Shown here: positions 1-64,000 of the stretch, piece by piece
How the letters are laid out: each line of letters starts with the position of its first letter
How positions within the stretch are numbered: the first letter of the stretch is position 1
IMG/VR virus record: IMGVR_UViG_3300021962_000051
Coordinates: 1-64,000 of that record
Reading direction: 5' to 3' (one strand)
Origin: a virus
Length of the DNA stretch: 64,000 bases
Notes under the pieces: generated by a model
What the model was told of the DNA's origin: nothing
What the model saw: only the letters and a program-made list of their open reading frames with translations
Database searches by the model: none
Position numbers and translations under genes: made by a program

Positions 1-768
1 CCAAGAACTGGACTTGGTACTCCTGTAATTGACGTTGACGCAAAAGATAACGAAATGCCAGAGTTTACTCCATTGATTGTTAACTCACGTAGTGCAAGAC
101 AAAGAGAATCATATGAGGTTCCAGAAGAGGGTAACTCTACACCATTCAGAGACTTTAACGTTAATCGTGGCTTGTATGATGCTGATGAATTAGATCAAGG
201 AACAATTAGTAATCAATCTAATCCTGTGGCTAATCAAGAAACACAAGAAGTTGTTCAAAGTTGTGATGTTATCTACAATATGGATAACTTTGCAAATAGT
301 TTACAACTTTCTTCGCACTTCCAGTTAGGTGCGTTTACGAAAAACGGATCACGTCCACCTGTCAATCAACAGGGATTAACTAAACAACAAATAGTTTGTA
401 ATCTAAAAGGACTTTCTGAGAATATACTTGAACACGTATTATCATTATATCCTAATATGACAATTACCTCTGGCTTTAGACGTCCAGGAGATGTAGCGAA
501 TTCTTCTAGAACATCACAGCATTATCTTGGTCAAGCAGTTGATATTGTATTGTCAGGTTTTACTAGACAACAGCACTTTGATGCTGCTGCAAGATTAGTT
601 GAAACTTTACCTGCTGGATTTGATCAGGTTATTTTAGAATATGCTGGAACGAGAACAGTATGGATTCACCTAAGTTGGAAATACGATGGTAATCGTAAAT
701 CTTTCTTTACGATGAGAGACCATAGAACTGTTGCTCAGAACTTTGCTTATATTGCGGAAACTGCTTAA
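1..768 (+). CDS. Tail hub-associated protein with M15-type peptidase domain (5' end outside window)
   Basis: The reading frame is open from base 1, so this is the C-terminal part of a longer protein; the ATG at 55 is probably internal. About the last 110 residues match an M15/D-Ala-D-Ala carboxypeptidase-type zinc peptidase: a SGFRRPGD segment near 470-495, an SQHYLGQAVDI motif (zinc ligands His at 520-522 and Asp at 541-543), and a third His in WIHLSW (667-669). Such domains cut peptidoglycan peptide stems. Next to a PAAR tip gene and gene 25, the likely role is local cell-wall degradation during tail penetration, replacing the lysozyme domain of T4 gp5. The gp5 identity is inferred from position and domain; the N-terminal hub part is not visible. 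The next gene starts in the stop codon (TAATG). Confidence 0.7.
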   Translation, partial: PRTGLGTPVIDVDAKDNEMPEFTPLIVNSRSARQRESYEVPEEGNSTPFRDFNVNRGLYDADELDQGTISNQSNPVANQETQEVVQSCDVIYNMDNFANSLQLSSHFQLGAFTKNGSRPPVNQQGLTKQQIVCNLKGLSENILEHVLSLYPNMTITSGFRRPGDVANSSRTSQHYLGQAVDIVLSGFTRQQHFDAAARLVETLPAGFDQVILEYAGTRTVWIHLSWKYDGNRKSFFTMRDHRTVAQNFAYIAETA

Positions 769-1301
769 TGGCTGTCGTTGTAAGTATAAGCGAAACTGGA
801 TTTCCTGGAGTAGCTGATCCTGGAAGTCATGGCTTATATAACTTTAGTCCAGTAAGAGAATATCTTGATAAAACTTGGGTTGGAACAGCAACTTTATCCT
901 CTACGATCGTTGGTGGTAGCCTAAATATAACTGATATTAGTATTAGTCCATACTCTGAAATGGTGACTTATACTATTAATGGGAATAGCGTATCGATTGA
1001 AGGAGAGTTTGTAGAGATCTTTTTAAATAAGAAGTGGGACTTTCGTATGTTAAATGGAACTATCCAAACAGACGTAAATCTCAATACTCTTAAAGACGAG
1101 TTTGGTGTTATCTATTATACACCTGATTCTTTGACACATAAAACTATAACCTATACTATAAATTATAGCGAAACCGATCCATTAGCTGGATCAACGAGTG
1201 GCTCAGTTTCTATTACACAATCGATTGTTAATGATTGGGATACTGGAAAAGAACTACTTGCGTCTTATGTTAATAAAAGTATTGTAAACGAGATAAAATA
1301 A
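768..1301 (+). CDS. Predicted virion protein, unknown
   Basis: A 177-residue protein rich in Ser, Thr and Ile, with no recognisable catalytic motif, signal peptide or membrane segment. The composition and alternating polar/hydrophobic pattern suggest an all-beta structural protein. It overlaps the hub/peptidase gene by one base (TAATG) and the PAAR gene in the same way, so the three are translationally coupled and probably belong to the tail tip or baseplate. I do not recognise the family. Confidence 0.6.
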   Translation: MAVVVSISETGFPGVADPGSHGLYNFSPVREYLDKTWVGTATLSSTIVGGSLNITDISISPYSEMVTYTINGNSVSIEGEFVEIFLNKKWDFRMLNGTIQTDVNLNTLKDEFGVIYYTPDSLTHKTITYTINYSETDPLAGSTSGSVSITQSIVNDWDTGKELLASYVNKSIVNEIK

Positions 1302-1600
1302 TGCCAGCTACTGCAATTAAACAAGGACAATCTACTGGGCACGGATGTTTTCCTCCGACTGCTGCGATTGGTGCTTTTGCAGTTAAAACCTTTGTTACTG
1401 GTAAGGAATGTCAACTCACTGGCGTAACGACTTATCAATCTCATAGCTGTGGAACAACAACCCATAGTGGAGGAGCGAGAAAGGTTAGTTCTGGTAGCAG
1501 TATAGTATTCATAGAGGGCAAACCTGCAGTCCGTATTGGCGATAGTATTGCTTGTGGTGATAAAGTTGCAGGTGGTAATCCAAAAGTCTTTATGGGATGA
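1301..1600 (+). CDS. PAAR-domain tail tip protein (gp5.4-like)
   Basis: A 99-residue protein with the PAAR layout: N-terminal MPATAIKQGQSTGHG, then a second repeat-like block near residues 65-90 (SSIVFIEGKPAVRIGDSIAC), with His and Cys residues available to bind one metal ion. PAAR proteins cap the membrane-piercing spike of contractile injection machines; in T4 this is gp5.4. The position between the tail hub peptidase gene and gene 25 agrees. It has more Cys than a minimal PAAR (His14, Cys16, His48, Cys50, Cys85 region), consistent with metal binding. Confident on the domain and moderately so on the exact T4 counterpart. Confidence 0.85.
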   Translation: MPATAIKQGQSTGHGCFPPTAAIGAFAVKTFVTGKECQLTGVTTYQSHSCGTTTHSGGARKVSSGSSIVFIEGKPAVRIGDSIACGDKVAGGNPKVFMG

Positions 1601-1608
1601 CTAAATAA
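1601..1608 (+). promoter_or_regulatory. Late promoter motif before gene 25
   Basis: CTAAATAA directly after the PAAR stop codon and 5 bases before the gene 25 ATG. It matches the T4-type late -10 element (TATAAATA class) read by gp55-bearing RNA polymerase. It recurs at many intergenic sites in the structural region. With the motif this close to the ATG, any transcript from it would be leaderless for gene 25 and may serve gene 6 onward. Confidence 0.5.
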
Positions 1609-1612
1609 TTAG

Positions 1613-2005
1613 ATGGCAAACACAACACGTATATTTAAAGATCTCGACTTAATGTTTACTGCTCACCCAGTAACTGGAGACGTCGCACGTAAATATGACG
1701 AGAATGCCATTAAACAGGCAGTTAAGAATTTAATTCTTACACAGAATTACGAGCGTCCTTTTCATAGCGAAATAGGATCTCAAGTAAGAGCATTGCTATT
1801 CGAAAACGCAACACCGATGACGAAAGCATTGCTAAAGAAAACGATTACGGATGTAATTAATAACTTTGAACCAAGAGTAAATTTACTAGATGTGGGAGTG
1901 CAGTTTTTAGAGGACAGAAACGCAGTTAATATTGAGATTTTATTTAAGATTAAAAATACCTTTACTCCACTAACAGTTAATCTTGTCCTAGAGAGAACAC
2001 GATAA
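1613..2005 (+). CDS. 25: Baseplate wedge subunit gp25
   Basis: A 130-residue protein matching T4 gp25 in length (132) and in pattern: an N-terminal FKDLDLMFTAHPVTGDVARKYD strand block, the NLILTQNYERPFHSEIGSQVR core and a C-terminal beta pair ending in VNLVLERTR. gp25 has a lysozyme-like fold without catalysis and joins the sheath-initiating end of the wedge (with gp6 and gp53). The gene 6 ATG lies in the stop codon (TAATG), keeping the usual 25-6 order. Confidence 0.95.
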   Translation: MANTTRIFKDLDLMFTAHPVTGDVARKYDENAIKQAVKNLILTQNYERPFHSEIGSQVRALLFENATPMTKALLKKTITDVINNFEPRVNLLDVGVQFLEDRNAVNIEILFKIKNTFTPLTVNLVLERTR

Positions 2006-3855
2006 TGGCAACTGATAACAAAAGAATAAAAGTTACAGAATTAGACTTTGATCAAATTAAGTCTAATCTAAAAAACTATTTAAAGGCACAAAATCAATTT
2101 AGCGATTATGATTTTGAAGGCTCTGGTATGTCTGTATTATTAGACGTCCTAGCTTACAACACACACTATAATGCGTTGTATCATAATATGACAGTAAACG
2201 AAATGTTCCTTGATTCTGCTGTTAAACGTTCAAGCGTAGTATCTCTTGCCAAGATGCTAGGTTATACTCCTCGTTCTGCTCGTGCTCCTCGTGCAACTCT
2301 AAGTATTACTGCATCAAGCGTACCAAACAATCCTAACATTTTAACTCTACCACGTGGCTCTTCTTTTAGAACTACTGTGGATGGAGTCAATTATATTTTC
2401 AATACTGATACACCTTACAGCGTTACTCGTTCTGCTACTAATACTTACGTATTTAATAACGTAGAAATTATTGAAGGAACTTTAGTATTAAACAAATATA
2501 CTGTTTCTGCTGCAGCACAATATATCGTTGATAACGCTAACGCAGATTTATCTACTCTTAAAGTAGTTGTTCAAGAAGATCCAAACTCTTCATCAGTTGT
2601 AACTTATATTTCTGATATTGGTTTAACTGAAATCAAACCAGAAACTCGTGCATTCTTTATTAAAGAAGTTGACGAGAATAAATTTGAAATTTATTTTGGT
2701 GATGGTCTTGTTGGATATAAACCACCTAATGGTGCAATCGTATCTTTAGAATATGTTGTAACAAATAAAGGTAATGGAAACCAAGCAAGAATCTTTACTT
2801 ACACAGGAAGTGCTTTTGGTTCTGGTGCTAACGTAAACATTACAACTGTATCTCGTGCACAAGGTGGACAAGATGAAGAAGGAATTGATTCAATTAAATA
2901 TAATGCATCAAGAAGTTATGCTGCACAAAACAGAGCAGTAACTGCTGATGACTATAAAGTTATTCTACCAAAACTCTTTAGTAATATTGAAGCCATTTCA
3001 GTTTGGGGTGGAGAAGAAAACGATCCACCAATTTATGGTAAAGCATATATTTGTGTCAAGCCAATTAGTGGCGCAACCCTAACAAACGACACAAAAGAAA
3101 AAATTAAAAACAATCTATTAAAATCAAAGAACGTCGTTTCTATTTTACCTGAAATAGTCGATCCTGACTATCTAAGTATTATAGTTGATTCAACAGTTTA
3201 TTATAACTCGTCTGCAACTTCTAGATCTGCAGCAAGTATCAAAGCGATCGCAGTTGATATTATTAAGCGTTATAATCAAGAAACATTAAATAAGTTTGAC
3301 TCTGTATTTCGTCATTCTCGTTTAGTGCGTGACATCGATGGTGCTGAGGAGAGTATTGTTTCGAACGTCACAAAAATTGATTTGCGCTATGAAGTTACAC
3401 CAAACTTTAACACTGTGTCAAAATATAGGGTGTCTTTGAACAACCCAATCTACCACGAAGCAAGTTCGGTGATCAACTCATATGTCGCAATTACATCATC
3501 TGGCTTTAAAATATCTGGTAATACTAATACATTCTTCTTAGAAGATAATAGTGTTGGTCAGATTCGTATGTTCTATTTGACTGCAGGAAATGAAAAGATT
3601 TACAATCCAACTTCTGTTGGAACTGTAAATTATGCAAATGGAATTATTGAATTAAACAATCTATCAATCTCTTCAGGTAATGCTGATGGTAAAATAGTAT
3701 TATTTATTGAGCCAGCATCTTATGATGTTGTTTCTGTGAGAAATCAATTAACTAATATTCGTGAACAGGATATTGTAGTTAATGTTATTGCTGATAGAGT
3801 TGCGAGTGGAGAAAGTCCATCTGGTAACGAATACATCCATACTGTAAGTAGGTAA
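2005..3855 (+). CDS. 6: Baseplate wedge subunit gp6
   Basis: A 616-residue protein, close to T4 gp6 (660). The N-terminus (KVTELDFDQIKSNLKNYLKAQ, then DYDFEGSGMSVLLDVLAYNTHYNA) is the conserved gp6/J-like wedge signature, followed by a hydrophobic SVVSLAKMLGYTPRSARAPRA segment. gp6 dimers form the continuous ring of the baseplate inner rim and transmit the switch to the sheath. It overlaps gene 25 by one base and is followed two bases after its stop by the next wedge gene. Confidence 0.95.
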   Translation: MATDNKRIKVTELDFDQIKSNLKNYLKAQNQFSDYDFEGSGMSVLLDVLAYNTHYNALYHNMTVNEMFLDSAVKRSSVVSLAKMLGYTPRSARAPRATLSITASSVPNNPNILTLPRGSSFRTTVDGVNYIFNTDTPYSVTRSATNTYVFNNVEIIEGTLVLNKYTVSAAAQYIVDNANADLSTLKVVVQEDPNSSSVVTYISDIGLTEIKPETRAFFIKEVDENKFEIYFGDGLVGYKPPNGAIVSLEYVVTNKGNGNQARIFTYTGSAFGSGANVNITTVSRAQGGQDEEGIDSIKYNASRSYAAQNRAVTADDYKVILPKLFSNIEAISVWGGEENDPPIYGKAYICVKPISGATLTNDTKEKIKNNLLKSKNVVSILPEIVDPDYLSIIVDSTVYYNSSATSRSAASIKAIAVDIIKRYNQETLNKFDSVFRHSRLVRDIDGAEESIVSNVTKIDLRYEVTPNFNTVSKYRVSLNNPIYHEASSVINSYVAITSSGFKISGNTNTFFLEDNSVGQIRMFYLTAGNEKIYNPTSVGTVNYANGIIELNNLSISSGNADGKIVLFIEPASYDVVSVRNQLTNIREQDIVVNVIADRVASGESPSGNEYIHTVSR

Positions 3856-3857
3856 CA

Positions 3858-6488
3858 ATGGCTTTAGTTAAGGCAACAGCATCCACCGTAGTAAAGGATC
3901 AAGTCCCTGAGTTTATCAGAGACGAGAATGAGAATTTTACTGCCTTTTTAAAAGCATACTACGAGTGGTATGAGGACGTTTACATTCCTCAAAATAGTAT
4001 TGAGGATATTCGTGACGTTGACGAAACTATTGATCAATTTGTTCAATATTTCAAAAGCGAAATTATGTCGCCTATTCCTCAGGCAGTACTTTCGGATAAA
4101 AGATTTTTAGCAAAACAAATTAAACAACTATACCTTACTAAAGGTACAGTAGATTCTTATAAGTTTTTATTTCGAATTCTATTTAATGAAGACTCTGAAT
4201 TATATTTCCCAAAAGTGGATATGTTACGAGTCTCGGATGGTAAATGGGATGAGAAACCTATTTTACGTATTGAAGTTACACAGGGTGAGCCAAGTGATTT
4301 AATTGGTCTAACAATTAATCAAGCAATTCCTGTTGCTGGTGGAACAACACTTAGAAGTTCTGCTCGAGTAGAAAACGTTATTCAAACTCGAATTGCAGCA
4401 ACACAAGTTACTGACTTAGTTCTAGCGAATGAAAGTATTAAAGGTAATATTCTTGCTGAAACAGATGACAGAACATATGAAGTTACTGCAACTACATCTA
4501 ATGGTTCAGTTATTCGTGGTAATGTTTTATCAATTCTAAAAGGATTCACTATTAAGAATGGTGGATCTTATTATAAGATTGGTGATTTAGTTGACGTATC
4601 AGACAGTGGACAAAATAATACCACTGCTCGTGCTGAGGTTGCTGAAATTGGAACTGGTAGCGTAGATAAAATTACTATCGCTTCAGGTGGTAGTGGATAT
4701 GAAGTAGGTGATGAAGTTATTTTCGATAACACTAACACTGGTGGACCAGCAAATAGTCCTACTCTTTCTGCTCGTGCGAGAGTTAGTGAAGTAGATAGAG
4801 ATTCTATATTACTAGAAGATGGTAGTAAACTTTTAGGCGAAGCAAGACACGAATTAGATATTGAAACATCAAACACTGGTGCGATTGTTACAGTAGACAT
4901 TTTATATGGTGGTGACTTTTATAAAACACTACCTGTTCTTAGTTTACCAACAAACAATGGACGTACAGGTGGTAAACTTTTAGCGACTTCAACTACGATT
5001 GGTCGTATTACAAAAATTATCGTTCCTGACTTTGGTATCGATTATATTAATCCACCTAAAGTTATTACACCACTTTATGCAGTTATTAAAAACCCAACTG
5101 GATTATTCCTTGTTGGCGAAACTGTTAGTGCACTTCCTCAATTACTTGTTTCTGAATCAGGAGATGAAGATAATATCGTTTTGGAAACTGGGGAAAAGTT
5201 TGTATTAGAAAAACAACAAAACGCTACAGGTATTGTAGAAGATTTAGATGACGTATTACATTTAGTTAAGATTAAAAATGCAACGTCATTAGATAGAGTT
5301 TTATTAGAAGATGGCTCAGGTTATCTTTTAGATTCTGACGAAGATGTAATCGTACAAGAATCAAGTGGACAGTTTACAGATCGTATGAGAATACGTTCTA
5401 ACATAACTTCTTATGAAGCAACAGTTACAAGTGTTAATGAACCTAACATTGTTGCAAAAGTAGGATCAGTTGGTTATACTGTTGGTAACTTTATTGGTGC
5501 TGATGGTAAGATCTCTGAAAGTTCTAAGAGAATTCAAGATAGTAAATATTATCAAGATTACTCTTATGTAATTAAGATTGGTCAATCAATTAATATCTAT
5601 CGTGATGCAGTTAAGAAACTCTTGCATCCGATTGGCTTGGCTCTATTCGGTGAAGTTCAGATTCAAAGTATTTTAGATGCTTCTGTTCCTCAATTCCAAC
5701 CTGGAGCAGCACTTAGACGTAATCTGTTTAGTCAGGTTATTAAGGGTATAATTGATGCAAAAGTGAAAGCTGTGGGTAATTATCGAACTGCAGGGGAAGA
5801 CTTACCGAATGTCGATAAAGAAAAAATTACACTTTACATCACAGATTTCATTACAAGTGTGCTAAATATATACGTATCGGCTAGTGAATTCTTGCCAATA
5901 TTACATATACCGAATCTAACACCATTAGAAGTTTATTTGTTAGATTTAAGAACCGAAGTTAGACAAAGTCAAAAGACAGTAGTAAATGTTAAGAAACTAG
6001 AGTCTTTTGCTTCGTTACAAACTACAGCTAAGATTCTATATCAAAGAGTCTTGCAAGATCCTTCCAGTGTTTCTGGAACATTCTTGAAAGACTTAGAAAG
6101 ATATAAGTTTACCTATAAACCCTCTGCAGCAGGGACTAAATATGCTAATGAGGGTGGTACTCCAGCATTTACTACAAATGCGTATGGAGTGGCTGGGACT
6201 TACCCAAGTCCTAACTATAACTACTTTACTATTGGCAACACGCAAATTAAAGACTTTGCGAATTTGACTGTAGCAGAGATAATAAATAATCCTTATAAGC
6301 GAGTAAATTATGCTATCGAAACTGAATTGGGAATTGTCAAGTTACCTGCAAGTGCATTGCGATTCTCTACAGACGATATTAGATTTACTTGGGATGACAC
6401 GTTTACGATGGATGCAGATTCAGTAACAATCGACTCTGAACAATACACCATGGATAACGATGTCCTAAAATTTGACTTATACACTTAA
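3858..6488 (+). CDS. Large baseplate wedge/virion protein, gp7 candidate
   Basis: An 876-residue protein in the slot that gene 7 occupies between genes 6 and 8. The first ~125 residues (VPEFIRDENENFTAFLKAYYEWYE... then VDMLRVSDGKW) form an alpha-rich domain that I know from T4-like marine phage structural proteins. The middle (about 4550-5100) carries GG-S/D-x-Y repeats followed by beta strands, akin to the GSGY repeats in gp8 and gp14 here. The C-terminus repeats short ...DDIRFTWDDTFTMDADSV... units. Sequence identity to T4 gp7 is not evident, so gp7 is assigned by position only. Confidence 0.7.
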   Translation: MALVKATASTVVKDQVPEFIRDENENFTAFLKAYYEWYEDVYIPQNSIEDIRDVDETIDQFVQYFKSEIMSPIPQAVLSDKRFLAKQIKQLYLTKGTVDSYKFLFRILFNEDSELYFPKVDMLRVSDGKWDEKPILRIEVTQGEPSDLIGLTINQAIPVAGGTTLRSSARVENVIQTRIAATQVTDLVLANESIKGNILAETDDRTYEVTATTSNGSVIRGNVLSILKGFTIKNGGSYYKIGDLVDVSDSGQNNTTARAEVAEIGTGSVDKITIASGGSGYEVGDEVIFDNTNTGGPANSPTLSARARVSEVDRDSILLEDGSKLLGEARHELDIETSNTGAIVTVDILYGGDFYKTLPVLSLPTNNGRTGGKLLATSTTIGRITKIIVPDFGIDYINPPKVITPLYAVIKNPTGLFLVGETVSALPQLLVSESGDEDNIVLETGEKFVLEKQQNATGIVEDLDDVLHLVKIKNATSLDRVLLEDGSGYLLDSDEDVIVQESSGQFTDRMRIRSNITSYEATVTSVNEPNIVAKVGSVGYTVGNFIGADGKISESSKRIQDSKYYQDYSYVIKIGQSINIYRDAVKKLLHPIGLALFGEVQIQSILDASVPQFQPGAALRRNLFSQVIKGIIDAKVKAVGNYRTAGEDLPNVDKEKITLYITDFITSVLNIYVSASEFLPILHIPNLTPLEVYLLDLRTEVRQSQKTVVNVKKLESFASLQTTAKILYQRVLQDPSSVSGTFLKDLERYKFTYKPSAAGTKYANEGGTPAFTTNAYGVAGTYPSPNYNYFTIGNTQIKDFANLTVAEIINNPYKRVNYAIETELGIVKLPASALRFSTDDIRFTWDDTFTMDADSVTIDSEQYTMDNDVLKFDLYT

Positions 6489-6505
6489 AACCAGGAGAAA
6501 CTAAA

Positions 6506-7906
6506 GTGGCAGCAATTATCACATCCAAGTTCCGAATTCATAATGCGGAACAGTTCAAAGAGGCTTTCGGCGAAACCTCTGCGACTAATATGTATCTCGG
6601 AATTGGTCGTCCTCAATCATGGACGGACGATAATCTTCCAGATACTCCAAAAGACACAGTTAGTGACGAATTCTACTATTGGGACGATATGATCGCTCTC
6701 AAGAGAATTCAAGAGTCTGACGTAACCCTTGCAATTCCAAGAAGAGATTGGACTTCAGGTAAGTACTACGACATCTATCGTCACGACTACAATGGCACTA
6801 CAGCTGGAGTTAACATTGACTCTGGTGGTGCTACAACTCCAAGCACTTTGTTTGGCGCAAACTTCTTTGTCATTACAGACGAATATAACGTTTACAAATG
6901 TGTTGACAACGCAGGAGGTTCTGCTTCTACAGACAAACCAACAGGACAAGGAACAACTGTTATTACCACTAACGATAACTACAAGTGGAAATATATGTAC
7001 AGTGTTTCTCCTTCTGATGTGCTGAAGTTCGTTTCAACAGATTTTATTCCAGTTAAAAAACTAGGTACAAATCCTGGAGCAACTGATGCTTACTACAATC
7101 AATACTTGGTTGAGCAAGCAGCAATCGATGGTAAATTAGATCACATCGTTATGACTAACGTTGGATCTGGTTATACCTCTGTTCCTACAGTAACTATTAC
7201 TGGTGATGGTACTGGTGCGACAGCAACTGCTGTTCGTGACGCAGGTACTGACACAATCACAGGTATTACAATTACTGCTGGTGGTTCAGGTTATACTTAC
7301 GCAACTATCACTGTAACAGGTGGTGGTGGATCTAATGCTACAGCTACAGCTATCGTATCACCAAAAGGTGGACATGGTGCTGACGCAGTAGAAGAATTAG
7401 GTGGTTTTTATGTTCTTATGAACGTTCGTTTAGAATATTCAGATGGACAAGGCGACTTCCCAGTAGATAACGACTATCGTAGAATCATGCTTGTTCGTGA
7501 TCCAACCAACTTTGGCGTTTCAACTATTGCAACTCTATCAACTCGTACTGCTACTTCCTCAATGGGCTACAGCGCATTGTCAGGTACAATCGTAAATGAT
7601 AGAACGTTTACAGGTGGAACATCTAACGCAGTTGGACGTATCGTTTCTATTGATACTGCAACTAACACTGTTCGTTACATCCAAACTGGAACTGACAACC
7701 CATCAGGTGTTGCTTTCCAAACTGGTGAAACAATTACAATGAATGATGTTAATGGTGCACCTACTGTAACAACATGGACTTCTGGTACTTTAACTAATCC
7801 AGAAATTCAACCAGATTCTGGTGATGTAATCTATGTTGAAAACCGTAGACCAATCAATCGTGCAGATGATCAAATCGAAGATATTAAAATTATCGTCGAG
7901 ATGTAA
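6506..7906 (+). CDS. 8: Baseplate wedge subunit gp8, with inserted repeat domain
   Basis: A 466-residue protein; the GTG start at 6506 is chosen because AGGAGAAAC lies just upstream. gp8 hallmarks are visible: ITSKFRIHNAEQF at the N-terminus, IPRRDW, NYKWKYMYSVSP, and the C-terminal VIYVENRRPI...DQIEDIKIIV, which parallels the T4 gp8 ending. T4 gp8 has 334 residues; much of the surplus is a Gly/Thr-rich segment at about 7150-7360 with GSGYTSVPTVTITG-type repeats. gp8 is a dimeric wedge protein at the outer rim. The insertion is probably a surface-exposed beta domain. Confidence 0.93.
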   Translation: MAAIITSKFRIHNAEQFKEAFGETSATNMYLGIGRPQSWTDDNLPDTPKDTVSDEFYYWDDMIALKRIQESDVTLAIPRRDWTSGKYYDIYRHDYNGTTAGVNIDSGGATTPSTLFGANFFVITDEYNVYKCVDNAGGSASTDKPTGQGTTVITTNDNYKWKYMYSVSPSDVLKFVSTDFIPVKKLGTNPGATDAYYNQYLVEQAAIDGKLDHIVMTNVGSGYTSVPTVTITGDGTGATATAVRDAGTDTITGITITAGGSGYTYATITVTGGGGSNATATAIVSPKGGHGADAVEELGGFYVLMNVRLEYSDGQGDFPVDNDYRRIMLVRDPTNFGVSTIATLSTRTATSSMGYSALSGTIVNDRTFTGGTSNAVGRIVSIDTATNTVRYIQTGTDNPSGVAFQTGETITMNDVNGAPTVTTWTSGTLTNPEIQPDSGDVIYVENRRPINRADDQIEDIKIIVEM

Positions 7907-7908
7907 TG

Positions 7909-7928
7909 CTAAATATCTTTGGATATTT
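7909..7928 (+). promoter_or_regulatory. Late promoter motif overlapping a hairpin
   Basis: CTAAATAT at 7909-7916 matches the late motif seen elsewhere. It overlaps a hairpin with 7-bp arms AAATATC (7911-7917) and GATATTT (7922-7928). It lies between the gp8 stop and the ATG of the giant gene at 7956. Confidence 0.45.
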
Positions 7929-7955
7929 TATAATTAACAGGTAAGAGACAAACGA

Positions 7956-10900
7956 ATGGCAATCAATTTTAACGTAGCACCATATTTTGACGACTATCAA
8001 GATGCGAAGAAATTTCTTCGTGTCCTGTTTCGTCCAGGATATTCAGTTCAGGCTAGAGAATTAACACAACTACAAACTATTTTACAAGATCAAGTATCAC
8101 GTTTTGGTGATCACGTCTTCAAGAATGGTTCAATGGTTGTTCCTGGATCAGTTAACGTTGATAATCAAGTCCACTTCGCTAAACTCGAAGATTTGTATAA
8201 TAACGAATCTGTTAGATCTTACCTAACACAGTTCCGTAGTAAAATTGTCACTGGAGTAACTTCAGGTGTGAAAGCACTTGTTGTTGATACATCTGAGTGC
8301 GGATGTATGGTTGCTGGAGACAGCGATATTGCTACGTTGTATTTCAAAATTGAAAGCACAGCTGATGATGGAGTAACTAAGAGATTCATTCCTGGAGAAA
8401 CTCTTACTGCACTTGCAAGCGACAATACAACGACTGCTAACTATCGTTTAACCACAAGCCAAGTTGGTGACATTTCTGTTCAAATTAGAACATTCGGTGA
8501 CACTGGTAACGTTGGTACTTCATACACAGAAAATGAAGCATCAGATGTACTAGGTTATGGCTACGCTGTTGAAGTAAAACAAGGTATTTACTTTATTGAT
8601 GGATTCTTCGTTCAAAACGATGAATTACACTTATACATTGGTAGATTTAATAATAAACCTACAGCACGTGTTGGATTTGAAGTACTTGAACAAATCGTAA
8701 CACCAGAAGATGATACTTCATTAAACGACAACGCACAAGGATCAAATAACTATGCTGCTCCTGGAGCACATCGTTATAAAATTGATTTAGCTTTAAAACG
8801 ACTAGCACTTAATACTACCGACTCAGTTAAATTTATTGAGTTGCTACGTGTAGTTGATGGTCGTGTTCAGCACAAAGTTGAAAAGACAAGTTATGCTGAA
8901 TTAGAAAAAACTTTTGCTCGTCGTACCTATGACGAATCTGGTAACTACGAAGTTAACAAGTTCCGTTTATCTGTTCGTGAACATTTAGACGATGGAGTTA
9001 ACAATGGTGTTTATGATGCACGTCCATCAAGTGGTGCATTAACCGATAAGACTTACGGTAACACTAATCAAATCGCATTAGTTGTAGATCCTGGAAAAGC
9101 ATACGTACAAGGTTACGAAGTTGAAGGAACAATTACACAATACGTTGCAGTTAATAAAGCAAGACCAATTAATGGTGTTGAGAATGGACATATTGTTCGT
9201 TTAGATGATCAACCTATTGGTACTCCAGTTGGTAACTACGCATTAGTTGATACTATTCGTGGTGTTCCAGATCTTGTAAACTTTGAAACAGTTTACTTAT
9301 GGAATGGTACTGATCCATGGGGTTCACCTCCAACAGTTGGTACTTCTACAAACGTAGGCAAAACTGGTTTAGTTGGTACAGCTAGAGTTAGATCTTTCCA
9401 ATTACACAGTTCAGCTTATACTAATAGTGCTCACTACAAAATGTCTTTCTTCGATATTCAAATGGAAGAAGGATTTACTTTTGAGCGTGATGCAAAATGG
9501 ATTACTGACGCTGGCAATACTGGCACAATCGATTTCTATGCAAACCTAGCACAATATGGCTCAGGTGGTGTATTAGTTAATGGTACTGCTGCTGGAACAT
9601 CTGGCAGTGCAACAATTACTGGTTTCGGTACTAAATTCCTAACTGATTTTAAAGTTGGTGATGCTATCGTTCTTGGTGGTAACTTCGTTGGTTTCGTAAC
9701 TAACATCGCAAGTCAAACAGAATTAACTATTGATTCAAACCTAACTGCTCCACAAGCAGGTACTGGTGGTGCTCAAACTTTAACTCGTGGTGATTCAAGA
9801 CTCTACGATGTTGAATACGATACACTCCTATTTAAAACAGGTTATCAAAATACAAAAACATTACGTGGAAAAGATAATCTAACAGGACAAGATACTGTTA
9901 AGTCAAGTACACAAACTGTTCGTCGTACAATCACTGCTTCAGCTGATTCAGTAACGACTGACTGGTCATTTACTTTGACCAATACAAACGAATTCTTCTT
10001 GAGCGATCAAGACTTAGCAAACTTTACATTGTTCGATAATGTTACTGATCAAATCGTAAACATTACTTCAGCAATGATTAGTTTTGATGACGACGCAAAT
10101 AGAAAAACAATTACTATTTCTGGCTCATTAGCTAGTTTAACTGCAAGTCGTTCATACACTTTAATTGCTTCAATTCTACAAATCGGTGTTCAAGCAGCAG
10201 AGAAAATTAAAACTGCAACTGCTTACACTGCTACTGTTACAACTAAGAAATCTGTAACTGCGAAGAATGTTATTCTTCCTCATGCTGATATTTTAGAAGT
10301 CACTGAAGTTTTAATGACTCCAGGAGACTATGCTACATTTAATGCAGCAAACTCTGTAGATATTACTAATAACTTTACGTTAGACAGTGGTCAACGTTCA
10401 ACTCACTATCAAGCTGGTGCTTTAGTACTTAAAGAGGGTGCTTCTGTTCCTACTGGTGCTTTACAAGTTAAGTATCGTTATTTTGCTTATAGTAGTTCTG
10501 GTAACTATTTCTCTGCAGACTCTTACAATACTACAATTGATTACGAAGATATTCCTTCATTCAAAGTTCGTGCTAATGATGGCACAGTTGAAGAAGTATA
10601 CTTACACGACGTAATTGATTATCGTCCAGTAATTAGTGGACTAAACAGTTTCAAACCAGAGATTCCAAAAATTGGAACGGACTTCAATACTTCTCTTGCT
10701 TACTATCTACCAAGATTTGATAAGGTTGTATTAGATTCAGTCGGTCGTATTAATGTTATCGCTGGTGTTCCTGCTCTTGATCCTAAAGAGCCAGAAGATC
10801 CAAAAGAGGGTATGGTATTAGCAACTGTTATGCTACCTGCCTACACTAAATCTGCATCTGATGTAAAAGTTTATCAAAGAGATAATCGTCGTTACACAAT

Positions 10901-13900
10901 GCGTGATATTGGTCATCTAGAAAGAAGAATTAAGAATCTAGAATACTATGTTTCTCTAAACTTACTTGAAAGAGAAACAGAGCAACTATCAATTAAAGAT
11001 GGTACTACTGGTATTGATAGATTTAAAAACGGATTTATTGTAGATCAATTTACTGGTCACGGAATTGGTGACGTAAAACATCCTGACTATAAAATTGCAG
11101 TTGATATAGGCAGACGTGAATTACGTCCAATGCACTTTACTTCTGCTTTAGAAGTTATTGAGGATTTAGAATCTGCACAACAAAGAGCGACTAGAGATTA
11201 TCAGCGTACTGGTGATTTAATTACTTTACCTTACACTGAAGAATTGTTTATCTTTAATCCAAACTCTTCTCGTTCAATTGATATTAACCCTTACAAAATT
11301 GGTGCGTTCAAAGGTGAGGTAATTCTTTCACCAGAGGGCGACAACTGGAAAGACACTGATCGTCGTCCAGACTTACAAGTTACAGATGACAATGGCTATG
11401 ATGCTATTCGATTCATGGCAGAACAATTAGGCGTAACAGGAACTCAATGGGGTGAATGGCAGAATAACTGGACAGGATCTAGTAGTTCTACTCGTACTTT
11501 CCAAACTGGTAATCCAAACCAGCGTCGTCAAACAGTTCGTGGATATCAAGAAACTGTTAGAACAGACACTGGTATTTCATCACGTGAAGGAATTAGAACT
11601 TCATTAAGTGGCGAAACTAACTCAATCGATTACGGTGATCGTGTAGTAGATATTTCTTATCTACCTTACATGCGTCCACGTCCAGTATTGTTTGCAGTTA
11701 AGAACCTAAAATCTGATACAAGATTCTATGCTTTCTTTGATGATAAGAGAGTAGATGCTGATAATATTCGTCCAGCTGATGTATTTAAAGTTACACAAAT
11801 TGTTGGTTCAACTAATATTAACTTTGATCCAACCTTTGTTAGCCAAACTATTCTAGCTGACGATCCAGCAAGATCATACAATGGTGTAATCGAGCCAGCA
11901 TTTGGTAGTGGTGATATTGTTAAAAACAGTACACATACTCCAACTGTAGTTCAAACTATTACACACATTACTGATCCTTTAGGAGCAAGTTCATTTACAA
12001 TGACAGTTGCTGATGCTGCTGGTATTCTTCCAGGACATCACGTGTTCTTGTATAACTTTGATGCTGCAAGACCAAGTCCAAATGTAAGTTCATACTTTAC
12101 TGAACAAAACAGAACACAGACTACTTTAACAGCTGTCGATACTACTCACTCTAAACAATTAAACAGACGTTACTTTAAAGTAAGTGCTGTTAATGGAACT
12201 ACTTTAACTTTAACAAGCACAGATGGTTCAACTATCTCTGCGTTTGATTCTTATGCAACTACTAATTACCCTGCTGGTGATGGTGGTCGTTTATTAAGAT
12301 TACAAGCAAGTGGTGTTGTTGCGTTTAGTGGTGTTGAAGATTCTTCTACTGTTATTGATGTTCACGTAGTTAATATTAAGAATGGTTTCGCTATTGGCGA
12401 ACAATTAACTGGTGAAGCAGATCTTGGCTCTGGTGCAAGAAACCGAGTAACGATTACTTCAATCAATGGTGGAACATCAACTACAACTGCTCCAACTATG
12501 AAAGCGATCGGCGATGCTGTTCGTACTGATTCATGGGGATCTGCTGTAGGTATCTTCTATCTACCTGAAAATACTTTCCGTACTGGTGAGAGATCATTTA
12601 AACTTATTGACAACGTTAGCAACAGTGATGCCAACTTTGACTCAAAAGGTTTTGCTACTTACTACTCAACTGGTATGAGTTTACAAAAAGAACGTACTGT
12701 TGTTAACTCACGAGATGTTAGATTCGTACAAGATCGTTTATATGAATCGATTCCAATTCGTAGAACAACTACTTCAACAAGATTACTATACAGCTATTGG
12801 ACAGGACACGATCCAGTTGCACAAACCTTTGTAGTATCATCACTAGGTGGTGCATTTATTTCTAGCGTAGATTTATTCTTCCAAGAAACAGGTAATCGTC
12901 CAGTAACTGTTGAATTAAGAACAACTAACAATGGTGTTCCTACTTCTAAGATTTTACCATTTACAACTGTAACTAAAGATCCTTCACAGATTAATATTTC
13001 AGAAAATGGTTCAGTTTCTACTACCTTTACATTCGATGCTCCTGTATACTTACAGGACAATGAAACTTATGCTCTTGTCGTTAAGACTGACGAACCTGGA
13101 GCGAAGTTATTCATCTCTGAATTAGGTAAAACTGATTTACAAACAAACAATATTATTACAAGTCAGCCATTAACTGGCTCATTATACCTATCACAAAACT
13201 CAAGAGAATTTGAGATCAATCCTTTATTAGATCTTAAATTCAATATGAAGAAATGTAAGTTTGATACTGATGCAAGTGCTAACGTTGAATTAAAAGCAAG
13301 TGCTCCAGTGGTAATGAATTTACCTGAGAATCCATTTGAGTTCACACCTAACACTACAACTGTTCGTGTGTCTCATCCAAACCATGGATTTGCTGCAGGT
13401 GCTCTAGTTGTTATCTCTGGTGTAGCTGATGGATTGTATGGTGCTAACAGTACTACCAATGGTGCAAGTGATGATCTATTAAATGGTTCACACACTGTAC
13501 TAGCTACTGGTATTACTAAAGACTCATACCTAATCGCACTACAAACTACAGATTCTTCTGGAAACAGTTTACTAAGTGGAACTACTGCCAACTTTGTAAA
13601 AGGTAATTATGGTGGACAAAGTGTAAAAGCGACTAGACAATTATTCATGGATTATATGTTCTTGAAGTCAAACGATCTAAACTTCCAAGATACTTCTATC
13701 ACTTGGTATGTGAATGCTGAGGACACAAGTGGTACTCGTACTGGAACATTACCGATCGTTGCAAACGAAGATTATGTGTTTGACTCTCGTAAAGTTATTA
13801 AATCTTTTGAAAATCAAAGAGTGGTGACAACGACTCCATTGTTGAAGTCACCATCTCTACAACTTCACGCAGTAATTAGTTCAGATAACGAAAACGTATC

Positions 13901-15200
13901 TCCAGTAATTGATATGCAAAAACTTTCTGTTTATGCAATTCAAAACCTAGTTGGTAATAAAACTGCTTCTGATCTAAACGTTCCTGCGATTGATACGCTA
14001 ACACTTATTGAAGATAGTTCAGTTGTTGATACTGATACCTATGTAATTGGTAGTGGTACTATTACAGTTAACACTGCAAGCGACAATGTAACTGGTTCAG
14101 GTACACAATTTACAACTCAAGTTAAAGTTGGAGAAACTCTACGTATCGGTAACGATGCAGTGGGTGTTGTTCTAACAATTAACTCAGACACCGATCTAGA
14201 TCTAACTACAGTATCGTTGATAACTTCTAGCAACTCAGCTTACAAGATTGTAGCACGTGGTTGGTTAGAGTTTGAAAACGTCAATGGTGCTGGTGTAATT
14301 AGAACATGGGTTGATGCTGCAGACAATATTTTACAAAACGCACAAATCGGATCTCAATTAACTATCAATGGTGTTTGGTCTTCTAAAATTGACGGAACAT
14401 ATTTGATAAATAATGTTACAGAGTCTTCTGATTCTTCACGTTTCGCAGGTAGTGCTGATGGTAACAAAGTAGAAATTACTTTAGCAAGTCCTTTCTATAC
14501 TTTCCCATCTATTGCTTATCTAAATCTAGTAAATGACTGGATTGAATTACAATTAGGTGGTTCACAAACTTCTAGTACTTCTAGCACAAGCATTTCCTCA
14601 ACGAATGATAATACTGCTTATATTACAGCAGGAGATCAGATTGTATCATCTACTGTTTACGAAGTTGTAAATCCAGATGGTGGTAGTGAAGAAAGATTAG
14701 AAAGAAAAGTAGTTGGTACTGTTCAGTCAGTTGCTGCAGGATCTATTACGTTGACTTCAAATGCAACGATTGCTATTACTGAGGCGATGTTCGTACGTAA
14801 ACCAAATCTAAACTGGTCAGTGAATCAGCTTAAGAGTTTCGTAGATGACTTTGCTCCTACTGGCTCTTCAAACTTGGCTAACTATGTAACAAGACCATTA
14901 ACGCTTTCTACTTCAGCTGACAGTGTTCGTATGTTGTTTGATGCTACGATTCCACAAAATACAGATATTATAGTTTACTATCGTGTATGGAATGGTGACC
15001 AAGATTTAAGCAAATTAAAATGGACTAATGCAGGATTTACATCTTTATCTAAATCTGCAGTAGACTTCTTTACTGAAAGAGAAGTAAATGTAAATGATAT
15101 TACTGACTTTACAAATTTACAAGTTAAGTTTGTGATGAAGTCTAGCAATACGACTTACATTCCTAAGATTAAAAATTTAAGAGTGGTGGCTCATAGTTAA
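7956..15200 (+). CDS. Giant tail/baseplate protein with DUF4815 N-terminus
   Basis: At 2414 residues this is the largest protein in the window. The first ~100 residues (YFDDYQDAKKFLRVLFRPGYSVQARELTQLQTILQDQ...FGDHVFKNGSMV) are the DUF4815 signature of phage structural proteins that follow gp8 in marine T4-like phages. The rest is long stretches of Ser/Thr/Asn-rich beta-type sequence, including a VNGTAAGTSGSATITGFGTKFLTDFKVGD block (about 9570-9660) and a related GTITVNTASDNVTGSGTQFTTQVKVGETL block (about 14050-14140). These GSGTxF...VGD modules recur in fibre proteins. A short helix-rich part (RRYTMRDIGHLERRIKNLEYYVSLNLLE) sits near 10890-10970. It probably forms peripheral baseplate or fibre structure, in the role of T4 gp9-gp10; that equivalence is inference. 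Confidence 0.85.
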   Translation: MAINFNVAPYFDDYQDAKKFLRVLFRPGYSVQARELTQLQTILQDQVSRFGDHVFKNGSMVVPGSVNVDNQVHFAKLEDLYNNESVRSYLTQFRSKIVTGVTSGVKALVVDTSECGCMVAGDSDIATLYFKIESTADDGVTKRFIPGETLTALASDNTTTANYRLTTSQVGDISVQIRTFGDTGNVGTSYTENEASDVLGYGYAVEVKQGIYFIDGFFVQNDELHLYIGRFNNKPTARVGFEVLEQIVTPEDDTSLNDNAQGSNNYAAPGAHRYKIDLALKRLALNTTDSVKFIELLRVVDGRVQHKVEKTSYAELEKTFARRTYDESGNYEVNKFRLSVREHLDDGVNNGVYDARPSSGALTDKTYGNTNQIALVVDPGKAYVQGYEVEGTITQYVAVNKARPINGVENGHIVRLDDQPIGTPVGNYALVDTIRGVPDLVNFETVYLWNGTDPWGSPPTVGTSTNVGKTGLVGTARVRSFQLHSSAYTNSAHYKMSFFDIQMEEGFTFERDAKWITDAGNTGTIDFYANLAQYGSGGVLVNGTAAGTSGSATITGFGTKFLTDFKVGDAIVLGGNFVGFVTNIASQTELTIDSNLTAPQAGTGGAQTLTRGDSRLYDVEYDTLLFKTGYQNTKTLRGKDNLTGQDTVKSSTQTVRRTITASADSVTTDWSFTLTNTNEFFLSDQDLANFTLFDNVTDQIVNITSAMISFDDDANRKTITISGSLASLTASRSYTLIASILQIGVQAAEKIKTATAYTATVTTKKSVTAKNVILPHADILEVTEVLMTPGDYATFNAANSVDITNNFTLDSGQRSTHYQAGALVLKEGASVPTGALQVKYRYFAYSSSGNYFSADSYNTTIDYEDIPSFKVRANDGTVEEVYLHDVIDYRPVISGLNSFKPEIPKIGTDFNTSLAYYLPRFDKVVLDSVGRINVIAGVPALDPKEPEDPKEGMVLATVMLPAYTKSASDVKVYQRDNRRYTMRDIGHLERRIKNLEYYVSLNLLERETEQLSIKDGTTGIDRFKNGFIVDQFTGHGIGDVKHPDYKIAVDIGRRELRPMHFTSALEVIEDLESAQQRATRDYQRTGDLITLPYTEELFIFNPNSSRSIDINPYKIGAFKGEVILSPEGDNWKDTDRRPDLQVTDDNGYDAIRFMAEQLGVTGTQWGEWQNNWTGSSSSTRTFQTGNPNQRRQTVRGYQETVRTDTGISSREGIRTSLSGETNSIDYGDRVVDISYLPYMRPRPVLFAVKNLKSDTRFYAFFDDKRVDADNIRPADVFKVTQIVGSTNINFDPTFVSQTILADDPARSYNGVIEPAFGSGDIVKNSTHTPTVVQTITHITDPLGASSFTMTVADAAGILPGHHVFLYNFDAARPSPNVSSYFTEQNRTQTTLTAVDTTHSKQLNRRYFKVSAVNGTTLTLTSTDGSTISAFDSYATTNYPAGDGGRLLRLQASGVVAFSGVEDSSTVIDVHVVNIKNGFAIGEQLTGEADLGSGARNRVTITSINGGTSTTTAPTMKAIGDAVRTDSWGSAVGIFYLPENTFRTGERSFKLIDNVSNSDANFDSKGFATYYSTGMSLQKERTVVNSRDVRFVQDRLYESIPIRRTTTSTRLLYSYWTGHDPVAQTFVVSSLGGAFISSVDLFFQETGNRPVTVELRTTNNGVPTSKILPFTTVTKDPSQINISENGSVSTTFTFDAPVYLQDNETYALVVKTDEPGAKLFISELGKTDLQTNNIITSQPLTGSLYLSQNSREFEINPLLDLKFNMKKCKFDTDASANVELKASAPVVMNLPENPFEFTPNTTTVRVSHPNHGFAAGALVVISGVADGLYGANSTTNGASDDLLNGSHTVLATGITKDSYLIALQTTDSSGNSLLSGTTANFVKGNYGGQSVKATRQLFMDYMFLKSNDLNFQDTSITWYVNAEDTSGTRTGTLPIVANEDYVFDSRKVIKSFENQRVVTTTPLLKSPSLQLHAVISSDNENVSPVIDMQKLSVYAIQNLVGNKTASDLNVPAIDTLTLIEDSSVVDTDTYVIGSGTITVNTASDNVTGSGTQFTTQVKVGETLRIGNDAVGVVLTINSDTDLDLTTVSLITSSNSAYKIVARGWLEFENVNGAGVIRTWVDAADNILQNAQIGSQLTINGVWSSKIDGTYLINNVTESSDSSRFAGSADGNKVEITLASPFYTFPSIAYLNLVNDWIELQLGGSQTSSTSSTSISSTNDNTAYITAGDQIVSSTVYEVVNPDGGSEERLERKVVGTVQSVAAGSITLTSNATIAITEAMFVRKPNLNWSVNQLKSFVDDFAPTGSSNLANYVTRPLTLSTSADSVRMLFDATIPQNTDIIVYYRVWNGDQDLSKLKWTNAGFTSLSKSAVDFFTEREVNVNDITDFTNLQVKFVMKSSNTTYIPKIKNLRVVAHS

Positions 15201-15418
15201 TGGCTTTAGCTAAGATTAAAGACTACACTCATTTAAGAAAAGATTCTTCTAATGGTGGTGTAATTAATGTGGACAACGAGGCATATGTTGCGTATAAGCG
15301 ACAGAAAGCATTGTTAGTAGACTCAGTAAAAGAAAAAGAGTCTATGAGAAGTGAAATAAATAGTATGAAGAAGGATTTAGAAGAGATTAAGAATCTTCTA
15401 CATAAACTAGTTGGATAA
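15200..15418 (+). CDS. Small coiled-coil virion protein
   Basis: A 72-residue protein starting in the stop codon of the giant gene (TAATG). The C-terminal half (about residues 35-71) is a strongly heptad-like, charged helix (ESMRSEINSMKKDLEEIKNLLHKL), probably a short coiled coil. There are no catalytic motifs. Coupling to the fibre genes suggests a tail assembly or connector role, not proven. Confidence 0.65.
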   Translation: MALAKIKDYTHLRKDSSNGGVINVDNEAYVAYKRQKALLVDSVKEKESMRSEINSMKKDLEEIKNLLHKLVG

Positions 15419-15423
15419 CTAAA

Positions 15424-15633
15424 ATGGCAAAACAAACAACAATAACAGAAGTTACACAGGCAAACACTTTTGATCAGTGGAGGCAGAGAACTAACGAAGT
15501 TATTACTCATACCAATAATCAAGAAGATTACATTGGTGATATCGCTCAAATCGAATCAGGTAATAATAACTTAGTTGATGCAGTCAATGAAGCAAGAGGT
15601 TATTCTGTAGCAATTTCTATCGCACTGGGGTAA
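15424..15633 (+). CDS. Small tail-fibre-like protein with C-terminal ALG motif
   Basis: A 69-residue protein. The N-terminal part (TFDQWRQRTNEVITHTN) is the start block seen at the head of longer T4-like marine fibre proteins. It ends in a hydrophobic GYSVAISIALG tail that recurs at the C-termini of two other proteins here (17831-18061 and 27812-29329). It sits 5 bases after the previous gene. Probably a truncated or split fibre module; function unknown. Confidence 0.6.
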   Translation: MAKQTTITEVTQANTFDQWRQRTNEVITHTNNQEDYIGDIAQIESGNNNLVDAVNEARGYSVAISIALG

Positions 15634-15637
15634 ATAA

Positions 15638-15961
15638 ATGGCAAACGTATTTAAGAACGCACTTGCTCGAGACATTGGAACTTCTGCAGTAACACTTTAC
15701 AGTGCTCCTGCTACGAAGAATTCTATTTGTATCGAACTAGATGTATGTAATACGACTAACTCCGCAGTATCTTGTAGTGCTTTCATTACTAAAGGGGGAG
15801 CCGATTATTACATCGTAAAAAATGCTCCAGTCCCAGTAGGTGGAACTTTACAGATTATCTCTGGACAAAAGATCGTGTTAGCAGACAATGACACAATAAA
15901 AATAATTTCAACAGCGACCACATCTTTAGATGCAGTTGCTTCAATTTTAGAAGACGTATAA
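15638..15961 (+). CDS. Predicted virion protein, unknown
   Basis: A 107-residue protein whose alternating strands and short loops suggest a beta-sandwich (NSICIELDVCNTTNSAVSCSAFITK, then PVPVGGTLQIISGQKIVLADNDTIKIIS). No signal peptide or active-site motif. Tight spacing (4 bases) on both sides places it in the fibre operon. I do not recognise a named family. Confidence 0.6.
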   Translation: MANVFKNALARDIGTSAVTLYSAPATKNSICIELDVCNTTNSAVSCSAFITKGGADYYIVKNAPVPVGGTLQIISGQKIVLADNDTIKIISTATTSLDAVASILEDV

Positions 15962-15963
15962 AC

Positions 15964-17805
15964 ATGGCTTATATTGGTTCATCAGTTATTGAAAAACTCA
16001 ATACACAGATTCGTCCACGTGACGAGTTCAGCTGTAATGGTTATCAAAAAGACTATTTGTTAGCACAAGAAATTCCTGGAGGATTTGAGTCTAATCTATT
16101 AGTCGTTATCGACAACGTAATACAGGAACCTGTAACTGCGTATACTGTTGAACATGCCTATCGTTTAGTTATCTCTGGTATTCAAGAAAACAACGTTACA
16201 ACTATTCCCCTTGCTAAAAGATCAAACACTGGTGTAACTGCACCATTTGAATTGTATGATCTTGCCACTGTTTTTGCCACAGCTGGAACTATTTTATTAC
16301 AACAAGTAAATATTTCGACTAACATAGTTAATGCTGAAATGACTATCGATAAAATTGATAGTTCAAATTATACTGTTGTTGGTCTAGTTAATAGTGGATC
16401 GTTTACTGCAAATTCAACCACTGATTATCTAAGATTTAGAATTTCAGGTGGAGATTATATTTTTATAACTGCTTATGGTGGTGCTTCACAACAAGCATCA
16501 GATGTTCCTCCAATTGGAGTAGGTGCAGATTATTACGTTGCAGCATCTATTGGTGTTGAGGTTGAGATTCCTAAAATCTCTGATAGAATTGTACAAGGTG
16601 CAGTAACTGGTGTAGTTGCAAATGCGACTTCTAGTTATATTGACATCTTTAAAGAAACAGACGGACAGTTTCAAACTGGCGCAACAGAATACTTTGAACC
16701 AAAATCAGTAAACTATGCTAATACTGGAACAGTAACTTATGAAAATTTAAAAGGTGGTGATTTTAATATTGTAAGTATTGAACCACTTTCATATCAGTTA
16801 CTTCATTTAAATGGTATTCCAGAATTAAACCAAAAAATTTATATCAGTCACTTAGGTGGAGCAACCTATCAAACTGCACCATCAGCTGGATCAGTAACTG
16901 ACTTAGCACTGTCTGATAATTTAAAAACGTTTACTGTTGATAAATACTTATCGACAACAAACCAAACAGATTTCCTTTTAAGTAAAGAGCCAGTTTCAGT
17001 TCAAGCAATTATCGTTACAATTAACGGACAGGTGCAAACTGATACTGTTGACTATCAATTAATTGGTGGAACAACATTAAGACTTTCCGCACCACTTGTT
17101 GCTGGTATTAAAGTTAATGTTATTCACTTAGGGTTTAGTACTGTATCAAGAAACTCTTTCGTTGATGGATCTTTAACAACAGGATCTTTACAAGATAGAG
17201 CAGTAACTGGTGCTAAGATTGCTTTAAATACTATTAAAGCCAATAACATCGAGAACGCACAAGCGATTACTGATGCTCTTGGAGCAATGCCACTGTATAC
17301 TGATACTTTTGGTACACAAATTATTCAATCACCAATTCAATTTGACTCTAGTTCTATTTTCTTAGCTGGTGGTCAACTTAAATTTCCAGGTGTACCAGTT
17401 CTTTCGACAGACGCAAATACACTAGACAGTTATTCTGAAGGAACATTTACACCAAACTTCCATATTGGTGCCTCTTCTGCTGGTATTACATGGACTACAA
17501 ATGAGGGTAACTACGTTAAGATTGGTAGAATGGTTCACGTTTGTATGACGTTTAATGCTACTACCTTTGGTGGATTAACTGGAGATGTTGTTATTGACGA
17601 CTTGCCTGCAATTACAAACAACACTGCAGTTCAATGCGTTGGCACAATTCAAATGGATACTGGAACGACTACATTTTATAGTAAAGGTATTCCAAACACT
17701 ACAACTTGTCATATTGTTAAAGAAGATGGCTCTTTAATGCAGCATTCTGACTTAATCACTGGACAAGATATTAACGTTACGATTACATATATCTCTAAAA
17801 CGTAA
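15964..17805 (+). CDS. Tail fibre-like protein
   Basis: A 613-residue protein. The N-terminal ~110 residues resemble fibre adaptor domains with a T7-fibre-like DY-x-L...VVIDNVIQEP pattern, and a similar VxVTINGQVQTDTVDYQLIGGTTLRL module appears near residues 355-385. After it come a GSLTTGSLQDRAVTGAKIALNTIKANNI segment of the kind that precedes fibre stalks, and a C-terminal domain (EGTFTPNF...GNYVKIGRMVHVCMTFN) common at the tips of tail fibres and collars. It is a host-contacting or connector fibre by inference. Confidence 0.75.
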   Translation: MAYIGSSVIEKLNTQIRPRDEFSCNGYQKDYLLAQEIPGGFESNLLVVIDNVIQEPVTAYTVEHAYRLVISGIQENNVTTIPLAKRSNTGVTAPFELYDLATVFATAGTILLQQVNISTNIVNAEMTIDKIDSSNYTVVGLVNSGSFTANSTTDYLRFRISGGDYIFITAYGGASQQASDVPPIGVGADYYVAASIGVEVEIPKISDRIVQGAVTGVVANATSSYIDIFKETDGQFQTGATEYFEPKSVNYANTGTVTYENLKGGDFNIVSIEPLSYQLLHLNGIPELNQKIYISHLGGATYQTAPSAGSVTDLALSDNLKTFTVDKYLSTTNQTDFLLSKEPVSVQAIIVTINGQVQTDTVDYQLIGGTTLRLSAPLVAGIKVNVIHLGFSTVSRNSFVDGSLTTGSLQDRAVTGAKIALNTIKANNIENAQAITDALGAMPLYTDTFGTQIIQSPIQFDSSSIFLAGGQLKFPGVPVLSTDANTLDSYSEGTFTPNFHIGASSAGITWTTNEGNYVKIGRMVHVCMTFNATTFGGLTGDVVIDDLPAITNNTAVQCVGTIQMDTGTTTFYSKGIPNTTTCHIVKEDGSLMQHSDLITGQDINVTITYISKT

Positions 17806-17806
17806 C

Positions 17807-17814
17807 CTAAATAA
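17807..17814 (+). promoter_or_regulatory. Late promoter motif
   Basis: CTAAATAA just after the fibre gene stop and 17 bases before the ATG of the 76-residue gene, with a GAGGAAAC ribosome site between them. Confidence 0.5.
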
Positions 17815-17830
17815 AGAATAGAGGAAACAA

Positions 17831-18061
17831 ATGGCACTAAGTAAAGTTAAATCAAAGGGGATCCAAGACAACATTGAGTTGCAAGGTAATAACACTACGC
17901 TTGCAGTTGGACCTCAGACTGATCGTCCATTGGTTCCTAAAAAAGGGGATATTCGTTTTAACGAAACGTTAAATCGACAAGAGATTTACGATGGATTAAA
18001 ATGGGATCCAATCAATGCTCAATCGCTATCTATTGCATTAAATGTGGCATTAGGTGGTTAA
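17831..18061 (+). CDS. Small fibre-associated protein with C-terminal ALGG motif
   Basis: A 76-residue protein with a GDIRFNETLNRQEIYDGLKW segment, similar to the start of receptor-binding fibre domains in this phage group, and a hydrophobic C-terminal tail SLSIALNVALGG shared with two other proteins in the cassette. Its own late promoter motif lies upstream. Likely a minor tail or fibre tip component. Confidence 0.6.
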   Translation: MALSKVKSKGIQDNIELQGNNTTLAVGPQTDRPLVPKKGDIRFNETLNRQEIYDGLKWDPINAQSLSIALNVALGG

Positions 18062-18067
18062 AGATTA

Positions 18068-18075
18068 CTAAATAA
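18068..18075 (+). promoter_or_regulatory. Late promoter motif
   Basis: CTAAATAA 15 bases upstream of the ATG at 18091; it runs into the ribosome site AAAGGTG. Confidence 0.5.
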
Positions 18076-18090
18076 AGGTGTGATTATACT

Positions 18091-18753
18091 ATGATTGTAC
18101 AATCGGTTGACGAATGGCAATGGGAAGTCGTGGCGATATCTAGACACGAGCATTTCATTTTACAAAAGGCAACAGGTAAACAAGGCAAAGAAGGATGGAT
18201 TGGTATACCAGCTGTCGAACTTTGCACCTTTACAGTTCTCAAAACAGGTCTATTATCTATCTGTGATTGGGACAGCAAAAAAGAATTAGGAGTTATGGGA
18301 CCAAACGTGAGGTTTCATTACTCTTATCTGATGGACGGATACGAGGGACGTGTCGATTATTTTGGCAAACCTCTACCACCAAAAGAGGAAATACTTGCAA
18401 CAGCGAGTAAAACTCACGTTAGACTTAAAACCGTAAGTGATGAGAGTGTATTTTATTGCATCTCCGATCCTTACGACAATATTATTTGGGATGGTGATTC
18501 TTATGTGGTCGATAAAGAAGATTACAAACATACTATCCAGCCAAGTAATACTTTGAAATTTGTTCCATTAGACGATGGAATAAAACTAAATAATAAAAGT
18601 ACCGAAAGGTATAAGATTATAAACTTAGCGATCTTTGATAAACCAATCGAGATTACAGGAAAGCTAAATAGAATGTATGCTATTGTAGCACCTAATGGTG
18701 TATACAAGAAACCTGTATCTACGCAAGATGTTCCTAGATACGTTAACGATTAA
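18091..18753 (+). CDS. Hypothetical protein
   Basis: A 220-residue protein with its own late promoter motif and ribosome site (AAAGGTG). It is less Ser/Thr-rich than its fibre neighbours and has several Trp residues near the N-terminus (EWQWEVVAI). No membrane segment or known catalytic motif. The segment LLSICDWDSKKELGVMGPNVRFHYSYLMDGYEGRVDYFG suggests a compact globular domain. It sits inside the tail-fibre cassette, so a virion or fibre-assembly role is likely but unproven. Confidence 0.6.
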   Translation: MIVQSVDEWQWEVVAISRHEHFILQKATGKQGKEGWIGIPAVELCTFTVLKTGLLSICDWDSKKELGVMGPNVRFHYSYLMDGYEGRVDYFGKPLPPKEEILATASKTHVRLKTVSDESVFYCISDPYDNIIWDGDSYVVDKEDYKHTIQPSNTLKFVPLDDGIKLNNKSTERYKIINLAIFDKPIEITGKLNRMYAIVAPNGVYKKPVSTQDVPRYVND

Positions 18754-18782
18754 GAACCAGAAATTTTGAACCGAGGATAAAA

Positions 18783-21700
18783 ATGCCAAAGAAACTCATT
18801 CCATTTGGATACGAAATTAACCTTGCTAATAATACCATTGGGATTCCAGGGAATTATCCAGCAGAACGTATCTTACTGATTACGAACGTAACCAAAAATA
18901 AAATTTTATATAACTTCGCAGATCCAACTGCAGGTTATACTTCAGTCATTTATGACGTAGACGATGACTACACACAGGTAAATACTGTATTGTCATTGAA
19001 CGATACTGCGAACATGTCTGCAACAGCTGACGATATTCTTCAAATTTTCGTAGAAGAAGACTTCGCACGAATCGGCTTTGAAGAAGCAATGATCGACCCA
19101 GTTAACAAGTTGCGTGTATCGAATCCAGAAAACTTGATCGATACCGACTTCGAATACGGTCTACAGTCATCTAAATGGGAAACACTACAAACAGTGTTAA
19201 ACATTCCTACAATCTATTCAACTTCAGGTGACACTCCACTTGAAGATTTGGTTTCTATTATTACAACAGATGGTTCGAAACAAGTTAAAGTTACTGTTGG
19301 CGTCGACATGGATCTTAAACTCGGTGATCCTGTTGCTGTTCAAGGTACAACTAACATTTCTGCTGAAGGATACTTCCTAGTTTCTGGTATTGCTAGTACG
19401 AAGATCTTCTTCTATGAAATGGACAAAGAAGCAGTTACTTCAGAGGATATTTCTGGTTCATATTCTACTGTAATTCCTGCAAAATTCTTTGAAGGTTCTA
19501 ATCTTAACCTCGATCTATCAACATCTGCTATTGTAACTGATGAAGCAAATCCTTCAAACATTACAATTACTACTTCTGAAACTCACGGATTAAACGTTGG
19601 TACAAAAGTTTACTTACGTAATACTATCGGACCAAAAATTCTTGAGATTGCTGATCCAACATTGACTGCTCCTGATGGACGTCCTTATGTTGACTCAGTT
19701 GCAGAATTAACAGTTACAAACACAGTTGATGCTACTACTCCAATCGGTGGTGGTGGATACCTAGAATTCCCTGTTGTTACATGGGACTGGGAACCAACTT
19801 ATGTTAAGTATCTTTCTGCTGTTGACATTGACACAACACTAGATCAAATTACTTGGACTGCACACGGATTGTCTGCAAACGCAGCAATTCTTTTCCAAAC
19901 TCAGGTTCGTGGTCAAACCAATGCTGGTTTAGTAGATGGTACAGTTTACTACGCTAATCCAATCGATGCTGACACAATCGAACTTTACACAGACTATCAA
20001 ACTCTAGCATCTAGAGTAAACTTAACTGGTCTAGACATTACTCGTGGTCATCCACGTATTGGTCTAGTTTACAAAGTTGAGGGTAACTCTGGTAACGATC
20101 GTTACACTTCATTCTATATGCGTAATATTCGTTCAAACGTTACTGGTTCTTATGATATTGGAAACGTAAACAATACAAACTCTAACTCATTCACTTGGGA
20201 TATTACCAACCATATGGGCACTGGACGTGTTCCAGTTGAATCAATTGTATACAACATCTACCACAGTGGTAACTTAGCTGGTGGTGGTAACTACGTTTCA
20301 ACTACATTTACTGGAAGAAACTATCTTGGTTTAGGTTCAGGTAACGTTAGTTACAACGTTGGTGGTAAAGGTTCTAACACTGCAACAGAATCACCAAACT
20401 TAGACGTTACACGTTGTATCTACTTGTCTTCATCTAGATACTACATTAGTGTGACTTACCAAGCAACTGGTTCTGTTATTACTCGAGACAAATTCGGTAA
20501 CCCAACAAACAGTTTCCGTATTATTTACTATATCAGATTCCGTGACGTTCCTACTACAATGAACGCTGACCATTCTGGTTCTGACTTATCGCAAGCTACA
20601 TTCGGTTTAGGTCGTGATGCTGGAGCAAGAGTTTTTGCTTTCCAATCACGTACTCCTGGAACTGCATATCAAAACGCTGCAGATAACTATTCATATCTTG
20701 TTAACCAAAGAAACAATGGTCGTTACGGTACTGGTATTATTAGATACAACTATCAAGTAACTACTTCTAATGGTCTTGGTATTCTTACTACAAACTATAA
20801 CGATCCAAACAGAGAAGAATACTCAAGCAACAGTACTCACATTTACTACGGTATGGCAAAAGACTTGTCATCTTTCCGTAACTTGATCTACGCTCAAGCA
20901 CACGGACTAGAAGATGGCGATTCTGCTCTTGTTACAGTAACAAACTATTCAACTACAAACAGATTTGCGTTTGTTGATGGTAATGGTAACTCAGTTGCTA
21001 TTGCTCAAACAACATTCAATGCTACTGTTTCTGTAGTTTCTGATAACTACTTCAGATTACAGATTAATCAGACACCAAACACTGATGATATTTCTGAATT
21101 CCCTGAAGAGTTCTCAATCGAAACACAAAAAGTTAACCCACTTTACAACTCTATCTACATCCAAAACCATAAGATCGTAGGTACTGCTACTGCACGTTAT
21201 ACTACTGCTGGTACTGTAATTGGTGGATTAACAAACAACACAATCTACTCACTACAATATCTAAACGACTCTCGTTTGATTGTTAAAGATGCATCTGTTG
21301 CTGACAACAGTAACTCTGCAACTACAACTGCATTTGGTTCAAGTTCTAACGCACAGAACCAAGCGTTTACTATTGATGTTGAAACACCTATCGGATTCTT
21401 ACCAGCTAACGTAACAATTACTGGTGTTCAGTTCCGTGGTGACTTCTCTGCTCGAAACGAGTTCGTAACTCTTAACTTTGCAGACGCAACATCATACAGT
21501 ATTGGTAGATCTGGTGGTCAGGATACTAGCGTATGGCTAGACGATCCAACTTGGGTTGCTAAAAACGTTTCTGCGTTGTTAGTAAACAGTGGTTCACCTG
21601 CTAAAAAATCTATTCAAGTTACTGCGTCTCCAACTTCTGCGATTAACTTTACAGTTTCTGGTATGTCACGTTGGTGGGAAATTCGTTTCCAAATCAGTGC

Positions 21701-24305
21701 TGTCTCTGGTGATATTCTATTATCTTCAGCTGGTAGTGGATTACAAACGTTTACTGTTAACTCTCTTGAAGGAGCATACGATGGTGTTTATAACATCACT
21801 TCGATTCCTACAACAAACCAATTCGTAGTTTCTGCAGACTTTGAGATTCCAAAACGACAATACGAATTTGATGCGTTTAACGATGTGTCACAGGGTACTG
21901 ACGCTATTACGTTGGGAGTTTCCTCTCCTTATACACCACACAACTTGTATCAAGGTGAGCAATTAACTTACAATCAAAACAGTCAGGCGACTGATATTAT
22001 CAATAACGTCAACGTTACTGCATTGTATGCGATTCCAATTAACCAATACGAAACTCTAATTGCAGAATCTTATGCTTCTGCTCTAGCTGGACAACGTATT
22101 CAGTTAACTCCTGCTTCAGCTACTGAAACACAATATCTAGAAACTACTTCTCTTGTTAAGTCTACAATTCAAGAGGGTTCAGTTGCTGGTGCAATCAATG
22201 GAAACAGATTAACTGGTTCTGGTACTAAGTTCTTATCAGACTACAAACGTGGTGATACAATTTGGATCGTGGTTGATGGTCGTTTACAAGGATTTACTGT
22301 AGACGTTATTACTACTGATGAACAGTTGTACATTACTGGTACTTTCCCAGCTGCATTTGCAAATGCGGAATACTTCTTGTTAACTCAGTCTAACTTACGT
22401 CCTGATGGATACTCTCTACACAAATCATTCGATGGTGGTGTGGATATTACTGCTGGTACTTCACCAAACAGTAAGATTGTTCGTCAATCTCGTAAGTACT
22501 TCCGTTATCAGTCTGGTAAAGGTATTCAAAACTCATACGCAATTAACTTCTCACCTGCGAAAACAGTTGCTTCATTGACTTTCTCTGATGCTACTGGTGC
22601 TAACGTAGTGACAGTTAGATGTCAAGAGCCACATAACTTAAAACTGAACGATCAGATTATTATGTCTGAAGCTGTAGTTACTACTGGTAACAACGTATAC
22701 AACGGAACATTCTCTGTTGCATCAGTTAGTGACTTGTTTACTTACACTTACCTCGTTGGTTCTGTTCCTACTCAGCAAAAAGCTGCAGGATTCCCAGAGT
22801 ACTCTCGTGACTCTTGGCGTGACTCTGCAATTCGTGCAGGTATGTTCGATGATCAAAACGGATTCTTCTTTGAATACGATGGTCAAGATCTATACGCAGT
22901 AAGACGTTCTTCAACACTACAGTTATCTGGTACAGTTAATGCGTCATTCGGTTCACAGGTTATCACTGGTAACAATACTTCGTTTACTACTCAGCTAAAC
23001 GCTGGTAATAACATTGTTATTCGTGGACAGTCTTATCGAATCGTTGAAATTTCTTCAGATAACCGATTAGTTGTTCAACCAGCTTACAAAGGTGTAACTG
23101 CAAGAAACATTAAGATTACAAAAACTGTTGATGTGAAAACACCAAGTACTGAATTCTCAGTCGACCCAATGGATGGAACTGGTCCAACTGGATACGTGTT
23201 TAACGTACACAAAATTCAGATGGCATACCACGACTACTCATGGTATGGTGCTGGTAAGATTCGTTACGGATTCAAGGATAGAAAAGGACACGTCCATTAC
23301 TTCCACGAATATATTCACAACAACAAATTGAACGAATCATACTTCCGTTCTGGTAACTTACCTGGAAGATACGAGATTGAAAATGGTAATAACCCATCTT
23401 CTGCTCCTACTCTATTCCACTTTGGTACTTCTATCATTATGGATGGTACGTTCGATGACGACGAATCATACTTGTTTACTGCTAACTCTAAACCAATGGT
23501 GTTTGCACAGGGTGCTGCTCAGTCCTTTACGACTGCTGGTGCTTCTACTTTCGAAGAAATTACATTAAACGCTAATCGTGTTTACGTGTATGCTCTTCCA
23601 GTAAGTGCTGCAAATGCTGCATTAGTCAAAGTGGGTCAGTTAATTTCTGACGCTAGCGACATTCTTCCTGAGAAATCTTATGTTACTCAGGTTATTGTTT
23701 CTGGTGCAAACTCTAAAGTCTATGCTTCATACCCTGCAACTAAAGTGGTTCCAGTTGGATACTCTCAAATTGCTAGTGGTGCTACTTTGAACATCGGTGA
23801 AACAGCGTTCGGTAATGGTTCAGTTGACTTAACTCGACCAATTCCATTAATCTCTATTCGTCTTGCTCCATCTGTTGACTCTGGTCTAACAGGTGCTGTC
23901 GGTGAACGTGAGATTATTAACCGAATGCAATTAAAACTAAAATCTGCTGGTGTTACAACCAACAAGGACGTGGAGATCTTCTTCATCCTTAACGGATTAC
24001 CAAGTAAATTGACTTATGATAAGGTTGCTGCTCCATCACTATCAGAATTGATTTCGCACGACACAGGTGACATTATCCAACGTGGTACTGTTATCTTCTC
24101 GACTAAATCATCTGCTGGTTCGATTGAGATCGATCTTGATAAGTTGATCGACATGGGTAACTCTATTATGGGTGGTGACTCGGTGTTCCCTGCTGGTCCA
24201 GACTTATTGACTGTTGCGGTACAGCCACAAGATACTTCTGGAATTAGTAGTGCTTCGCCAATGCAGGTATCAGGAAAAATTTCTTGGTCTGAATCTCAAG
24301 CGTAA
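18783..24305 (+). CDS. Giant virion/tail-fibre protein
   Basis: A 1840-residue protein with GAGGATAAAA before its ATG. The N-terminal ~130 residues (IPFGYEINLANNTIGIPGNYPAERILLITNVTKNKILYNFAD...) look like an attachment domain. The body is beta-type, with repeated 'G-L-x-x-G' blocks (SETHGLNVGTKVYLRN near 19575; AHGLSANAAILF near 19860; AHGLEDGDSALVTV near 20900; PHNLKLNDQIIM near 22630) and GSGTKFLSDYKRGDTIWI-type modules (near 22210 and 22960). These are probably tandem small barrels along a long fibre. No enzyme motif was seen. It is typical of very long structural proteins in marine T4-like phages; the precise role is unknown. Confidence 0.8.
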   Translation: MPKKLIPFGYEINLANNTIGIPGNYPAERILLITNVTKNKILYNFADPTAGYTSVIYDVDDDYTQVNTVLSLNDTANMSATADDILQIFVEEDFARIGFEEAMIDPVNKLRVSNPENLIDTDFEYGLQSSKWETLQTVLNIPTIYSTSGDTPLEDLVSIITTDGSKQVKVTVGVDMDLKLGDPVAVQGTTNISAEGYFLVSGIASTKIFFYEMDKEAVTSEDISGSYSTVIPAKFFEGSNLNLDLSTSAIVTDEANPSNITITTSETHGLNVGTKVYLRNTIGPKILEIADPTLTAPDGRPYVDSVAELTVTNTVDATTPIGGGGYLEFPVVTWDWEPTYVKYLSAVDIDTTLDQITWTAHGLSANAAILFQTQVRGQTNAGLVDGTVYYANPIDADTIELYTDYQTLASRVNLTGLDITRGHPRIGLVYKVEGNSGNDRYTSFYMRNIRSNVTGSYDIGNVNNTNSNSFTWDITNHMGTGRVPVESIVYNIYHSGNLAGGGNYVSTTFTGRNYLGLGSGNVSYNVGGKGSNTATESPNLDVTRCIYLSSSRYYISVTYQATGSVITRDKFGNPTNSFRIIYYIRFRDVPTTMNADHSGSDLSQATFGLGRDAGARVFAFQSRTPGTAYQNAADNYSYLVNQRNNGRYGTGIIRYNYQVTTSNGLGILTTNYNDPNREEYSSNSTHIYYGMAKDLSSFRNLIYAQAHGLEDGDSALVTVTNYSTTNRFAFVDGNGNSVAIAQTTFNATVSVVSDNYFRLQINQTPNTDDISEFPEEFSIETQKVNPLYNSIYIQNHKIVGTATARYTTAGTVIGGLTNNTIYSLQYLNDSRLIVKDASVADNSNSATTTAFGSSSNAQNQAFTIDVETPIGFLPANVTITGVQFRGDFSARNEFVTLNFADATSYSIGRSGGQDTSVWLDDPTWVAKNVSALLVNSGSPAKKSIQVTASPTSAINFTVSGMSRWWEIRFQISAVSGDILLSSAGSGLQTFTVNSLEGAYDGVYNITSIPTTNQFVVSADFEIPKRQYEFDAFNDVSQGTDAITLGVSSPYTPHNLYQGEQLTYNQNSQATDIINNVNVTALYAIPINQYETLIAESYASALAGQRIQLTPASATETQYLETTSLVKSTIQEGSVAGAINGNRLTGSGTKFLSDYKRGDTIWIVVDGRLQGFTVDVITTDEQLYITGTFPAAFANAEYFLLTQSNLRPDGYSLHKSFDGGVDITAGTSPNSKIVRQSRKYFRYQSGKGIQNSYAINFSPAKTVASLTFSDATGANVVTVRCQEPHNLKLNDQIIMSEAVVTTGNNVYNGTFSVASVSDLFTYTYLVGSVPTQQKAAGFPEYSRDSWRDSAIRAGMFDDQNGFFFEYDGQDLYAVRRSSTLQLSGTVNASFGSQVITGNNTSFTTQLNAGNNIVIRGQSYRIVEISSDNRLVVQPAYKGVTARNIKITKTVDVKTPSTEFSVDPMDGTGPTGYVFNVHKIQMAYHDYSWYGAGKIRYGFKDRKGHVHYFHEYIHNNKLNESYFRSGNLPGRYEIENGNNPSSAPTLFHFGTSIIMDGTFDDDESYLFTANSKPMVFAQGAAQSFTTAGASTFEEITLNANRVYVYALPVSAANAALVKVGQLISDASDILPEKSYVTQVIVSGANSKVYASYPATKVVPVGYSQIASGATLNIGETAFGNGSVDLTRPIPLISIRLAPSVDSGLTGAVGEREIINRMQLKLKSAGVTTNKDVEIFFILNGLPSKLTYDKVAAPSLSELISHDTGDIIQRGTVIFSTKSSAGSIEIDLDKLIDMGNSIMGGDSVFPAGPDLLTVAVQPQDTSGISSASPMQVSGKISWSESQA

Positions 24306-24317
24306 GGGGGAGAAATC

Positions 24318-24920
24318 GTGCCTTATCTTGGAAGAGAACCAACATACGGAAGTTTCGAGAAACAGGTGTTCGCTACTAATAATAGCGACACCTCGTTCCT
24401 CCTAGACTATCCTGTTGGTAGTGCATCAAGTGTACTGATTACAAAAGATGGTTTAGTTTTAACACCTGAAGTTGATTATACAATTTCTGGTGGTGGATCG
24501 ACAATCAATATTTCTGGTGCTGCTCTTGCATCTTCTGTTAAATTAGTTGCTGTCTTTTTATCAAAACAGCAATCAGTAAACACAGTAGCTGACAGTTCGA
24601 TCACTGCTTCAAAATTATCGACTGGTCCAAGAAAGTCTGTTGTTAATTCGTACGAGATTATTTCTGCTAGCCAAACTCTAATTGCTGGTAATCACTATTT
24701 CGCTGATGGCTTAGGTGCAACTATTAATCTAGTTTTACCTGTTGCGTCATTAGGCGACACTGTGCGTATTGCAAAAGTAGGTGCTACTGGAACAGTTAAT
24801 ATTGTTCCAAATACAGGACAAAAGATTGAGGGTGCGACTGTAGTAAGTCAAACTCTAACAAGTTACGAAACTAATACCTATGTGTATACAAATACAACAT
24901 ATGGATGGGTTAGAAATTAA
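24318..24920 (+). CDS. Tail fibre-like protein
   Basis: A 200-residue protein; the GTG start follows GGGGGAGAAATC. The first ~80 residues (MPYLGREPTYGSFEKQVF...FLLDYPVGSASSVLITKDGLVLTPEVDYTISGGGSTINI) form an adaptor module like that in 15964-17805. Then comes SSITASKLSTGPRKS and a short beta domain ending in TTYGWVRN. This resembles a short fibre or a fibre half that assembles with another chain. Confidence 0.7.
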   Translation: MPYLGREPTYGSFEKQVFATNNSDTSFLLDYPVGSASSVLITKDGLVLTPEVDYTISGGGSTINISGAALASSVKLVAVFLSKQQSVNTVADSSITASKLSTGPRKSVVNSYEIISASQTLIAGNHYFADGLGATINLVLPVASLGDTVRIAKVGATGTVNIVPNTGQKIEGATVVSQTLTSYETNTYVYTNTTYGWVRN

Positions 24921-24927
24921 ATTCTAA

Positions 24928-24935
24928 CTAAATAA
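24928..24935 (+). promoter_or_regulatory. Late promoter motif
   Basis: CTAAATAA 14 bases before the ATG at 24949, with AAGAAGAGAAAC between. Confidence 0.5.
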
Positions 24936-24948
24936 GAAGAGAAACGGA

Positions 24949-25287
24949 ATGGCAATAATAGTAGATTTCTTTATCGATCAAGGATCTGATTATGAGAACA
25001 TCATAACTATTAATGATAGTTCTGGATCACCACGTAATCTGACTGGATATACTGTGGCGAGTCAAATAAGAAAAGGACATGGATCAACTACAAGTTATCC
25101 ATTTACTGCTGCTTTGTTTGGAAATGATCCAGCGACTGGAAGAATTATATTAACTCTGACTAATACTCAGACTTCGGCAATTCCTGCTGGTAGGTATGTT
25201 TATGATATTGAATTAACATCTCCTGCAGGTAAAAAGTCTAGAGTCATAGAAGGAATAGTAACTTTAAGTCCAGAAACAACGAGGTAA
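24949..25287 (+). CDS. Beta-sandwich virion protein (BppU N-terminal-like)
   Basis: A 112-residue protein with FIDQGSDYENIITINDSSGSPRNLTGYTVASQIRK, then ATGRIILTLTNTQTSAIPAGRYVYDIELTSPAGKKSRVIEGIVTLSP. This order (gapped strands, a D-x-x-x-x-R/Y turn, closing V-x-L-S-P) resembles the N-terminal domain of baseplate upper proteins (BppU) that anchors receptor-binding proteins. The match is by pattern only. It lies with the fibre genes. Confidence 0.6.
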   Translation: MAIIVDFFIDQGSDYENIITINDSSGSPRNLTGYTVASQIRKGHGSTTSYPFTAALFGNDPATGRIILTLTNTQTSAIPAGRYVYDIELTSPAGKKSRVIEGIVTLSPETTR

Positions 25288-25290
25288 TAA

Positions 25291-25578
25291 ATGTCAACAG
25301 TAACAACCAACTTAAATACGCAAGAAGGAAGTACGCTAGAGACACAGGTTACTGCTGCTGATACTACAAGTTCAGGTAGTAGTACAAGTTCCTCGACGTC
25401 ATCTGGTCAAATAACATCAGGGCAGACTTCTGGTCTCCCACTCTCTGAAAACTCGGAAGTAGACGTAGTAGCAGAGGGATTAGTGAATGGTTCAGTATTG
25501 GTGTACCGATCCACAACGTCAAAATGGACGTCTACCATAAACCTCAATGCTCAAAACATGGACGCTGGGGAATTCTAA
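25291..25578 (+). CDS. Ser/Thr-rich small virion protein
   Basis: A 95-residue protein with a low-complexity Ser/Thr/Gly stretch (residues ~25-50) followed by a short conserved-looking NGSVLVYRSTTSKWTST block of the type found where fibre proteins bind each other. It ends in NLNAQNMDAGEF. Three bases separate it from the preceding gene. Probably a linker or minor fibre component. Confidence 0.6.
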   Translation: MSTVTTNLNTQEGSTLETQVTAADTTSSGSSTSSSTSSGQITSGQTSGLPLSENSEVDVVAEGLVNGSVLVYRSTTSKWTSTINLNAQNMDAGEF

Positions 25579-25597
25579 AAATTAGGAGATATAACAA

Positions 25598-27442
25598 ATG
25601 GCATCGTTAATTAGAATTAAAAGATCTTCCGTAGCAGGTAATCCAACTACCCTTGCTGCTGGAGAACTTGCATATTCAGCGTTACCTGACAATGGCTCAA
25701 ATGGTGGCGAAAGACTGTATATTGGTATTGGTACTGAGACAAATGGTAATGCTGCGAATCACTACGTGGTTGGTGGTAAATATTTCACAGACAGTATTGA
25801 TGCAGCAACATCTGCAAATACTGCTAACACAATTATTAAACGTGATGCGAATGGCGACTTTGCTGCTGGCACAATCACTGCAACAAGATTTTCTGGTGCA
25901 ATCGATGGCGCAGGCATTGACGTTAACTCGGTTACATTAGGCACACAAACAACTGGTAATTACCTAGCAACTTTAGCAGATGCTGGTAACTCAAACTTAG
26001 TCGTTGTTGGCTCAGGATCTGAAACTGCTGCTGTAACATTAGATCTTTCTGATACTGGTGTAACTGGTGGACAGTACGGATCTGCAACAGCAATTCCTCA
26101 GATTACAGTTGACGCAAAAGGACGTGTCACTGCTGCTGGAACAATAAACGTAGCGACTTCATTATCTGTTAATGCCGAGTCAGGCACAGGTGATGGTGTT
26201 GATCTATTAACTGATTCACTTACAATCAATGGTGACGCAAGTCATCTTTCTACTTCGATTACAGGCGACACAGTAACTATCTCCTCAGATGCCACTGAAT
26301 TAAATACTGCTAGCACAATCGTTGCGAGAGATGCAAGTGGAAACTTTTCTGCTGGAACAATTACTGCTAACTTAACTGGTAACGTGACTGGTGATGTAAC
26401 TGGTGACATTACTGGTGATGTAACATCTTCAAACGTAATTATCTCTGGTGGATCAATCGACACAACAATGATTGGTGCTGTTGATCCTGCATATGGTGCA
26501 TTCACTACTTTACAAGCTACTACTCCATCTTTCACTGGTAATCTAGACATGAACAGCAACAACATCGTGAATGTTGCTGAACCAACACAATCACACCATG
26601 CTGCGACTAAATCATATGTTGATGCTGTTAAGACTGGTTTAGATGTTAAAGATTCAGTTAAAGTTGCGACTACTGAAAACATTGCTCTTGATGGAACTCA
26701 AGCAAGCGTCGATGGTGTTGCATTGACTGATGGCGATCGTGTTCTTGTTAAGAATCAAACTGATCAAACAGAAAATGGTATCTACGTAGTTTCAACTTCT
26801 GGAAACTGGTCTCGTTCAACTGATGCTGACAACAATCCTGGAAACGAAGTTTCTGGTGGTATGTTTACTTTCGTTGAATCAGGAACTGTAAATGCTGACT
26901 CAGGTTGGGTATTATCTAACGTAACTGGTAATGCTGTTCTTGGTACTGACAGTTTACAATTCTCTCAGTTCTCTGGTGCTGGTCAAATTATTGCTGGTAT
27001 TGCTTTAAGCAAAACTGGTAATACTATTGATGTTAACGTTTCTACTAATGGTGGTCTTAATGTAAATGGTTCAGATCAATTAGAATTAGATTCAAATGTA
27101 TCTGGTGCTGGTTTAACATTAACAAATGGTGTTCTTGACGTAGTTGGTACTGCAAATAGAATTACTGTTAATGCAAATGATATTGATATTGCTTCAACTT
27201 ACGTTGGTCAAACATCAATTACAACTTTAGGTACTATCGATACTGGTACATGGGAAGGAACAACTATTGCTGCTGGTTATGGTGGTACTGGTTTATCTTC
27301 TTACACAGTAGGTGACTTAGTATACGCAAGTGGCGCAACTACTCTAGCTAAATTAGCAATGGGTAATGCTGGCACTGTGTTACAAGTTAATAGTGCTGGT
27401 AGTGCATTGACTTACGGAGATCTTGATGGTGGTACTTATTAA
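25598..27442 (+). CDS. Tail fibre protein with tropism-determinant-type N-terminus
   Basis: A 614-residue protein. The N-terminal ~50 residues (IRIKRSSVAGNPTTLAAGELAYSA...GERLYIGIG) resemble the N-terminal domain of the major tropism determinant family of receptor-binding proteins. Repeated stalk units follow: IIKRDANGDFAAGTITA and IVARDASGNFSAGTITANLTGN, a short collagen-like GDVTGDITGDVT run (about 26385-26425), and a DMNSNNIVNVAEPTQSHHAATKSYVDA segment known from long tail-fibre stalks. The C-terminus is Gly-rich (GGTGLSSYTVGDLVYASG). Probably a host-recognition fibre. Confidence 0.8.
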   Translation: MASLIRIKRSSVAGNPTTLAAGELAYSALPDNGSNGGERLYIGIGTETNGNAANHYVVGGKYFTDSIDAATSANTANTIIKRDANGDFAAGTITATRFSGAIDGAGIDVNSVTLGTQTTGNYLATLADAGNSNLVVVGSGSETAAVTLDLSDTGVTGGQYGSATAIPQITVDAKGRVTAAGTINVATSLSVNAESGTGDGVDLLTDSLTINGDASHLSTSITGDTVTISSDATELNTASTIVARDASGNFSAGTITANLTGNVTGDVTGDITGDVTSSNVIISGGSIDTTMIGAVDPAYGAFTTLQATTPSFTGNLDMNSNNIVNVAEPTQSHHAATKSYVDAVKTGLDVKDSVKVATTENIALDGTQASVDGVALTDGDRVLVKNQTDQTENGIYVVSTSGNWSRSTDADNNPGNEVSGGMFTFVESGTVNADSGWVLSNVTGNAVLGTDSLQFSQFSGAGQIIAGIALSKTGNTIDVNVSTNGGLNVNGSDQLELDSNVSGAGLTLTNGVLDVVGTANRITVNANDIDIASTYVGQTSITTLGTIDTGTWEGTTIAAGYGGTGLSSYTVGDLVYASGATTLAKLAMGNAGTVLQVNSAGSALTYGDLDGGTY

Positions 27443-27448
27443 TAAATA
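27441..27448 (+). promoter_or_regulatory. Late promoter motif
   Basis: AATAAATA overlapping the end of the previous stop codon and 19 bases before the ATG at 27468; an AAGGAAAC ribosome site follows. Confidence 0.45.
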
Positions 27449-27467
27449 GTAAGTAAGGAAACCATCA

Positions 27468-27797
27468 ATGGCAAACGTAATTAAAATCAAAGGCTCTGGA
27501 GTTGCTAGTTCAACTCCATCCTCTCTTGAATATAGAGAGTTAGCATTAAACTATGCTGACAAAAAACTTTATTTCAAGGACAGCACTGGTGCTATCGATT
27601 TCTTCGATGCATCTGCTGGTGGCGTAACTGATAACGTACTTAACGATACAGTTATACACGGAGTCTTTCCAACTGGAGACTATGGCGACTTTGGTGTTGG
27701 GACACTTGATGCGTTTGGAATAAGAACAAACTTTAAAACCTATGAATGCATGGGTGGAATTGGGTATCTACGTCAGATAGATCTTGGTTCATTATAG
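27468..27797 (+). CDS. Short fibre-like protein with shared N-terminal module
   Basis: A 109-residue protein whose N-terminus (VIKIKGSGVASSTPSSLEYRELALNYADKKLYFKDSTGAI) is a variant of the adaptor module that starts the flanking longer fibres. Only about 60 further residues follow, with no stalk repeats. It may be a stand-alone adaptor or the remnant of a longer fibre; the frame is intact and has its own ribosome site. Confidence 0.65.
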   Translation: MANVIKIKGSGVASSTPSSLEYRELALNYADKKLYFKDSTGAIDFFDASAGGVTDNVLNDTVIHGVFPTGDYGDFGVGTLDAFGIRTNFKTYECMGGIGYLRQIDLGSL

Positions 27798-27811
27798 TTA
27801 GGGAAATTTAG

Positions 27812-29329
27812 ATGCCAACACAAATACAACTTAGACGTGGAACTGCGACACAAAACAATGGCTTTACAGGTGCTGTTGGTGAAGTCACAGTAAACACTAC
27901 GAATTATGCTCTACGTGTGCATGACGGATCCACACAAGGTGGCGTCGAACTTGCACTTAACGATTTAACAAACGTAAACACTTCTGCTGCTCTTAGCTTA
28001 GCAAGTATTACAACTACTGGTAATGTTGATGTTGGTGGCAATTTAACCGTAACTGGTACTACAACTTTTAATGGTGGAACACTAACACTCGGTGATGCTG
28101 ATACAGACAATGTTGTCTTCGGTGCCGACGTTCAATCAAGTATTATTCCTGATGCTGACGATTCTTATGCATTAGGTACTTCTGCAAAGAAATGGTCTGA
28201 TTTACATGTCGTTGATATTACTGCGACAGGAAATCAAACTATTGGTGGCACATTAGGTGTCAGCAATTTAGCAACACTTCATTCTTTATCTGTAACTAAC
28301 AATGCCACTGTAAGTGGTAATGTTGAAGCAACTGGAAACTACCTATCTGCTGCAGGTAATCTAACTTTAACTTCTGGTAATGCATCAATCGGTGGCACTT
28401 TAGGTGTTACTGGCGTATCTACGCTTGATAGTTTATCCGTAACAAATAACGCAACAGTTGGTGGAAGTTTAACCATCACTGGCGATTTACAAGTTGACGG
28501 AACAACAACTACTATTAACTCTACTACTTTAGACGTTGATGATATTAACATCACAGTTGCTAAAGGTGCTGCAAATGCTGCTGCTGCAAATGGTGCAGGT
28601 TTAACAGTAGATGGTGCTGACGCAACATTCACTTATACTTCTGCAGACGATCGTTGGAATATTAATAAAGGTATGAACATCACAGGTGCTTTGGTACCTA
28701 CAACTGATGTTACATACGACTTAGGTACTTCTTCACTACGTTGGAAAGATCTATACCTATCAGGAAACACTATTGATTTAGGTGGAACAAAACTTTCACT
28801 AGATGCAAACTCTAACATCTCAGTTACAGATGGTAGTGGTAATCTTAAAAAATTAAACGTAGAAGAATTAGAATTCGGTACAGGTGCGAACAAAAGACGT
28901 TTACGTATTCGTTCAGGCAAACTTCGTTTCGACGATGGTGACGACACTGACGAATCTGCGATTAAAGCAGACTTAATTAAAAACACTGCTGACGACTTAG
29001 CTGAAGGAACTACAAATCTTTACTACTCTGATGCAAAAGTTCAAACAAAATTAGCAAGTATTTCTGGTAACATCGTTCCAGATACAAATAATACTTATGA
29101 TCTAGGTAGCGATACCAATCAATTTAGACACTTATACCTTTCTGGTTCCTCAATGTTTATGGGTACTACAAGGGTTTCAATGCACGCTAATGGCTACTTA
29201 GTATTCAATGCTGATCATGCGAATAATTATCCATCATCAGCAGATTCTTCAGTAGCTACATCAACTAACGGAATTGGGGCTACTTCAGGATTCGCTGTAG
29301 CAATGGCTATTGGTCTTGGGGGTATGTAA
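27812..29329 (+). CDS. Tail fibre protein with beta-helix-like repeats
   Basis: A 505-residue protein. The N-terminal receptor-binding-protein module (IQLRRGTATQNNGFTGAVGEVTVNTTNYALRVHDGST) is followed by tandem units of about 30-60 residues: LTVTGTTTFNGGTLTLG, GTLGVSNLATLHSLSVTNNATV, and GTLGVTGVSTLDSLSVTNNATV, suggesting a triple-stranded beta fibre. LGTSAKKWSDLHV and LGTSSLRWKDLYLSG units repeat downstream. The C-terminus ends in GFAVAMAIGLGGM, the hydrophobic tail also found on two small proteins of the cassette. Gene 13 starts in its stop codon. Confidence 0.8.
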   Translation: MPTQIQLRRGTATQNNGFTGAVGEVTVNTTNYALRVHDGSTQGGVELALNDLTNVNTSAALSLASITTTGNVDVGGNLTVTGTTTFNGGTLTLGDADTDNVVFGADVQSSIIPDADDSYALGTSAKKWSDLHVVDITATGNQTIGGTLGVSNLATLHSLSVTNNATVSGNVEATGNYLSAAGNLTLTSGNASIGGTLGVTGVSTLDSLSVTNNATVGGSLTITGDLQVDGTTTTINSTTLDVDDINITVAKGAANAAAANGAGLTVDGADATFTYTSADDRWNINKGMNITGALVPTTDVTYDLGTSSLRWKDLYLSGNTIDLGGTKLSLDANSNISVTDGSGNLKKLNVEELEFGTGANKRRLRIRSGKLRFDDGDDTDESAIKADLIKNTADDLAEGTTNLYYSDAKVQTKLASISGNIVPDTNNTYDLGSDTNQFRHLYLSGSSMFMGTTRVSMHANGYLVFNADHANNYPSSADSSVATSTNGIGATSGFAVAMAIGLGGM

Positions 29330-30309
29330 TGGCAGTTACAACTCGCCAAGGACTTAAAGATTATGCCTTACGTGCACTTGGTGCACCTGTTATAGAAATT
29401 AACGTTGCTGAAGAGCAATTAGAAGACAGAATCGATGAGGCTCTAGACTATTTCAACATCAATCACTGGGATGGTTCTGAAAGAGCATTCCTTCAACATA
29501 AAGTTGTTGGTTCAACACTAACATTCTCCTCTGGGTCAGGTACATCGTTTATAGATGGCGAAACGATTACAGGTAATACGTCAGGAGTATTCGGAGTAGT
29601 TCAAAAAAATACAAGAACTGCTACTACTCTACAGTACGATTACTCTAGAAAAATTACAAACAATTTAAAAGAAAAAGCACCTTTCGTAGTTGGCGAAACT
29701 GTCGTTGGTGCTTCATCTGCTGCAACTGCGATTATTGGAAGTATTACTTTAGGTGATATTGAGAATCGTTACATTCCAATTCCAGATAGCACTTATGGTG
29801 TTAATAAAGTATTTTCTTTATACTCTGGTTCTTCTACTATGAAGAACATTTTTGATTTACAGTATCAATTAAGATTAAATGATCTTTATGATTTAACTGC
29901 CACTTCAGTTGTTTATTATACGACTGTAATGAATCATCTACAAATGTTAGATACTCTATTAAATGGTGCAGTATTGTATCGTTTCAATCGTCTATCAAAT
30001 CGTTTATACATTGATATGGATTGGGGATTTGAAGCACAAGTAGGAGATTACATTTTAGTTGATACATATAAAGCAATGGATCCAGCTACATTCAATAGAG
30101 TGTATAATGAACCATGGCTAAAGAAATATGTAACAGCATTATTCAAAATGCAATGGGGAGCAAACCTTAAAAAGTTTAGTGGTTTATCTCTTCCAGGTGG
30201 TGTATCTATCGATGGCGATGGTATATACAACGAAGCAATGAATGAGAAAAATGCTTTAGAAGATGAATTAACAGGTAAGGCAGCACCATTAGAATTTTTT
30301 GTGGGGTAA
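29329..30309 (+). CDS. 13: Neck protein gp13 (head completion)
   Basis: A 326-residue protein (T4 gp13 is 309) with the typical start TRQGLKDYALRALGAPVIEINVAEEQLEDRIDEALDYF and a conserved C-terminal half (YNEPWLKKYVTALFKMQWGANLKKFSGLSLPGGVSIDG). gp13 and gp14 form the neck that closes the filled head and accepts the tail. Order 13-14-15 is conserved, and the gene overlaps the upstream fibre stop by one base. Confidence 0.92.
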   Translation: MAVTTRQGLKDYALRALGAPVIEINVAEEQLEDRIDEALDYFNINHWDGSERAFLQHKVVGSTLTFSSGSGTSFIDGETITGNTSGVFGVVQKNTRTATTLQYDYSRKITNNLKEKAPFVVGETVVGASSAATAIIGSITLGDIENRYIPIPDSTYGVNKVFSLYSGSSTMKNIFDLQYQLRLNDLYDLTATSVVYYTTVMNHLQMLDTLLNGAVLYRFNRLSNRLYIDMDWGFEAQVGDYILVDTYKAMDPATFNRVYNEPWLKKYVTALFKMQWGANLKKFSGLSLPGGVSIDGDGIYNEAMNEKNALEDELTGKAAPLEFFVG

Positions 30310-30312
30310 ACG

Positions 30313-31473
30313 ATGTCAGGACGTAATACTTACATCGGACAGGGAAACACCTCCGAACAGAATTTATTGGAAGACTTAATCATTGAAAGTCTTTCAATTT
30401 ATGGACAAACTTTATATTACCTACCAAGACAGTATGTAAATAAAGATATTATTCTTGGCGAGGATACGCTAAGCAAATTTATTAATGCTTATCCTATCGA
30501 AATGTATTTTGAGAACGTTTCTCAATTCGATGGACAAGGTCCATTTTTACAAAAGTTTGGATTGTTTATGGAACAATCCGCAAACCTCACTGTAAGTCGT
30601 CGTAGATGGCAACAGTTAGTTGGACAATACGGAAATACATTTGTTCCTAATCGTCCAAACGAGGGAGATTTACTTTACTTTCCATTGACTAAAGGTTTGT
30701 TTGAAATTAAGTTTGTTCAACATCAAGATCCTTTTTATCAATTAGGAAAGTTATACGTTTATAAATTACAAGTTGAATTGTTCCAGTATGCTAGTGAGAA
30801 GATCGATACAGGTATTGCTGAGATTGATGCGTTTGAAACATTGAAAACGTTTACGACAGATCCTACTAGAACAAATGCTATGTTTGTTGATAGTATTACT
30901 GTTACCAATGTAGGTAAAGGTTATACTACTACACCAACATTAACATTTACTGGTGGTGATTTTAAAACTGCAGCAACTGGTACTTTAACAATAGATACGT
31001 TGATTAATTCAGGTAAGATTAATGGAGTTAATTTGACAGCGACAGGTTCAGGATATAAATCTGCACCAACGCTAACCATTTCGGCTCCGACAGGCACACA
31101 GGCTACAGCAACAGCGAATCTTGTTGGCGATACAATTGGAACTATTTCGATTGTTAATGCTGGAAGATTCTATAAAACTGGTACGACAGTAACGATTGGT
31201 GGAACTGGTTCAGGTGCAACAGCAACTGCGACTATTTCTTCAACTGGTATTATTGAAGCGATTGTTGTAACAAATCCTGGAAGTGGATATACAAGTGCAA
31301 CAGTTACTATCTCTGCTCCGAACGATTTGATACAAGCTACAGCGACTGCGGAGATTGACCTAAATATAGATGCACAGGGTGGTTATGCTGACAATACTGC
31401 TCTTAAAGTTGAGCGTACTCACGATGGTAAACGTGTGGCATGGTCTGAAGATAATCCGTTTGGAGACTTTTAA
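30313..31473 (+). CDS. 14: Neck protein gp14, with GSGY repeat insertion
   Basis: A 386-residue protein against 256 in T4 gp14. The N-terminal ~195 residues (NLLEDLIIESLSIYGQTLYYLPRQYV..., FGLFMEQSANLTVSRRRW, FVPNRPNEGDLLYFP) are clear gp14 sequence. The extra ~150 residues (about 30895-31365) are four to five repeats of the GSGYTSAPTVTISAPTG type, each followed by ATATA runs. The last residues return to ERTHDGKRVAWSEDNPFGDF, a gp14-like end. The insertion is probably a surface beta domain decorating the neck. Confidence 0.9.
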   Translation: MSGRNTYIGQGNTSEQNLLEDLIIESLSIYGQTLYYLPRQYVNKDIILGEDTLSKFINAYPIEMYFENVSQFDGQGPFLQKFGLFMEQSANLTVSRRRWQQLVGQYGNTFVPNRPNEGDLLYFPLTKGLFEIKFVQHQDPFYQLGKLYVYKLQVELFQYASEKIDTGIAEIDAFETLKTFTTDPTRTNAMFVDSITVTNVGKGYTTTPTLTFTGGDFKTAATGTLTIDTLINSGKINGVNLTATGSGYKSAPTLTISAPTGTQATATANLVGDTIGTISIVNAGRFYKTGTTVTIGGTGSGATATATISSTGIIEAIVVTNPGSGYTSATVTISAPNDLIQATATAEIDLNIDAQGGYADNTALKVERTHDGKRVAWSEDNPFGDF

Positions 31474-32213
31474 TGTTAAACCATGCACCATTTTATCACG
31501 AAACTATAAGAAACGTTATTGTTGGTTTCGGCAAGATGTTTTCGGACATCAAGATACAAAGAATTAAAGATTCTACTGGACAAGTAGAGCAAGAGATTGC
31601 AGTACCAATTGCATATGCTCCAAAAGAAAAGTGGATTCAACGTGTAGAACAAGATCCTAATTTAGATGACGGAATCACCTACACTACTTTACCTCGTCTT
31701 TCTTTTGAAATGACTGGTATGAGTTACGATCCATTACGTCGTTTAAATAGATTAGCATCTATTCAAAAAAGCACGACTACTGGTAGAGATAAAATTTGGG
31801 CACCAGTGCCATATAACATTGATATTGCGTTATATGCATTGACTAAGACTACGGAAGATGGTTTACAAATTGTTGAGCAAATCGTTCCGTATTTTACACC
31901 AGAGTTTACAATGTCTGTTCAAGGAATGAGAAGTCCTTTAGATATTGTAACTGATGTGCCAGTGATTTTAAACAGTGTCTCATTTGTAGATGACTACGAT
32001 GGAACATTTGAAATAAGAAGATTTGTTACTTGGACACTAAACTTTACTTTGAAAATTAATCTATTTGCAGGTGCAGACGATAGTGGAAAAGTTATAACAA
32101 AAACATTAGTAGACTTAGGTAATCCAGACGAACAACATGAATCAAGAGGAAACCTAAATAACTTTGAGATAACCGATAATGGATGGACTGCAACCTTTAA
32201 AGCAGATTCATAG
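31473..32213 (+). CDS. 15: Tail sheath stabiliser / tail completion gp15
   Basis: A 246-residue protein (T4 gp15 is 272) with ETIRNVIVGFGKMFSDIKIQR, VPIAYAPKEKWIQRV and LPRLSFEMTGMSYDPLRRLN, the diagnostic gp15 blocks. The hexameric ring caps the sheath and binds the neck. It starts in the gp14 stop codon. Confidence 0.93.
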   Translation: MLNHAPFYHETIRNVIVGFGKMFSDIKIQRIKDSTGQVEQEIAVPIAYAPKEKWIQRVEQDPNLDDGITYTTLPRLSFEMTGMSYDPLRRLNRLASIQKSTTTGRDKIWAPVPYNIDIALYALTKTTEDGLQIVEQIVPYFTPEFTMSVQGMRSPLDIVTDVPVILNSVSFVDDYDGTFEIRRFVTWTLNFTLKINLFAGADDSGKVITKTLVDLGNPDEQHESRGNLNNFEITDNGWTATFKADS

Positions 32214-32223
32214 GAGATAATAA

Positions 32224-33159
32224 ATGGCAAAACAGGTACTTAATATTGGACTTACGCCCAACGATGGCACAGGGGATACTCTGCGTATTGGTGGCGATAA
32301 GATACAGGATAACTTTGATGATCTTTACCTTGCTTTAGGTGCAGGAACTTCAGCAACTGGTTCTGTTAAAATCGCTATTCCAGACACAGGTAATACTACT
32401 GGACAAGTTCTAAAATATGACGGAACAAATTATGTTCCATCATCAGACATTAACACAAACACAACTTACGCTGTCAGTGCAGAAACTGATGCAGGTGGAG
32501 TAAACATTCGTCTTTCAGGTAGCGATGCTACTACGGATGATGTATTACTGGTTCCTGGAACTGGTTTAACTATTGTACGTACAACCGATAGCGAAATTAC
32601 TTTTACAAACACAGTTTCAAATACAACTTACAACGTTTCAGTTGAATCAATTGTAGCTGGTACAAAGACTTTACGTCTAACAGGTTCTAATGCTACTATT
32701 GATGATATTACTGTTACACAAGGTACTGGTATTACATTAAGTTCAGCATCAACGTCAGAAATGACAATTACTGCTGCAATGCATAAAGTAAACGATCAAA
32801 CTGGTGAAGTATGGACTTATCCTTACTATCAATTTGGTGGTGCTGGTCCAACTGACTATACAGTTTATGGAGATGGTTTCCCAACAGCTGGTGTTGCCGA
32901 TCCAGACATCTACGTATATCGTGGACATACTTACAGATTTAAAAATTTAATTCCATCTGAAGTCGTAGAGATTTTAGATTCATCCAATGCGCAACCTGCT
33001 GCTGATTATATTTCTTCAACTGGTGCAGTGCGTAACGAAGCAGACCAAGACGAATATATTTTATTTAAAATACCACAAAACGCTACTCCAGGAAATGCAT
33101 TTAAATATAGATCTAAATCAAATCCAGGATCAATGTTAGGTAACATTGTTGTAGTCTAA
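32224..33159 (+). CDS. Fibre/whisker-like virion protein
   Basis: A 311-residue protein. It begins with NIGLTPNDGTGDTLRIGGDKIQDNFDDLYLALG, a module seen in many fibre and whisker proteins of marine T4-like phages. Two copies of a 'TTYxVSxExxxGxxxIRLxGSxATxDDVxxVxGTGxT' unit follow (about 32455-32600 and 32620-32760). The C-terminal ~110 residues (VYRGHTYRFKNLIPSEVVEIL...YILFKIPQNA) look like a cupredoxin-type beta domain without an obvious copper ligand set. It lies between gp15 and terminase, so it may be a neck whisker or collar fibre (inference). Confidence 0.7.
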   Translation: MAKQVLNIGLTPNDGTGDTLRIGGDKIQDNFDDLYLALGAGTSATGSVKIAIPDTGNTTGQVLKYDGTNYVPSSDINTNTTYAVSAETDAGGVNIRLSGSDATTDDVLLVPGTGLTIVRTTDSEITFTNTVSNTTYNVSVESIVAGTKTLRLTGSNATIDDITVTQGTGITLSSASTSEMTITAAMHKVNDQTGEVWTYPYYQFGGAGPTDYTVYGDGFPTAGVADPDIYVYRGHTYRFKNLIPSEVVEILDSSNAQPAADYISSTGAVRNEADQDEYILFKIPQNATPGNAFKYRSKSNPGSMLGNIVVV

Positions 33160-33173
33160 ACTAGGATGAATAA

Positions 33174-34760
33174 GTGGCTCAATTTTATAATGCAAACTAT
33201 AACTTAAAAGCATCTGGTGTCCCTGTTCAATATACACCTGAGCAGGTTAAAGAATACATTAAATGTAAAGGCAATCCAATTTACTTTATTGAGAACTACT
33301 GTCAAATTGTATCTCTTGATAAAGGTTTAGTTCCCTTTAAGTTATATGATTGTCAAAGAGAAAAAGTAAAATTAATTACTGAGAGTCGTAAAGTGATTCT
33401 CATGGAAGGTAGACAGCAGGGTAAAACGATTACCTCTGCTGCATGCATATTACATTATACAATTTTTAATGATAACGTGACTGTGGCTGTTCTTGCCAAC
33501 AAAGCAACTGCAGCAAGAGAAGTTTTAAGTCGTTATCAATTAATGTATGAGCATCTACCTCAATGGTTACAACAAGGTGTTACAACTTGGAATAAGGGTG
33601 ACATTGAATTAGAAAATGGTAGTAAGGTATTTACTGCTGCTACTTCTAGTTCTGCTATTCGTGGTAAGTCAGTTAACTGGCTATATGTGGATGAGGCTGC
33701 AATTATTCCGAATACGATTGCTGATGAGTTTTTTACTTCAGTATATCCTACAATTTCTGCTGGTGAAACTACCAAGATTTTGTTAAGTTCTACGCCTATG
33801 GGGTATAATCACTTCTGGAAGTTTTGGAGTGATGCGGAACAAGGATTAAACGGATTTAAGACACTATTCATTCCTTACAATAAGATTCCTGGAAGAGATG
33901 AAAAGTGGGCTGAGCAACAGAGATCTCTGTTAGGTGAATTAAAGTTTAACCAAGAAGTATTATGTCAGTTTCTTGGTTCTAGTTTAACTTTAATCAATGG
34001 TAATGCTTTAGGGCAAATGGCTCCAAAAGCATTTATCAAACAAATGGATGGTCTAGACATTCTTGCTGAGCCAAAAGAACGTAACATATATTACATTGTT
34101 GCAGACGTCAGCAAAGGTTTAAATGGTGACTATTCTGCGTTTACGGTAATTGATACTACGAAAGTACCTTTTGAAGTCGTAGCGAAGTACCGAAGTAATA
34201 AAGTAAGTCCAATGCTCTTTCCTAGCATTATTGCAAAGGTAGCAAAGGAATATAATATGGCATTTGTGTTGATTGAGGTGAACATTAGCGACCAAGTAGC
34301 ATATATCCTATATAATGAGATAGAATACGAAAATATGATTTTTGTTTCTAAAACTTCAAAAGGACAGAGAATCTCTAGTGGTTTTGGAAGCAGTAATTCG
34401 CAATTGGGAGTAATAACCGACAAAAGAGTTAAGAGGATAGGTTGTTCTCAGTTGAAACAATTGATAGAAGAGAAGAAACTTCTAGTTCAAGATGTTGATA
34501 TTATAAGTGAATTATCAACATTTATAGAAAAACGAGGATCGTTTGCAGCCGACGAGGGCTATCATGACGATCTTGCAATGACATTAGTATTGTTCGGATG
34601 GTTGACTTCGGATCCCTACTTTAAGGATTACAACGACGTTAATCTACGACAGGAGATGTATGAGAGCCAAATGAAGCAGATCGAAGACGAACTGACTCCC
34701 TTTGGGTTTTATGACGATGGAACGAGCGAGCATGATGACAAGAAATTGCTCAACTTCTAA
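33174..34760 (+). CDS. 17: Terminase large subunit gp17
   Basis: A 528-residue protein; GTG start with AGGA 8 bases upstream. The ATPase has Walker A GRQQGKT (residues 79-85) and Walker B LYVDEAA (Asp173-Glu174). The C-terminal RNase H-fold nuclease shows the acidic cluster in VADVSKG and IEVN and the late HDDLAMTL motif. It packages DNA into the prohead through the portal and cuts concatemers. T4 gp17 has 610 residues; this shorter form is usual outside enterobacterial phages. I do not recognise the small subunit (gp16) in this window. Confidence 0.96.
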   Translation: MAQFYNANYNLKASGVPVQYTPEQVKEYIKCKGNPIYFIENYCQIVSLDKGLVPFKLYDCQREKVKLITESRKVILMEGRQQGKTITSAACILHYTIFNDNVTVAVLANKATAAREVLSRYQLMYEHLPQWLQQGVTTWNKGDIELENGSKVFTAATSSSAIRGKSVNWLYVDEAAIIPNTIADEFFTSVYPTISAGETTKILLSSTPMGYNHFWKFWSDAEQGLNGFKTLFIPYNKIPGRDEKWAEQQRSLLGELKFNQEVLCQFLGSSLTLINGNALGQMAPKAFIKQMDGLDILAEPKERNIYYIVADVSKGLNGDYSAFTVIDTTKVPFEVVAKYRSNKVSPMLFPSIIAKVAKEYNMAFVLIEVNISDQVAYILYNEIEYENMIFVSKTSKGQRISSGFGSSNSQLGVITDKRVKRIGCSQLKQLIEEKKLLVQDVDIISELSTFIEKRGSFAADEGYHDDLAMTLVLFGWLTSDPYFKDYNDVNLRQEMYESQMKQIEDELTPFGFYDDGTSEHDDKKLLNF

Positions 34761-34778
34761 TCCTGAAAACTTGATTTT

Positions 34779-34786
34779 CATAAATA
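34779..34786 (+). promoter_or_regulatory. Late promoter motif before tail sheath gene
   Basis: CATAAATA in the 87-base gap between gp17 and gp18, one base off the T4 late consensus TATAAATA. It is about 60 bases upstream of the sheath ATG, leaving room for a normal leader with AAGGAG. This suits a highly expressed gene. Confidence 0.5.
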
Positions 34787-34847
34787 TAACGTATGAATGT
34801 GCTCCTCAGCATCATCATAACATGTCCATGTAATAAGGAGAATTAAA

Positions 34848-36542
34848 ATGGCATTCCAACTTAGTCCTGGAGTAGTTGTAAAAGAGAAAGATTTCTCTAC
34901 AATCGTACCTGCTGTTGCAACATCAGCTGGTGCTTTCGTAGGTAAGTTCGGATGGGGTCCAATTGACGACGTAGTACAGATCGTTTCAGAAAACAATCTA
35001 GTAGAACGTTTCGGATCACCTGACGATAATAACTTTGAATCTTTCTTCACTGCAGCAAACTTCCTATCTTATGCAAATAACTTATTAGTAGTACGTGCAG
35101 ATTCCACAGATGCAAAAAACGCTGTTGTTTCTGGTACTGCAGTTAAAATCAAAAATGCTGACGATTATGTAGCAACCTATTCAAATGGTGCTGCTAGCGT
35201 CGGTGAGTTCGCAGCAAAATGGGCTGGTACTCGTGGTAATTCATTAAAAGTTTCAATGTCGGATGCTTCAACGCATGCGACTTGGGTTTACAAAGATGAA
35301 TTCGAACGTGCTCCTAGCACTTCTGCTTGGGCGACTCAAAATAATGCTACAAACGATGAAGTGCACGTAATCGTCATTGACGAAGATGGCGCATTTACTG
35401 GCGTTGCTGGCACTATTCTAGAAAAATTCGCACACGTTTCTAAAGCATCAGGTGCAAAGAAATTTGACGGATCAAATAATTACTACAAAGACGTAATCAA
35501 CAGTCAATCAAGATATGTTTGGTGGATGGATCATCCTACTGGAGCAGGTAATAGTTCTGCTTTAGCATGGGGTGCTGCTGTTTCTGCTGGAGCATACGAT
35601 GATATGGCTGCTGTAGTTACTGCATCTATGACTGGTGGTGTTGATGGTTATTCAGCAATCACTGCTGGTGACATCCAAGATGGCTTAGCACTATTTGCTA
35701 ATGATGAGTTATATGACATCTCATTAGTAATGATGGGTAAAGCAAGTGCAGTTAACTCAACTTACGCAATTAACAATATCGCTGAAGTCCGTAAAGACTG
35801 TATGGTATTCGCTTCACCAGAAACTTCTACAGGTGATGTAATCACTACTGCTAGTTCTACTGCTGTAGCTGATATAATTACTTACCGTAATGCATTACCA
35901 TCTACTTCTTACGCAGTTTGTGATACTGGTTCTAAGTATCAATACGACAGATACAATGACAAATACAGATATGTTCCATTAAATGGTGACGTAGCTGGTC
36001 TATGTGCTCGTACTGATTACGCTCAAGATCCATGGTATTCACCTGCTGGTGCTTCACGTGGTCAAATCAAAAATGTAGTTAAACTAGCTTTCAGTCCAAA
36101 TAAAACTGAACGTGATACATTGTATCAAGCTGGTGTAAACCCTGTGGTAACATTCCCAGGACAAGGCACTCAGTTGTTTGGTGATAAAACTCTATTGAAT
36201 GCTCCTAGTGCATTTGATCGTATTAACGTTAGACGTTTATTCATCGTTCTAGAAAAAGCAATTGCTATTGCTGCAAAAGCACAGTTGTTTGAATTCAATG
36301 ATGCATTTACTCGTCAACAGTTTAAAAACGCAGTTGAACCTTTCTTAAGAGATGTTCAAGGACGTCGTGGTGTAACTGACTTCCGTGTAGTTTGTGACGA
36401 AACAAACAACACATCAGAAGTTATCGATCGCAACGAGTTTGCTGCTGATATCTTTATTAAACCAAATCGTTCAATCAACTTCATCAACCTTACATTCGTT
36501 GCTGCTCGTAGTGGTGTAAACTTCGATGAAATTGGTGGATAA
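34848..36542 (+). CDS. 18: Tail sheath protein gp18
   Basis: A 564-residue protein (T4 gp18 is 659). The N-terminus FQLSPGVVVKEKDFSTIVPAVATSAGAFVGKFGWGP and the C-terminal ...NRSINFINLTFVAARSGVNFDEIGG are sheath signatures; the conserved handshake regions lie at both ends. It forms the contractile sheath around the gp19 tube. Strong ribosome site (AATAAGGAGAATT). Confidence 0.96.
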   Translation: MAFQLSPGVVVKEKDFSTIVPAVATSAGAFVGKFGWGPIDDVVQIVSENNLVERFGSPDDNNFESFFTAANFLSYANNLLVVRADSTDAKNAVVSGTAVKIKNADDYVATYSNGAASVGEFAAKWAGTRGNSLKVSMSDASTHATWVYKDEFERAPSTSAWATQNNATNDEVHVIVIDEDGAFTGVAGTILEKFAHVSKASGAKKFDGSNNYYKDVINSQSRYVWWMDHPTGAGNSSALAWGAAVSAGAYDDMAAVVTASMTGGVDGYSAITAGDIQDGLALFANDELYDISLVMMGKASAVNSTYAINNIAEVRKDCMVFASPETSTGDVITTASSTAVADIITYRNALPSTSYAVCDTGSKYQYDRYNDKYRYVPLNGDVAGLCARTDYAQDPWYSPAGASRGQIKNVVKLAFSPNKTERDTLYQAGVNPVVTFPGQGTQLFGDKTLLNAPSAFDRINVRRLFIVLEKAIAIAAKAQLFEFNDAFTRQQFKNAVEPFLRDVQGRRGVTDFRVVCDETNNTSEVIDRNEFAADIFIKPNRSINFINLTFVAARSGVNFDEIGG

Positions 36543-36545
36543 ATA
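36539..36545 (+). promoter_or_regulatory. Late promoter motif before tail tube gene
   Basis: ATAAATA spans the gp18 stop codon, 21 bases before the gp19 ATG, with a GGAGAAA ribosome site between. Confidence 0.45.
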
Positions 36546-36566
36546 GAAGGATAGGAGAAAAATAAA

Positions 36567-37160
36567 ATGGCAAATATTGCAGATTTTAAAGCACACTTGA
36601 TTGGTGGGGGCGCAAGACCCAATCAGTTCCGTGTTGAGTTATCCTTTCCAGGTTACGTCACAGCTGGTATCGTGGCAGCAGCACAAGGGCAATTTTTATG
36701 TAAATCAGCACAGTTACCTGCATCTACTATTGAGAACTTAGCAGTTCAATATCGTGGTCGTGCAGTAAACTTTGCAGGTGAGCGTACTTTTGCTACTTGG
36801 ACAGTTGCTATCTACAATGACACTAGCTTTAACATTCGTAACGCAATGGAAAGATGGTCAAATGGTATTCAAAATTACACAACTACAAATGGTCGTGTAA
36901 ATCCAAATGATTACCAAGTAGACATGAATGTAAGACAATTGGATCGTAATGGTGCAATTGTGAAGTCTTACAAGTTTGTTGACGCATATCCGATCTCTAT
37001 TGGACCAGTCCAATTAGATTACGATACTACTAACGCACTTGAGACTTTTGACGTAGAGTTCCAGTTCAACTACTTTGAGAGTGATACTGCTACATCTACT
37101 GGTGTTGGCGTGAACGTTTCGATCGATACTCCGATCGGATCTTTCCCAATCAACATCTAA
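36567..37160 (+). CDS. 19: Tail tube protein gp19
   Basis: A 197-residue protein (T4 gp19 is 163) with RPNQFRVELSFPGYV, FLCKSAQLPASTIENLAVQYRGR and FAGERTFATWTVAIYNDTSFNIRNAMERW, all conserved tube blocks. It stacks as hexamers inside the sheath and conducts DNA. The tail order 17-18-19-20 is intact. Confidence 0.95.
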   Translation: MANIADFKAHLIGGGARPNQFRVELSFPGYVTAGIVAAAQGQFLCKSAQLPASTIENLAVQYRGRAVNFAGERTFATWTVAIYNDTSFNIRNAMERWSNGIQNYTTTNGRVNPNDYQVDMNVRQLDRNGAIVKSYKFVDAYPISIGPVQLDYDTTNALETFDVEFQFNYFESDTATSTGVGVNVSIDTPIGSFPINI

Positions 37161-37163
37161 TAA

Positions 37164-37171
37164 TTAAATAA
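37164..37171 (+). promoter_or_regulatory. Late promoter motif before portal gene
   Basis: TTAAATAA 16 bases before the gp20 ATG, one base off the CTAAATAA form, followed by TTGAGGAG. Confidence 0.4.
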
Positions 37172-37187
37172 TAATTGAGGAGTTGTA

Positions 37188-38732
37188 ATGGAGTTATTTG
37201 GTTTTGAGATCAAGAAAAAACTACAAAAGGATATTCCTTCAGTAGTTCAACCGAGTCAAGATGATGGTTCAACAGTACTTACTGATGTATCAGCTTACTA
37301 CGGTGTCACACTTGATCTAGACGCTTCAATACGTGGCGAGAACGATCTTATTAAAAGATATCGTGAAGTCGCTCAATATCCAGATTGCGATAATGCAATT
37401 GAAGATATCGTAAATGAAGCTGTAGTTGCAGAAGATGATGCACCATCAGTAGACATTGTTCTAGATGATGTTGAATTATCAGAAGGCATTAAAAACAAAA
37501 TACGTGACGAATTTTATGAGGTCTACAAGTTATTAGATTTCGATGCCAGAGGGCATGACTTATTTCGTACTTGGTATGTAGATGGTCGTTTATACTTCCA
37601 TCTACTACTAGACGAGAAACGTCTGAAAGCAGGTATCGCTGAAACTCGTTACATTGATCCACGTAAGATACGTAAGATCAAAAACGTTAAAAAAGAAAAG
37701 AATGCGCAAGGTGTTGAAGTTGTAAAAGAAGTAGAAGAATACTACATTTACAATGACAAGGGTATTACTGATGCGACTTCACAAGGTGTGAAGTTAAGTT
37801 TAGATTCAGTAGTATTCTGCCCATCTGGGAACATTGATCAGTCGTCTAATATGACACTGTCTTATTTGCACAAAGCAATTAAGCCAGTCAATCAGTTAAA
37901 GATGATTGAAGATGCGGTAGTTATCTATCGTATTTCTCGTGCTCCAGAGCGTAGAATTTTTTACATTGATGTAGGTAATATGCCGAAGATTAAGGCTGAA
38001 CAATACGTCAATGATATTATGAATAAGTTTCGTAATAAAGTAGTTTACGACGCAACGACTGGTGAAGTCCGAGATGATCGTAAACATCTTTCAATGATGG
38101 AAGATTTTTGGATGCCTCGTAGAGAGGGTGGTAAGGGTACAGAGATTACTACTTTACAAGGTGGACAGAACTTAGGTGAGATTGCTGATATTCAGTATTT
38201 CCAACGTAAGTTATATCAATCATTGAATGTTCCTATGACTAGACTTGTTTCTGAAACAGGTTTTACTTTAGGAAGAGCAAGCGAAATTACGAGAGACGAA
38301 GTTAAGTTTTCTAAGTTTATTGATCGTTTAAGACGTAAATTTAGTCAGTTGTTTTTAGATATCCTTAGAGTGCAATGTATTGTTAAGGGTGTTATGTCAG
38401 CTGAAGACTGGGATGAATATTCTAGTGATATTCGATTCGACTTCTTGAAAGATAATTTTTATGCTGAGATCAAAGATAATGAGATTTTGCAACAACGTAT
38501 TAATATGCTACAACAGATGGAACAGTATATTGGTAAGTATTACTCTATTGACTGGGCTCGTAAAAATATCTTAAGACAATCTGAGGACGATATTAAAGAA
38601 ATCGATAAACAGATTGTGGATGAAAAAGATGAGATCGAAGATATGCAGGGTGCACAAACTGCTGAGACTGATGAAAACAAACAAGATGAACAAGAAGTTG
38701 AAGATAAAATGAAGGAGAATACTGATGAGTAG
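37188..38732 (+). CDS. 20: Portal vertex protein gp20
   Basis: A 514-residue protein (T4 gp20 is 524) with IKRYREVAQYPDCDNAIEDIVNEAVV, the RDDRKHLSMMEDFWMPRREGGKGTEITTLQGGQNLGEI loop, and SLNVPMTRLVSETGFTLGRASEITRDEVKFSKFI, all hallmarks of T4-type portals. Dodecameric portal and packaging channel; nucleates head assembly. The last ~45 residues are strongly acidic and Gln-rich. It overlaps the next gene by 8 bases. Confidence 0.96.
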   Translation: MELFGFEIKKKLQKDIPSVVQPSQDDGSTVLTDVSAYYGVTLDLDASIRGENDLIKRYREVAQYPDCDNAIEDIVNEAVVAEDDAPSVDIVLDDVELSEGIKNKIRDEFYEVYKLLDFDARGHDLFRTWYVDGRLYFHLLLDEKRLKAGIAETRYIDPRKIRKIKNVKKEKNAQGVEVVKEVEEYYIYNDKGITDATSQGVKLSLDSVVFCPSGNIDQSSNMTLSYLHKAIKPVNQLKMIEDAVVIYRISRAPERRIFYIDVGNMPKIKAEQYVNDIMNKFRNKVVYDATTGEVRDDRKHLSMMEDFWMPRREGGKGTEITTLQGGQNLGEIADIQYFQRKLYQSLNVPMTRLVSETGFTLGRASEITRDEVKFSKFIDRLRRKFSQLFLDILRVQCIVKGVMSAEDWDEYSSDIRFDFLKDNFYAEIKDNEILQQRINMLQQMEQYIGKYYSIDWARKNILRQSEDDIKEIDKQIVDEKDEIEDMQGAQTAETDENKQDEQEVEDKMKENTDE

Positions 38733-38946
38733 TATTAGATCACTCATTGACGCAATTGATTCTGGTAACAGTATTGAAATTGAAAACAGTTTTAATGCTG
38801 GTATGGCTGCAAAAGTTAGCGATAAACTAGATTCTATTCGTAAAGACGTTGCGCAAATGATGTTTAAGAACAAAGATGTGGTTGCTGAACCAGAAGTTAC
38901 TGCTTCACAAGCACAGGTAGAGACTCAAACAGATGAGAAGGCATAA
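38725..38946 (+). CDS. Small prohead core protein (gp67 candidate)
   Basis: A 73-residue acidic protein overlapping the end of gene 20. IRSLIDAIDSGNSIEIENSFNAGMAAKVSDKLDSIRKDVAQMMF is the typical helical core-protein segment found between genes 20 and 21 in T4-like marine phages, followed by a disordered Glu/Gln/Ala tail. T4 gp67 (80 residues) is an acidic core protein in the same slot. Assignment rests on position, size and charge. Confidence 0.6.
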   Translation: MSSIRSLIDAIDSGNSIEIENSFNAGMAAKVSDKLDSIRKDVAQMMFKNKDVVAEPEVTASQAQVETQTDEKA

Positions 38947-38951
38947 CAACT

Positions 38952-39494
38952 ATGTCAAAAGGGTTTTGTCAATTTACGCAGACAATACGAGAGCAATCTA
39001 ATATTGCTGATCGTTTCATTTGCTATGGCAAAACTGTTTGTGTCTTTAAAGATTTTTCCGTTGCGATCGACGGAGTAAAGTTAGAAGAAGAGTTTAGATC
39101 GCTAGAAGAAGCACGAAAGTTTATACGAAAATACGTTTATAACAATAAAATTATAGAAAGTATTGATACGGATATACCTAGTACAAAAGTAGCAAACTAC
39201 ATTAAGCAATACCATAATGTGGATAAGGTTAAAGATACTTTAATAGAATCATACCTCGAACTTGCTTCTTCTGGCACTTTTTCTGTAGATCCAGTGATTA
39301 CCGAGATTAAGAAATCACAGTTATCTACATTTGCAAATAAAATAGAGTATGTTCTTGAAGACAACACTAAGATAGCAATTGATGTTGGGACACAGGAACT
39401 ACTAAATAATTATTTGAAGAATAAAAATGAAGTTGTTACTTACATGCGTGAGAATAAAACAAACTTCATGGCTGTATTAAGAGGAGTAATTTAA
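38952..39494 (+). CDS. Hypothetical protein in prohead gene cluster (gp68 position)
   Basis: A 180-residue charged, mostly helical protein between the core-protein candidate and the protease cluster, where T4 has gene 68. I see an N-terminal KTVCVFKDFSVAIDGVKLEEEFRSLEEARKFIRKYV block and long Lys/Glu-rich helices after it. No decisive motif ties it to gp68; a head-core function is inference from position. Confidence 0.55.
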   Translation: MSKGFCQFTQTIREQSNIADRFICYGKTVCVFKDFSVAIDGVKLEEEFRSLEEARKFIRKYVYNNKIIESIDTDIPSTKVANYIKQYHNVDKVKDTLIESYLELASSGTFSVDPVITEIKKSQLSTFANKIEYVLEDNTKIAIDVGTQELLNNYLKNKNEVVTYMRENKTNFMAVLRGVI

Positions 39495-39902
39495 ATGGCT
39501 GCAACGACAACAATATTGTCAAAATCACATAATAAAGCAATGGTTAGAGTTGTTGCCACTGCTGCTGCAGATAACGACACTGTCGATATTTCGGCAGACT
39601 TACTTGCTACTAACGAGACTCAAACTGGCACTGCTAAAGTGCACATCGGTAGAGTACTATACTCGACTGGTTCGGATGTTAAGATTACACGTAATAGTGT
39701 AACAGTTGCACATTTATATGGCAACGGATGGGTTGAAGAAACTTGGTGGAATATTAACGATCAAGAAGATCAAGATATTACAGTAACATTCGGTGGCGCA
39801 GGTATGGTAGTTTTAGAACTTAAAAAAGTATCTGGATATAACAGTCCAGTAGAAACTGAGATTTACGGTTCCTACGACGATACTACAACTGTCGGAGCGT
39901 AA
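39495..39902 (+). CDS. Predicted head-associated beta protein
   Basis: A 135-residue protein starting directly after the previous stop codon. It reads as a small beta-sandwich (AMVRVVATAAADNDTVDIS, TAKVHIGRVLYSTGSDVKITRNSVTVAHLYGNGWVEETWW, then DITVTFGGAGMVVLELKKV). It sits inside the prohead cluster, so a minor capsid or decoration protein is plausible. I do not know a named family for it. Confidence 0.55.
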   Translation: MAATTTILSKSHNKAMVRVVATAAADNDTVDISADLLATNETQTGTAKVHIGRVLYSTGSDVKITRNSVTVAHLYGNGWVEETWWNINDQEDQDITVTFGGAGMVVLELKKVSGYNSPVETEIYGSYDDTTTVGA

Positions 39903-39908
39903 ACAATT

Positions 39909-40562
39909 ATGAAACTGATTAGAGAACATACCGAAGAAGTTAAATACTTGGTCGAAGCACCAGTCGGTAAAGAAAAGAATTATTTCATTGAAGGTGTATT
40001 CCTTCAAGCAGAAATGAAAAACAGAAATGGACGTAGCTATCCTTTGGAAGTTATGCAAAAAGAGGTAGGACGTTACACTTCTGAGTATATTAATAAAAAT
40101 CGTGCATACGGAGAATTAGGACATCCTGATACTCCATCGATTAATCTAGATCGTGTTTCGCACATGATCAAAGAGTTGAGACTTGAAGGCAGTAACTTTG
40201 TCGGCAAGGCAAAAATTATGGATACACCATATGGTAAGATTGTAAAAAGTCTTATTGACGAGGGTGCGAATCTCGGTGTGTCTTCTAGAGGGATGGGTTC
40301 TTTGAAAACAACGTCAGACGGAACACAAGTTGTTCAAGATGACTTCATGCTAGCAACTGCTGCAGATATTGTAGCAGATCCAAGTGCACCAGATGCATTT
40401 GTTCGTGGAGTTATGGAGGGCAAGGAGTGGGTATTCGTTGACGGAAAATTTATTGATGCAGATATTGCTGCTATCAAACGTAATATACAGAAAGCAACCT
40501 CTAAACAATTGGAGGAGGCAAAAGCATATGCGTTTGCACAATTCCTGCGTAAAATTCAATAA
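39909..40562 (+). CDS. 21: Prohead core protease gp21
   Basis: A 217-residue protein matching T4 gp21 (212). The serine protease motifs of the prohead protease family are present: GELGHP with His72 and VSSRGMG with Ser125-Ser126, in order after FIEGVFLQAEMKNRNGRSYP. It degrades the scaffold and trims head proteins after prohead assembly. It is followed by gp22 and gp23, the classical substrate order. Confidence 0.95.
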   Translation: MKLIREHTEEVKYLVEAPVGKEKNYFIEGVFLQAEMKNRNGRSYPLEVMQKEVGRYTSEYINKNRAYGELGHPDTPSINLDRVSHMIKELRLEGSNFVGKAKIMDTPYGKIVKSLIDEGANLGVSSRGMGSLKTTSDGTQVVQDDFMLATAADIVADPSAPDAFVRGVMEGKEWVFVDGKFIDADIAAIKRNIQKATSKQLEEAKAYAFAQFLRKIQ

Positions 40563-40565
40563 TTA

Positions 40566-40573
40566 CTAAATAT
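40566..40573 (+). promoter_or_regulatory. Late promoter motif before scaffold gene
   Basis: CTAAATAT immediately after the gp21 stop and 31 bases before the gp22 ATG. An imperfect inverted repeat AATGAG-AA-CTCATT follows, then AAGGAGAAAC. Confidence 0.45.
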
Positions 40574-40604
40574 AATGAGAACTCATTAGTTAAGGAGAAA
40601 CAAA

Positions 40605-41708
40605 ATGTCAATCGAGCAAAAAATTGCTGAACTTCTAGAAGAGTCTAAAAAAGCACAAGAAGTTGCTGCTACTCTAGAAGAGGCTGTAGGTGAAGACGAA
40701 AAGCAAGAAGAAGTTGCTGAAGTTGTAGAACCTGCTAAAGAAGAAGAAATTTCCATTTCTGAAGAAGAAGTGATCGACGAGTCTAAGAAGAAACCTATGA
40801 AAGAAGAGGATGACGAGGACGAAGAAGATGACGACAAAGAAGAAATGAAAAAAGACGACGAAGACGAAGATGAAGATGACGATAAGGAAGATAAGAAAAA
40901 ATCTCCTATCGAATTTAAAAAAGGCGAAAAAGAGAAAATGAAAGAAGAAACAGAAACTGCTGAAGACGAATTCACAGTAGACGTATCTGATGACGTTAAG
41001 GCTCTTTTAAATGGCGAAGAACTTTCAGAAGAGTTCCAAGCTAAAGCTAAAACCATTTTCGAAACTGTTGTTGTATCTCGTGTAAAACAAGAAGTTGCAC
41101 GAGTAACCGAAGAATTGAAAGCAGAAAATGAGAAATCATTGGAAGCGATTAAAGAGGGACTTGTTGAAAAAGTTGATGGATACCTCAACTACGTAGTTGA
41201 GCAGTGGATTGAACAAAATGAAATTGCCCTTGAATCTGGTATGAAAAATGAAATCCTAGAGAACTTTGTTTCTGGTCTTAAGAATCTATTTGAAGAGCAT
41301 TATATCGATATTCCTGAAGAGAAATTCGATGTACTTGGCGATTTACAAGAACAAGTAAATACTCTTACAAATAAACTTAACGAACAGACAGAAGTAAATG
41401 TTAAAATGTCAGGCACTATCAATGATATGAAACGTGCTGAGATTGTTTCTAACGAAGCAAAGGAAATGACTGAAACAGATGCTGAAAAGTTTAAAGGGTT
41501 AGTCGAAGACTTATCTTACGAAGATGTTGATTCATTTACGAAGAAAGTCAAAACTATACGTGAAAACTACTTTGCTAAAAAGGCAACTAGTGTTAATGTT
41601 AAGTCTGTAGTTTCAGATGAGCCAGTAACAAATCTTCAAGAGGAAAAATATGTTGATCCTACTATGAAGAAATATACTGAAATGCTTAATCTGTCACGTA
41701 AGTCTTAA
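40605..41708 (+). CDS. 22: Prohead scaffold protein gp22
   Basis: A 367-residue protein (T4 gp22 is 269). Residues ~20-125 are an extreme Glu/Asp/Lys stretch, the rest a long helical, coiled-coil-type protein (EEFQAKAKTIFETVVVSRVKQEVARVTEELKAENEKSLEAIKEGLVEKVDGYLNYVVEQW). The C-terminal part (MTETDAEKFKGLVEDLSYEDVDSFTKKVKTIRENYF) is a recognised gp22 block. It forms the internal core around which gp23 assembles and is removed by gp21. The acidic domain is larger than in T4. Confidence 0.93.
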   Translation: MSIEQKIAELLEESKKAQEVAATLEEAVGEDEKQEEVAEVVEPAKEEEISISEEEVIDESKKKPMKEEDDEDEEDDDKEEMKKDDEDEDEDDDKEDKKKSPIEFKKGEKEKMKEETETAEDEFTVDVSDDVKALLNGEELSEEFQAKAKTIFETVVVSRVKQEVARVTEELKAENEKSLEAIKEGLVEKVDGYLNYVVEQWIEQNEIALESGMKNEILENFVSGLKNLFEEHYIDIPEEKFDVLGDLQEQVNTLTNKLNEQTEVNVKMSGTINDMKRAEIVSNEAKEMTETDAEKFKGLVEDLSYEDVDSFTKKVKTIRENYFAKKATSVNVKSVVSDEPVTNLQEEKYVDPTMKKYTEMLNLSRKS

Positions 41709-41739
41709 TTTAACTTTTTCAACTTAAGGAGAAACTATC

Positions 41740-43008
41740 ATGGATCGTAAAGATCTTCTAAAAAAATGGGCTCCCATCCTTGAACACGATGGCGTTGCTC
41801 CAATTAAAGATAGCTATAGAAAAGAAGTAACTGCTGTTCTTCTAGAGAACCAAGAAAAATCTCTACGTGAAGAAAAGCAAGCACTTTTCGAAGCTACTCA
41901 CAGTAACGCTGCAGGTGCATTACCTGATGCTGGTGGTGTTGCTAAATTCGACCCAGTACTAATTTCATTAGTACGTCGTGCTGCTCCTCAAATGATCGCT
42001 TATGACGTTTGTGGTGTACAACCAATGACTCAGCCAACTGGTTTGATTTTTGCTATGAAAGCAAAATACTCATCTCAAGGTGGTACTGAAGCATTATTCA
42101 ATGAAGCTGACACAGACTTCTCTGGTACAGGTACTCACGCTGGTGCAAACCCAGTTGATGGTACTTACACTACTGGTGAAGGTATGACAACTTCTGCTGC
42201 TGAAGGTTTAGGTGATGGAAGCACTTTCAATGAAATGGCTTTCTCAATCGAGAAAACTTCAGTAACTGCTAAGTCACGTGCTCTTAAAGCAGAGTACACT
42301 GTTGAATTAGCGCAAGATCTTAAGTCAGTACATGGCTTAGATGCTGAAGGAGAATTATCAAATATTCTTTCTACAGAAATTCTTGCTGAGATCAACAGAG
42401 AAGTAATCAGAACTATCTACACATCTGCTAAAACAGGTGCTGCTGTAGGAACTGCTGCTTCTGGTACTTTTGACTTAGACGTAGACGCTAATGGACGTTG
42501 GTCTGTTGAGAAATTCAAAGGACTATTGTTCCAAATCGAACGTGAAGCAAATGCTATCGCTCAAGCTACTCGTCGTGGTAAAGGTAACTTCATCATCTGT
42601 TCATCAGATGTTGCAAGTGCTTTAGCTATGGCTGGTGTACTTGACTACGCTCCAGCTTTAAATACTAGCTTAAATGTTGATGAAGCATCAACTACTTTCG
42701 CTGGTGTTCTAAATGGACGTTACAAAGTATATGTTGATCCATATGCTGCGAACCAAGCATCTTCACAGTACTTCTTAGTAGGTTACAAAGGCTCTTCAGC
42801 ATTCGATGCTGGTATGTTCTACTGCCCATATGTACCTCTACAATTAGTACGTGCAGTTGATCCTGCTACTTTCCAGCCCAAAATTGGCTTTAAGACCAGA
42901 TACGGCATGGTTGCGAATCCTTTCACATCTCTTGATGGGTCTGGTAATGGTTTGGCTGCAGGTCAAAACTACTACTACAGAAAAGTTAAAGTTGCAAACT
43001 TAATGTAA
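41740..43008 (+). CDS. 23: Major capsid protein gp23
   Basis: A 422-residue protein, shorter than T4 gp23 (521). Conserved blocks: KKWAPILEHDGVAPIKDSYRKEVTAVLLENQEK at the N-terminus, RRAAPQMIAYDVCGVQPMTQPTGLIFAMKAKY, and the C-terminal MFYCPYVPLQLVRAVDPATFQPKIGFKTRYGMV. A gp21-type cleavage site (L/I-x-E then Ala) occurs at LFE-A, residues 49-52, so a ~51-residue propeptide would be removed, comparable to the 65-residue T4 propeptide. HK97-fold shell protein. A strong terminator follows. Confidence 0.97.
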   Translation: MDRKDLLKKWAPILEHDGVAPIKDSYRKEVTAVLLENQEKSLREEKQALFEATHSNAAGALPDAGGVAKFDPVLISLVRRAAPQMIAYDVCGVQPMTQPTGLIFAMKAKYSSQGGTEALFNEADTDFSGTGTHAGANPVDGTYTTGEGMTTSAAEGLGDGSTFNEMAFSIEKTSVTAKSRALKAEYTVELAQDLKSVHGLDAEGELSNILSTEILAEINREVIRTIYTSAKTGAAVGTAASGTFDLDVDANGRWSVEKFKGLLFQIEREANAIAQATRRGKGNFIICSSDVASALAMAGVLDYAPALNTSLNVDEASTTFAGVLNGRYKVYVDPYAANQASSQYFLVGYKGSSAFDAGMFYCPYVPLQLVRAVDPATFQPKIGFKTRYGMVANPFTSLDGSGNGLAAGQNYYYRKVKVANLM

Positions 43009-43036
43009 TTTTAACCTCGTAGTAATACGAAGTCTA

Positions 43037-43069
43037 AGAGGGGGGATGAAAATCTCCCCTCTTTTTTTT
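43037..43069 (+). terminator. Rho-independent terminator after gene 23
   Basis: A 10-bp stem, AGAGGGGGGA (43037-43046) with TCTCCCCTCT (43053-43062), one G-U pair, 6-base loop TGAAAA, followed by eight T. It is a strong terminator closing the capsid transcript. Confidence 0.93.
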
Positions 43070-43072
43070 GCC

Positions 43073-43096
43073 CTAAATAATAAGATACCTAAATAA
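43073..43096 (+). promoter_or_regulatory. Tandem late promoter motifs
   Basis: Two copies of CTAAATAA (43073-43080 and 43089-43096), 8 bases apart, right after the gp23 terminator and 25 bases before the ATG at 43121. They restart late transcription beyond the terminator. Tandem copies are seen only here. Confidence 0.55.
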
Positions 43097-43120
43097 TAAT
43101 ACATCTACGGAGAAACACAA

Positions 43121-43669
43121 ATGACTGCTACAGCTGGTAACTTTCCCTCGAATATAAATCCATTAAATCCTAATGGGTTTAGGTTTGATGTTGCCAAATT
43201 GAAAGACATCTCTTTCTACGTTCAAAGTGTTAATCTTCCAGGAATTACTCTGGGAGAACCTATCTTTGGAAACCCATTCGCACAAACTCCAGTTCCTGGA
43301 GATATGTTAACGTATGGTGAGTTGTCATTTGATTTTATTGTAGATGAAGACATGAAAAATTATGAAACAGTATATAAGTGGATCGTTGCTCTAGGATTCC
43401 CAACTGGACACGATCAATATCTTAACTTCATTAATTCTGACGAGAGCGCATTGATCGGAGAACTAGCAAAGAACTATTCAGATGCTACTTTGACAGTTCT
43501 CAATAATAACAATCAACCGAGCAAATATGTTAGATTTATTGACTGTTTCCCAACTTCTCTCGATGCTCTACAGTTCGATAGCAAAGTACAAGACGTTCAA
43601 TATCTCGTAGCTAGAACTAGCTTTAGATTTACCTACTACAAATTTGTCTCTAATAGAATAGAGTACTAA
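43121..43669 (+). CDS. Tail tube terminator/sheath stabiliser candidate (gp3-like)
   Basis: A 182-residue protein (T4 gp3 is 176) placed directly after gene 23, the usual place of gene 3 in marine T4-like phages. The layout NGFRFDVAKLKDISFYVQSVNLPGITLGEPIFGNPFAQTPVPGDMLTYGELSFDFIVDEDMKNYETVYKWI is of the tail-tube-like fold (compare the QSVNLPGITLG block with CKSAQLPASTI in gp19). gp3 would be the hexamer that ends the tail tube. Assignment is by position and fold pattern, not a remembered alignment. Confidence 0.65.
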   Translation: MTATAGNFPSNINPLNPNGFRFDVAKLKDISFYVQSVNLPGITLGEPIFGNPFAQTPVPGDMLTYGELSFDFIVDEDMKNYETVYKWIVALGFPTGHDQYLNFINSDESALIGELAKNYSDATLTVLNNNNQPSKYVRFIDCFPTSLDALQFDSKVQDVQYLVARTSFRFTYYKFVSNRIEY

Positions 43670-43918
43670 ATGAAATGGATACTAATATGTATCGCATTGG
43701 CTGGTAATCCAGTCGATGGATCACGAGAACTGTATATTTTCAACGTGAAGTTTCAAGATGTAGACCAATGCAAGACTTACTCAATGGTTCACTCTGATAA
43801 AATAACAGAAACTGTTGTTCCAGAGATTGGTCCATTTGCAGCGTTTTGCGTGACTGAGGAAGTATTTGAAGAACAAATTGCACCCACTTTAGAAAAAGAG
43901 AAAAAAGAGTGGATTTAA
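43670..43918 (+). CDS. Small protein with signal-peptide-like N-terminus
   Basis: An 82-residue protein beginning directly after the preceding stop. The N-terminus MKWILICIALAGNP is short and hydrophobic, like a weak signal peptide or membrane anchor. Two further Cys (in DQCKTY and AFCVTE) could pair in the periplasm. The C-terminal end is an acidic/basic helix. Function unknown; the last gene of the late unit before an early promoter. Confidence 0.55.
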   Translation: MKWILICIALAGNPVDGSRELYIFNVKFQDVDQCKTYSMVHSDKITETVVPEIGPFAAFCVTEEVFEEQIAPTLEKEKKEWI

Positions 43919-43939
43919 TTGCAAGTGATTTACTTGCAA
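43919..43939. repeat. Perfect inverted repeat over the uvsY promoter -35 box
   Basis: TTGCAAGT (43919-43926) and ACTTGCAA (43932-43939) are perfect 8-bp arms around GATTT. The right arm overlaps the -35 hexamer. No T-run follows, so an operator is more likely than a terminator. Confidence 0.6.
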
Positions 43940-43957
43940 AGTATATTGTAGTATAAT
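43929..43957 (+). promoter_or_regulatory. sigma70-type promoter for uvsY-uvsW block
   Basis: TTTACT (43929-43934), 17-base spacer, TATAAT (43952-43957). The spacer ends in TGTAG and contains TGCAA, as in the other early promoters of the window. Transcription would begin about 18 bases before the uvsY ATG and could reach gp55, 47 and 46. Confidence 0.75.
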
Positions 43958-43982
43958 ATGACTAAACTATGGAGTTATTGTT

Positions 43983-44420
43983 ATGAATATAGAACAGTTA
44001 CAGGAAGAATGGGCTAAGGACTGCTCGATCGACGACGACCATCTCGATCGTGAATCAGTAAGAACACCCAATCTACACGCCAAATACCTCAATCATCTTA
44101 TTTCCTTTAAGATGAAACATGCTGCACACACAACCGAGTATAATTCTTTACGTGTTAAAAAGTTTCGTTACTATCGTGGCGAACTGAGTAAAGCAGAATT
44201 AGACATGAATGGTTGGGAACAGTGGCAAGGTATCAAACCACTACGCAACGAGATGGACGAATTCCTTAATGGAGATAGTGATCTCATTAAAGCTAAATTA
44301 AAAGTTGACTATCTAAAAACGTGCATTGAATGTTGCGAAAGTATTATGCTTTCAATCAAGGGACGTGATTGGACGATTCGTTCAGCGATTGATTGGAAGA
44401 AATTTATCAGTGGCGCATAA
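43983..44420 (+). CDS. uvsY: Recombination mediator UvsY
   Basis: A 145-residue protein (T4 UvsY is 137). MNIEQLQEEWAKDCSIDDDHLDRESVRTPNLHAKYLNHL parallels the T4 N-terminus (LQEEL-KD-x-x-ID...), followed by a basic KKFRYYRGELSKAELDMNGWEQW segment. UvsY loads the UvsX recombinase on gp32-covered single strands. It sits directly upstream of uvsW as in other marine T4-like phages and has its own promoter. Confidence 0.9.
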   Translation: MNIEQLQEEWAKDCSIDDDHLDRESVRTPNLHAKYLNHLISFKMKHAAHTTEYNSLRVKKFRYYRGELSKAELDMNGWEQWQGIKPLRNEMDEFLNGDSDLIKAKLKVDYLKTCIECCESIMLSIKGRDWTIRSAIDWKKFISGA

Positions 44421-45906
44421 AATCTACATTGAAAAGATAAACGAAGTACATCTACGTTTATTCTCTGAAGATAGTGTTGAGCAAGAACTATCAGACTTCT
44501 TTACGTTTGAAGTTCCAGGAGCAAGGTTTACACCTCAGTTCCGTCAACGACTATGGGATGGGAAGATTCGTATGTACGATCGTCTACGTAAAACACTTTA
44601 CGTAGGACTCTACGACTATGTCGAAAAATTCTGTTTTGACAGAGAATATGAATTAGTATATACTACTCCGAAAGAACAATTCGAAACTGATAATGGAATT
44701 AGCTTTGACGAAGTAGAAGAGTTTGCTAATTGGCTCGAGCCTAGTACTCGTGGCGTACCTATACAAATTAGAGATTATCAAATCCAAGCAGTACACACTG
44801 CATTAAATAAAGAACGATGCTTGTTATTATCGCCTACAGCATCAGGTAAAAGTTTCATCATCTATACTGCTCTACGTTATCATCTCTTGCAAGATCGTAA
44901 GGTTATGATTGTAGTACCTACGACATCATTAGTAGAGCAATTCTATAAAGACATTGTAGATTATAGTTCCAAAAACAATTGGGATGCACATAATCATTGT
45001 CAAAAACTATACAGTGGCTTTCCTAAAGAATTCGAAAAAGACGTATTAATTACTACGTGGCAATCAATCTATAAACAACCTCGTGCATGGTTTAGTCAAT
45101 TCGATGTTATATTCGGAGACGAGGCACATCAATTTAAAGCTAGAAGTCTAACCTCTATTATGGAGAAACTTCCTCACATTCGTTATCGTATCGGTACGAC
45201 AGGAACGTTAGACAATAAAAAGGTTCATAAGTTAGTTCTTGAGGGTATCTTTGGTAAGATCCATAAGGTTACTACAACCAAGCAACTAATGGAAACTGAC
45301 AGATTGGCGAAACTAAATATTACTTGTCTACTCTTAGAGTACGATGAGATTACAAGACAGGGAAGAAAGAACAATCAATATCAAGATGAGATGGACTTCC
45401 TTTGTACTAATGATAAGAGAAATAGTTTTATAACTAACCTTGCTTGTAAACTCCAAGGCAATACTCTCGTATTATTCCAGTATGTTATGAAACATGGCAT
45501 ACCTTTGTATGAGGCAATAGAGAAAAAAGCTGGTGATGAGAAACAGGTATTTTTTGTATCGGGAGAAACTATTGTCGCTCACAGGGAACAAATCCGTGAG
45601 ATTGCGACCGATACTAATAACAATATTATTGTGGCTAGCTTTGGAACTTTTTCTACTGGTATTAATATTCCCAGCATAGAAAACATTATTTTTGCTAGTC
45701 CATCAAAGAGTAAAATAAGAAACCTCCAATCCATCGGTCGAGGATTGAGATTAAAAGAGGGCAAGACCGAATGTAGTTTGTATGATCTCGCTGATGATCT
45801 TCACTGGAAGTCTTGGAAGAATCATACACTCAATCACTTTAGCGAACGTATTCGCCAATACAGTGAAGAGAATTTTAACTACAAAATTATAAAGGTAAAA
45901 CTATGA
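44410..45906 (+). CDS. uvsW: UvsW DNA/RNA helicase
   Basis: A 498-residue SF2 helicase. I choose the GTG at 44410, which overlaps the uvsY stop and gives MAHKIYIEKINEVHLRLF, aligned with the T4 UvsW N-terminus; the ATG at 44326 would lie deep inside uvsY. Motifs: I SPTASGKS (141-148), II DEAH (237-240), VI SIGRGLRLK. The N-terminal ~85 residues (FFTFEVPGARFTPQFRQRLWDGKIRMYDR) are the UvsW substrate-binding domain. It unwinds R-loops and branched recombination intermediates, shifting replication from origin- to recombination-dependent initiation. T4 UvsW has 587 residues. Confidence 0.93.
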   Translation: MAHKIYIEKINEVHLRLFSEDSVEQELSDFFTFEVPGARFTPQFRQRLWDGKIRMYDRLRKTLYVGLYDYVEKFCFDREYELVYTTPKEQFETDNGISFDEVEEFANWLEPSTRGVPIQIRDYQIQAVHTALNKERCLLLSPTASGKSFIIYTALRYHLLQDRKVMIVVPTTSLVEQFYKDIVDYSSKNNWDAHNHCQKLYSGFPKEFEKDVLITTWQSIYKQPRAWFSQFDVIFGDEAHQFKARSLTSIMEKLPHIRYRIGTTGTLDNKKVHKLVLEGIFGKIHKVTTTKQLMETDRLAKLNITCLLLEYDEITRQGRKNNQYQDEMDFLCTNDKRNSFITNLACKLQGNTLVLFQYVMKHGIPLYEAIEKKAGDEKQVFFVSGETIVAHREQIREIATDTNNNIIVASFGTFSTGINIPSIENIIFASPSKSKIRNLQSIGRGLRLKEGKTECSLYDLADDLHWKSWKNHTLNHFSERIRQYSEENFNYKIIKVKL

Positions 45907-46421
45907 CAGCACCTACTAAAGACGATAATTTTGTTACCATAAAAATGTCTACTGGTGAAGTACTTGTTGGTATTAAAAGGAATGAAACTCCTTCAACAGT
46001 TACAGTCGAGTATCCTTTTCACGTAAAGAATTATCCAAGATTTGTAGAGGGTGGAGTAATTGAAACGATAACTGCTGGTCCATATTGCAGTTTTACTCAA
46101 GATCGATTATTCGAATTACCTAAAAAAGATATCGTATTCGTTAAACCAATGCATGCATTTGCAGTTCCATTCTATCTTAATTTATGGCAACAACACGAAA
46201 CACCAATGAGAGTTGGTAAAGATGGTAAGCCATTAAATGAAAGTGTACACGACTCTGAAGCGATTACTGCTGAAGAGTTAAAAGATCGTATCGAGAGATT
46301 AATTGGGAAAATGACTAAGTTAGACGATGTTAATCGTGATACACAGTCAGAGGAGTTTTTCGAAGACGAGTATGAGGAAGAAGAATACTTAGAACGTAAA
46401 GAGAAGAATACTCTACACTAA
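45903..46421 (+). CDS. Hypothetical protein, Sm-like family candidate
   Basis: A 172-residue protein starting within the uvsW stop (ATGA overlap). The first ~110 residues are short strands (FVTIKMSTGEVLVGIKRNETPSTVTVEYPFHV, then AGPYCSFTQDRLFELPKKDIVFVKPMHAFAVPFYLNLW) resembling the small-barrel proteins scattered in T4-like marine phages. The same pattern (PFCPY-S-D-D...V-x-F...I...P...Y) occurs at 60835-61128. The C-terminal tail is highly acidic (EEFFEDEYEEEEYLE). Function unknown. Confidence 0.6.
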   Translation: MTAPTKDDNFVTIKMSTGEVLVGIKRNETPSTVTVEYPFHVKNYPRFVEGGVIETITAGPYCSFTQDRLFELPKKDIVFVKPMHAFAVPFYLNLWQQHETPMRVGKDGKPLNESVHDSEAITAEELKDRIERLIGKMTKLDDVNRDTQSEEFFEDEYEEEEYLERKEKNTLH

Positions 46422-46535
46422 CTCTAATTCACTTCAACCCTAACACCGACAAGTATACCCCAGTCAAGTTTGCAGAGCAATTTATTTTCAAAGATTTCTT
46501 GAGGTTGTTATGCAATAAAAAACAAAGTAAACTTA

Positions 46536-46544
46536 TGTTATATT
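46536..46544 (+). promoter_or_regulatory. Possible extended -10 promoter before gene 55
   Basis: TGTTATATT is an extended -10 form (TG-N-TATATT) 23 bases before the gene 55 start, in the 145-base gap after the acidic-tail gene. No good -35 lies 17 bases upstream. Weak evidence; otherwise the gap shows nothing recognisable. Confidence 0.3.
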
Positions 46545-46566
46545 AAACGAATTGGAGAAACCATTT

Positions 46567-47154
46567 GTGAGTGAAAAAAAGAAAAAACGTGCCCATTACG
46601 TAAACAACGAAGAATTTTTACAGGCACTGATACAATATAAAAAAGATTGTTATGATGCGGAGAACTCTGGTGAAGATAAACCACAGATCCCTAACTTCAT
46701 TGGCGAATGCCTTTTGAAGATCGCTACTCATCTTTCCTATAAACCAAATTTCATTAACTACAGCTATCGAGATGATATGATTCTTGATGGTGTAGAAAAT
46801 TGCATTTTATACCTTTCAAACTTTAATCCTGAAAAAAGTAAGAACCCTTTCTCTTATTTTACACAGATTATTTACTACGCTTTCTTACGAAGAATTATGA
46901 AAGAACGTAAACAGTCTTATGTTAAGAATAAGATTATTCAAGAACTTCCAATGGAAGTCTTTGATCAACTTGAGGGTGATGAGGCATTTTACACTAATCA
47001 ATATATCGATTTCCGTAGAAGCACTCAAAACTTTGATGATTATATTGAAAGACGTAAAGCAAAGAAAACGGAAGATCGTCTTAAACGTAGTATGGGTTTA
47101 GACGAACTGGCGTTAGATAATGGAGAAGATGATGAAAGTAGCGATAATAACTGA
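46567..47154 (+). CDS. 55: Late-transcription sigma factor gp55
   Basis: A 195-residue protein (T4 gp55 is 185). The GTG at 46567 is chosen because TTGGAGAAA lies 6-15 bases upstream; an in-frame TTG at 46552 is part of that site. Conserved gp55 core: KPNFINYSYRDDMILDGVENCILYLSNFNPEKSKNPFSYFTQIIYYAFLRRIMKERK, the sigma region 2-like segment that reads the late -10. It would recognise the CTAAATAA/ATAAATA sites before the structural genes, with the gp45 clamp as activator. Confidence 0.94.
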   Translation: MSEKKKKRAHYVNNEEFLQALIQYKKDCYDAENSGEDKPQIPNFIGECLLKIATHLSYKPNFINYSYRDDMILDGVENCILYLSNFNPEKSKNPFSYFTQIIYYAFLRRIMKERKQSYVKNKIIQELPMEVFDQLEGDEAFYTNQYIDFRRSTQNFDDYIERRKAKKTEDRLKRSMGLDELALDNGEDDESSDNN

Positions 47155-48187
47155 TTTACATTTCGGTGCACGAAACGATAACCAAGCATTCCTAGACTAC
47201 CAAGAAAAGTTTTATACGAATGTATTCTTTCCAGCACTCAAAGAAAAGGGTATTACAACAATCCTTAACTTAGGCGATACATGGGATCGTCGTAAGTATA
47301 TCAATTTCAATACACTAAAACAAGTTAAGAAGTTTTTCTTTGACGAGATCGCAAAGAACGACATGCAAATGTATATGTTGGCAGGTAATCACGATACCTA
47401 TTATAAGAACACCAACGACATTAACTCTCCTGATCTTCTTCTAAACGAATACAAGAACGTAACTATCATTGATAGTCCACGACTTATTACAATCGATAAA
47501 ACAGATATCGCTATGATGCCATGGATTTGTGCAGAGAATTATGCTGAGTCAATGGATCTAATTAATACTACTGCAGCACCTCTATGTATGGGGCACTTTG
47601 AGATTGCTGGTTTCACAATGCATCGTGGTATGACAAGTCATGGTGGTTTAGATCCTGCAGTGTTTAAGCGATTTGATATGGTTTTCACTGGACACTATCA
47701 CCATCGTAATAACAATGGACATATTTACTATTTGGGTAATCCTTACGAACTTACTTGGAATGATTATAACGATCCTCGTGGTTTCCACTTCTTTGATACT
47801 ACGACAAGAGAACTACAGTTTGTAATGAATCCTTATACGATGTTCTATCGTTTGGAATACAATGATCAAGAAAATGATTATGAGAACTTTGATTTCCAGT
47901 CTTGCAAAGAAAAATACGTTAAAATAGTCGTAAGTAAAAAATCAGACTTTTACAAGTTTGACACTTTTATGAATAAGGTGTATAATAACGATCCTTATGA
48001 TGTAAAAATCATAGAGGACTTTAGTGAGTTTAAAGATGGAGAACTTGATGAGTCGATCAATTTAGAAGATACAATGGATGTATTAAGTAACTACATTGAC
48101 AGTGTCGAAACGACAAGTGTTGATAAAGAGAAACTGAAAGTCTTTATGAAGACTCTCTATACAGAGGCGATTAATATTACAGTATGA
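47132..48187 (+). CDS. 47: Recombination nuclease subunit gp47 (Mre11-like)
   Basis: A 351-residue protein (T4 gp47 is 339). I favour the ATG at 47132, giving MKVAIITDLHFG, with GGAGA 5 bases upstream inside gene 55; upstream ATGs at 47120 and 47129 overlap the ribosome site. Phosphoesterase motifs in order: DLHFGARND, LGDTWDRR, AGNHDTYY, GHFE and GHYHHRN. With gp46 it forms the Rad50/Mre11-type exonuclease that degrades host DNA and makes 3' ends for recombination. It overlaps gene 55 by 23 bases and gene 46 by 4. Confidence 0.95.
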   Translation: MKVAIITDLHFGARNDNQAFLDYQEKFYTNVFFPALKEKGITTILNLGDTWDRRKYINFNTLKQVKKFFFDEIAKNDMQMYMLAGNHDTYYKNTNDINSPDLLLNEYKNVTIIDSPRLITIDKTDIAMMPWICAENYAESMDLINTTAAPLCMGHFEIAGFTMHRGMTSHGGLDPAVFKRFDMVFTGHYHHRNNNGHIYYLGNPYELTWNDYNDPRGFHFFDTTTRELQFVMNPYTMFYRLEYNDQENDYENFDFQSCKEKYVKIVVSKKSDFYKFDTFMNKVYNNDPYDVKIIEDFSEFKDGELDESINLEDTMDVLSNYIDSVETTSVDKEKLKVFMKTLYTEAINITV

Positions 48188-49905
48188 TAGTATTCAACAA
48201 ACTTAAATGGAGAAACTTTCTCTCCACAGGTAACGTTTGGAATGAAGTACAATTAGATAGAAGTAGAACTACACTGGTCGTTGGTAAAAATGGCGAGGGT
48301 AAGTCTACTATTCTTGACGCATTGTGCTTTGGTCTATTCGGTAAACCTTTCCGTAAAATCAAAATCCCACAGCTTGTCAATAGTATTAATGCCAAGCAAG
48401 CAGAAGTCGAAATCGAATTCACAGTCGGTACGCAACACTATCGTATTTACCGAATGATTAAGCCACATCGATTTGAATTCTGGCAAAACGGAATTATGAT
48501 CAATCAGTCTGCTGCAATTTCAGACTATCAAAAGATCATTGAACAACAAATTCTAAAAATTAACTACAAAACATTCTGTCAGGTATGTATACTAGGAAGT
48601 GCATCTTATGTTCCTTTTATGCAGTTACCTCAGTATGCTCGTCGTGCAGTTGTTGAGGATATTCTGGATATCAGTATCTTCTCTACAATGAATGATATGC
48701 TACGTGTAAGAATGATTGATACAAAAGAATCACTGAAGGATGCTGAGCGAGCAATCGATGTAGCGAAGAATGCAGTTGAGTCTCAAACTAAAATTATTAA
48801 AACTCTTTCAGAATCTAAGAAAGAACAGGTAACTCGTATTCAAGATCAAATCAAAGAACACGATGCTGAGATCGACGAACTGAATGGAGTTATTGAAGGA
48901 CTACAAAACTCAATCAAAGAATCGACTTCATCTATTAATGATTCTGATGTAGTTCACGAAGAACTAGACAATCTTAAAAAGAATATCTCTGTTCAAAGTC
49001 ATACTCTAGAACGAGTAGAAAAACAACTTACTTTCTTTGAACAAAACGATAGTTGTCCTTCTTGCCTACAGGGTATTGAACATACTCACAAAGACAAATT
49101 AGTTTCTGAATTGCAAGATGAAAAGAGTACTAAGGTAAGTCAAAGCAAACAGCTAAAAGAAGCATTCGAAAAACTATCAAATCGAATGAAACAAATTTCA
49201 GAAACCAGTCAAGAGATTATTCGTTTGAATAATGAATTGGTTTCTAACAATCAAGCAATGACGATGTTATTTAAACAAAACGTTAAGTTGCGTAAAGATA
49301 TCGAAACTCTGAATACGAACACAGAGGATGTCGATAAAGAAAAAGAAAGACTTAAACAATTAGCAAAAGATGCTCTTACGACTGTTAATCTAAGAACACA
49401 ACTACAAGAACAAACTAACGTAGAGTCAATCGCACAACAACTCTTGAGAGACTCTGGTATTAAGACTGCAATTATTCGTGAGTATTTACCTGTGATGAAT
49501 AAACTCATTAACAAGTATTTACAGGCAATGGATTTCTATGTTCACTTCGAACTAGATGAAAACTTCAATGAGACAATACGTTCACGTTATCGTGATGAGT
49601 TTACTTACGACTCTTTTAGTGAGGGTGAGAAAATGCGTATTGACTTAGCAGTCTTGTTTACATGGCGACAAATTGCTAAGATGAAGAACAGCATTAATAC
49701 TTCTCTTCTAATTCTAGATGAGATCTTTGATTCTTCATTGGACTCTACTGGTACTGATTACTTTATGTCACTTGTAGACCATTTGGATCAACACGTTAAT
49801 GTTTTCGTAATCAGCCACAAAGGTGACCAACTATTCGATAAGTTTAGATCGGTACTTAAATTCGAGAAGAAGAATGACTTCTCGGTAATTGCAAAAGGAG
49901 CGTAA
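48184..49905 (+). CDS. 46: Recombination nuclease ATPase gp46 (Rad50-like)
   Basis: A 573-residue protein (T4 gp46 is 560). Walker A GKNGEGKS (34-41), a long coiled coil with a CPSC zinc hook (Cys291, Cys294), ABC signature FSEGEKMR (about 478-485) and Walker B LLILDEIFDSS. SMC/Rad50 architecture with a shortened coiled coil. The ATG overlaps the gp47 stop (ATGATAG), so the two subunits are coupled. Confidence 0.96.
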   Translation: MIVFNKLKWRNFLSTGNVWNEVQLDRSRTTLVVGKNGEGKSTILDALCFGLFGKPFRKIKIPQLVNSINAKQAEVEIEFTVGTQHYRIYRMIKPHRFEFWQNGIMINQSAAISDYQKIIEQQILKINYKTFCQVCILGSASYVPFMQLPQYARRAVVEDILDISIFSTMNDMLRVRMIDTKESLKDAERAIDVAKNAVESQTKIIKTLSESKKEQVTRIQDQIKEHDAEIDELNGVIEGLQNSIKESTSSINDSDVVHEELDNLKKNISVQSHTLERVEKQLTFFEQNDSCPSCLQGIEHTHKDKLVSELQDEKSTKVSQSKQLKEAFEKLSNRMKQISETSQEIIRLNNELVSNNQAMTMLFKQNVKLRKDIETLNTNTEDVDKEKERLKQLAKDALTTVNLRTQLQEQTNVESIAQQLLRDSGIKTAIIREYLPVMNKLINKYLQAMDFYVHFELDENFNETIRSRYRDEFTYDSFSEGEKMRIDLAVLFTWRQIAKMKNSINTSLLILDEIFDSSLDSTGTDYFMSLVDHLDQHVNVFVISHKGDQLFDKFRSVLKFEKKNDFSVIAKGA

Positions 49906-50120
49906 TGAAAAAAAGATGGGTAAAGAAAATGACAGAACGTGATTATAAATTAGACAAACTCGAGCATCTTAAGTTCAAGCATCGTTTGTTAGATACGTGG
50001 ATTAGTGAAGACAGTCAGACTAAATTTGAAACACCTGACATGAAAGCACGTAAGGTTCAAAAATTAAAAATGAAAGAGGAGATGTTTGCTCTTGCTAAAG
50101 AATTAGGAGTTAGAATATGA
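49905..50120 (+). CDS. Small basic protein, unknown
   Basis: A 71-residue, highly charged, mostly helical protein (about 30 percent Lys/Arg by eye), starting in the gp46 stop codon (TAATG) after AAAAGGAGCG. It overlaps the deformylase gene by 4 bases (ATGA). No motif is recognised; basic composition and placement after the recombination nuclease could fit nucleic-acid binding, which is inference. Confidence 0.6.
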   Translation: MKKRWVKKMTERDYKLDKLEHLKFKHRLLDTWISEDSQTKFETPDMKARKVQKLKMKEEMFALAKELGVRI

Positions 50121-50707
50121 CAACAGAAGTTATAGCTAATCCTGGAAAATCAGGATTGCTAGCATTTGACGATCCACATCTACGTAAACCTTGCGTAGCT
50201 TGGGACTTTGAAAAGAACACTACAGAAGATGCTGCAAAAATAGGAACACTTCTTATTGAAACATCTAATAAGTTAGGTGGTGCTGGTCTATCAGCAAATC
50301 AAATCGGATTACCTCATAAGGTATTTGCGATGACTGTAGTTGACACAGAACAATATGCTGTGTTCAATCCTGAAATCCTAGAAGTAAGCAGTCAAACAAT
50401 TCTTGCTGAAGAGGGATGTCTATCTGTTCCAGGACTATGGATTAAAGTTACACGTCCAGAGATCGTTAAGGTAAGATACTTCACATTCAAAGGTGAAGAA
50501 GTAAAAGCTACACTATCAGGAATCACTAGTCGTGTGTTCCAACACGAATACGACCATATGCTCGGTATTCAGTTTACACAAAGAGTGTCTAAAATGAAGT
50601 TCGAGATGGCTATCAAGAAGTATAAGAAACAGATGATTAAGAAAGCGAAGATGACTAGGTTCGTAACGATGAATTCCGATGGTGAAATGAAGTTAGAAAA
50701 TAGTTAA
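50117..50707 (+). CDS. def: Peptide deformylase
   Basis: A 196-residue protein with all three deformylase motifs: GAGLSANQIG (55-64), EEGCLSVPG (Cys101) and QHEYDHMLG (His143, Glu144, His147), the metal-binding and catalytic residues. It removes the N-formyl group from new proteins. Phage deformylases are widespread in marine T4-like viruses and are thought to support translation late in infection. The length is near that of bacterial enzymes, longer than the minimal cyanophage forms. It ends the uvsY-def block just before the tRNA promoter. Confidence 0.95.
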   Translation: MTTEVIANPGKSGLLAFDDPHLRKPCVAWDFEKNTTEDAAKIGTLLIETSNKLGGAGLSANQIGLPHKVFAMTVVDTEQYAVFNPEILEVSSQTILAEEGCLSVPGLWIKVTRPEIVKVRYFTFKGEEVKATLSGITSRVFQHEYDHMLGIQFTQRVSKMKFEMAIKKYKKQMIKKAKMTRFVTMNSDGEMKLENS

Positions 50708-50715
50708 AATAAGTG

Positions 50716-50744
50716 TTGACTTTTTAAAACCTTTGCAGTATAAT
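50716..50744 (+). promoter_or_regulatory. sigma70-type promoter for tRNA-Cys
   Basis: TTGACT (50716-50721), 17-base spacer, TATAAT (50739-50744), preceded by AAGTG as in four sister promoters. Transcription would start just before the tRNA. Confidence 0.85.
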
Positions 50745-50751
50745 ATACTGT

Positions 50752-50825
50752 AATGGTGTGGCGGAATGGTTACGCAGAGGATTGCAAATCCTCCTATCCG
50801 AGTTCGATTCTCGGCACCATTTCCA
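50752..50825 (+). tRNA. tRNA-Cys (GCA)
   Basis: Full cloverleaf: acceptor AATGGTG (50752-50758) with CACCATT (50815-50821); D stem GCG/CGC; anticodon stem GAGGA/TCCTC with loop TTGCAAA, anticodon GCA at 50784-50786; T stem CCGAG/CTCGG with loop TTCGATT. Base 73 is U, the usual cysteine identity base, and CCA is encoded (50823-50825). The only tRNA I find in the window. Confidence 0.95.
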
Positions 50826-50845
50826 AATCCAAAAGGAGATATATT

Positions 50846-51070
50846 ATGGCTAAATTTGCAAACCACTCGGAAATCGACTCTAGTACCTATAGCTATATGC
50901 AAACAGTTACTGGAGAGAGCGATCTATCGTTAGTTCCTATAGATGATATAAACAGCTTTTTAGAGGGGCTAGAGAGCGTTCTAGCAAACGAGAGCAAGGG
51001 GTTTCCCACTGAGGAGGACTTTACCTCAATGGAGATGTATTATGGCTCTCTATCTGCATTGCAATCTTAA
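50846..51070 (+). CDS. Small acidic protein, unknown
   Basis: A 74-residue protein with AAAAGGAGATAT before the ATG. It is co-transcribed with the tRNA. Acidic, Ser-rich, probably helical; no motif recognised. An in-frame ATG at 50753 lies inside the tRNA and is not a credible start. A terminator follows directly. Confidence 0.7.
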   Translation: MAKFANHSEIDSSTYSYMQTVTGESDLSLVPIDDINSFLEGLESVLANESKGFPTEEDFTSMEMYYGSLSALQS

Positions 51071-51096
51071 AAAACCCTTGATTTTACAGGGTTTTT
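51070..51096 (+). terminator. Rho-independent terminator
   Basis: Stem AAAAACCCT (51070-51078) with AGGGTTTTT (51088-51096), 9-base loop. It ends the tRNA/small-gene transcript before the next promoter. Confidence 0.8.
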
Positions 51097-51137
51097 CAAA
51101 AAAACACAAAAAAAGTGCTTTTTTTCACAAATAAGTG

Positions 51138-51166
51138 TTGACTTTCTGCAAACTCTGTAGTATAAT
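51138..51166 (+). promoter_or_regulatory. sigma70-type promoter for zincin-VWA gene
   Basis: TTGACT (51138-51143), N17, TATAAT (51161-51166), in the conserved context AAGTGTTGACTTTCTGCAA shared exactly with the promoters at 53849 and 54325. Confidence 0.85.
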
Positions 51167-51196
51167 TACCCTATGAAAATTGAGAAAGATTATATT

Positions 51197-53443
51197 ATGA
51201 ATGAACAAAAAGACCTACTAGCTAAACTACTTGCTACTGAGAACATCACTGTCGTTCGAGGTAACGCAAGCACTGCATCCTTTAATACTGAAACACGTGT
51301 ACTTACTCTTCCACTTTGGAAGGACATGACTCTTGAGCAAGAAGAAATGCTTATTGGTCACGAAGTAGGGCATGCTCTTTACACTACCAACGATCACATG
51401 GAAGATCTTAAAACTTCTCGTGCGTTGATGTCTTATATGAACGTTATTGAAGATGTTCGTATCGAAAAATTAATCAAGAAAAAATATCCTGGATTGAAAA
51501 AGTCTTTCAGCGTAGCTTACAAACAGTTACAAGAAAAAGACTTTTTTGGTATTGCTGATAAAAATCTTAACGATCTTCTGTTCATTGATCGTGCTAATCT
51601 TTACTTCAAAGCTGGATTTAACTGTGGTGTTAAATTTAATGTTGAAGAAACACTTTGGTTGAAAAGAATTGATTCTTGTGATACTATTCACGATGTATAT
51701 AACCTAGCTGTTGAGTTGTTGGGTTGGACTCGTGAAGAGAGACAAAAACAAAAAGATTTGTTGGCTCAAAAACTTGCTTCAATGCCACAAATTGATACTG
51801 AAGAAGATGATTTTAACGATGATTCATCTAATAATATGTTTGATGATCTTGATGAAGATGAAGATTTCGAAGAAGAAGATTCAGATGCTGATGGAGATAG
51901 CGATGAGCAAGGTGACGAAGATGGTTCAACAGAGAACGATAGCAATGACCAATCGGAGGAGGACACAAAATCTTCTGACGACGCAGAATACAAACCAGCA
52001 GATGGAAAAGAATCAACTTCTTATCACTCTGAAAAAAACCAAGCAACCCCAGTCGAAGAATTAGATGAGTGTGAGTCTATCACTGATAAAAACCTAAGTG
52101 AAAATCTTGCTGAGAAAGCAGACACTTCAGTTGTTTACGCTAACATTAAATATGACTCTTCAAACGTTGTATACAATCCAGTTGTTGATTACAAGACTGT
52201 TCTTAAAGAATTGCATCAGGCATACAATGGTGGATGGAGAGTAAGAGACTATAAAGAATTCTTTTCTTCAAGAGAAAAAGATGCTGATAAGTTTTTGAAC
52301 GACTGTAAAAAAGATGTTGCTTATCTTGTAAAAGAATTTGAAATGAAAAAGCAAGCATCTCGTTTTGCTCGTGCTCAAACTGCTAAGTCAGGTGAGATCG
52401 ATGTTAGAAAACTTTATGCTTACAAGCTGAAAGAAGATCTATTCAAAAGAGTTACTACTTTACCTGATGGCAAAAACCATGGTATGGTAATGTTAGTTGA
52501 TTGGTCTGGTTCTATGAACCCAACGATGTATGATACTCTTAAACAAACAGTCGTTCTTGCGATGTTCTGTGCTAAGATTCAAATCCCTTACAAAGTATTT
52601 GCTTTTACCAATGGTAGAAACTTTGGTGAAGACATGTACAAAAAAGTAAGTGATGCAAAACACCCATTGTGGATTAAAGCAAAAACTGAACACACTTTAA
52701 TTCCTGATGGATTCCACTTGATTGAATTCTTTACTAATGGTATGAGATCAAATGAGTTTAATCAAATGGCTAAGTTTATGATTATTGGACCATTTAATTT
52801 CTCTGACGACTATGGTTTGCACTCTACTCCATTGAATGAATCACTATGGTATATGCAAGACTATATGGGTAAGTTTATCACAGAGAACAATGTTCAAATC
52901 CCAACTTTCATTACTTTGACTGATGGTGAAGGACACTCTCTTCAGATCGAAGGACCAGTTGAAAGAACTAAAGAGGGAGATCGTAAGAATGTGAAATATA
53001 CTTTGATCGATCCTGTGACTAAAAGAGAATACAGAAACTTTAAATACGGATCTGATCAAACTAAATCATTATTGAGAATGTTGAAAGATCGATACAACTG
53101 TAACATTGTTGGTTTCCATATCTTGAAAAACAACAGACGAGAAATCTACTCTTTCATTAATCACAATATGAATGCTAAAAATTCAGATGGATTCTATGTT
53201 ACTGAAAAGATCATTGCTGACTTTAGATCTGGTTTCAGAACAGAGGGTTTTATGAATGTTGAAACAAACTACAGAGATGCGATGTTTGTAATTGCATCTA
53301 ACAAACTTAAAATGGTTGAAGACGATCTTAAGGTTACTGGCAAAATGACTGTCCACCAGATCGCTCGACAATTCACTAAGCATCTTGATACTAGAAAAAC
53401 AAGCAAGGTGTTATTGAACCAATTTGTGGGGATGGTAGCATGA
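51197..53443 (+). CDS. Zincin-VWA protein (CobT/CoxE-like)
   Basis: A 748-residue protein. The ATG at 51197 has GAGAAAG 8 bases upstream; an ATG at 51173 lies too close to the promoter start point. N-terminal metallopeptidase-like domain: GHEVGH (HExxH, His55-His59) and NVIEDVRIE (Glu85), the layout of the zincin part of CobT-like proteins. Residues ~200-300 are a very acidic Asp/Glu/Ser linker. The C-terminal von Willebrand A domain has the metal-binding DWSGS (Asp435, Ser437, Ser439). In CobT/CoxE/MoxR systems such proteins work with an AAA+ ATPase; the partner lies at 54388. Cobaltochelatase activity itself is not implied. Confidence 0.85.
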   Translation: MNEQKDLLAKLLATENITVVRGNASTASFNTETRVLTLPLWKDMTLEQEEMLIGHEVGHALYTTNDHMEDLKTSRALMSYMNVIEDVRIEKLIKKKYPGLKKSFSVAYKQLQEKDFFGIADKNLNDLLFIDRANLYFKAGFNCGVKFNVEETLWLKRIDSCDTIHDVYNLAVELLGWTREERQKQKDLLAQKLASMPQIDTEEDDFNDDSSNNMFDDLDEDEDFEEEDSDADGDSDEQGDEDGSTENDSNDQSEEDTKSSDDAEYKPADGKESTSYHSEKNQATPVEELDECESITDKNLSENLAEKADTSVVYANIKYDSSNVVYNPVVDYKTVLKELHQAYNGGWRVRDYKEFFSSREKDADKFLNDCKKDVAYLVKEFEMKKQASRFARAQTAKSGEIDVRKLYAYKLKEDLFKRVTTLPDGKNHGMVMLVDWSGSMNPTMYDTLKQTVVLAMFCAKIQIPYKVFAFTNGRNFGEDMYKKVSDAKHPLWIKAKTEHTLIPDGFHLIEFFTNGMRSNEFNQMAKFMIIGPFNFSDDYGLHSTPLNESLWYMQDYMGKFITENNVQIPTFITLTDGEGHSLQIEGPVERTKEGDRKNVKYTLIDPVTKREYRNFKYGSDQTKSLLRMLKDRYNCNIVGFHILKNNRREIYSFINHNMNAKNSDGFYVTEKIIADFRSGFRTEGFMNVETNYRDAMFVIASNKLKMVEDDLKVTGKMTVHQIARQFTKHLDTRKTSKVLLNQFVGMVA

Positions 53444-53778
53444 CAACAAATCTAGAAGAACTAACAAGAACTCCAGAAGAACAAAAGATCTTCGAACGTA
53501 TCAAACAACGAAGATCTCAGATGCTGGTGCACTCTTGTTTATATTATCAATTAGATACATCTATCGTTACGGATGGACAATGGCAAGAATGGGCAGACGA
53601 ACTTACTCAATTACAAAAAGATCATCCTAGACTCTGTGAGGGTATGGGATGGTATGATGAATACTTTAGGGATTGGAGTGGTGCAACAGGTATGCATCTA
53701 CCTCATAGGGATCCTTGGGTGCTTAAAACAGCTACTTATTTGAAAGAAAACCAAGAAAAGACGACTAATACCCTTTAA
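53440..53778 (+). CDS. Protein resembling domain Ia of NAD-dependent DNA ligase
   Basis: A 112-residue protein overlapping the VWA gene stop (ATGA). SCLYYQLDTSIVTDGQWQEWADELTQLQKDHPRL mirrors the ligase domain Ia pattern (Y-Y-x-x-D-x-P-x-I-x-D-x-E-Y-D-x-L...L-E-x-x-H-P), the part that binds NMN/NAD. No adenylation domain (no KxDG lysine motif) is present, so it is not a ligase alone. The similarity is by eye. Confidence 0.6.
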   Translation: MTTNLEELTRTPEEQKIFERIKQRRSQMLVHSCLYYQLDTSIVTDGQWQEWADELTQLQKDHPRLCEGMGWYDEYFRDWSGATGMHLPHRDPWVLKTATYLKENQEKTTNTL

Positions 53779-53848
53779 ATTAGTAGGGTTATTGCCTAAA
53801 ATGTTGATTTTACAAGCAAAAAAAGATGAAAAAAACCTCAAATAAGTG

Positions 53849-53877
53849 TTGACTTTCTGCAAGATTTATGCTATAAT
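53849..53877 (+). promoter_or_regulatory. sigma70-type promoter
   Basis: TTGACT (53849-53854), N17, TATAAT (53872-53877), same extended context as at 51138 and 54325. It drives the gene at 53912. Confidence 0.85.
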
Positions 53878-53911
53878 AGTCGTATAAATTATGAAGAAAG
53901 GTGAAAACATT

Positions 53912-54298
53912 ATGACAATCGAACCAAAAATGCTTGAACAAATTGAGAAAACTTTTGATAAAATGAGACACTCTTACAGAACTTGGGGTAAGAGAACTGG
54001 CGATCCAGTAAGAGATCAAATTAGAGATGAGATGGCTGAACAGTACTGTAACAATCTCTCGTTCGAAGATGGTCGTGCTTATATTAGATTGGTTTCTTTC
54101 AATGGTACACAAAGAACTGTGCAAGGATTTATTCTTAAGAAAATGACTCCAGCGATTGAAAGACTTAACAAAGGTTTTAAAGTTGGCGATCTTTTAAAAG
54201 CAGCAGGATGGAATTCCCCTGCAATGAATTTCCCAAGAGGTAACGTTTTCGATGAGTCGTTCGAGACTCAAGAAATCAGATGGACAGGGATCCAATAA
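53912..54298 (+). CDS. Hypothetical protein between VWA and AAA+ genes
   Basis: A 128-residue protein; the ATG at 53912 is chosen because GAAAGGTG lies 8-15 bases upstream (an earlier ATG at 53891 precedes that site). It reads as a basic N-terminal helix (IEKTFDKMRHSYRTWGKRTGDPVRDQIRDEM) and a beta C-terminal part (RAYIRLVSFNGTQRTVQGFILKK). No known motif. Its promoter is a near copy of those of the flanking genes, so it probably belongs to the same expression class. Confidence 0.65.
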   Translation: MTIEPKMLEQIEKTFDKMRHSYRTWGKRTGDPVRDQIRDEMAEQYCNNLSFEDGRAYIRLVSFNGTQRTVQGFILKKMTPAIERLNKGFKVGDLLKAAGWNSPAMNFPRGNVFDESFETQEIRWTGIQ

Positions 54299-54310
54299 AA
54301 ATGAAATTTT

Positions 54311-54339
54311 CTTGCAGAAAAGTGTTGACTTTCTGCAAG
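54311..54339. repeat. Perfect inverted repeat over the AAA+ gene promoter
   Basis: CTTGCAGAAA (54311-54320) and TTTCTGCAAG (54330-54339) are perfect 10-bp arms around AGTGTTGAC, so the axis falls on the -35 box. A possible operator or cruciform; no terminator T-run follows the right arm. Confidence 0.65.
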
Positions 54340-54353
54340 AACTGTAGTATAAT
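54325..54353 (+). promoter_or_regulatory. sigma70-type promoter for AAA+ gene
   Basis: TTGACT (54325-54330), N17, TATAAT (54348-54353), spacer ending TGTAG. It is embedded in the inverted repeat at 54311-54339. Confidence 0.85.
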
Positions 54354-54387
54354 ATACGTATAAATTATGAAACAAAAGGTGAAAAAT

Positions 54388-55542
54388 ATGATGGCAAAAA
54401 AAGATGAAATGTTCTTGAACTCATTGTTTGAGATCTTCCCTGATGTAAAAACTTCAGGTACTGTTACAAGAAATCAAATTCTTGAAACTATGAAAAAAAC
54501 TAAGACAACTGGATCTATGAATTGGTTGATGACTAACAAAGTTTCTCGAGGATTGTACGCAATTCCTGGTGGTAACTTTAACACTGCTCCTGCGATTGAA
54601 GCAGATGTAGTTAAGCCAACCATCGTTGATTCGTTGGACTCTTCTTCTCTTGTTCCAAAGAGAGACACTAACTACGTACCATTTGGTAACTACAAAGATC
54701 TTGAGACAATCATTACCTCAAAGATGTTTTACCCAGTCTATGTTTCTGGACCAACTGGTAATGGTAAATCTACAACTGTAGAACAAATTTGCGCTAAGCA
54801 CAAGACTCCATTGATTAGGGTGAACTTGAATACAATGACTGACGAAGATCAGTTGATTGGTTCAAAAACTCTTGTTGATGGTAACGTTCAAATCGTTGAA
54901 GGACCAGTCGTCCTTGCGATGAGATTGGGTATTCCTCTATTGCTCGATGAGATCGATGCAGGTGGTGCGAATACACTTCTTTGCTTACAACCAATTCTTG
55001 AGGGTAAACCATTCTACTTCAAATTGAAGAATGAAATGATTATCCCTGCAACTGGATTTAATATTTTCGCTACTGCCAACACAAAGGGTAAAGGTAGCGA
55101 CGATGGAAGATACATTGGTACGAACGTACTCAATGAAGCATTCCTGGAAAGATTCGCAGTGACTTTCAATCAAGACTATCCTTCTGCTAATATTGAGAAG
55201 AAGATCGTCGTGAATTTGATGAATCACTACGGATGTGTGAATCTTGAATACGCTGATACACTTGTTAAGTGGGCAGATGTTATTCGTAAGACTTTCGATG
55301 CTGGTGGTGTTGATGAAACAATTACCACTCGTCGATTGGTACATATCGTGAGAGCATTCTCGATCTTCAAGAATGAGAAGAAAGCGATCGAGTTATGTAC
55401 GAATAGGTTTGACGATGCTACTCGTCTTGCCTTTATCGACCTGTTCGACAAAGTTTCTAGTGGTGAGGAAGGAACTGAGGTATCTACGGATACTTCAGCA
55501 CCGACTGCAGAAACCCAAGAACAAGAATCAGTAGCAATCTAA
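54388..55542 (+). CDS. cobS: AAA+ ATPase, CobS/MoxR-like
   Basis: A 384-residue protein; the ATG at 54388 has AGGTG 8 bases upstream. Residues ~1-65 are a small domain (FLNSLFEIFPDVKTSGTVTRNQILETMKKTKTTGSMNWLMTNKVSRGLYAIPG) that recurs as a separate gene downstream. The AAA+ core has Walker A SGPTGNGKSTT (from about residue 120), Walker B LLLDEID (Asp187-Glu188), sensor FATANT, and LNEAFLERF with the arginine finger. It matches the 'cobS' of T4-like cyanophages, which lacks proven cobaltochelatase function. It probably remodels a target together with the VWA protein at 51197. Confidence 0.88.
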   Translation: MMAKKDEMFLNSLFEIFPDVKTSGTVTRNQILETMKKTKTTGSMNWLMTNKVSRGLYAIPGGNFNTAPAIEADVVKPTIVDSLDSSSLVPKRDTNYVPFGNYKDLETIITSKMFYPVYVSGPTGNGKSTTVEQICAKHKTPLIRVNLNTMTDEDQLIGSKTLVDGNVQIVEGPVVLAMRLGIPLLLDEIDAGGANTLLCLQPILEGKPFYFKLKNEMIIPATGFNIFATANTKGKGSDDGRYIGTNVLNEAFLERFAVTFNQDYPSANIEKKIVVNLMNHYGCVNLEYADTLVKWADVIRKTFDAGGVDETITTRRLVHIVRAFSIFKNEKKAIELCTNRFDDATRLAFIDLFDKVSSGEEGTEVSTDTSAPTAETQEQESVAI

Positions 55543-55559
55543 ACTTAGGAGAATATAAA

Positions 55560-55955
55560 ATGTTGACTTATGATAAATTGACCAAGACTCAAAAGAAGTG
55601 GGTTGATACTATTGCTACAGTATATCCAAAACTAGCTAATGGTGGAACTATTTCTTTAAAAGAATGCTGGTCTGCTGCAATGAAGTTGAAAGCTGAGAGA
55701 TCAAATGGTGGAGTGAAAGTGGGTTATCCTAACTGGCTCTTCAAGACTAATAAGATTTCGTCTGGTGTATACTTCTTTCCTGCTAATGGAGCAAATCCTG
55801 AGCAGTACGTGAAGCAAGCACAGGCTACAAAATTGCAATCGAGTTTGGCTTCAAAACCAACTCAAGCAATCAACTCTAAAGAGGATGAAGAATTCTTTGC
55901 AGAGTTGGCAGAAAATGGTATCGATGTTAAAACATCTGCTACTGTTGCTGCATAA
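55560..55955 (+). CDS. Stand-alone copy of the AAA+ N-terminal domain
   Basis: A 131-residue protein. Its first ~80 residues (KWVDTIATVYPKLANGGTISLKECW...YPNWLFKTNKISSGVYFFPANG) align by eye with residues ~5-65 of the AAA+ protein just upstream (shared W-L-x-T-N-K-x-S-x-G-x-Y-x-x-P-x-G). The rest is a Gln/Ala/Ser-rich tail ending in EFFAELAENGIDVKTSATVAA. Probably a substrate adaptor or DNA/protein-binding partner of the AAA+/VWA pair; function not known. Confidence 0.7.
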   Translation: MLTYDKLTKTQKKWVDTIATVYPKLANGGTISLKECWSAAMKLKAERSNGGVKVGYPNWLFKTNKISSGVYFFPANGANPEQYVKQAQATKLQSSLASKPTQAINSKEDEEFFAELAENGIDVKTSATVAA

Positions 55956-55990
55956 TTCATTTCTGATTCTGACCCAGAGATGAATCCTTT

Positions 55991-56027
55991 CCAGTGGCGA
56001 ACGCCATCTCGCCACTGGATCTTTTTT
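55991..56027 (+). terminator. Rho-independent terminator
   Basis: A perfect 10-bp stem CCAGTGGCGA (55991-56000) / TCGCCACTGG (56009-56018), 8-base loop, then six T. It closes the AAA+ operon. Confidence 0.93.
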
Positions 56028-56044
56028 ATTGGCAAAACTAAATT

Positions 56045-56182
56045 ATGAAAACTATGAAATATACTAGAAACAAATTAGAACGAAAACTGGATGAGTACAA
56101 TCATACAATGGAATTGATTAGAACGATCGTTCCTATTGCAGTACTTGTAATACAAATCTTTATCTTGGTGAAATTAATATGA
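56045..56182 (+). CDS. Small membrane protein
   Basis: A 45-residue protein: a charged N-terminal helix (KYTRNKLERKLDEYNH) and one C-terminal membrane segment (IVPIAVLVIQIFILVKLI). Its stop overlaps the next ATG (ATGA), so it is coupled to the DUF3310-like gene. No good ribosome site upstream; the start is uncertain. Confidence 0.5.
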   Translation: MKTMKYTRNKLERKLDEYNHTMELIRTIVPIAVLVIQIFILVKLI

Positions 56183-56559
56183 GCGAACCTATCTTCCAAA
56201 AAGATTTATTCTTTGATGACTCATTTGCTTTGCAAGAAGAATCAAAGTATACTATAGGTATGAGTGATAAAATAACTTATAAATTTGACGAGAAAAATCT
56301 AATCAACGAACTACAGAAGTATGTTGATAAAACTTATTCTGGTCACTATAGTAAAAACAAGTTTCAATCGACTGAGTTTATCATCGATTGTGGTCATGGC
56401 ATGGGATTTGCGTTAGGCAATGTGTTGAAATATACTCAGAGGTATGGCAAGAAAGATGGATTTAATCGAGCCGATCTTATGAAGATTCTACATTATGCAT
56501 TAATTGCTCTACACGTACATGACACTACTAACAACAGCGAAAACAAGGAGAACTTATAA
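56179..56559 (+). CDS. DUF3310-like protein
   Basis: A 126-residue protein. The C-terminal half GMGFALGNVLKYTQRYGKKDGFNRADLMKILHYALIAL fits the DUF3310 signature (F-x-x-G-N-x-x-K-Y-x-x-R-x-x-x-K-x-G...D-L-x-K-x-x-x-Y), widespread in phages and often near nucleotide metabolism or replication genes. The function of that family is unsettled. Coupled on both sides: ATGA with the small membrane gene and TAATG with the clamp gene. Confidence 0.75.
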   Translation: MSEPIFQKDLFFDDSFALQEESKYTIGMSDKITYKFDEKNLINELQKYVDKTYSGHYSKNKFQSTEFIIDCGHGMGFALGNVLKYTQRYGKKDGFNRADLMKILHYALIALHVHDTTNNSENKENL

Positions 56560-57221
56560 TGAAGTTTAGTAAAGAAACCCAAGCCATTCTAAAGAACTTT
56601 GCTGGTATCAACAGCAATCTTCTTTTGAAAGAAGGCAATAAACTGAGCACAATCAGTGCACAGAAAAACGTAATGGCGACTACGACCATTGCAGAAACAT
56701 TCAATAAAGATTTTGGTATCTATGACTTGAATGAATTTCTAGGAGCGATGTCTCTATTTGAAGATCCAGATTTGGAATTTTCAGATAAATATGTAGCAAT
56801 TAAAAATGGTAAATCATCCATTAAATACTTTGCTGCAGATCCATCAGTATTGGTTGCACCAACTAAGGATAGTCTTCCAGTAGATGCTGAAGTAGAATTC
56901 GATTTGTCTGGCGAACAGCTAGGTATGATTCTTAAAACTGCATCTGTATTGCGTGCGAATGACGTAGCGATTGTTGCTGAAGATGGTAAACAAAAAGTTA
57001 TCGTAGGCGATAAGAAAAATGCTACTGCGAACTCTTATGAGTTTGACATTGGTGAAGACGATCGTAACTACCGAATCAACATTCGTGTTGAGAATCTAAA
57101 AATGGTAATTACAGATTACACAGTAAGTGTTTCAAGCAAGAGGATCTCTAAATTCTCAGCGAAGAAATCTGATCTTACATATTACGTGGCGATTGAAGCA
57201 GACACAAAGTTTAGCAGTTAA
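56559..57221 (+). CDS. 45: Sliding clamp gp45
   Basis: A 220-residue protein (T4 gp45 is 228). The N-terminus FSKETQAILKNFAGINSNLLLKEGNKL and FGIYDLNEFLGAMSLFEDPDLEF, then YFAADPSVLVAPTKD, match T4 gp45 block by block; the C-terminus TYYVAIEADTKFSS is the conserved end. The homotrimeric clamp gives processivity to gp43 and activates late transcription with gp55. The order 45-44-62-regA is conserved as in T4. Confidence 0.95.
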   Translation: MKFSKETQAILKNFAGINSNLLLKEGNKLSTISAQKNVMATTTIAETFNKDFGIYDLNEFLGAMSLFEDPDLEFSDKYVAIKNGKSSIKYFAADPSVLVAPTKDSLPVDAEVEFDLSGEQLGMILKTASVLRANDVAIVAEDGKQKVIVGDKKNATANSYEFDIGEDDRNYRINIRVENLKMVITDYTVSVSSKRISKFSAKKSDLTYYVAIEADTKFSS

Positions 57222-57252
57222 TCCCACTCAACATACATTATGAGGTAAGCGA

Positions 57253-58191
57253 ATGAGTGATCAATATCTATGGGTTGAGAAGTATCGTCCATCTAAAATA
57301 GATGAATGTATACTTCCTCAATCTCTCAAAAATACTTTCCACGAGTTTATTCAAACTGGACAACTACCGAACTTCTTGTTCTGTGGTGGTGCTGGTGTGG
57401 GTAAAACTACTGTGGCAAAGGCATTGTGTAACGAAATCGGTGCGGAATATCTTTTTATTAATGGCTCGGAAGAATCAGGTATTGATGTTCTTCGAACTAA
57501 GATTAAAAGTTTTGCGTCATCTGTTTCACTAACTGATGCACGAAAGGTAGTTATTCTCGATGAGGCTGATTACCTAAATGCAAATTCAACCCAACCTGCG
57601 TTGCGAGGGTTCATTGAAGAATTCTCTGCGAACTGTCGTTTCATCTTCACCTGTAACTTTAAAAATCGTATTATTGAACCACTACACAGTCGTTGTTCGG
57701 TAGTAGAGTTTAAGATTCCAGGACAAGAGAAACCTGCAGTTGCCACTGCTTTCTTTAAACGTGTTGTTGAAATCCTTAAAACTGAGGGTATCGAGCATGA
57801 TCAAAAAGCAGTAGCGAGTCTTGTGGAGCGATATTTCCCTGACTTCCGTAGAGTGTTGAATGAACTTCAGCGATATTCGGTAAGTGGTACAATCGACAGT
57901 GGCGTCCTAGTAAATACCTCTGACGAATCGTATACTAATCTCTTTAAACTTCTGAAGGAAAAGAACTTCACAGAAGTCCGTAAATGGATTGCTAAAAATT
58001 CAGATCTAGATACAACAGCTTTGTTTAGCGAGTTGTTCAATAAAAGTAATGATTATCTTGTACCAGAATCGATTCCTCAATTGGTTTTGATTCTTGCAGA
58101 CTATCAATACAAAGCAGCATTTGTTGCAGACCACGATCTGAATAAGACTGCAGCATTTACAGAGATTATGGCTAACTGTAAGTTTAAGTAG
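57253..58191 (+). CDS. 44: Clamp loader large subunit gp44
   Basis: A 312-residue AAA+ protein (T4 gp44 is 319). Walker A GGAGVGKTT (45-53), Walker B LDEAD (Asp103-Asp106), sensor TCNFKNRI, and the SRC motif HSRC (145-148) that supplies the arginine finger. With gp62 it forms the 4:1 clamp loader that opens gp45 on primed DNA. Good spacing to gp62 (10 bases). Confidence 0.96.
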   Translation: MSDQYLWVEKYRPSKIDECILPQSLKNTFHEFIQTGQLPNFLFCGGAGVGKTTVAKALCNEIGAEYLFINGSEESGIDVLRTKIKSFASSVSLTDARKVVILDEADYLNANSTQPALRGFIEEFSANCRFIFTCNFKNRIIEPLHSRCSVVEFKIPGQEKPAVATAFFKRVVEILKTEGIEHDQKAVASLVERYFPDFRRVLNELQRYSVSGTIDSGVLVNTSDESYTNLFKLLKEKNFTEVRKWIAKNSDLDTTALFSELFNKSNDYLVPESIPQLVLILADYQYKAAFVADHDLNKTAAFTEIMANCKFK

Positions 58192-58201
58192 GGGAGTTAA
58201 T

Positions 58202-58588
58202 ATGGCTAGTCCCTTTGACTTCCTTAATAGTATAAACTCTACCAAGAAAAACCTATTAGAAGAGGATCCACTTGCAATAAAAAACTATACACCATTTATG
58301 GTGAATAGAGGATTATCTTATTTCCCAGATACAGTATTATATGCGAACGAAATGAATCGCTTTATCGAGATTCCTCGTGAATGGCAATTTTCATTTTTAC
58401 TAAATACTATTACCAGAAGAAAACGATATTCGAAATGGTTCAAAGCTGATGCCAAAACGAAAGAAATTGAACTGGTGATGGAATACTATGGGTATTCCAC
58501 CGAGAAAGCAAGGAATGTTGTTGATTTGTTAACTGAAGATCAATTGCTTGCTATTGAAGAAAAACTTAATAAAGGTGGAAAGAAATAA
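58202..58588 (+). CDS. 62: Clamp loader small subunit gp62
   Basis: A 128-residue protein, shorter than T4 gp62 (187), with the conserved YTPFMVNRGLSYFPDTVLYANEMN and RRKRYSKWFK blocks. The shortened N-terminus is typical of marine T4-like phages. It lies between 44 and regA, with GGGGAG ahead of its ATG. Confidence 0.88.
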   Translation: MASPFDFLNSINSTKKNLLEEDPLAIKNYTPFMVNRGLSYFPDTVLYANEMNRFIEIPREWQFSFLLNTITRRKRYSKWFKADAKTKEIELVMEYYGYSTEKARNVVDLLTEDQLLAIEEKLNKGGKK

Positions 58589-58589
58589 A

Positions 58590-59006
58590 ATGTCTAATGA
58601 GATGATCTATTACGATTGGACTCCTGAGTCCATGCTTGAAGTGAGTCTACCTGAACCAGATAATTTTCTAAAGGTCAGAGAAACACTAACAAGAATTGGC
58701 ATTGCGTCAAGAACCGATAAGAAACTTTATCAATCTTGTCACATTTTGCATAAACAAGGACGATACTTCATCGTTCATTTTAAAGAACTATTTGCTCTTG
58801 ATGGTAAAGAGTCAAATATTACTATAAATGATGTTGAACGTCGTAACACTATTGCTAATCTTCTGTCAGATTGGAATCTATTAAAAGTTATGGATTCTAC
58901 TAAGGCAGAACCTAAAGCATCCCTATCACAAATCAAAGTGTTAACGCACAAAGAAAAAGGTGAGTGGGAACTTGTACCGAAATATAATATCGGTAAAAAG
59001 AAGTAA
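58590..59006 (+). CDS. regA: Translational repressor RegA
   Basis: A 138-residue protein (T4 RegA is 122). The start at 58590, with AAAGGTGG upstream, avoids a 40-base overlap with gp62. After a ~15-residue extension (MSNEMIYYDWTPESM) it is close to T4 RegA: NFLKVRETLTRIGIASRTDKKLYQSCHILHKQGRYFIVHFKELFALDGK, DWNLLKVM, and the C-terminal GEWELVPKYNIGKK. It binds ribosome-binding regions of early mRNAs and represses their translation. Confidence 0.95.
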   Translation: MSNEMIYYDWTPESMLEVSLPEPDNFLKVRETLTRIGIASRTDKKLYQSCHILHKQGRYFIVHFKELFALDGKESNITINDVERRNTIANLLSDWNLLKVMDSTKAEPKASLSQIKVLTHKEKGEWELVPKYNIGKKK

Positions 59007-59155
59007 AACCATTAGGTGAAACTAATGAATTCCCTTAGTTGTTTTTGAGGGTTGTTGTACTAAGTATTAATGTACTCATTTTGAGTGCGCTCCTCAATCG
59101 AGATCTGCTTCGGCTCTCTCGAGATATGTGAGAAACATTTTTAGGAGATAATACC
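59007..59155 (+). promoter_or_regulatory. Structured leader of the PqqA-like gene
   Basis: A non-coding stretch with several predicted hairpins: CATTAG/CTAATG (59010-59027); CCCTTA/TGAGGG (from 59032); GTACTCA/TGAGTGC with loop TTT (59072-59088, one G-U); and TCGAGA/TCTCGA enclosing a GC-TTCG-GC tip (59098-59122). The TGAG of the third arm can instead pair with CTCAA at 59093-59097, so two forms exclude each other. It ends in a strong ribosome site. Could be a regulatory leader; not proven. No promoter is obvious. Confidence 0.5.
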
Positions 59156-59227
59156 ATGTGGACAAAACCAACAGCAACTGAAATGCGTTTCGGATTTGAA
59201 ATTACTATGTACGTATGTAACAAGTAA
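59156..59227 (+). CDS. pqqA: PqqA-like precursor peptide (23 residues)
   Basis: A 23-codon gene (59156-59227) with a very good ribosome site, AGGAGA at 59143-59148, 7 bases before ATG. The peptide starts MWTKP and has R11-F-G13-F-E15-I-T-M-Y19, ending V-C-N-K. Length, the M-W-x-K-P start, R-x-G-x-E-x-T-x-Y and the near-terminal N match the enterobacterial form of PqqA from memory. PqqA is the ribosomal precursor of pyrroloquinoline quinone; PqqE links its Glu and Tyr in E-x-x-x-Y. Both residues are in place here (Glu15, Tyr19). No other pqq gene is in the window, so maturation would rely on the host. The alternative is a chance look-alike short peptide. Confidence 0.75.
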   Translation: MWTKPTATEMRFGFEITMYVCNK

Positions 59228-59233
59228 TTACAA

Positions 59234-59254
59234 GGTATTCCAAAAACGAATACC
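59234..59254 (+). repeat. Perfect hairpin after the PqqA-like gene
   Basis: GGTATTC (59234-59240) and GAATACC (59248-59254), 7-bp perfect stem with 7-base loop, 6 bases after the stop codon. No T-run, so probably an RNA-stabilising or regulatory hairpin rather than a terminator. Confidence 0.6.
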
Positions 59255-59275
59255 AACCGAGCGAAAAAAGAATAC

Positions 59276-59313
59276 TTTAGGGACTTGACATTTTATGAAG
59301 AGTCCCTAAATAT
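59276..59313 (+). promoter_or_regulatory. 10-bp inverted repeat overlapping a late promoter motif
   Basis: TTTAGGGACT (59276-59285) and AGTCCCTAAA (59301-59310) are perfect arms around 15 bases. The right arm overlaps CTAAATAT (59306-59313), a late -10 look-alike. A DNA operator for a late promoter or an RNA hairpin are both possible. Confidence 0.5.
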
Positions 59314-59316
59314 ACC

Positions 59317-59344
59317 TGTATAGAATATGATTGTATTCTATGCA
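59317..59344 (+). repeat. 11-bp hairpin
   Basis: TGTATAGAATA (59317-59327) pairs with TATTCTATGCA (59334-59344), one G-U, 6-base loop. It is part of a series of hairpins between the PqqA-like gene and the 63-residue gene. The 182-base stretch 59228-59409 has no supported gene. Confidence 0.6.
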
Positions 59345-59348
59345 AACC

Positions 59349-59375
59349 CCAGATGCCCTTGTGGATCTGGTTTTT
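59349..59375 (+). terminator. Possible terminator before the 63-residue gene
   Basis: CCAGAT (59349-59354) / ATCTGG (59365-59370), 10-base loop, then five T. A short stem, so a weak or conditional terminator. Confidence 0.5.
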
Positions 59376-59409
59376 ATAAACAAACCTTGCTTAATAAGGA
59401 GGCAATACT

Positions 59410-59601
59410 ATGTTGAACTATATCAACAACACTCTGGACAGCATTTCAACTGCTGCCAAAAAATTTGTCGAAACATTTACTTTCGACAGCAAACTAAAAT
59501 CAATCGCCCACGATCAGATCGATGCTAATACTGCATATGCGAAAGCTACTGCACGTGTTACCGATACAGTTGTATCTGAATTTGCGAAAGGAGTAAAATA
59601 A
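59410..59601 (+). CDS. Small helical protein, unknown
   Basis: A 63-residue protein with a near-perfect ribosome site AAGGAGG 7 bases upstream. It is amphipathic and helical throughout (DSISTAAKKFVETFTFDSKLKSIAHDQIDANTAYAKATARVTDTVVSEFAKGVK), with spaced Ala/Thr/Phe of the kind seen in phasin-like or surface-binding helices; that likeness is weak. One base separates it from hsp20, so the two are likely co-expressed and may act together. Confidence 0.65.
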   Translation: MLNYINNTLDSISTAAKKFVETFTFDSKLKSIAHDQIDANTAYAKATARVTDTVVSEFAKGVK

Positions 59602-59602
59602 T

Positions 59603-60046
59603 ATGACACTCCCTAGCATTTTTGGAAACTTCAAAGACTTTGATCGAGTATGGGTTGGATTTGATGAGCAATTAGAAAGAATGCACGAGATGCATGATAT
59701 GATTGCTAAAAACATTCCCAACTATCCACCTTATAATCTTAAGAAAGTGGATGAAAACAAATACGTCATCGAGATGGCAGTAGCTGGCTTTGCAAAAAGC
59801 GACATCGAAGTAACAATCGATGATGGCAAACTGGTCATCGAAGGTAAAGTAAAAGAAGACACTGAGGACAAAAAAGATGAACTATTCCTATTTCAAGGTC
59901 TAGCAAATCGTGCGTTCAAACGTGCCTTTACATTATCTGATCACATCGAGATCAATAATGCAGAATATCTAAATGGTATTCTAAAAGTAGTCTTGGAAAA
60001 AGTAATTCCAGAACACAAAAAACCTAAGAAGATCGACGTTAAGTAA
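59603..60046 (+). CDS. hsp20: Small heat-shock protein (Hsp20/alpha-crystallin)
   Basis: A 147-residue protein. An N-terminal IbpA-like arm (IFGNFKDFDRVWVGFDEQLERM) precedes the alpha-crystallin domain from ~residue 45 (PPYNLKKVDENKYVIEMAVAGFAKSDIEVTIDDGKLVIEGK...FKRAFTLSDHIEINNAEYLNGILKVVLEKVIPEHKKPKKI). The G-I-L-x-V signature is present. A holdase chaperone, common in T4-like marine phages between the replication genes, perhaps aiding capsid or scaffold folding. A strong terminator follows. Confidence 0.95.
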   Translation: MTLPSIFGNFKDFDRVWVGFDEQLERMHEMHDMIAKNIPNYPPYNLKKVDENKYVIEMAVAGFAKSDIEVTIDDGKLVIEGKVKEDTEDKKDELFLFQGLANRAFKRAFTLSDHIEINNAEYLNGILKVVLEKVIPEHKKPKKIDVK

Positions 60047-60057
60047 ATCTTAATTTG

Positions 60058-60088
60058 GAGGTGGGGAGTTCGCTCCCCATCTCTTTTT
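60058..60088 (+). terminator. Rho-independent terminator after hsp20
   Basis: An 11-bp stem GAGGTGGGGAG (60058-60068) / CTCCCCATCTC (60073-60083), one G-U pair, TTCG tetraloop, then five T. Confidence 0.93.
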
Positions 60089-60103
60089 ACATTTAGATTT
60101 AGA

Positions 60104-60132
60104 TTTACCTGCAAGAAAAAATAAAGTATAAT
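60104..60132 (+). promoter_or_regulatory. sigma70-type promoter
   Basis: TTTACC (60104-60109), 17-base spacer starting TGCAAG, TATAAT (60127-60132). A weaker -35 than the TTGACT class but the same TGCAA in the spacer. It drives the gene at 60210 with a ~70-base leader. Confidence 0.65.
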
Positions 60133-60209
60133 GTATATTGTGGATGAATAGTAGCGAGAGTGAAGTCCATCCACATTTTATTAACACACAAACACACAGG
60201 AGAAAAATC

Positions 60210-60452
60210 ATGGCTAAACCTATGACACCTTTTGAAATACGTCTCGACCTATTAAAAATGGCTAAAGAGATGTTGGAATCAGATTGTTACGCAAAGCGAC
60301 AAGCAGCAGATAACAAATGGTTTCAAGATGTTGAAATTGCTCGTACTAAAGGCGAAGCAATTCCAGCAACACCAGAACTAGTACCATTCCCTACTGAAGA
60401 AAAAATAATCGCTAAGGCACAAGCACTTAACGACTTCATCAGTAATGGGTAA
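60210..60452 (+). CDS. Small helical protein, unknown
   Basis: An 80-residue protein with AGGAGAAAAATC before the ATG at 60210; an in-frame upstream ATG at 60138 has no ribosome site. FEIRLDLLKMAKEMLESDCYAKRQAADNKW is a long helix; PFPTEEKIIAKAQALNDFIS is a second. The pattern resembles small conserved proteins near the polymerase in T4-like cyanophages. Function unknown. Confidence 0.7.
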   Translation: MAKPMTPFEIRLDLLKMAKEMLESDCYAKRQAADNKWFQDVEIARTKGEAIPATPELVPFPTEEKIIAKAQALNDFISNG

Positions 60453-60461
60453 TTAATAGGA

Positions 60462-60483
60462 GAGAGGGGAGCAATCCCCTCTC
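60462..60483 (+). terminator. Strong hairpin, probable attenuator/terminator
   Basis: A perfect 9-bp GC-rich stem GAGAGGGGA (60462-60470) / TCCCCTCTC (60475-60483) with GCAA tetraloop. No T-run follows, so it may act as an mRNA end stabiliser or attenuator before the membrane gene at 60492. Confidence 0.55.
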
Positions 60484-60491
60484 ATTGACTT

Positions 60492-60749
60492 ATGGACATA
60501 AACTTAATATACGTTATTTTACTGGCAGTAATCTTTCTTGGACTATTTGCTGCTCCCTACTATACAATCAAAACAATTTTTCTAATTTGTATGATTGGAT
60601 TTCTTATTGGATTCCTTACAGGGTGCCAATCAGAGAATTGGAGTTTCACACCAAACGCAAAGATAAAAACAGATGAAATATCAAGAGACAAACCAACCAA
60701 AGGAATTGAAATCGAAGAAGTCCAAGGACAAATCGAATACAAATTCTAA
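60492..60749 (+). CDS. Small membrane protein with lipobox-like motif
   Basis: An 85-residue protein: two adjacent hydrophobic segments (LIYVILLAVIFLGLFAAPYY and FLICMIGFLIGFL), then LTGC at Cys45, which fits a lipoprotein signal cleavage motif, then a soluble tail of 40 residues. Possibilities: a membrane-anchored lipoprotein (spanin-like) or a two-span membrane protein in which LTGC is incidental. No proper ribosome site is seen before the ATG at 60492. Confidence 0.45.
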   Translation: MDINLIYVILLAVIFLGLFAAPYYTIKTIFLICMIGFLIGFLTGCQSENWSFTPNAKIKTDEISRDKPTKGIEIEEVQGQIEYKF

Positions 60750-60834
60750 ATACTGTATTTACGATACAGCAATGAGATTTTGCTTATTGTTAAAAGATTG
60801 TAAATGCAAAAAATATTAATGAATGGAGAAACAC

Positions 60835-61128
60835 GTGATCAAGATTCTACAACTAGCTAACGCAATGGAAATTATCTCAGAGATTGATGAACCAATCGCT
60901 GGAGAAATTCATGCTTCAAATCCTGCAATCATTATGCGTCAAATGCAGGGAGAAAAAATGGGATTAGGACTTGCTCCTTTTTGTCCATACTCTGACGATA
61001 AGAAACCAGTAGTATTTAATCGTGCACAAGTAATTGCAGAGATTACACCAAGCACTGGACTTGTAAATGAATACAATCGTATGTTCGGTTCAGGACTGGT
61101 AGTTCCAGAGAAAAAACTTATTATTTAA
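60835..61128 (+). CDS. Hypothetical protein, Sm-like family candidate
   Basis: A 97-residue protein starting at GTG 60835, which has GGAGAAAC 3-10 bases upstream; the ATG at 60823 overlaps that site. IKILQLANAMEIISEID...PAIIMRQM...LAPFCPYSDDKKPVVFNRAQVIAEITPSTGLVNEYNRMFG shares its layout with 45903-46421. Small conserved proteins of this type sit next to gene 43 in marine T4-like phages. Function unknown. Confidence 0.65.
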   Translation: MIKILQLANAMEIISEIDEPIAGEIHASNPAIIMRQMQGEKMGLGLAPFCPYSDDKKPVVFNRAQVIAEITPSTGLVNEYNRMFGSGLVVPEKKLII

Positions 61129-61130
61129 AC

Positions 61131-61159
61131 TTGACTTTTTCAAATTTTTGTAGTATAAT
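61131..61159 (+). promoter_or_regulatory. sigma70-type promoter for DNA polymerase
   Basis: TTGACT (61131-61136), N17, TATAAT (61154-61159), spacer ending TGTAG. The predicted start point near 61166 leaves only a few bases before the ATG at 61173, supporting TTG 61191 as the true start. Confidence 0.85.
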
Positions 61160-61190
61160 ATATTATTAATTTATGGTTGGAGGAAGTTCT

Positions 61191-63677
61191 TTGTCGTTTT
61201 ATACTAATGTTCACCAGTGGGGTAACACTTTGCTGGTTCGATCGATCGTCAATGGTCGTCACAAACTTGATAAGATTAACTTCAAACCATCTGTTTGGAC
61301 TACACAAGGCAAAGGTGATACCGAATACAAAACACTTGATGGTCGTCCTTGTTATGAGATTGAAATAGACTCTATCAAAGAGGCACGTGACTTTGTTGAA
61401 CGTTACAAAGACGTAGCTGGATTCGAAATCCATGGTCAATTAAACTGGATGTATCAGTGGCTGTGGAAACAGTATCCATCTGACATTCAATGGGATATGG
61501 ATCAGATCCGTATCTATTCTCTCGATATCGAGACTTCTTCAGAAAATGGCTTTCCGTCTGTCGAGTTAGCAAATGAAGAAGTCCTTCTTATTTCCATTCA
61601 AAACTATAACACCAAAGAAATCCTAACTTGGGGTACTCGTCCATACACTGGCGATGCCACCAACTTCACATTTAAAGAATTCAAAAAAGAATCAGATATG
61701 CTAATCGACTTTGTTGATTGGTGGAAGAAGAACACACCTGACGTTGTTACAGGTTGGAATATTAACTTCTTCGATATCCCATTCTTGTATCGTCGTATCG
61801 CTAGAGTGATTGGCGAAGATTACGCTAAACAATTAAGTCCTTGGAAGATTACCAAAGAACGTGAGATCTTTGTTCGTGGTAACAAAGAGTTTGCTTATGA
61901 TATCGCTGGAGTAAGTCAGCTTGACTTCCTAGATCTTTATAAGAAATATACTTATACAATGCAAGAGTCTTATCGTCTTGACAATATCGCTAAGGTTGAG
62001 TTGGGCGAAGAGAAATTAGATCATACTGAATACGCAACGTTCCAGGAATTCTATCAAAACAATTGGAATAAGTTTGTTGAGTATAACGTTCACGACGTTG
62101 TGTTGGTTGACAAACTCGAAGATAAAATGCGATTGATTGAACTTCAATTGACTATGGCGTATGGTGGTAAGATTAATTATGAAGATGTATTCTCACAAGT
62201 TAGAATGTGGGATATGCTTGTTCATAATCACTTACGTGAAGACAATATCATTATCCCTCCGAAAAAATCTAATAGCAAATCCTCTCAATATGAGGGTGCT
62301 TATGTAAAAGATCCATTGGTTGGTATGCATAAGTGGATTGCTTCATTTGACTTGAACTCTCTATATCCACATTTGATTATGCAATATAATATCTCACCTG
62401 AAACTCTTTTGCCTTATGGTGAAAAGTCTGGTGTTGAACATTACCTACGTAACAAAGCAGAACCACAAACTGATGTAGCTGTTGCTGCAAATGGTAGTTG
62501 TTATCGAAAAGATAAGATTGGTGTATTCCCTAAGATTATGGAAGATCTTTATCGTGAGCGAACAGTAGCGAAAAAAGAAATGCTTGCTGCTGAACAACAG
62601 TATCAGAATACAAAAGATCCTGCGTATAAAAAGATTATCTCTCGAAAGAACAATCTACAAATGGCGATGAAGATCGCATTGAACTCTGCTTATGGTGCAA
62701 TGGGTAATGAATGGTTCCGATACTTTGATATTCGTATGGCTGAAGCAATTACAGTTTCTGGTCAGTTATCCATTCGTTGGATTCACGATAAGATGAATGA
62801 GTATCTTAATAAGATTATCGGAACGACTGGCGTAGATTATATTATTGCTGTTGATACCGATTCAATTTATGTAACGTTTGAAAAACTAATTGATAAAGTA
62901 TTTACGGAAGAACAACAAAAAGATACAGCAAAGGTTATTCGTTTTATGGATAAGATTTGCGAAGAGAAGTTTCAACCATTCATTGATGATTGTTATGTTG
63001 ATCTCGCAAAACGTATGAATGCGTTTGATCAAAAGATGAATATGAAACGAGAAGTATTGGCTGACAAAGGTATCTGGACTGCCAAGAAACGATATGTTCT
63101 TTCAGTGCATAACTCTGAGGGTGTTCAATACGCTGAACCAAAATTAAAAGTAATGGGATTGGAGATGATTAAATCTTCAACTCCTCAAGCAATTCGTGAA
63201 GCATTGCGACATGCTTTACCAGTTATTCTCCATAAAACTCAATCAGATCTTTACTCCTTTATTAATGAGTTTCGTGAGAAGTATGATACCTTATCGGTCG
63301 AGGACATTGCGTTTCCTAGATCGGTAAATGGTATCAAGACGTATGGTGATCCTTCACACATTTATACTAAAGGAACACCATTCCATTGTCGTGGTGCATT
63401 AGTTTATAATTATCATCTTAAAGATAAAAAATTAACTAATCGTTATCCATTGATTAAAGAGGGCGAAAAGATTAAGTATGTATTCTTGAAAGTCCCTAAC
63501 ACTGTGCAAGAAAACGTCATTTCTTTCATATCTGAATTACCGAAAGAACTGGATCTTCACAAATACATAGACTATGATATGCAATTCGAGAAGTCTTTTC
63601 TAGATGCTTTACAAATCGTTGTCCATCCATTAGGTTGGAAGGTAAGGGAAACAGCTAGTCTTGAAGACTTCTTCTAA
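61191..63677 (+). CDS. 43: DNA polymerase gp43 (family B)
   Basis: An 828-residue protein (T4 gp43 is 898). The TTG at 61191 is preferred: TTGGAGGAAG sits 5-14 bases upstream and the peptide begins MSFYTNVHQWGN, like T4. 3'-5' exonuclease: SLDIETSS (Asp112, Glu114) and FDIPFLYRRI. Polymerase: motif A SFDLNSLYPH (Asp387), motif B KIALNSAYGAMGN (from Lys494), motif C AVDTDSIYV (Asp555, Asp557). It is intact, with no intein or split visible. It would work with gp45, gp44 and gp62 encoded just upstream. Confidence 0.97.
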   Translation: MSFYTNVHQWGNTLLVRSIVNGRHKLDKINFKPSVWTTQGKGDTEYKTLDGRPCYEIEIDSIKEARDFVERYKDVAGFEIHGQLNWMYQWLWKQYPSDIQWDMDQIRIYSLDIETSSENGFPSVELANEEVLLISIQNYNTKEILTWGTRPYTGDATNFTFKEFKKESDMLIDFVDWWKKNTPDVVTGWNINFFDIPFLYRRIARVIGEDYAKQLSPWKITKEREIFVRGNKEFAYDIAGVSQLDFLDLYKKYTYTMQESYRLDNIAKVELGEEKLDHTEYATFQEFYQNNWNKFVEYNVHDVVLVDKLEDKMRLIELQLTMAYGGKINYEDVFSQVRMWDMLVHNHLREDNIIIPPKKSNSKSSQYEGAYVKDPLVGMHKWIASFDLNSLYPHLIMQYNISPETLLPYGEKSGVEHYLRNKAEPQTDVAVAANGSCYRKDKIGVFPKIMEDLYRERTVAKKEMLAAEQQYQNTKDPAYKKIISRKNNLQMAMKIALNSAYGAMGNEWFRYFDIRMAEAITVSGQLSIRWIHDKMNEYLNKIIGTTGVDYIIAVDTDSIYVTFEKLIDKVFTEEQQKDTAKVIRFMDKICEEKFQPFIDDCYVDLAKRMNAFDQKMNMKREVLADKGIWTAKKRYVLSVHNSEGVQYAEPKLKVMGLEMIKSSTPQAIREALRHALPVILHKTQSDLYSFINEFREKYDTLSVEDIAFPRSVNGIKTYGDPSHIYTKGTPFHCRGALVYNYHLKDKKLTNRYPLIKEGEKIKYVFLKVPNTVQENVISFISELPKELDLHKYIDYDMQFEKSFLDALQIVVHPLGWKVRETASLEDFF

Positions 63678-63681
63678 AATC

Positions 63682-63721
63682 CTTGTAAAACCTTGTGAAA
63701 TAGGTGTTGACTTTTTACAAG
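63682..63721. repeat. Inverted repeat over promoter of the last gene
   Basis: CTTGTAAAA (63682-63690) and a near direct copy CTTGTGAAA (63692-63700) face TTTTACAAG (63713-63721). The right arm follows the -35 box. Similar geometry to the repeats at 43919 and 54311. Confidence 0.45.
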
Positions 63722-63735
63722 AAATGTAGTATAAT
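63707..63735 (+). promoter_or_regulatory. sigma70-type promoter
   Basis: TTGACT (63707-63712), N17 ending TGTAG, TATAAT (63730-63735), preceded by AGGTG. It drives the exported-protein gene at 63766. Confidence 0.85.
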
Positions 63736-63765
63736 AGTCGTTGAAAATAAATGAAAGGAACAAAT

Positions 63766-64000
63766 ATGTTTAAAAAACTAATCCCTGCTGTAGCACTTAT
63801 TGCTATGGTGGCAAATCCAGCACTTGCAAATGCAAATAATGGATATTACGCAGTTGTTGAAAACGTTATCAATAACACAAAAACTATTTCAACTCCACAA
63901 CAAGTATGTACACAACAGCTTGTAACTGAGAGAGTCGATAATCAAGACTTGATTGGTGGTGTTGAGGGTGTTATCGGTGGTATTGCTGGTGGTGTAATCG
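63766..64000 (+). CDS. Exported glycine-zipper protein (17-kDa antigen-like), 3' end outside window
   Basis: The first 78 residues are in the window; AAAGGAAC precedes the ATG. A signal peptide is clear: MFKKL, a hydrophobic core IPAVALIAMVA, and a likely cleavage at ALA-NAN. The mature part has one Cys (QQVCTQQ) and runs into a glycine-zipper stretch (GGVEGVIGGIAGGV), as in outer-membrane 17-kDa surface antigens and related 2TM glycine-zipper proteins of alphaproteobacteria. The export signal would place it in the host envelope. A host-derived gene is plausible; its role in infection is unknown. Confidence 0.75.
   Translation, partial: MFKKLIPAVALIAMVANPALANANNGYYAVVENVINNTKTISTPQQVCTQQLVTERVDNQDLIGGVEGVIGGIAGGVI

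Follow-up and report, generated by a model that had tools for sequence, protein, structure and literature searches.

The PQQ precursor gene pqqA in a T4-like virus and in phages of methylotrophs

In surface waters, the methylotrophs of the OM43 and LD28 groups are important methanol oxidisers with abundant phages. In the family Methylophilaceae, the XoxF methanol dehydrogenase and PQQ synthesis belong to the core genes, and pqqA is already known to outnumber the other pqq genes (PMC4109929). PqqA is the peptide from which the redox cofactor PQQ is made; PqqE cross-links its Glu and Tyr residues, and because PqqA is a substrate and not a catalyst, one peptide is consumed per PQQ (PMC10906245). 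A phage-borne pqqA was described by Coutinho et al. 2020 in one T4-like population from Lake Baikal, VP_266, with Methylophilaceae as the predicted host; the authors proposed a boost of PQQ for methanol oxidation, a function identical to the one favored here, and stated that the cultured phage P19250A encodes none of their methylotrophy genes (PMC7678222). A 2026 reservoir study also names pqqA among virus genes (PMC13188868). Here, we analyzed a pqqA gene in a 64,000-nucleotide stretch (the window) of a 99,168-base IMG/VR virus record and compared it with copies in cultured and uncultured phages and in bacteria.

A pqqA gene in a T4-type replication cluster

The sequence-only reading of the window had pointed to a short PqqA-like frame with a good ribosome site in a T4-like phage, with Glu and Tyr at positions 15 and 19, and had proposed a search against the family models. 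All of these elements were borne out. The frame (59156..59227, plus strand, stop codon included) encodes 23 residues, MWTKPTATEMRFGFEITMYVCNK, and is preceded by the Shine-Dalgarno sequence AGGAG (59143..59147, plus strand) with an 8-base spacer to the ATG at 59156; the codons of Glu15 (59198..59200) and Tyr19 (59210..59212), the two PqqE cross-link partners, are on the same strand. The peptide scored 40.4 bits against Pfam PF08042 (E=2.7e-10; cut-off 21.1) and 43.9 bits against the NCBIfam equivalog model TIGR02107 (E=1.4e-11; cut-off 20), i.e. about twice the cut-off in both cases, while PHROGs contained no family matching it. A degenerate PqqA pattern matched once in the window and not at all in 100 dinucleotide shuffles, and this match is the only one in the entire record. 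Thus, the peptide has the family score, the E-x-x-x-Y pair and the form of a short free peptide with its own ribosome site, and we conclude that the frame is a genuine PqqA gene and not a chance open reading frame.

The surrounding genes form a replication cluster of T4 type (gp45, gp44, gp62, regA, pqqA, a 63-aa ORF, hsp20 and gp43, in this order), which establishes the T4-like setting and places pqqA inside a phage genome, with regA upstream and hsp20 and gp43 downstream. The upstream neighbor encodes a RegA-like translational repressor (58548..59006, plus strand; Pfam PF01818, E=1.5e-44; PHROG 242); its frame is listed from a TTG at 58548, and the real start is probably further downstream. 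Between regA and pqqA lies a leader of 149 bases (59007..59155, plus strand) with possible hairpins, including a stem with a UUCG loop. Its fold has a z-score of -2.15, with equal stability in 5/200 shuffles; it matched no Rfam family, and its sequence is not visibly conserved among relatives. Downstream, the 63-aa ORF (59410..59601, plus strand) has no assigned function, and comparable small ORFs are present here in some relatives. It is followed by hsp20 (59603..60046, plus strand; Pfam PF00011, E=3e-19; PHROG 432) and by the gene for a T4-type DNA polymerase gp43 (61173..63677, plus strand), which is ~53% identical to cyanophage gp43 and for which the comparison gave no close named isolate. 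We also searched the record itself, which is possibly incomplete, for genes of PQQ-repeat proteins or PQQ-dependent dehydrogenases and for a radical SAM protein, and found none; nor did we find a methanol dehydrogenase gene in it. Because neither PQQ-repeat nor radical SAM proteins were found, pqqA is apparently carried without the other genes of the pathway.

In the gap after pqqA (59228-59409), several inverted repeats are visible by eye, and the Shine-Dalgarno region CCTTGCTTAATAAGGAG ahead of the 63-aa ORF could pair with itself. In many T4-like relatives, a conserved structured RNA of ~110–150 bases immediately precedes either hsp20 or the small ORF ahead of it (e.g. L355:4641-4774, L330:4644-4776 and L349:4796-4932, among the contigs L298-L375) and ends in a near-invariant CTCGCTTAATAGGAG. 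Covariation in this RNA is strong, with 18 pairs, 97.7% of cells paired and 9 pairs changed on both sides, giving a covariation score of 0.411 vs. 0.169 for shuffled alignments. No Rfam family reached the gathering score for nine loci, and no sensible family was obtained at E<=10 for one member. The RNA occurs with and without pqqA, and we rejected it as an element of pqqA; it belongs to the leader of the downstream gene and is possibly a new cis-acting leader. It was sought in the present record and not found; the gap at 59228-59409 is possibly a diverged version of it.

Selection, gain and loss at the regA–hsp20 site

The sequence-only reading had further proposed to examine whether the frame and the Glu15/Tyr19 pair are conserved in related phages, with change biased towards synonymous sites. 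For a sample chosen without regard to pqqA, we used 80 T4-like IMG/VR contigs fetched by RegA and 79–89% identical in RegA. The gene lies in the regA–hsp20 gap in 24 of the 80 contigs, with 59–67 bits against a profile built from phage copies, and no pqqA-like sequence is present in the examined stretch of the other 56, this absence concerning the regA–hsp20 site only; decayed intermediates were not found among the 80 contigs. Because 56 of these close relatives lack pqqA at the site, not all T4-like relatives need it. All 24 copies are intact, have 23 or 24 residues and a Shine-Dalgarno motif, and keep both Glu15 and Tyr19. Among the 22 distinct sequences given by these copies and the window, pS is 0.67 and pN 0.12, with a pN/pS ratio of 0.18 (codon bootstrap 0.08–0.30), and residues W2, P5, M10-E15 and T17-Y19 are invariant while most of their codons vary. 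Copies selected by pattern gave a pN/pS of 0.20; because such codon statistics are biased by the pattern, they are superseded by those of the regA-selected sample. A second pattern, which leaves positions Glu15, Thr17 and Tyr19 free, matched 125 loci, and all three residues are kept in 125/125. In addition, the length from Trp2 to the end is identical in 141 of 142 distinct phage versions, nearly all of which have 23 residues, and a Shine-Dalgarno-like motif precedes 160/160 phage copies. We conclude that pqqA is under purifying selection and is not recent debris; both expected signs, the conserved frame and residue pair and the excess of synonymous change, were thus found in relatives chosen independently of the gene.

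In a phylogeny built from RegA, gp62 and gp44, in which 17 rows had been chosen for having pqqA, the presence of the gene requires 13 changes, nine of them forced by well-supported branches, vs. ~31 when presence is shuffled. Among close neighbors, L349 has pqqA and L355, L330 and L333 do not, the gene and its leader being present or absent between conserved flanks. These distributions argue for repeated gain and loss of pqqA at one fixed site.

Occurrence in cultured methylophages, uncultured lineages and hosts

Among 50,697 phage records searched with PqqA probes, nine genomes of phages of Methylophilales/Methylophilaceae matched: P19250A, Venkman, MEP301, MEP401, MEP402 and four Melnitz phages. 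These are all of the cultured methylophages that we met in the collection, and they cover every OM43 isolate named in PMC10580990. Beyond these, the probes hit a podovirus from spring water, two Acinetobacter contigs that had been mis-filed and a single chance match, so that among sequenced phages pqqA is nearly exclusive to those with Methylophilales hosts. When run separately, the peptides of P19250A, Venkman, MEP301, MEP402 and Melnitz-1 each passed TIGR02107. In P19250A, the unannotated gene lies at KX815270.1 28085-28153 (L005:3001-3069), and its peptide and the commonest one in Methylophilaceae share 100% identity; P19250A therefore does encode pqqA, which corrects the statement in PMC7678222. 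None of the nine genomes has pqqA annotated, and in Melnitz-1 (L003:3961-4056) and the podovirus ctXG6705 (L007:2067-2195) an antisense 'hypothetical protein' is annotated over the real gene. The isolate papers (PMC9004378, PMC8024684, PMC8163748 and PMC10580990) do not mention pqqA; the missing annotation concealed from them the potential supply of PqqA by these phages.

With regard to the Acinetobacter matches, the record 'Acinetobacter phage MD-2021a' (L008; CAKLQF020000010.1) is mis-filed bacterial DNA, in which pqqA, pqqB, pqqC, pqqD and a radical SAM gene follow each other consecutively. A second Acinetobacter record, CAKLQH020000055.1, has a matching pqqA.

Among uncultured phages, the degenerate PqqA pattern matched at least 120 IMG/VR stretches from many lineages, which by gene content fall into approximately ten larger groups and several singletons with differing neighbors. 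In the largest group, pqqA follows the gene of the major head protein on the same strand in 17/23 contigs, an arrangement suggesting that expression of the peptide is strong and late. Group 1 members with pqqA directly behind the major head protein gene include L014, L024, L032, L043 and L060. In the T4-like group, the gene follows regA in 13/21, and in two further groups it is mostly on the strand opposite to both neighbors, e.g. beside an endolysin-like gene. These varied places and strands point to repeated acquisition and self-contained expression. Upstream of phage pqqA, a shared sigma-70 promoter was not enriched (mean 9.09 vs. 9.04 in shuffles); downstream of many copies there is a hairpin resembling a terminator, with a T run.

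On the host side, the cellular matches listed for the pattern MWTxPxATEMRFGF are Methylophilaceae or MAGs with coarser labels (e.g. Betaproteobacteria). Of 150 Methylophilaceae genomes, 149 have pqqA, with a median of four copies and up to 12, and streamlined 1.3-Mb genomes often still keep three; pqqE, the only gene for a Pqq enzyme examined, is present in 141/150 and as a single copy in 136 of these 141. The host PqqE asked for by the sequence-only reading is therefore present in most genomes of the presumed host family. Some phage peptides are identical to host peptides among 130 Methylophilaceae copies compared, while neither the exact peptide of the window nor the phage peptides ending in EITMYIANR occur among these 130. 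Because such endings were not seen in the 130 copies, the phages that carry them may have other hosts. For the present record, the peptide and the relatives lead us to infer a methylotroph host.

Proposed role of phage PqqA and comparison with known systems

We assign a probability of about 0.82 to the reading that phage-borne pqqA is an auxiliary metabolic gene whose product the host enzymes PqqB-E would convert to PQQ for methanol dehydrogenase. The phage would make the PqqA peptide during infection, host PqqD and PqqE would cross-link Glu15 to Tyr19, host proteases would excise the cross-linked piece, and host PqqB and PqqC would complete PQQ, which would activate the host methanol dehydrogenase so that methanol oxidation keeps supplying energy. 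If host genes are blocked or degraded by the phage, the PqqB-E enzymes would persist while the flow of PqqA is lost, and the substrate would run short first; a gene of 72 bases would then suffice to sustain PQQ synthesis. That only pqqA is carried would be explained by the consumption of one PqqA per PQQ while PqqB-E act repeatedly, and the multiple pqqA copies of the hosts agree with a limiting dosage of the precursor. A result cited in PMC7936290 agrees with this as well: in Gluconobacter, overexpression of pqqA by itself reportedly increased PQQ. In the data cited there, PQQ rose far more with the complete set of pqq genes than with pqqAB only, and thus the substrate is not the sole limit. 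The laboratory medium for OM43 contains added PQQ (PMC9004378), and any benefit of phage pqqA would therefore be masked in culture. Overall, the family score, the conservation of the gene and the presence of PqqE in the presumed host family support the suggestion of the sequence-only reading that the phage supplies precursor to boost host PQQ.

Phage PqqA could also aid PQQ synthesis for a purpose other than methanol oxidation, such as protection from oxidative stress or another quinoprotein, given that several enzymes use PQQ and that the record has no methanol dehydrogenase gene. The core status of XoxF and PQQ synthesis in the host family (PMC4109929) and the related Baikal methylophage populations that carry methanol dehydrogenase, one of them with pqqA (PMC7678222), make this improbable. 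A decoy that occupies PqqD/PqqE and lowers host PQQ, e.g. to shift metabolism, would be in line with the general use of small peptides as inhibitors by phages and with a peptide that stands alone, no pathway enzymes having been found in the record. However, a decoy would tolerate or even favor the loss of the cross-linked residues, which 125/125 and 24/24 copies retain, and the P19250A peptide is the same as the commonest host peptide; we regard a decoy as very unlikely. Similarly small is the chance that the PqqA scaffold is reused and host PqqE makes from it a modified peptide other than PQQ, i.e. a signal, toxin or regulator. PqqE is one of the SPASM radical SAM enzymes, whose relatives yield many peptide products, yet most of PqqA is conserved, including the leader part, and it is often identical to host PqqA; there is no phage-specific tail, the length being 23 residues in nearly all versions, and the genes adjacent to pqqA, most of which encode unknown proteins, include no recognizable companion for modification or export. 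Because conservation extends beyond E-x-x-x-Y, the borrowing of the cross-linking fold, which the sequence-only reading had offered as its second option, received no support. Finally, the idea that the frame arose by chance, through misassembly or from host DNA filed as viral, as might be suspected from the very short ORF and the two matching 'Acinetobacter phage' records, one of which was examined and is bacterial DNA, is practically eliminated by scores at twice the curated cut-offs, the same position in independent contigs, the presence of pqqA in complete genomes of cultured phages and the purifying selection on it; host contamination was rejected except for those Acinetobacter records.

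Returning to PqqA as a supplied precursor of PQQ, we lean towards a broader proposal, held with distinctly less confidence: methylophages of unrelated lineages may have converged several times on this consumable template, and nearly every Methylophilales phage may need pqqA, as the precursor would run out once host expression stops, which would make this 72-base gene a near-universal and diagnostic one that gene callers have missed. If phages routinely supply PqqA, infection would directly support methanol oxidation. Pairs of phage and host already exist (H5P1 with Venkman and Melnitz, HTCC2181 with MEP301, and FZCC0133 with MEP401), and the PqqA peptide provides an inexpensive sequence marker of methylotroph phages.

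Compared with bacterial PqqA (PF08042/TIGR02107, including the multi-copy pqqA of Methylophilaceae), the phage gene shares the length, the M-W-x-x-P start and the R-F-G-F-E-(V/I)-T-M-Y core but lies in a phage genome among phage neighbors with no adjacent pqqBCDE. Like the auxiliary genes of marine T4-like phages (hsp20, here a near neighbor, phoH, mazG and the photosynthesis genes of cyanophages), it is a host-type gene linked to host physiology; unlike them, it encodes a precursor that is consumed rather than an enzyme, a chaperone or a structural subunit, and is thus a clear case of an auxiliary gene for a consumed substrate. The present record resembles VP_266 in being T4-like, in its predicted Methylophilaceae host and in its PqqA gene; in VP_266, however, pqqA is accompanied by methanol dehydrogenase whereas here it is alone, and that population was described once, from metagenomes, whereas we find the gene to be widespread. 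Judged against the open-licence literature in PubMed Central, phage pqqA was already known and is more widespread than reported, and what is new here is its breadth, its repeated acquisition and loss at one fixed position, the selection on its peptide and its unnoticed presence in cultured methylophages.
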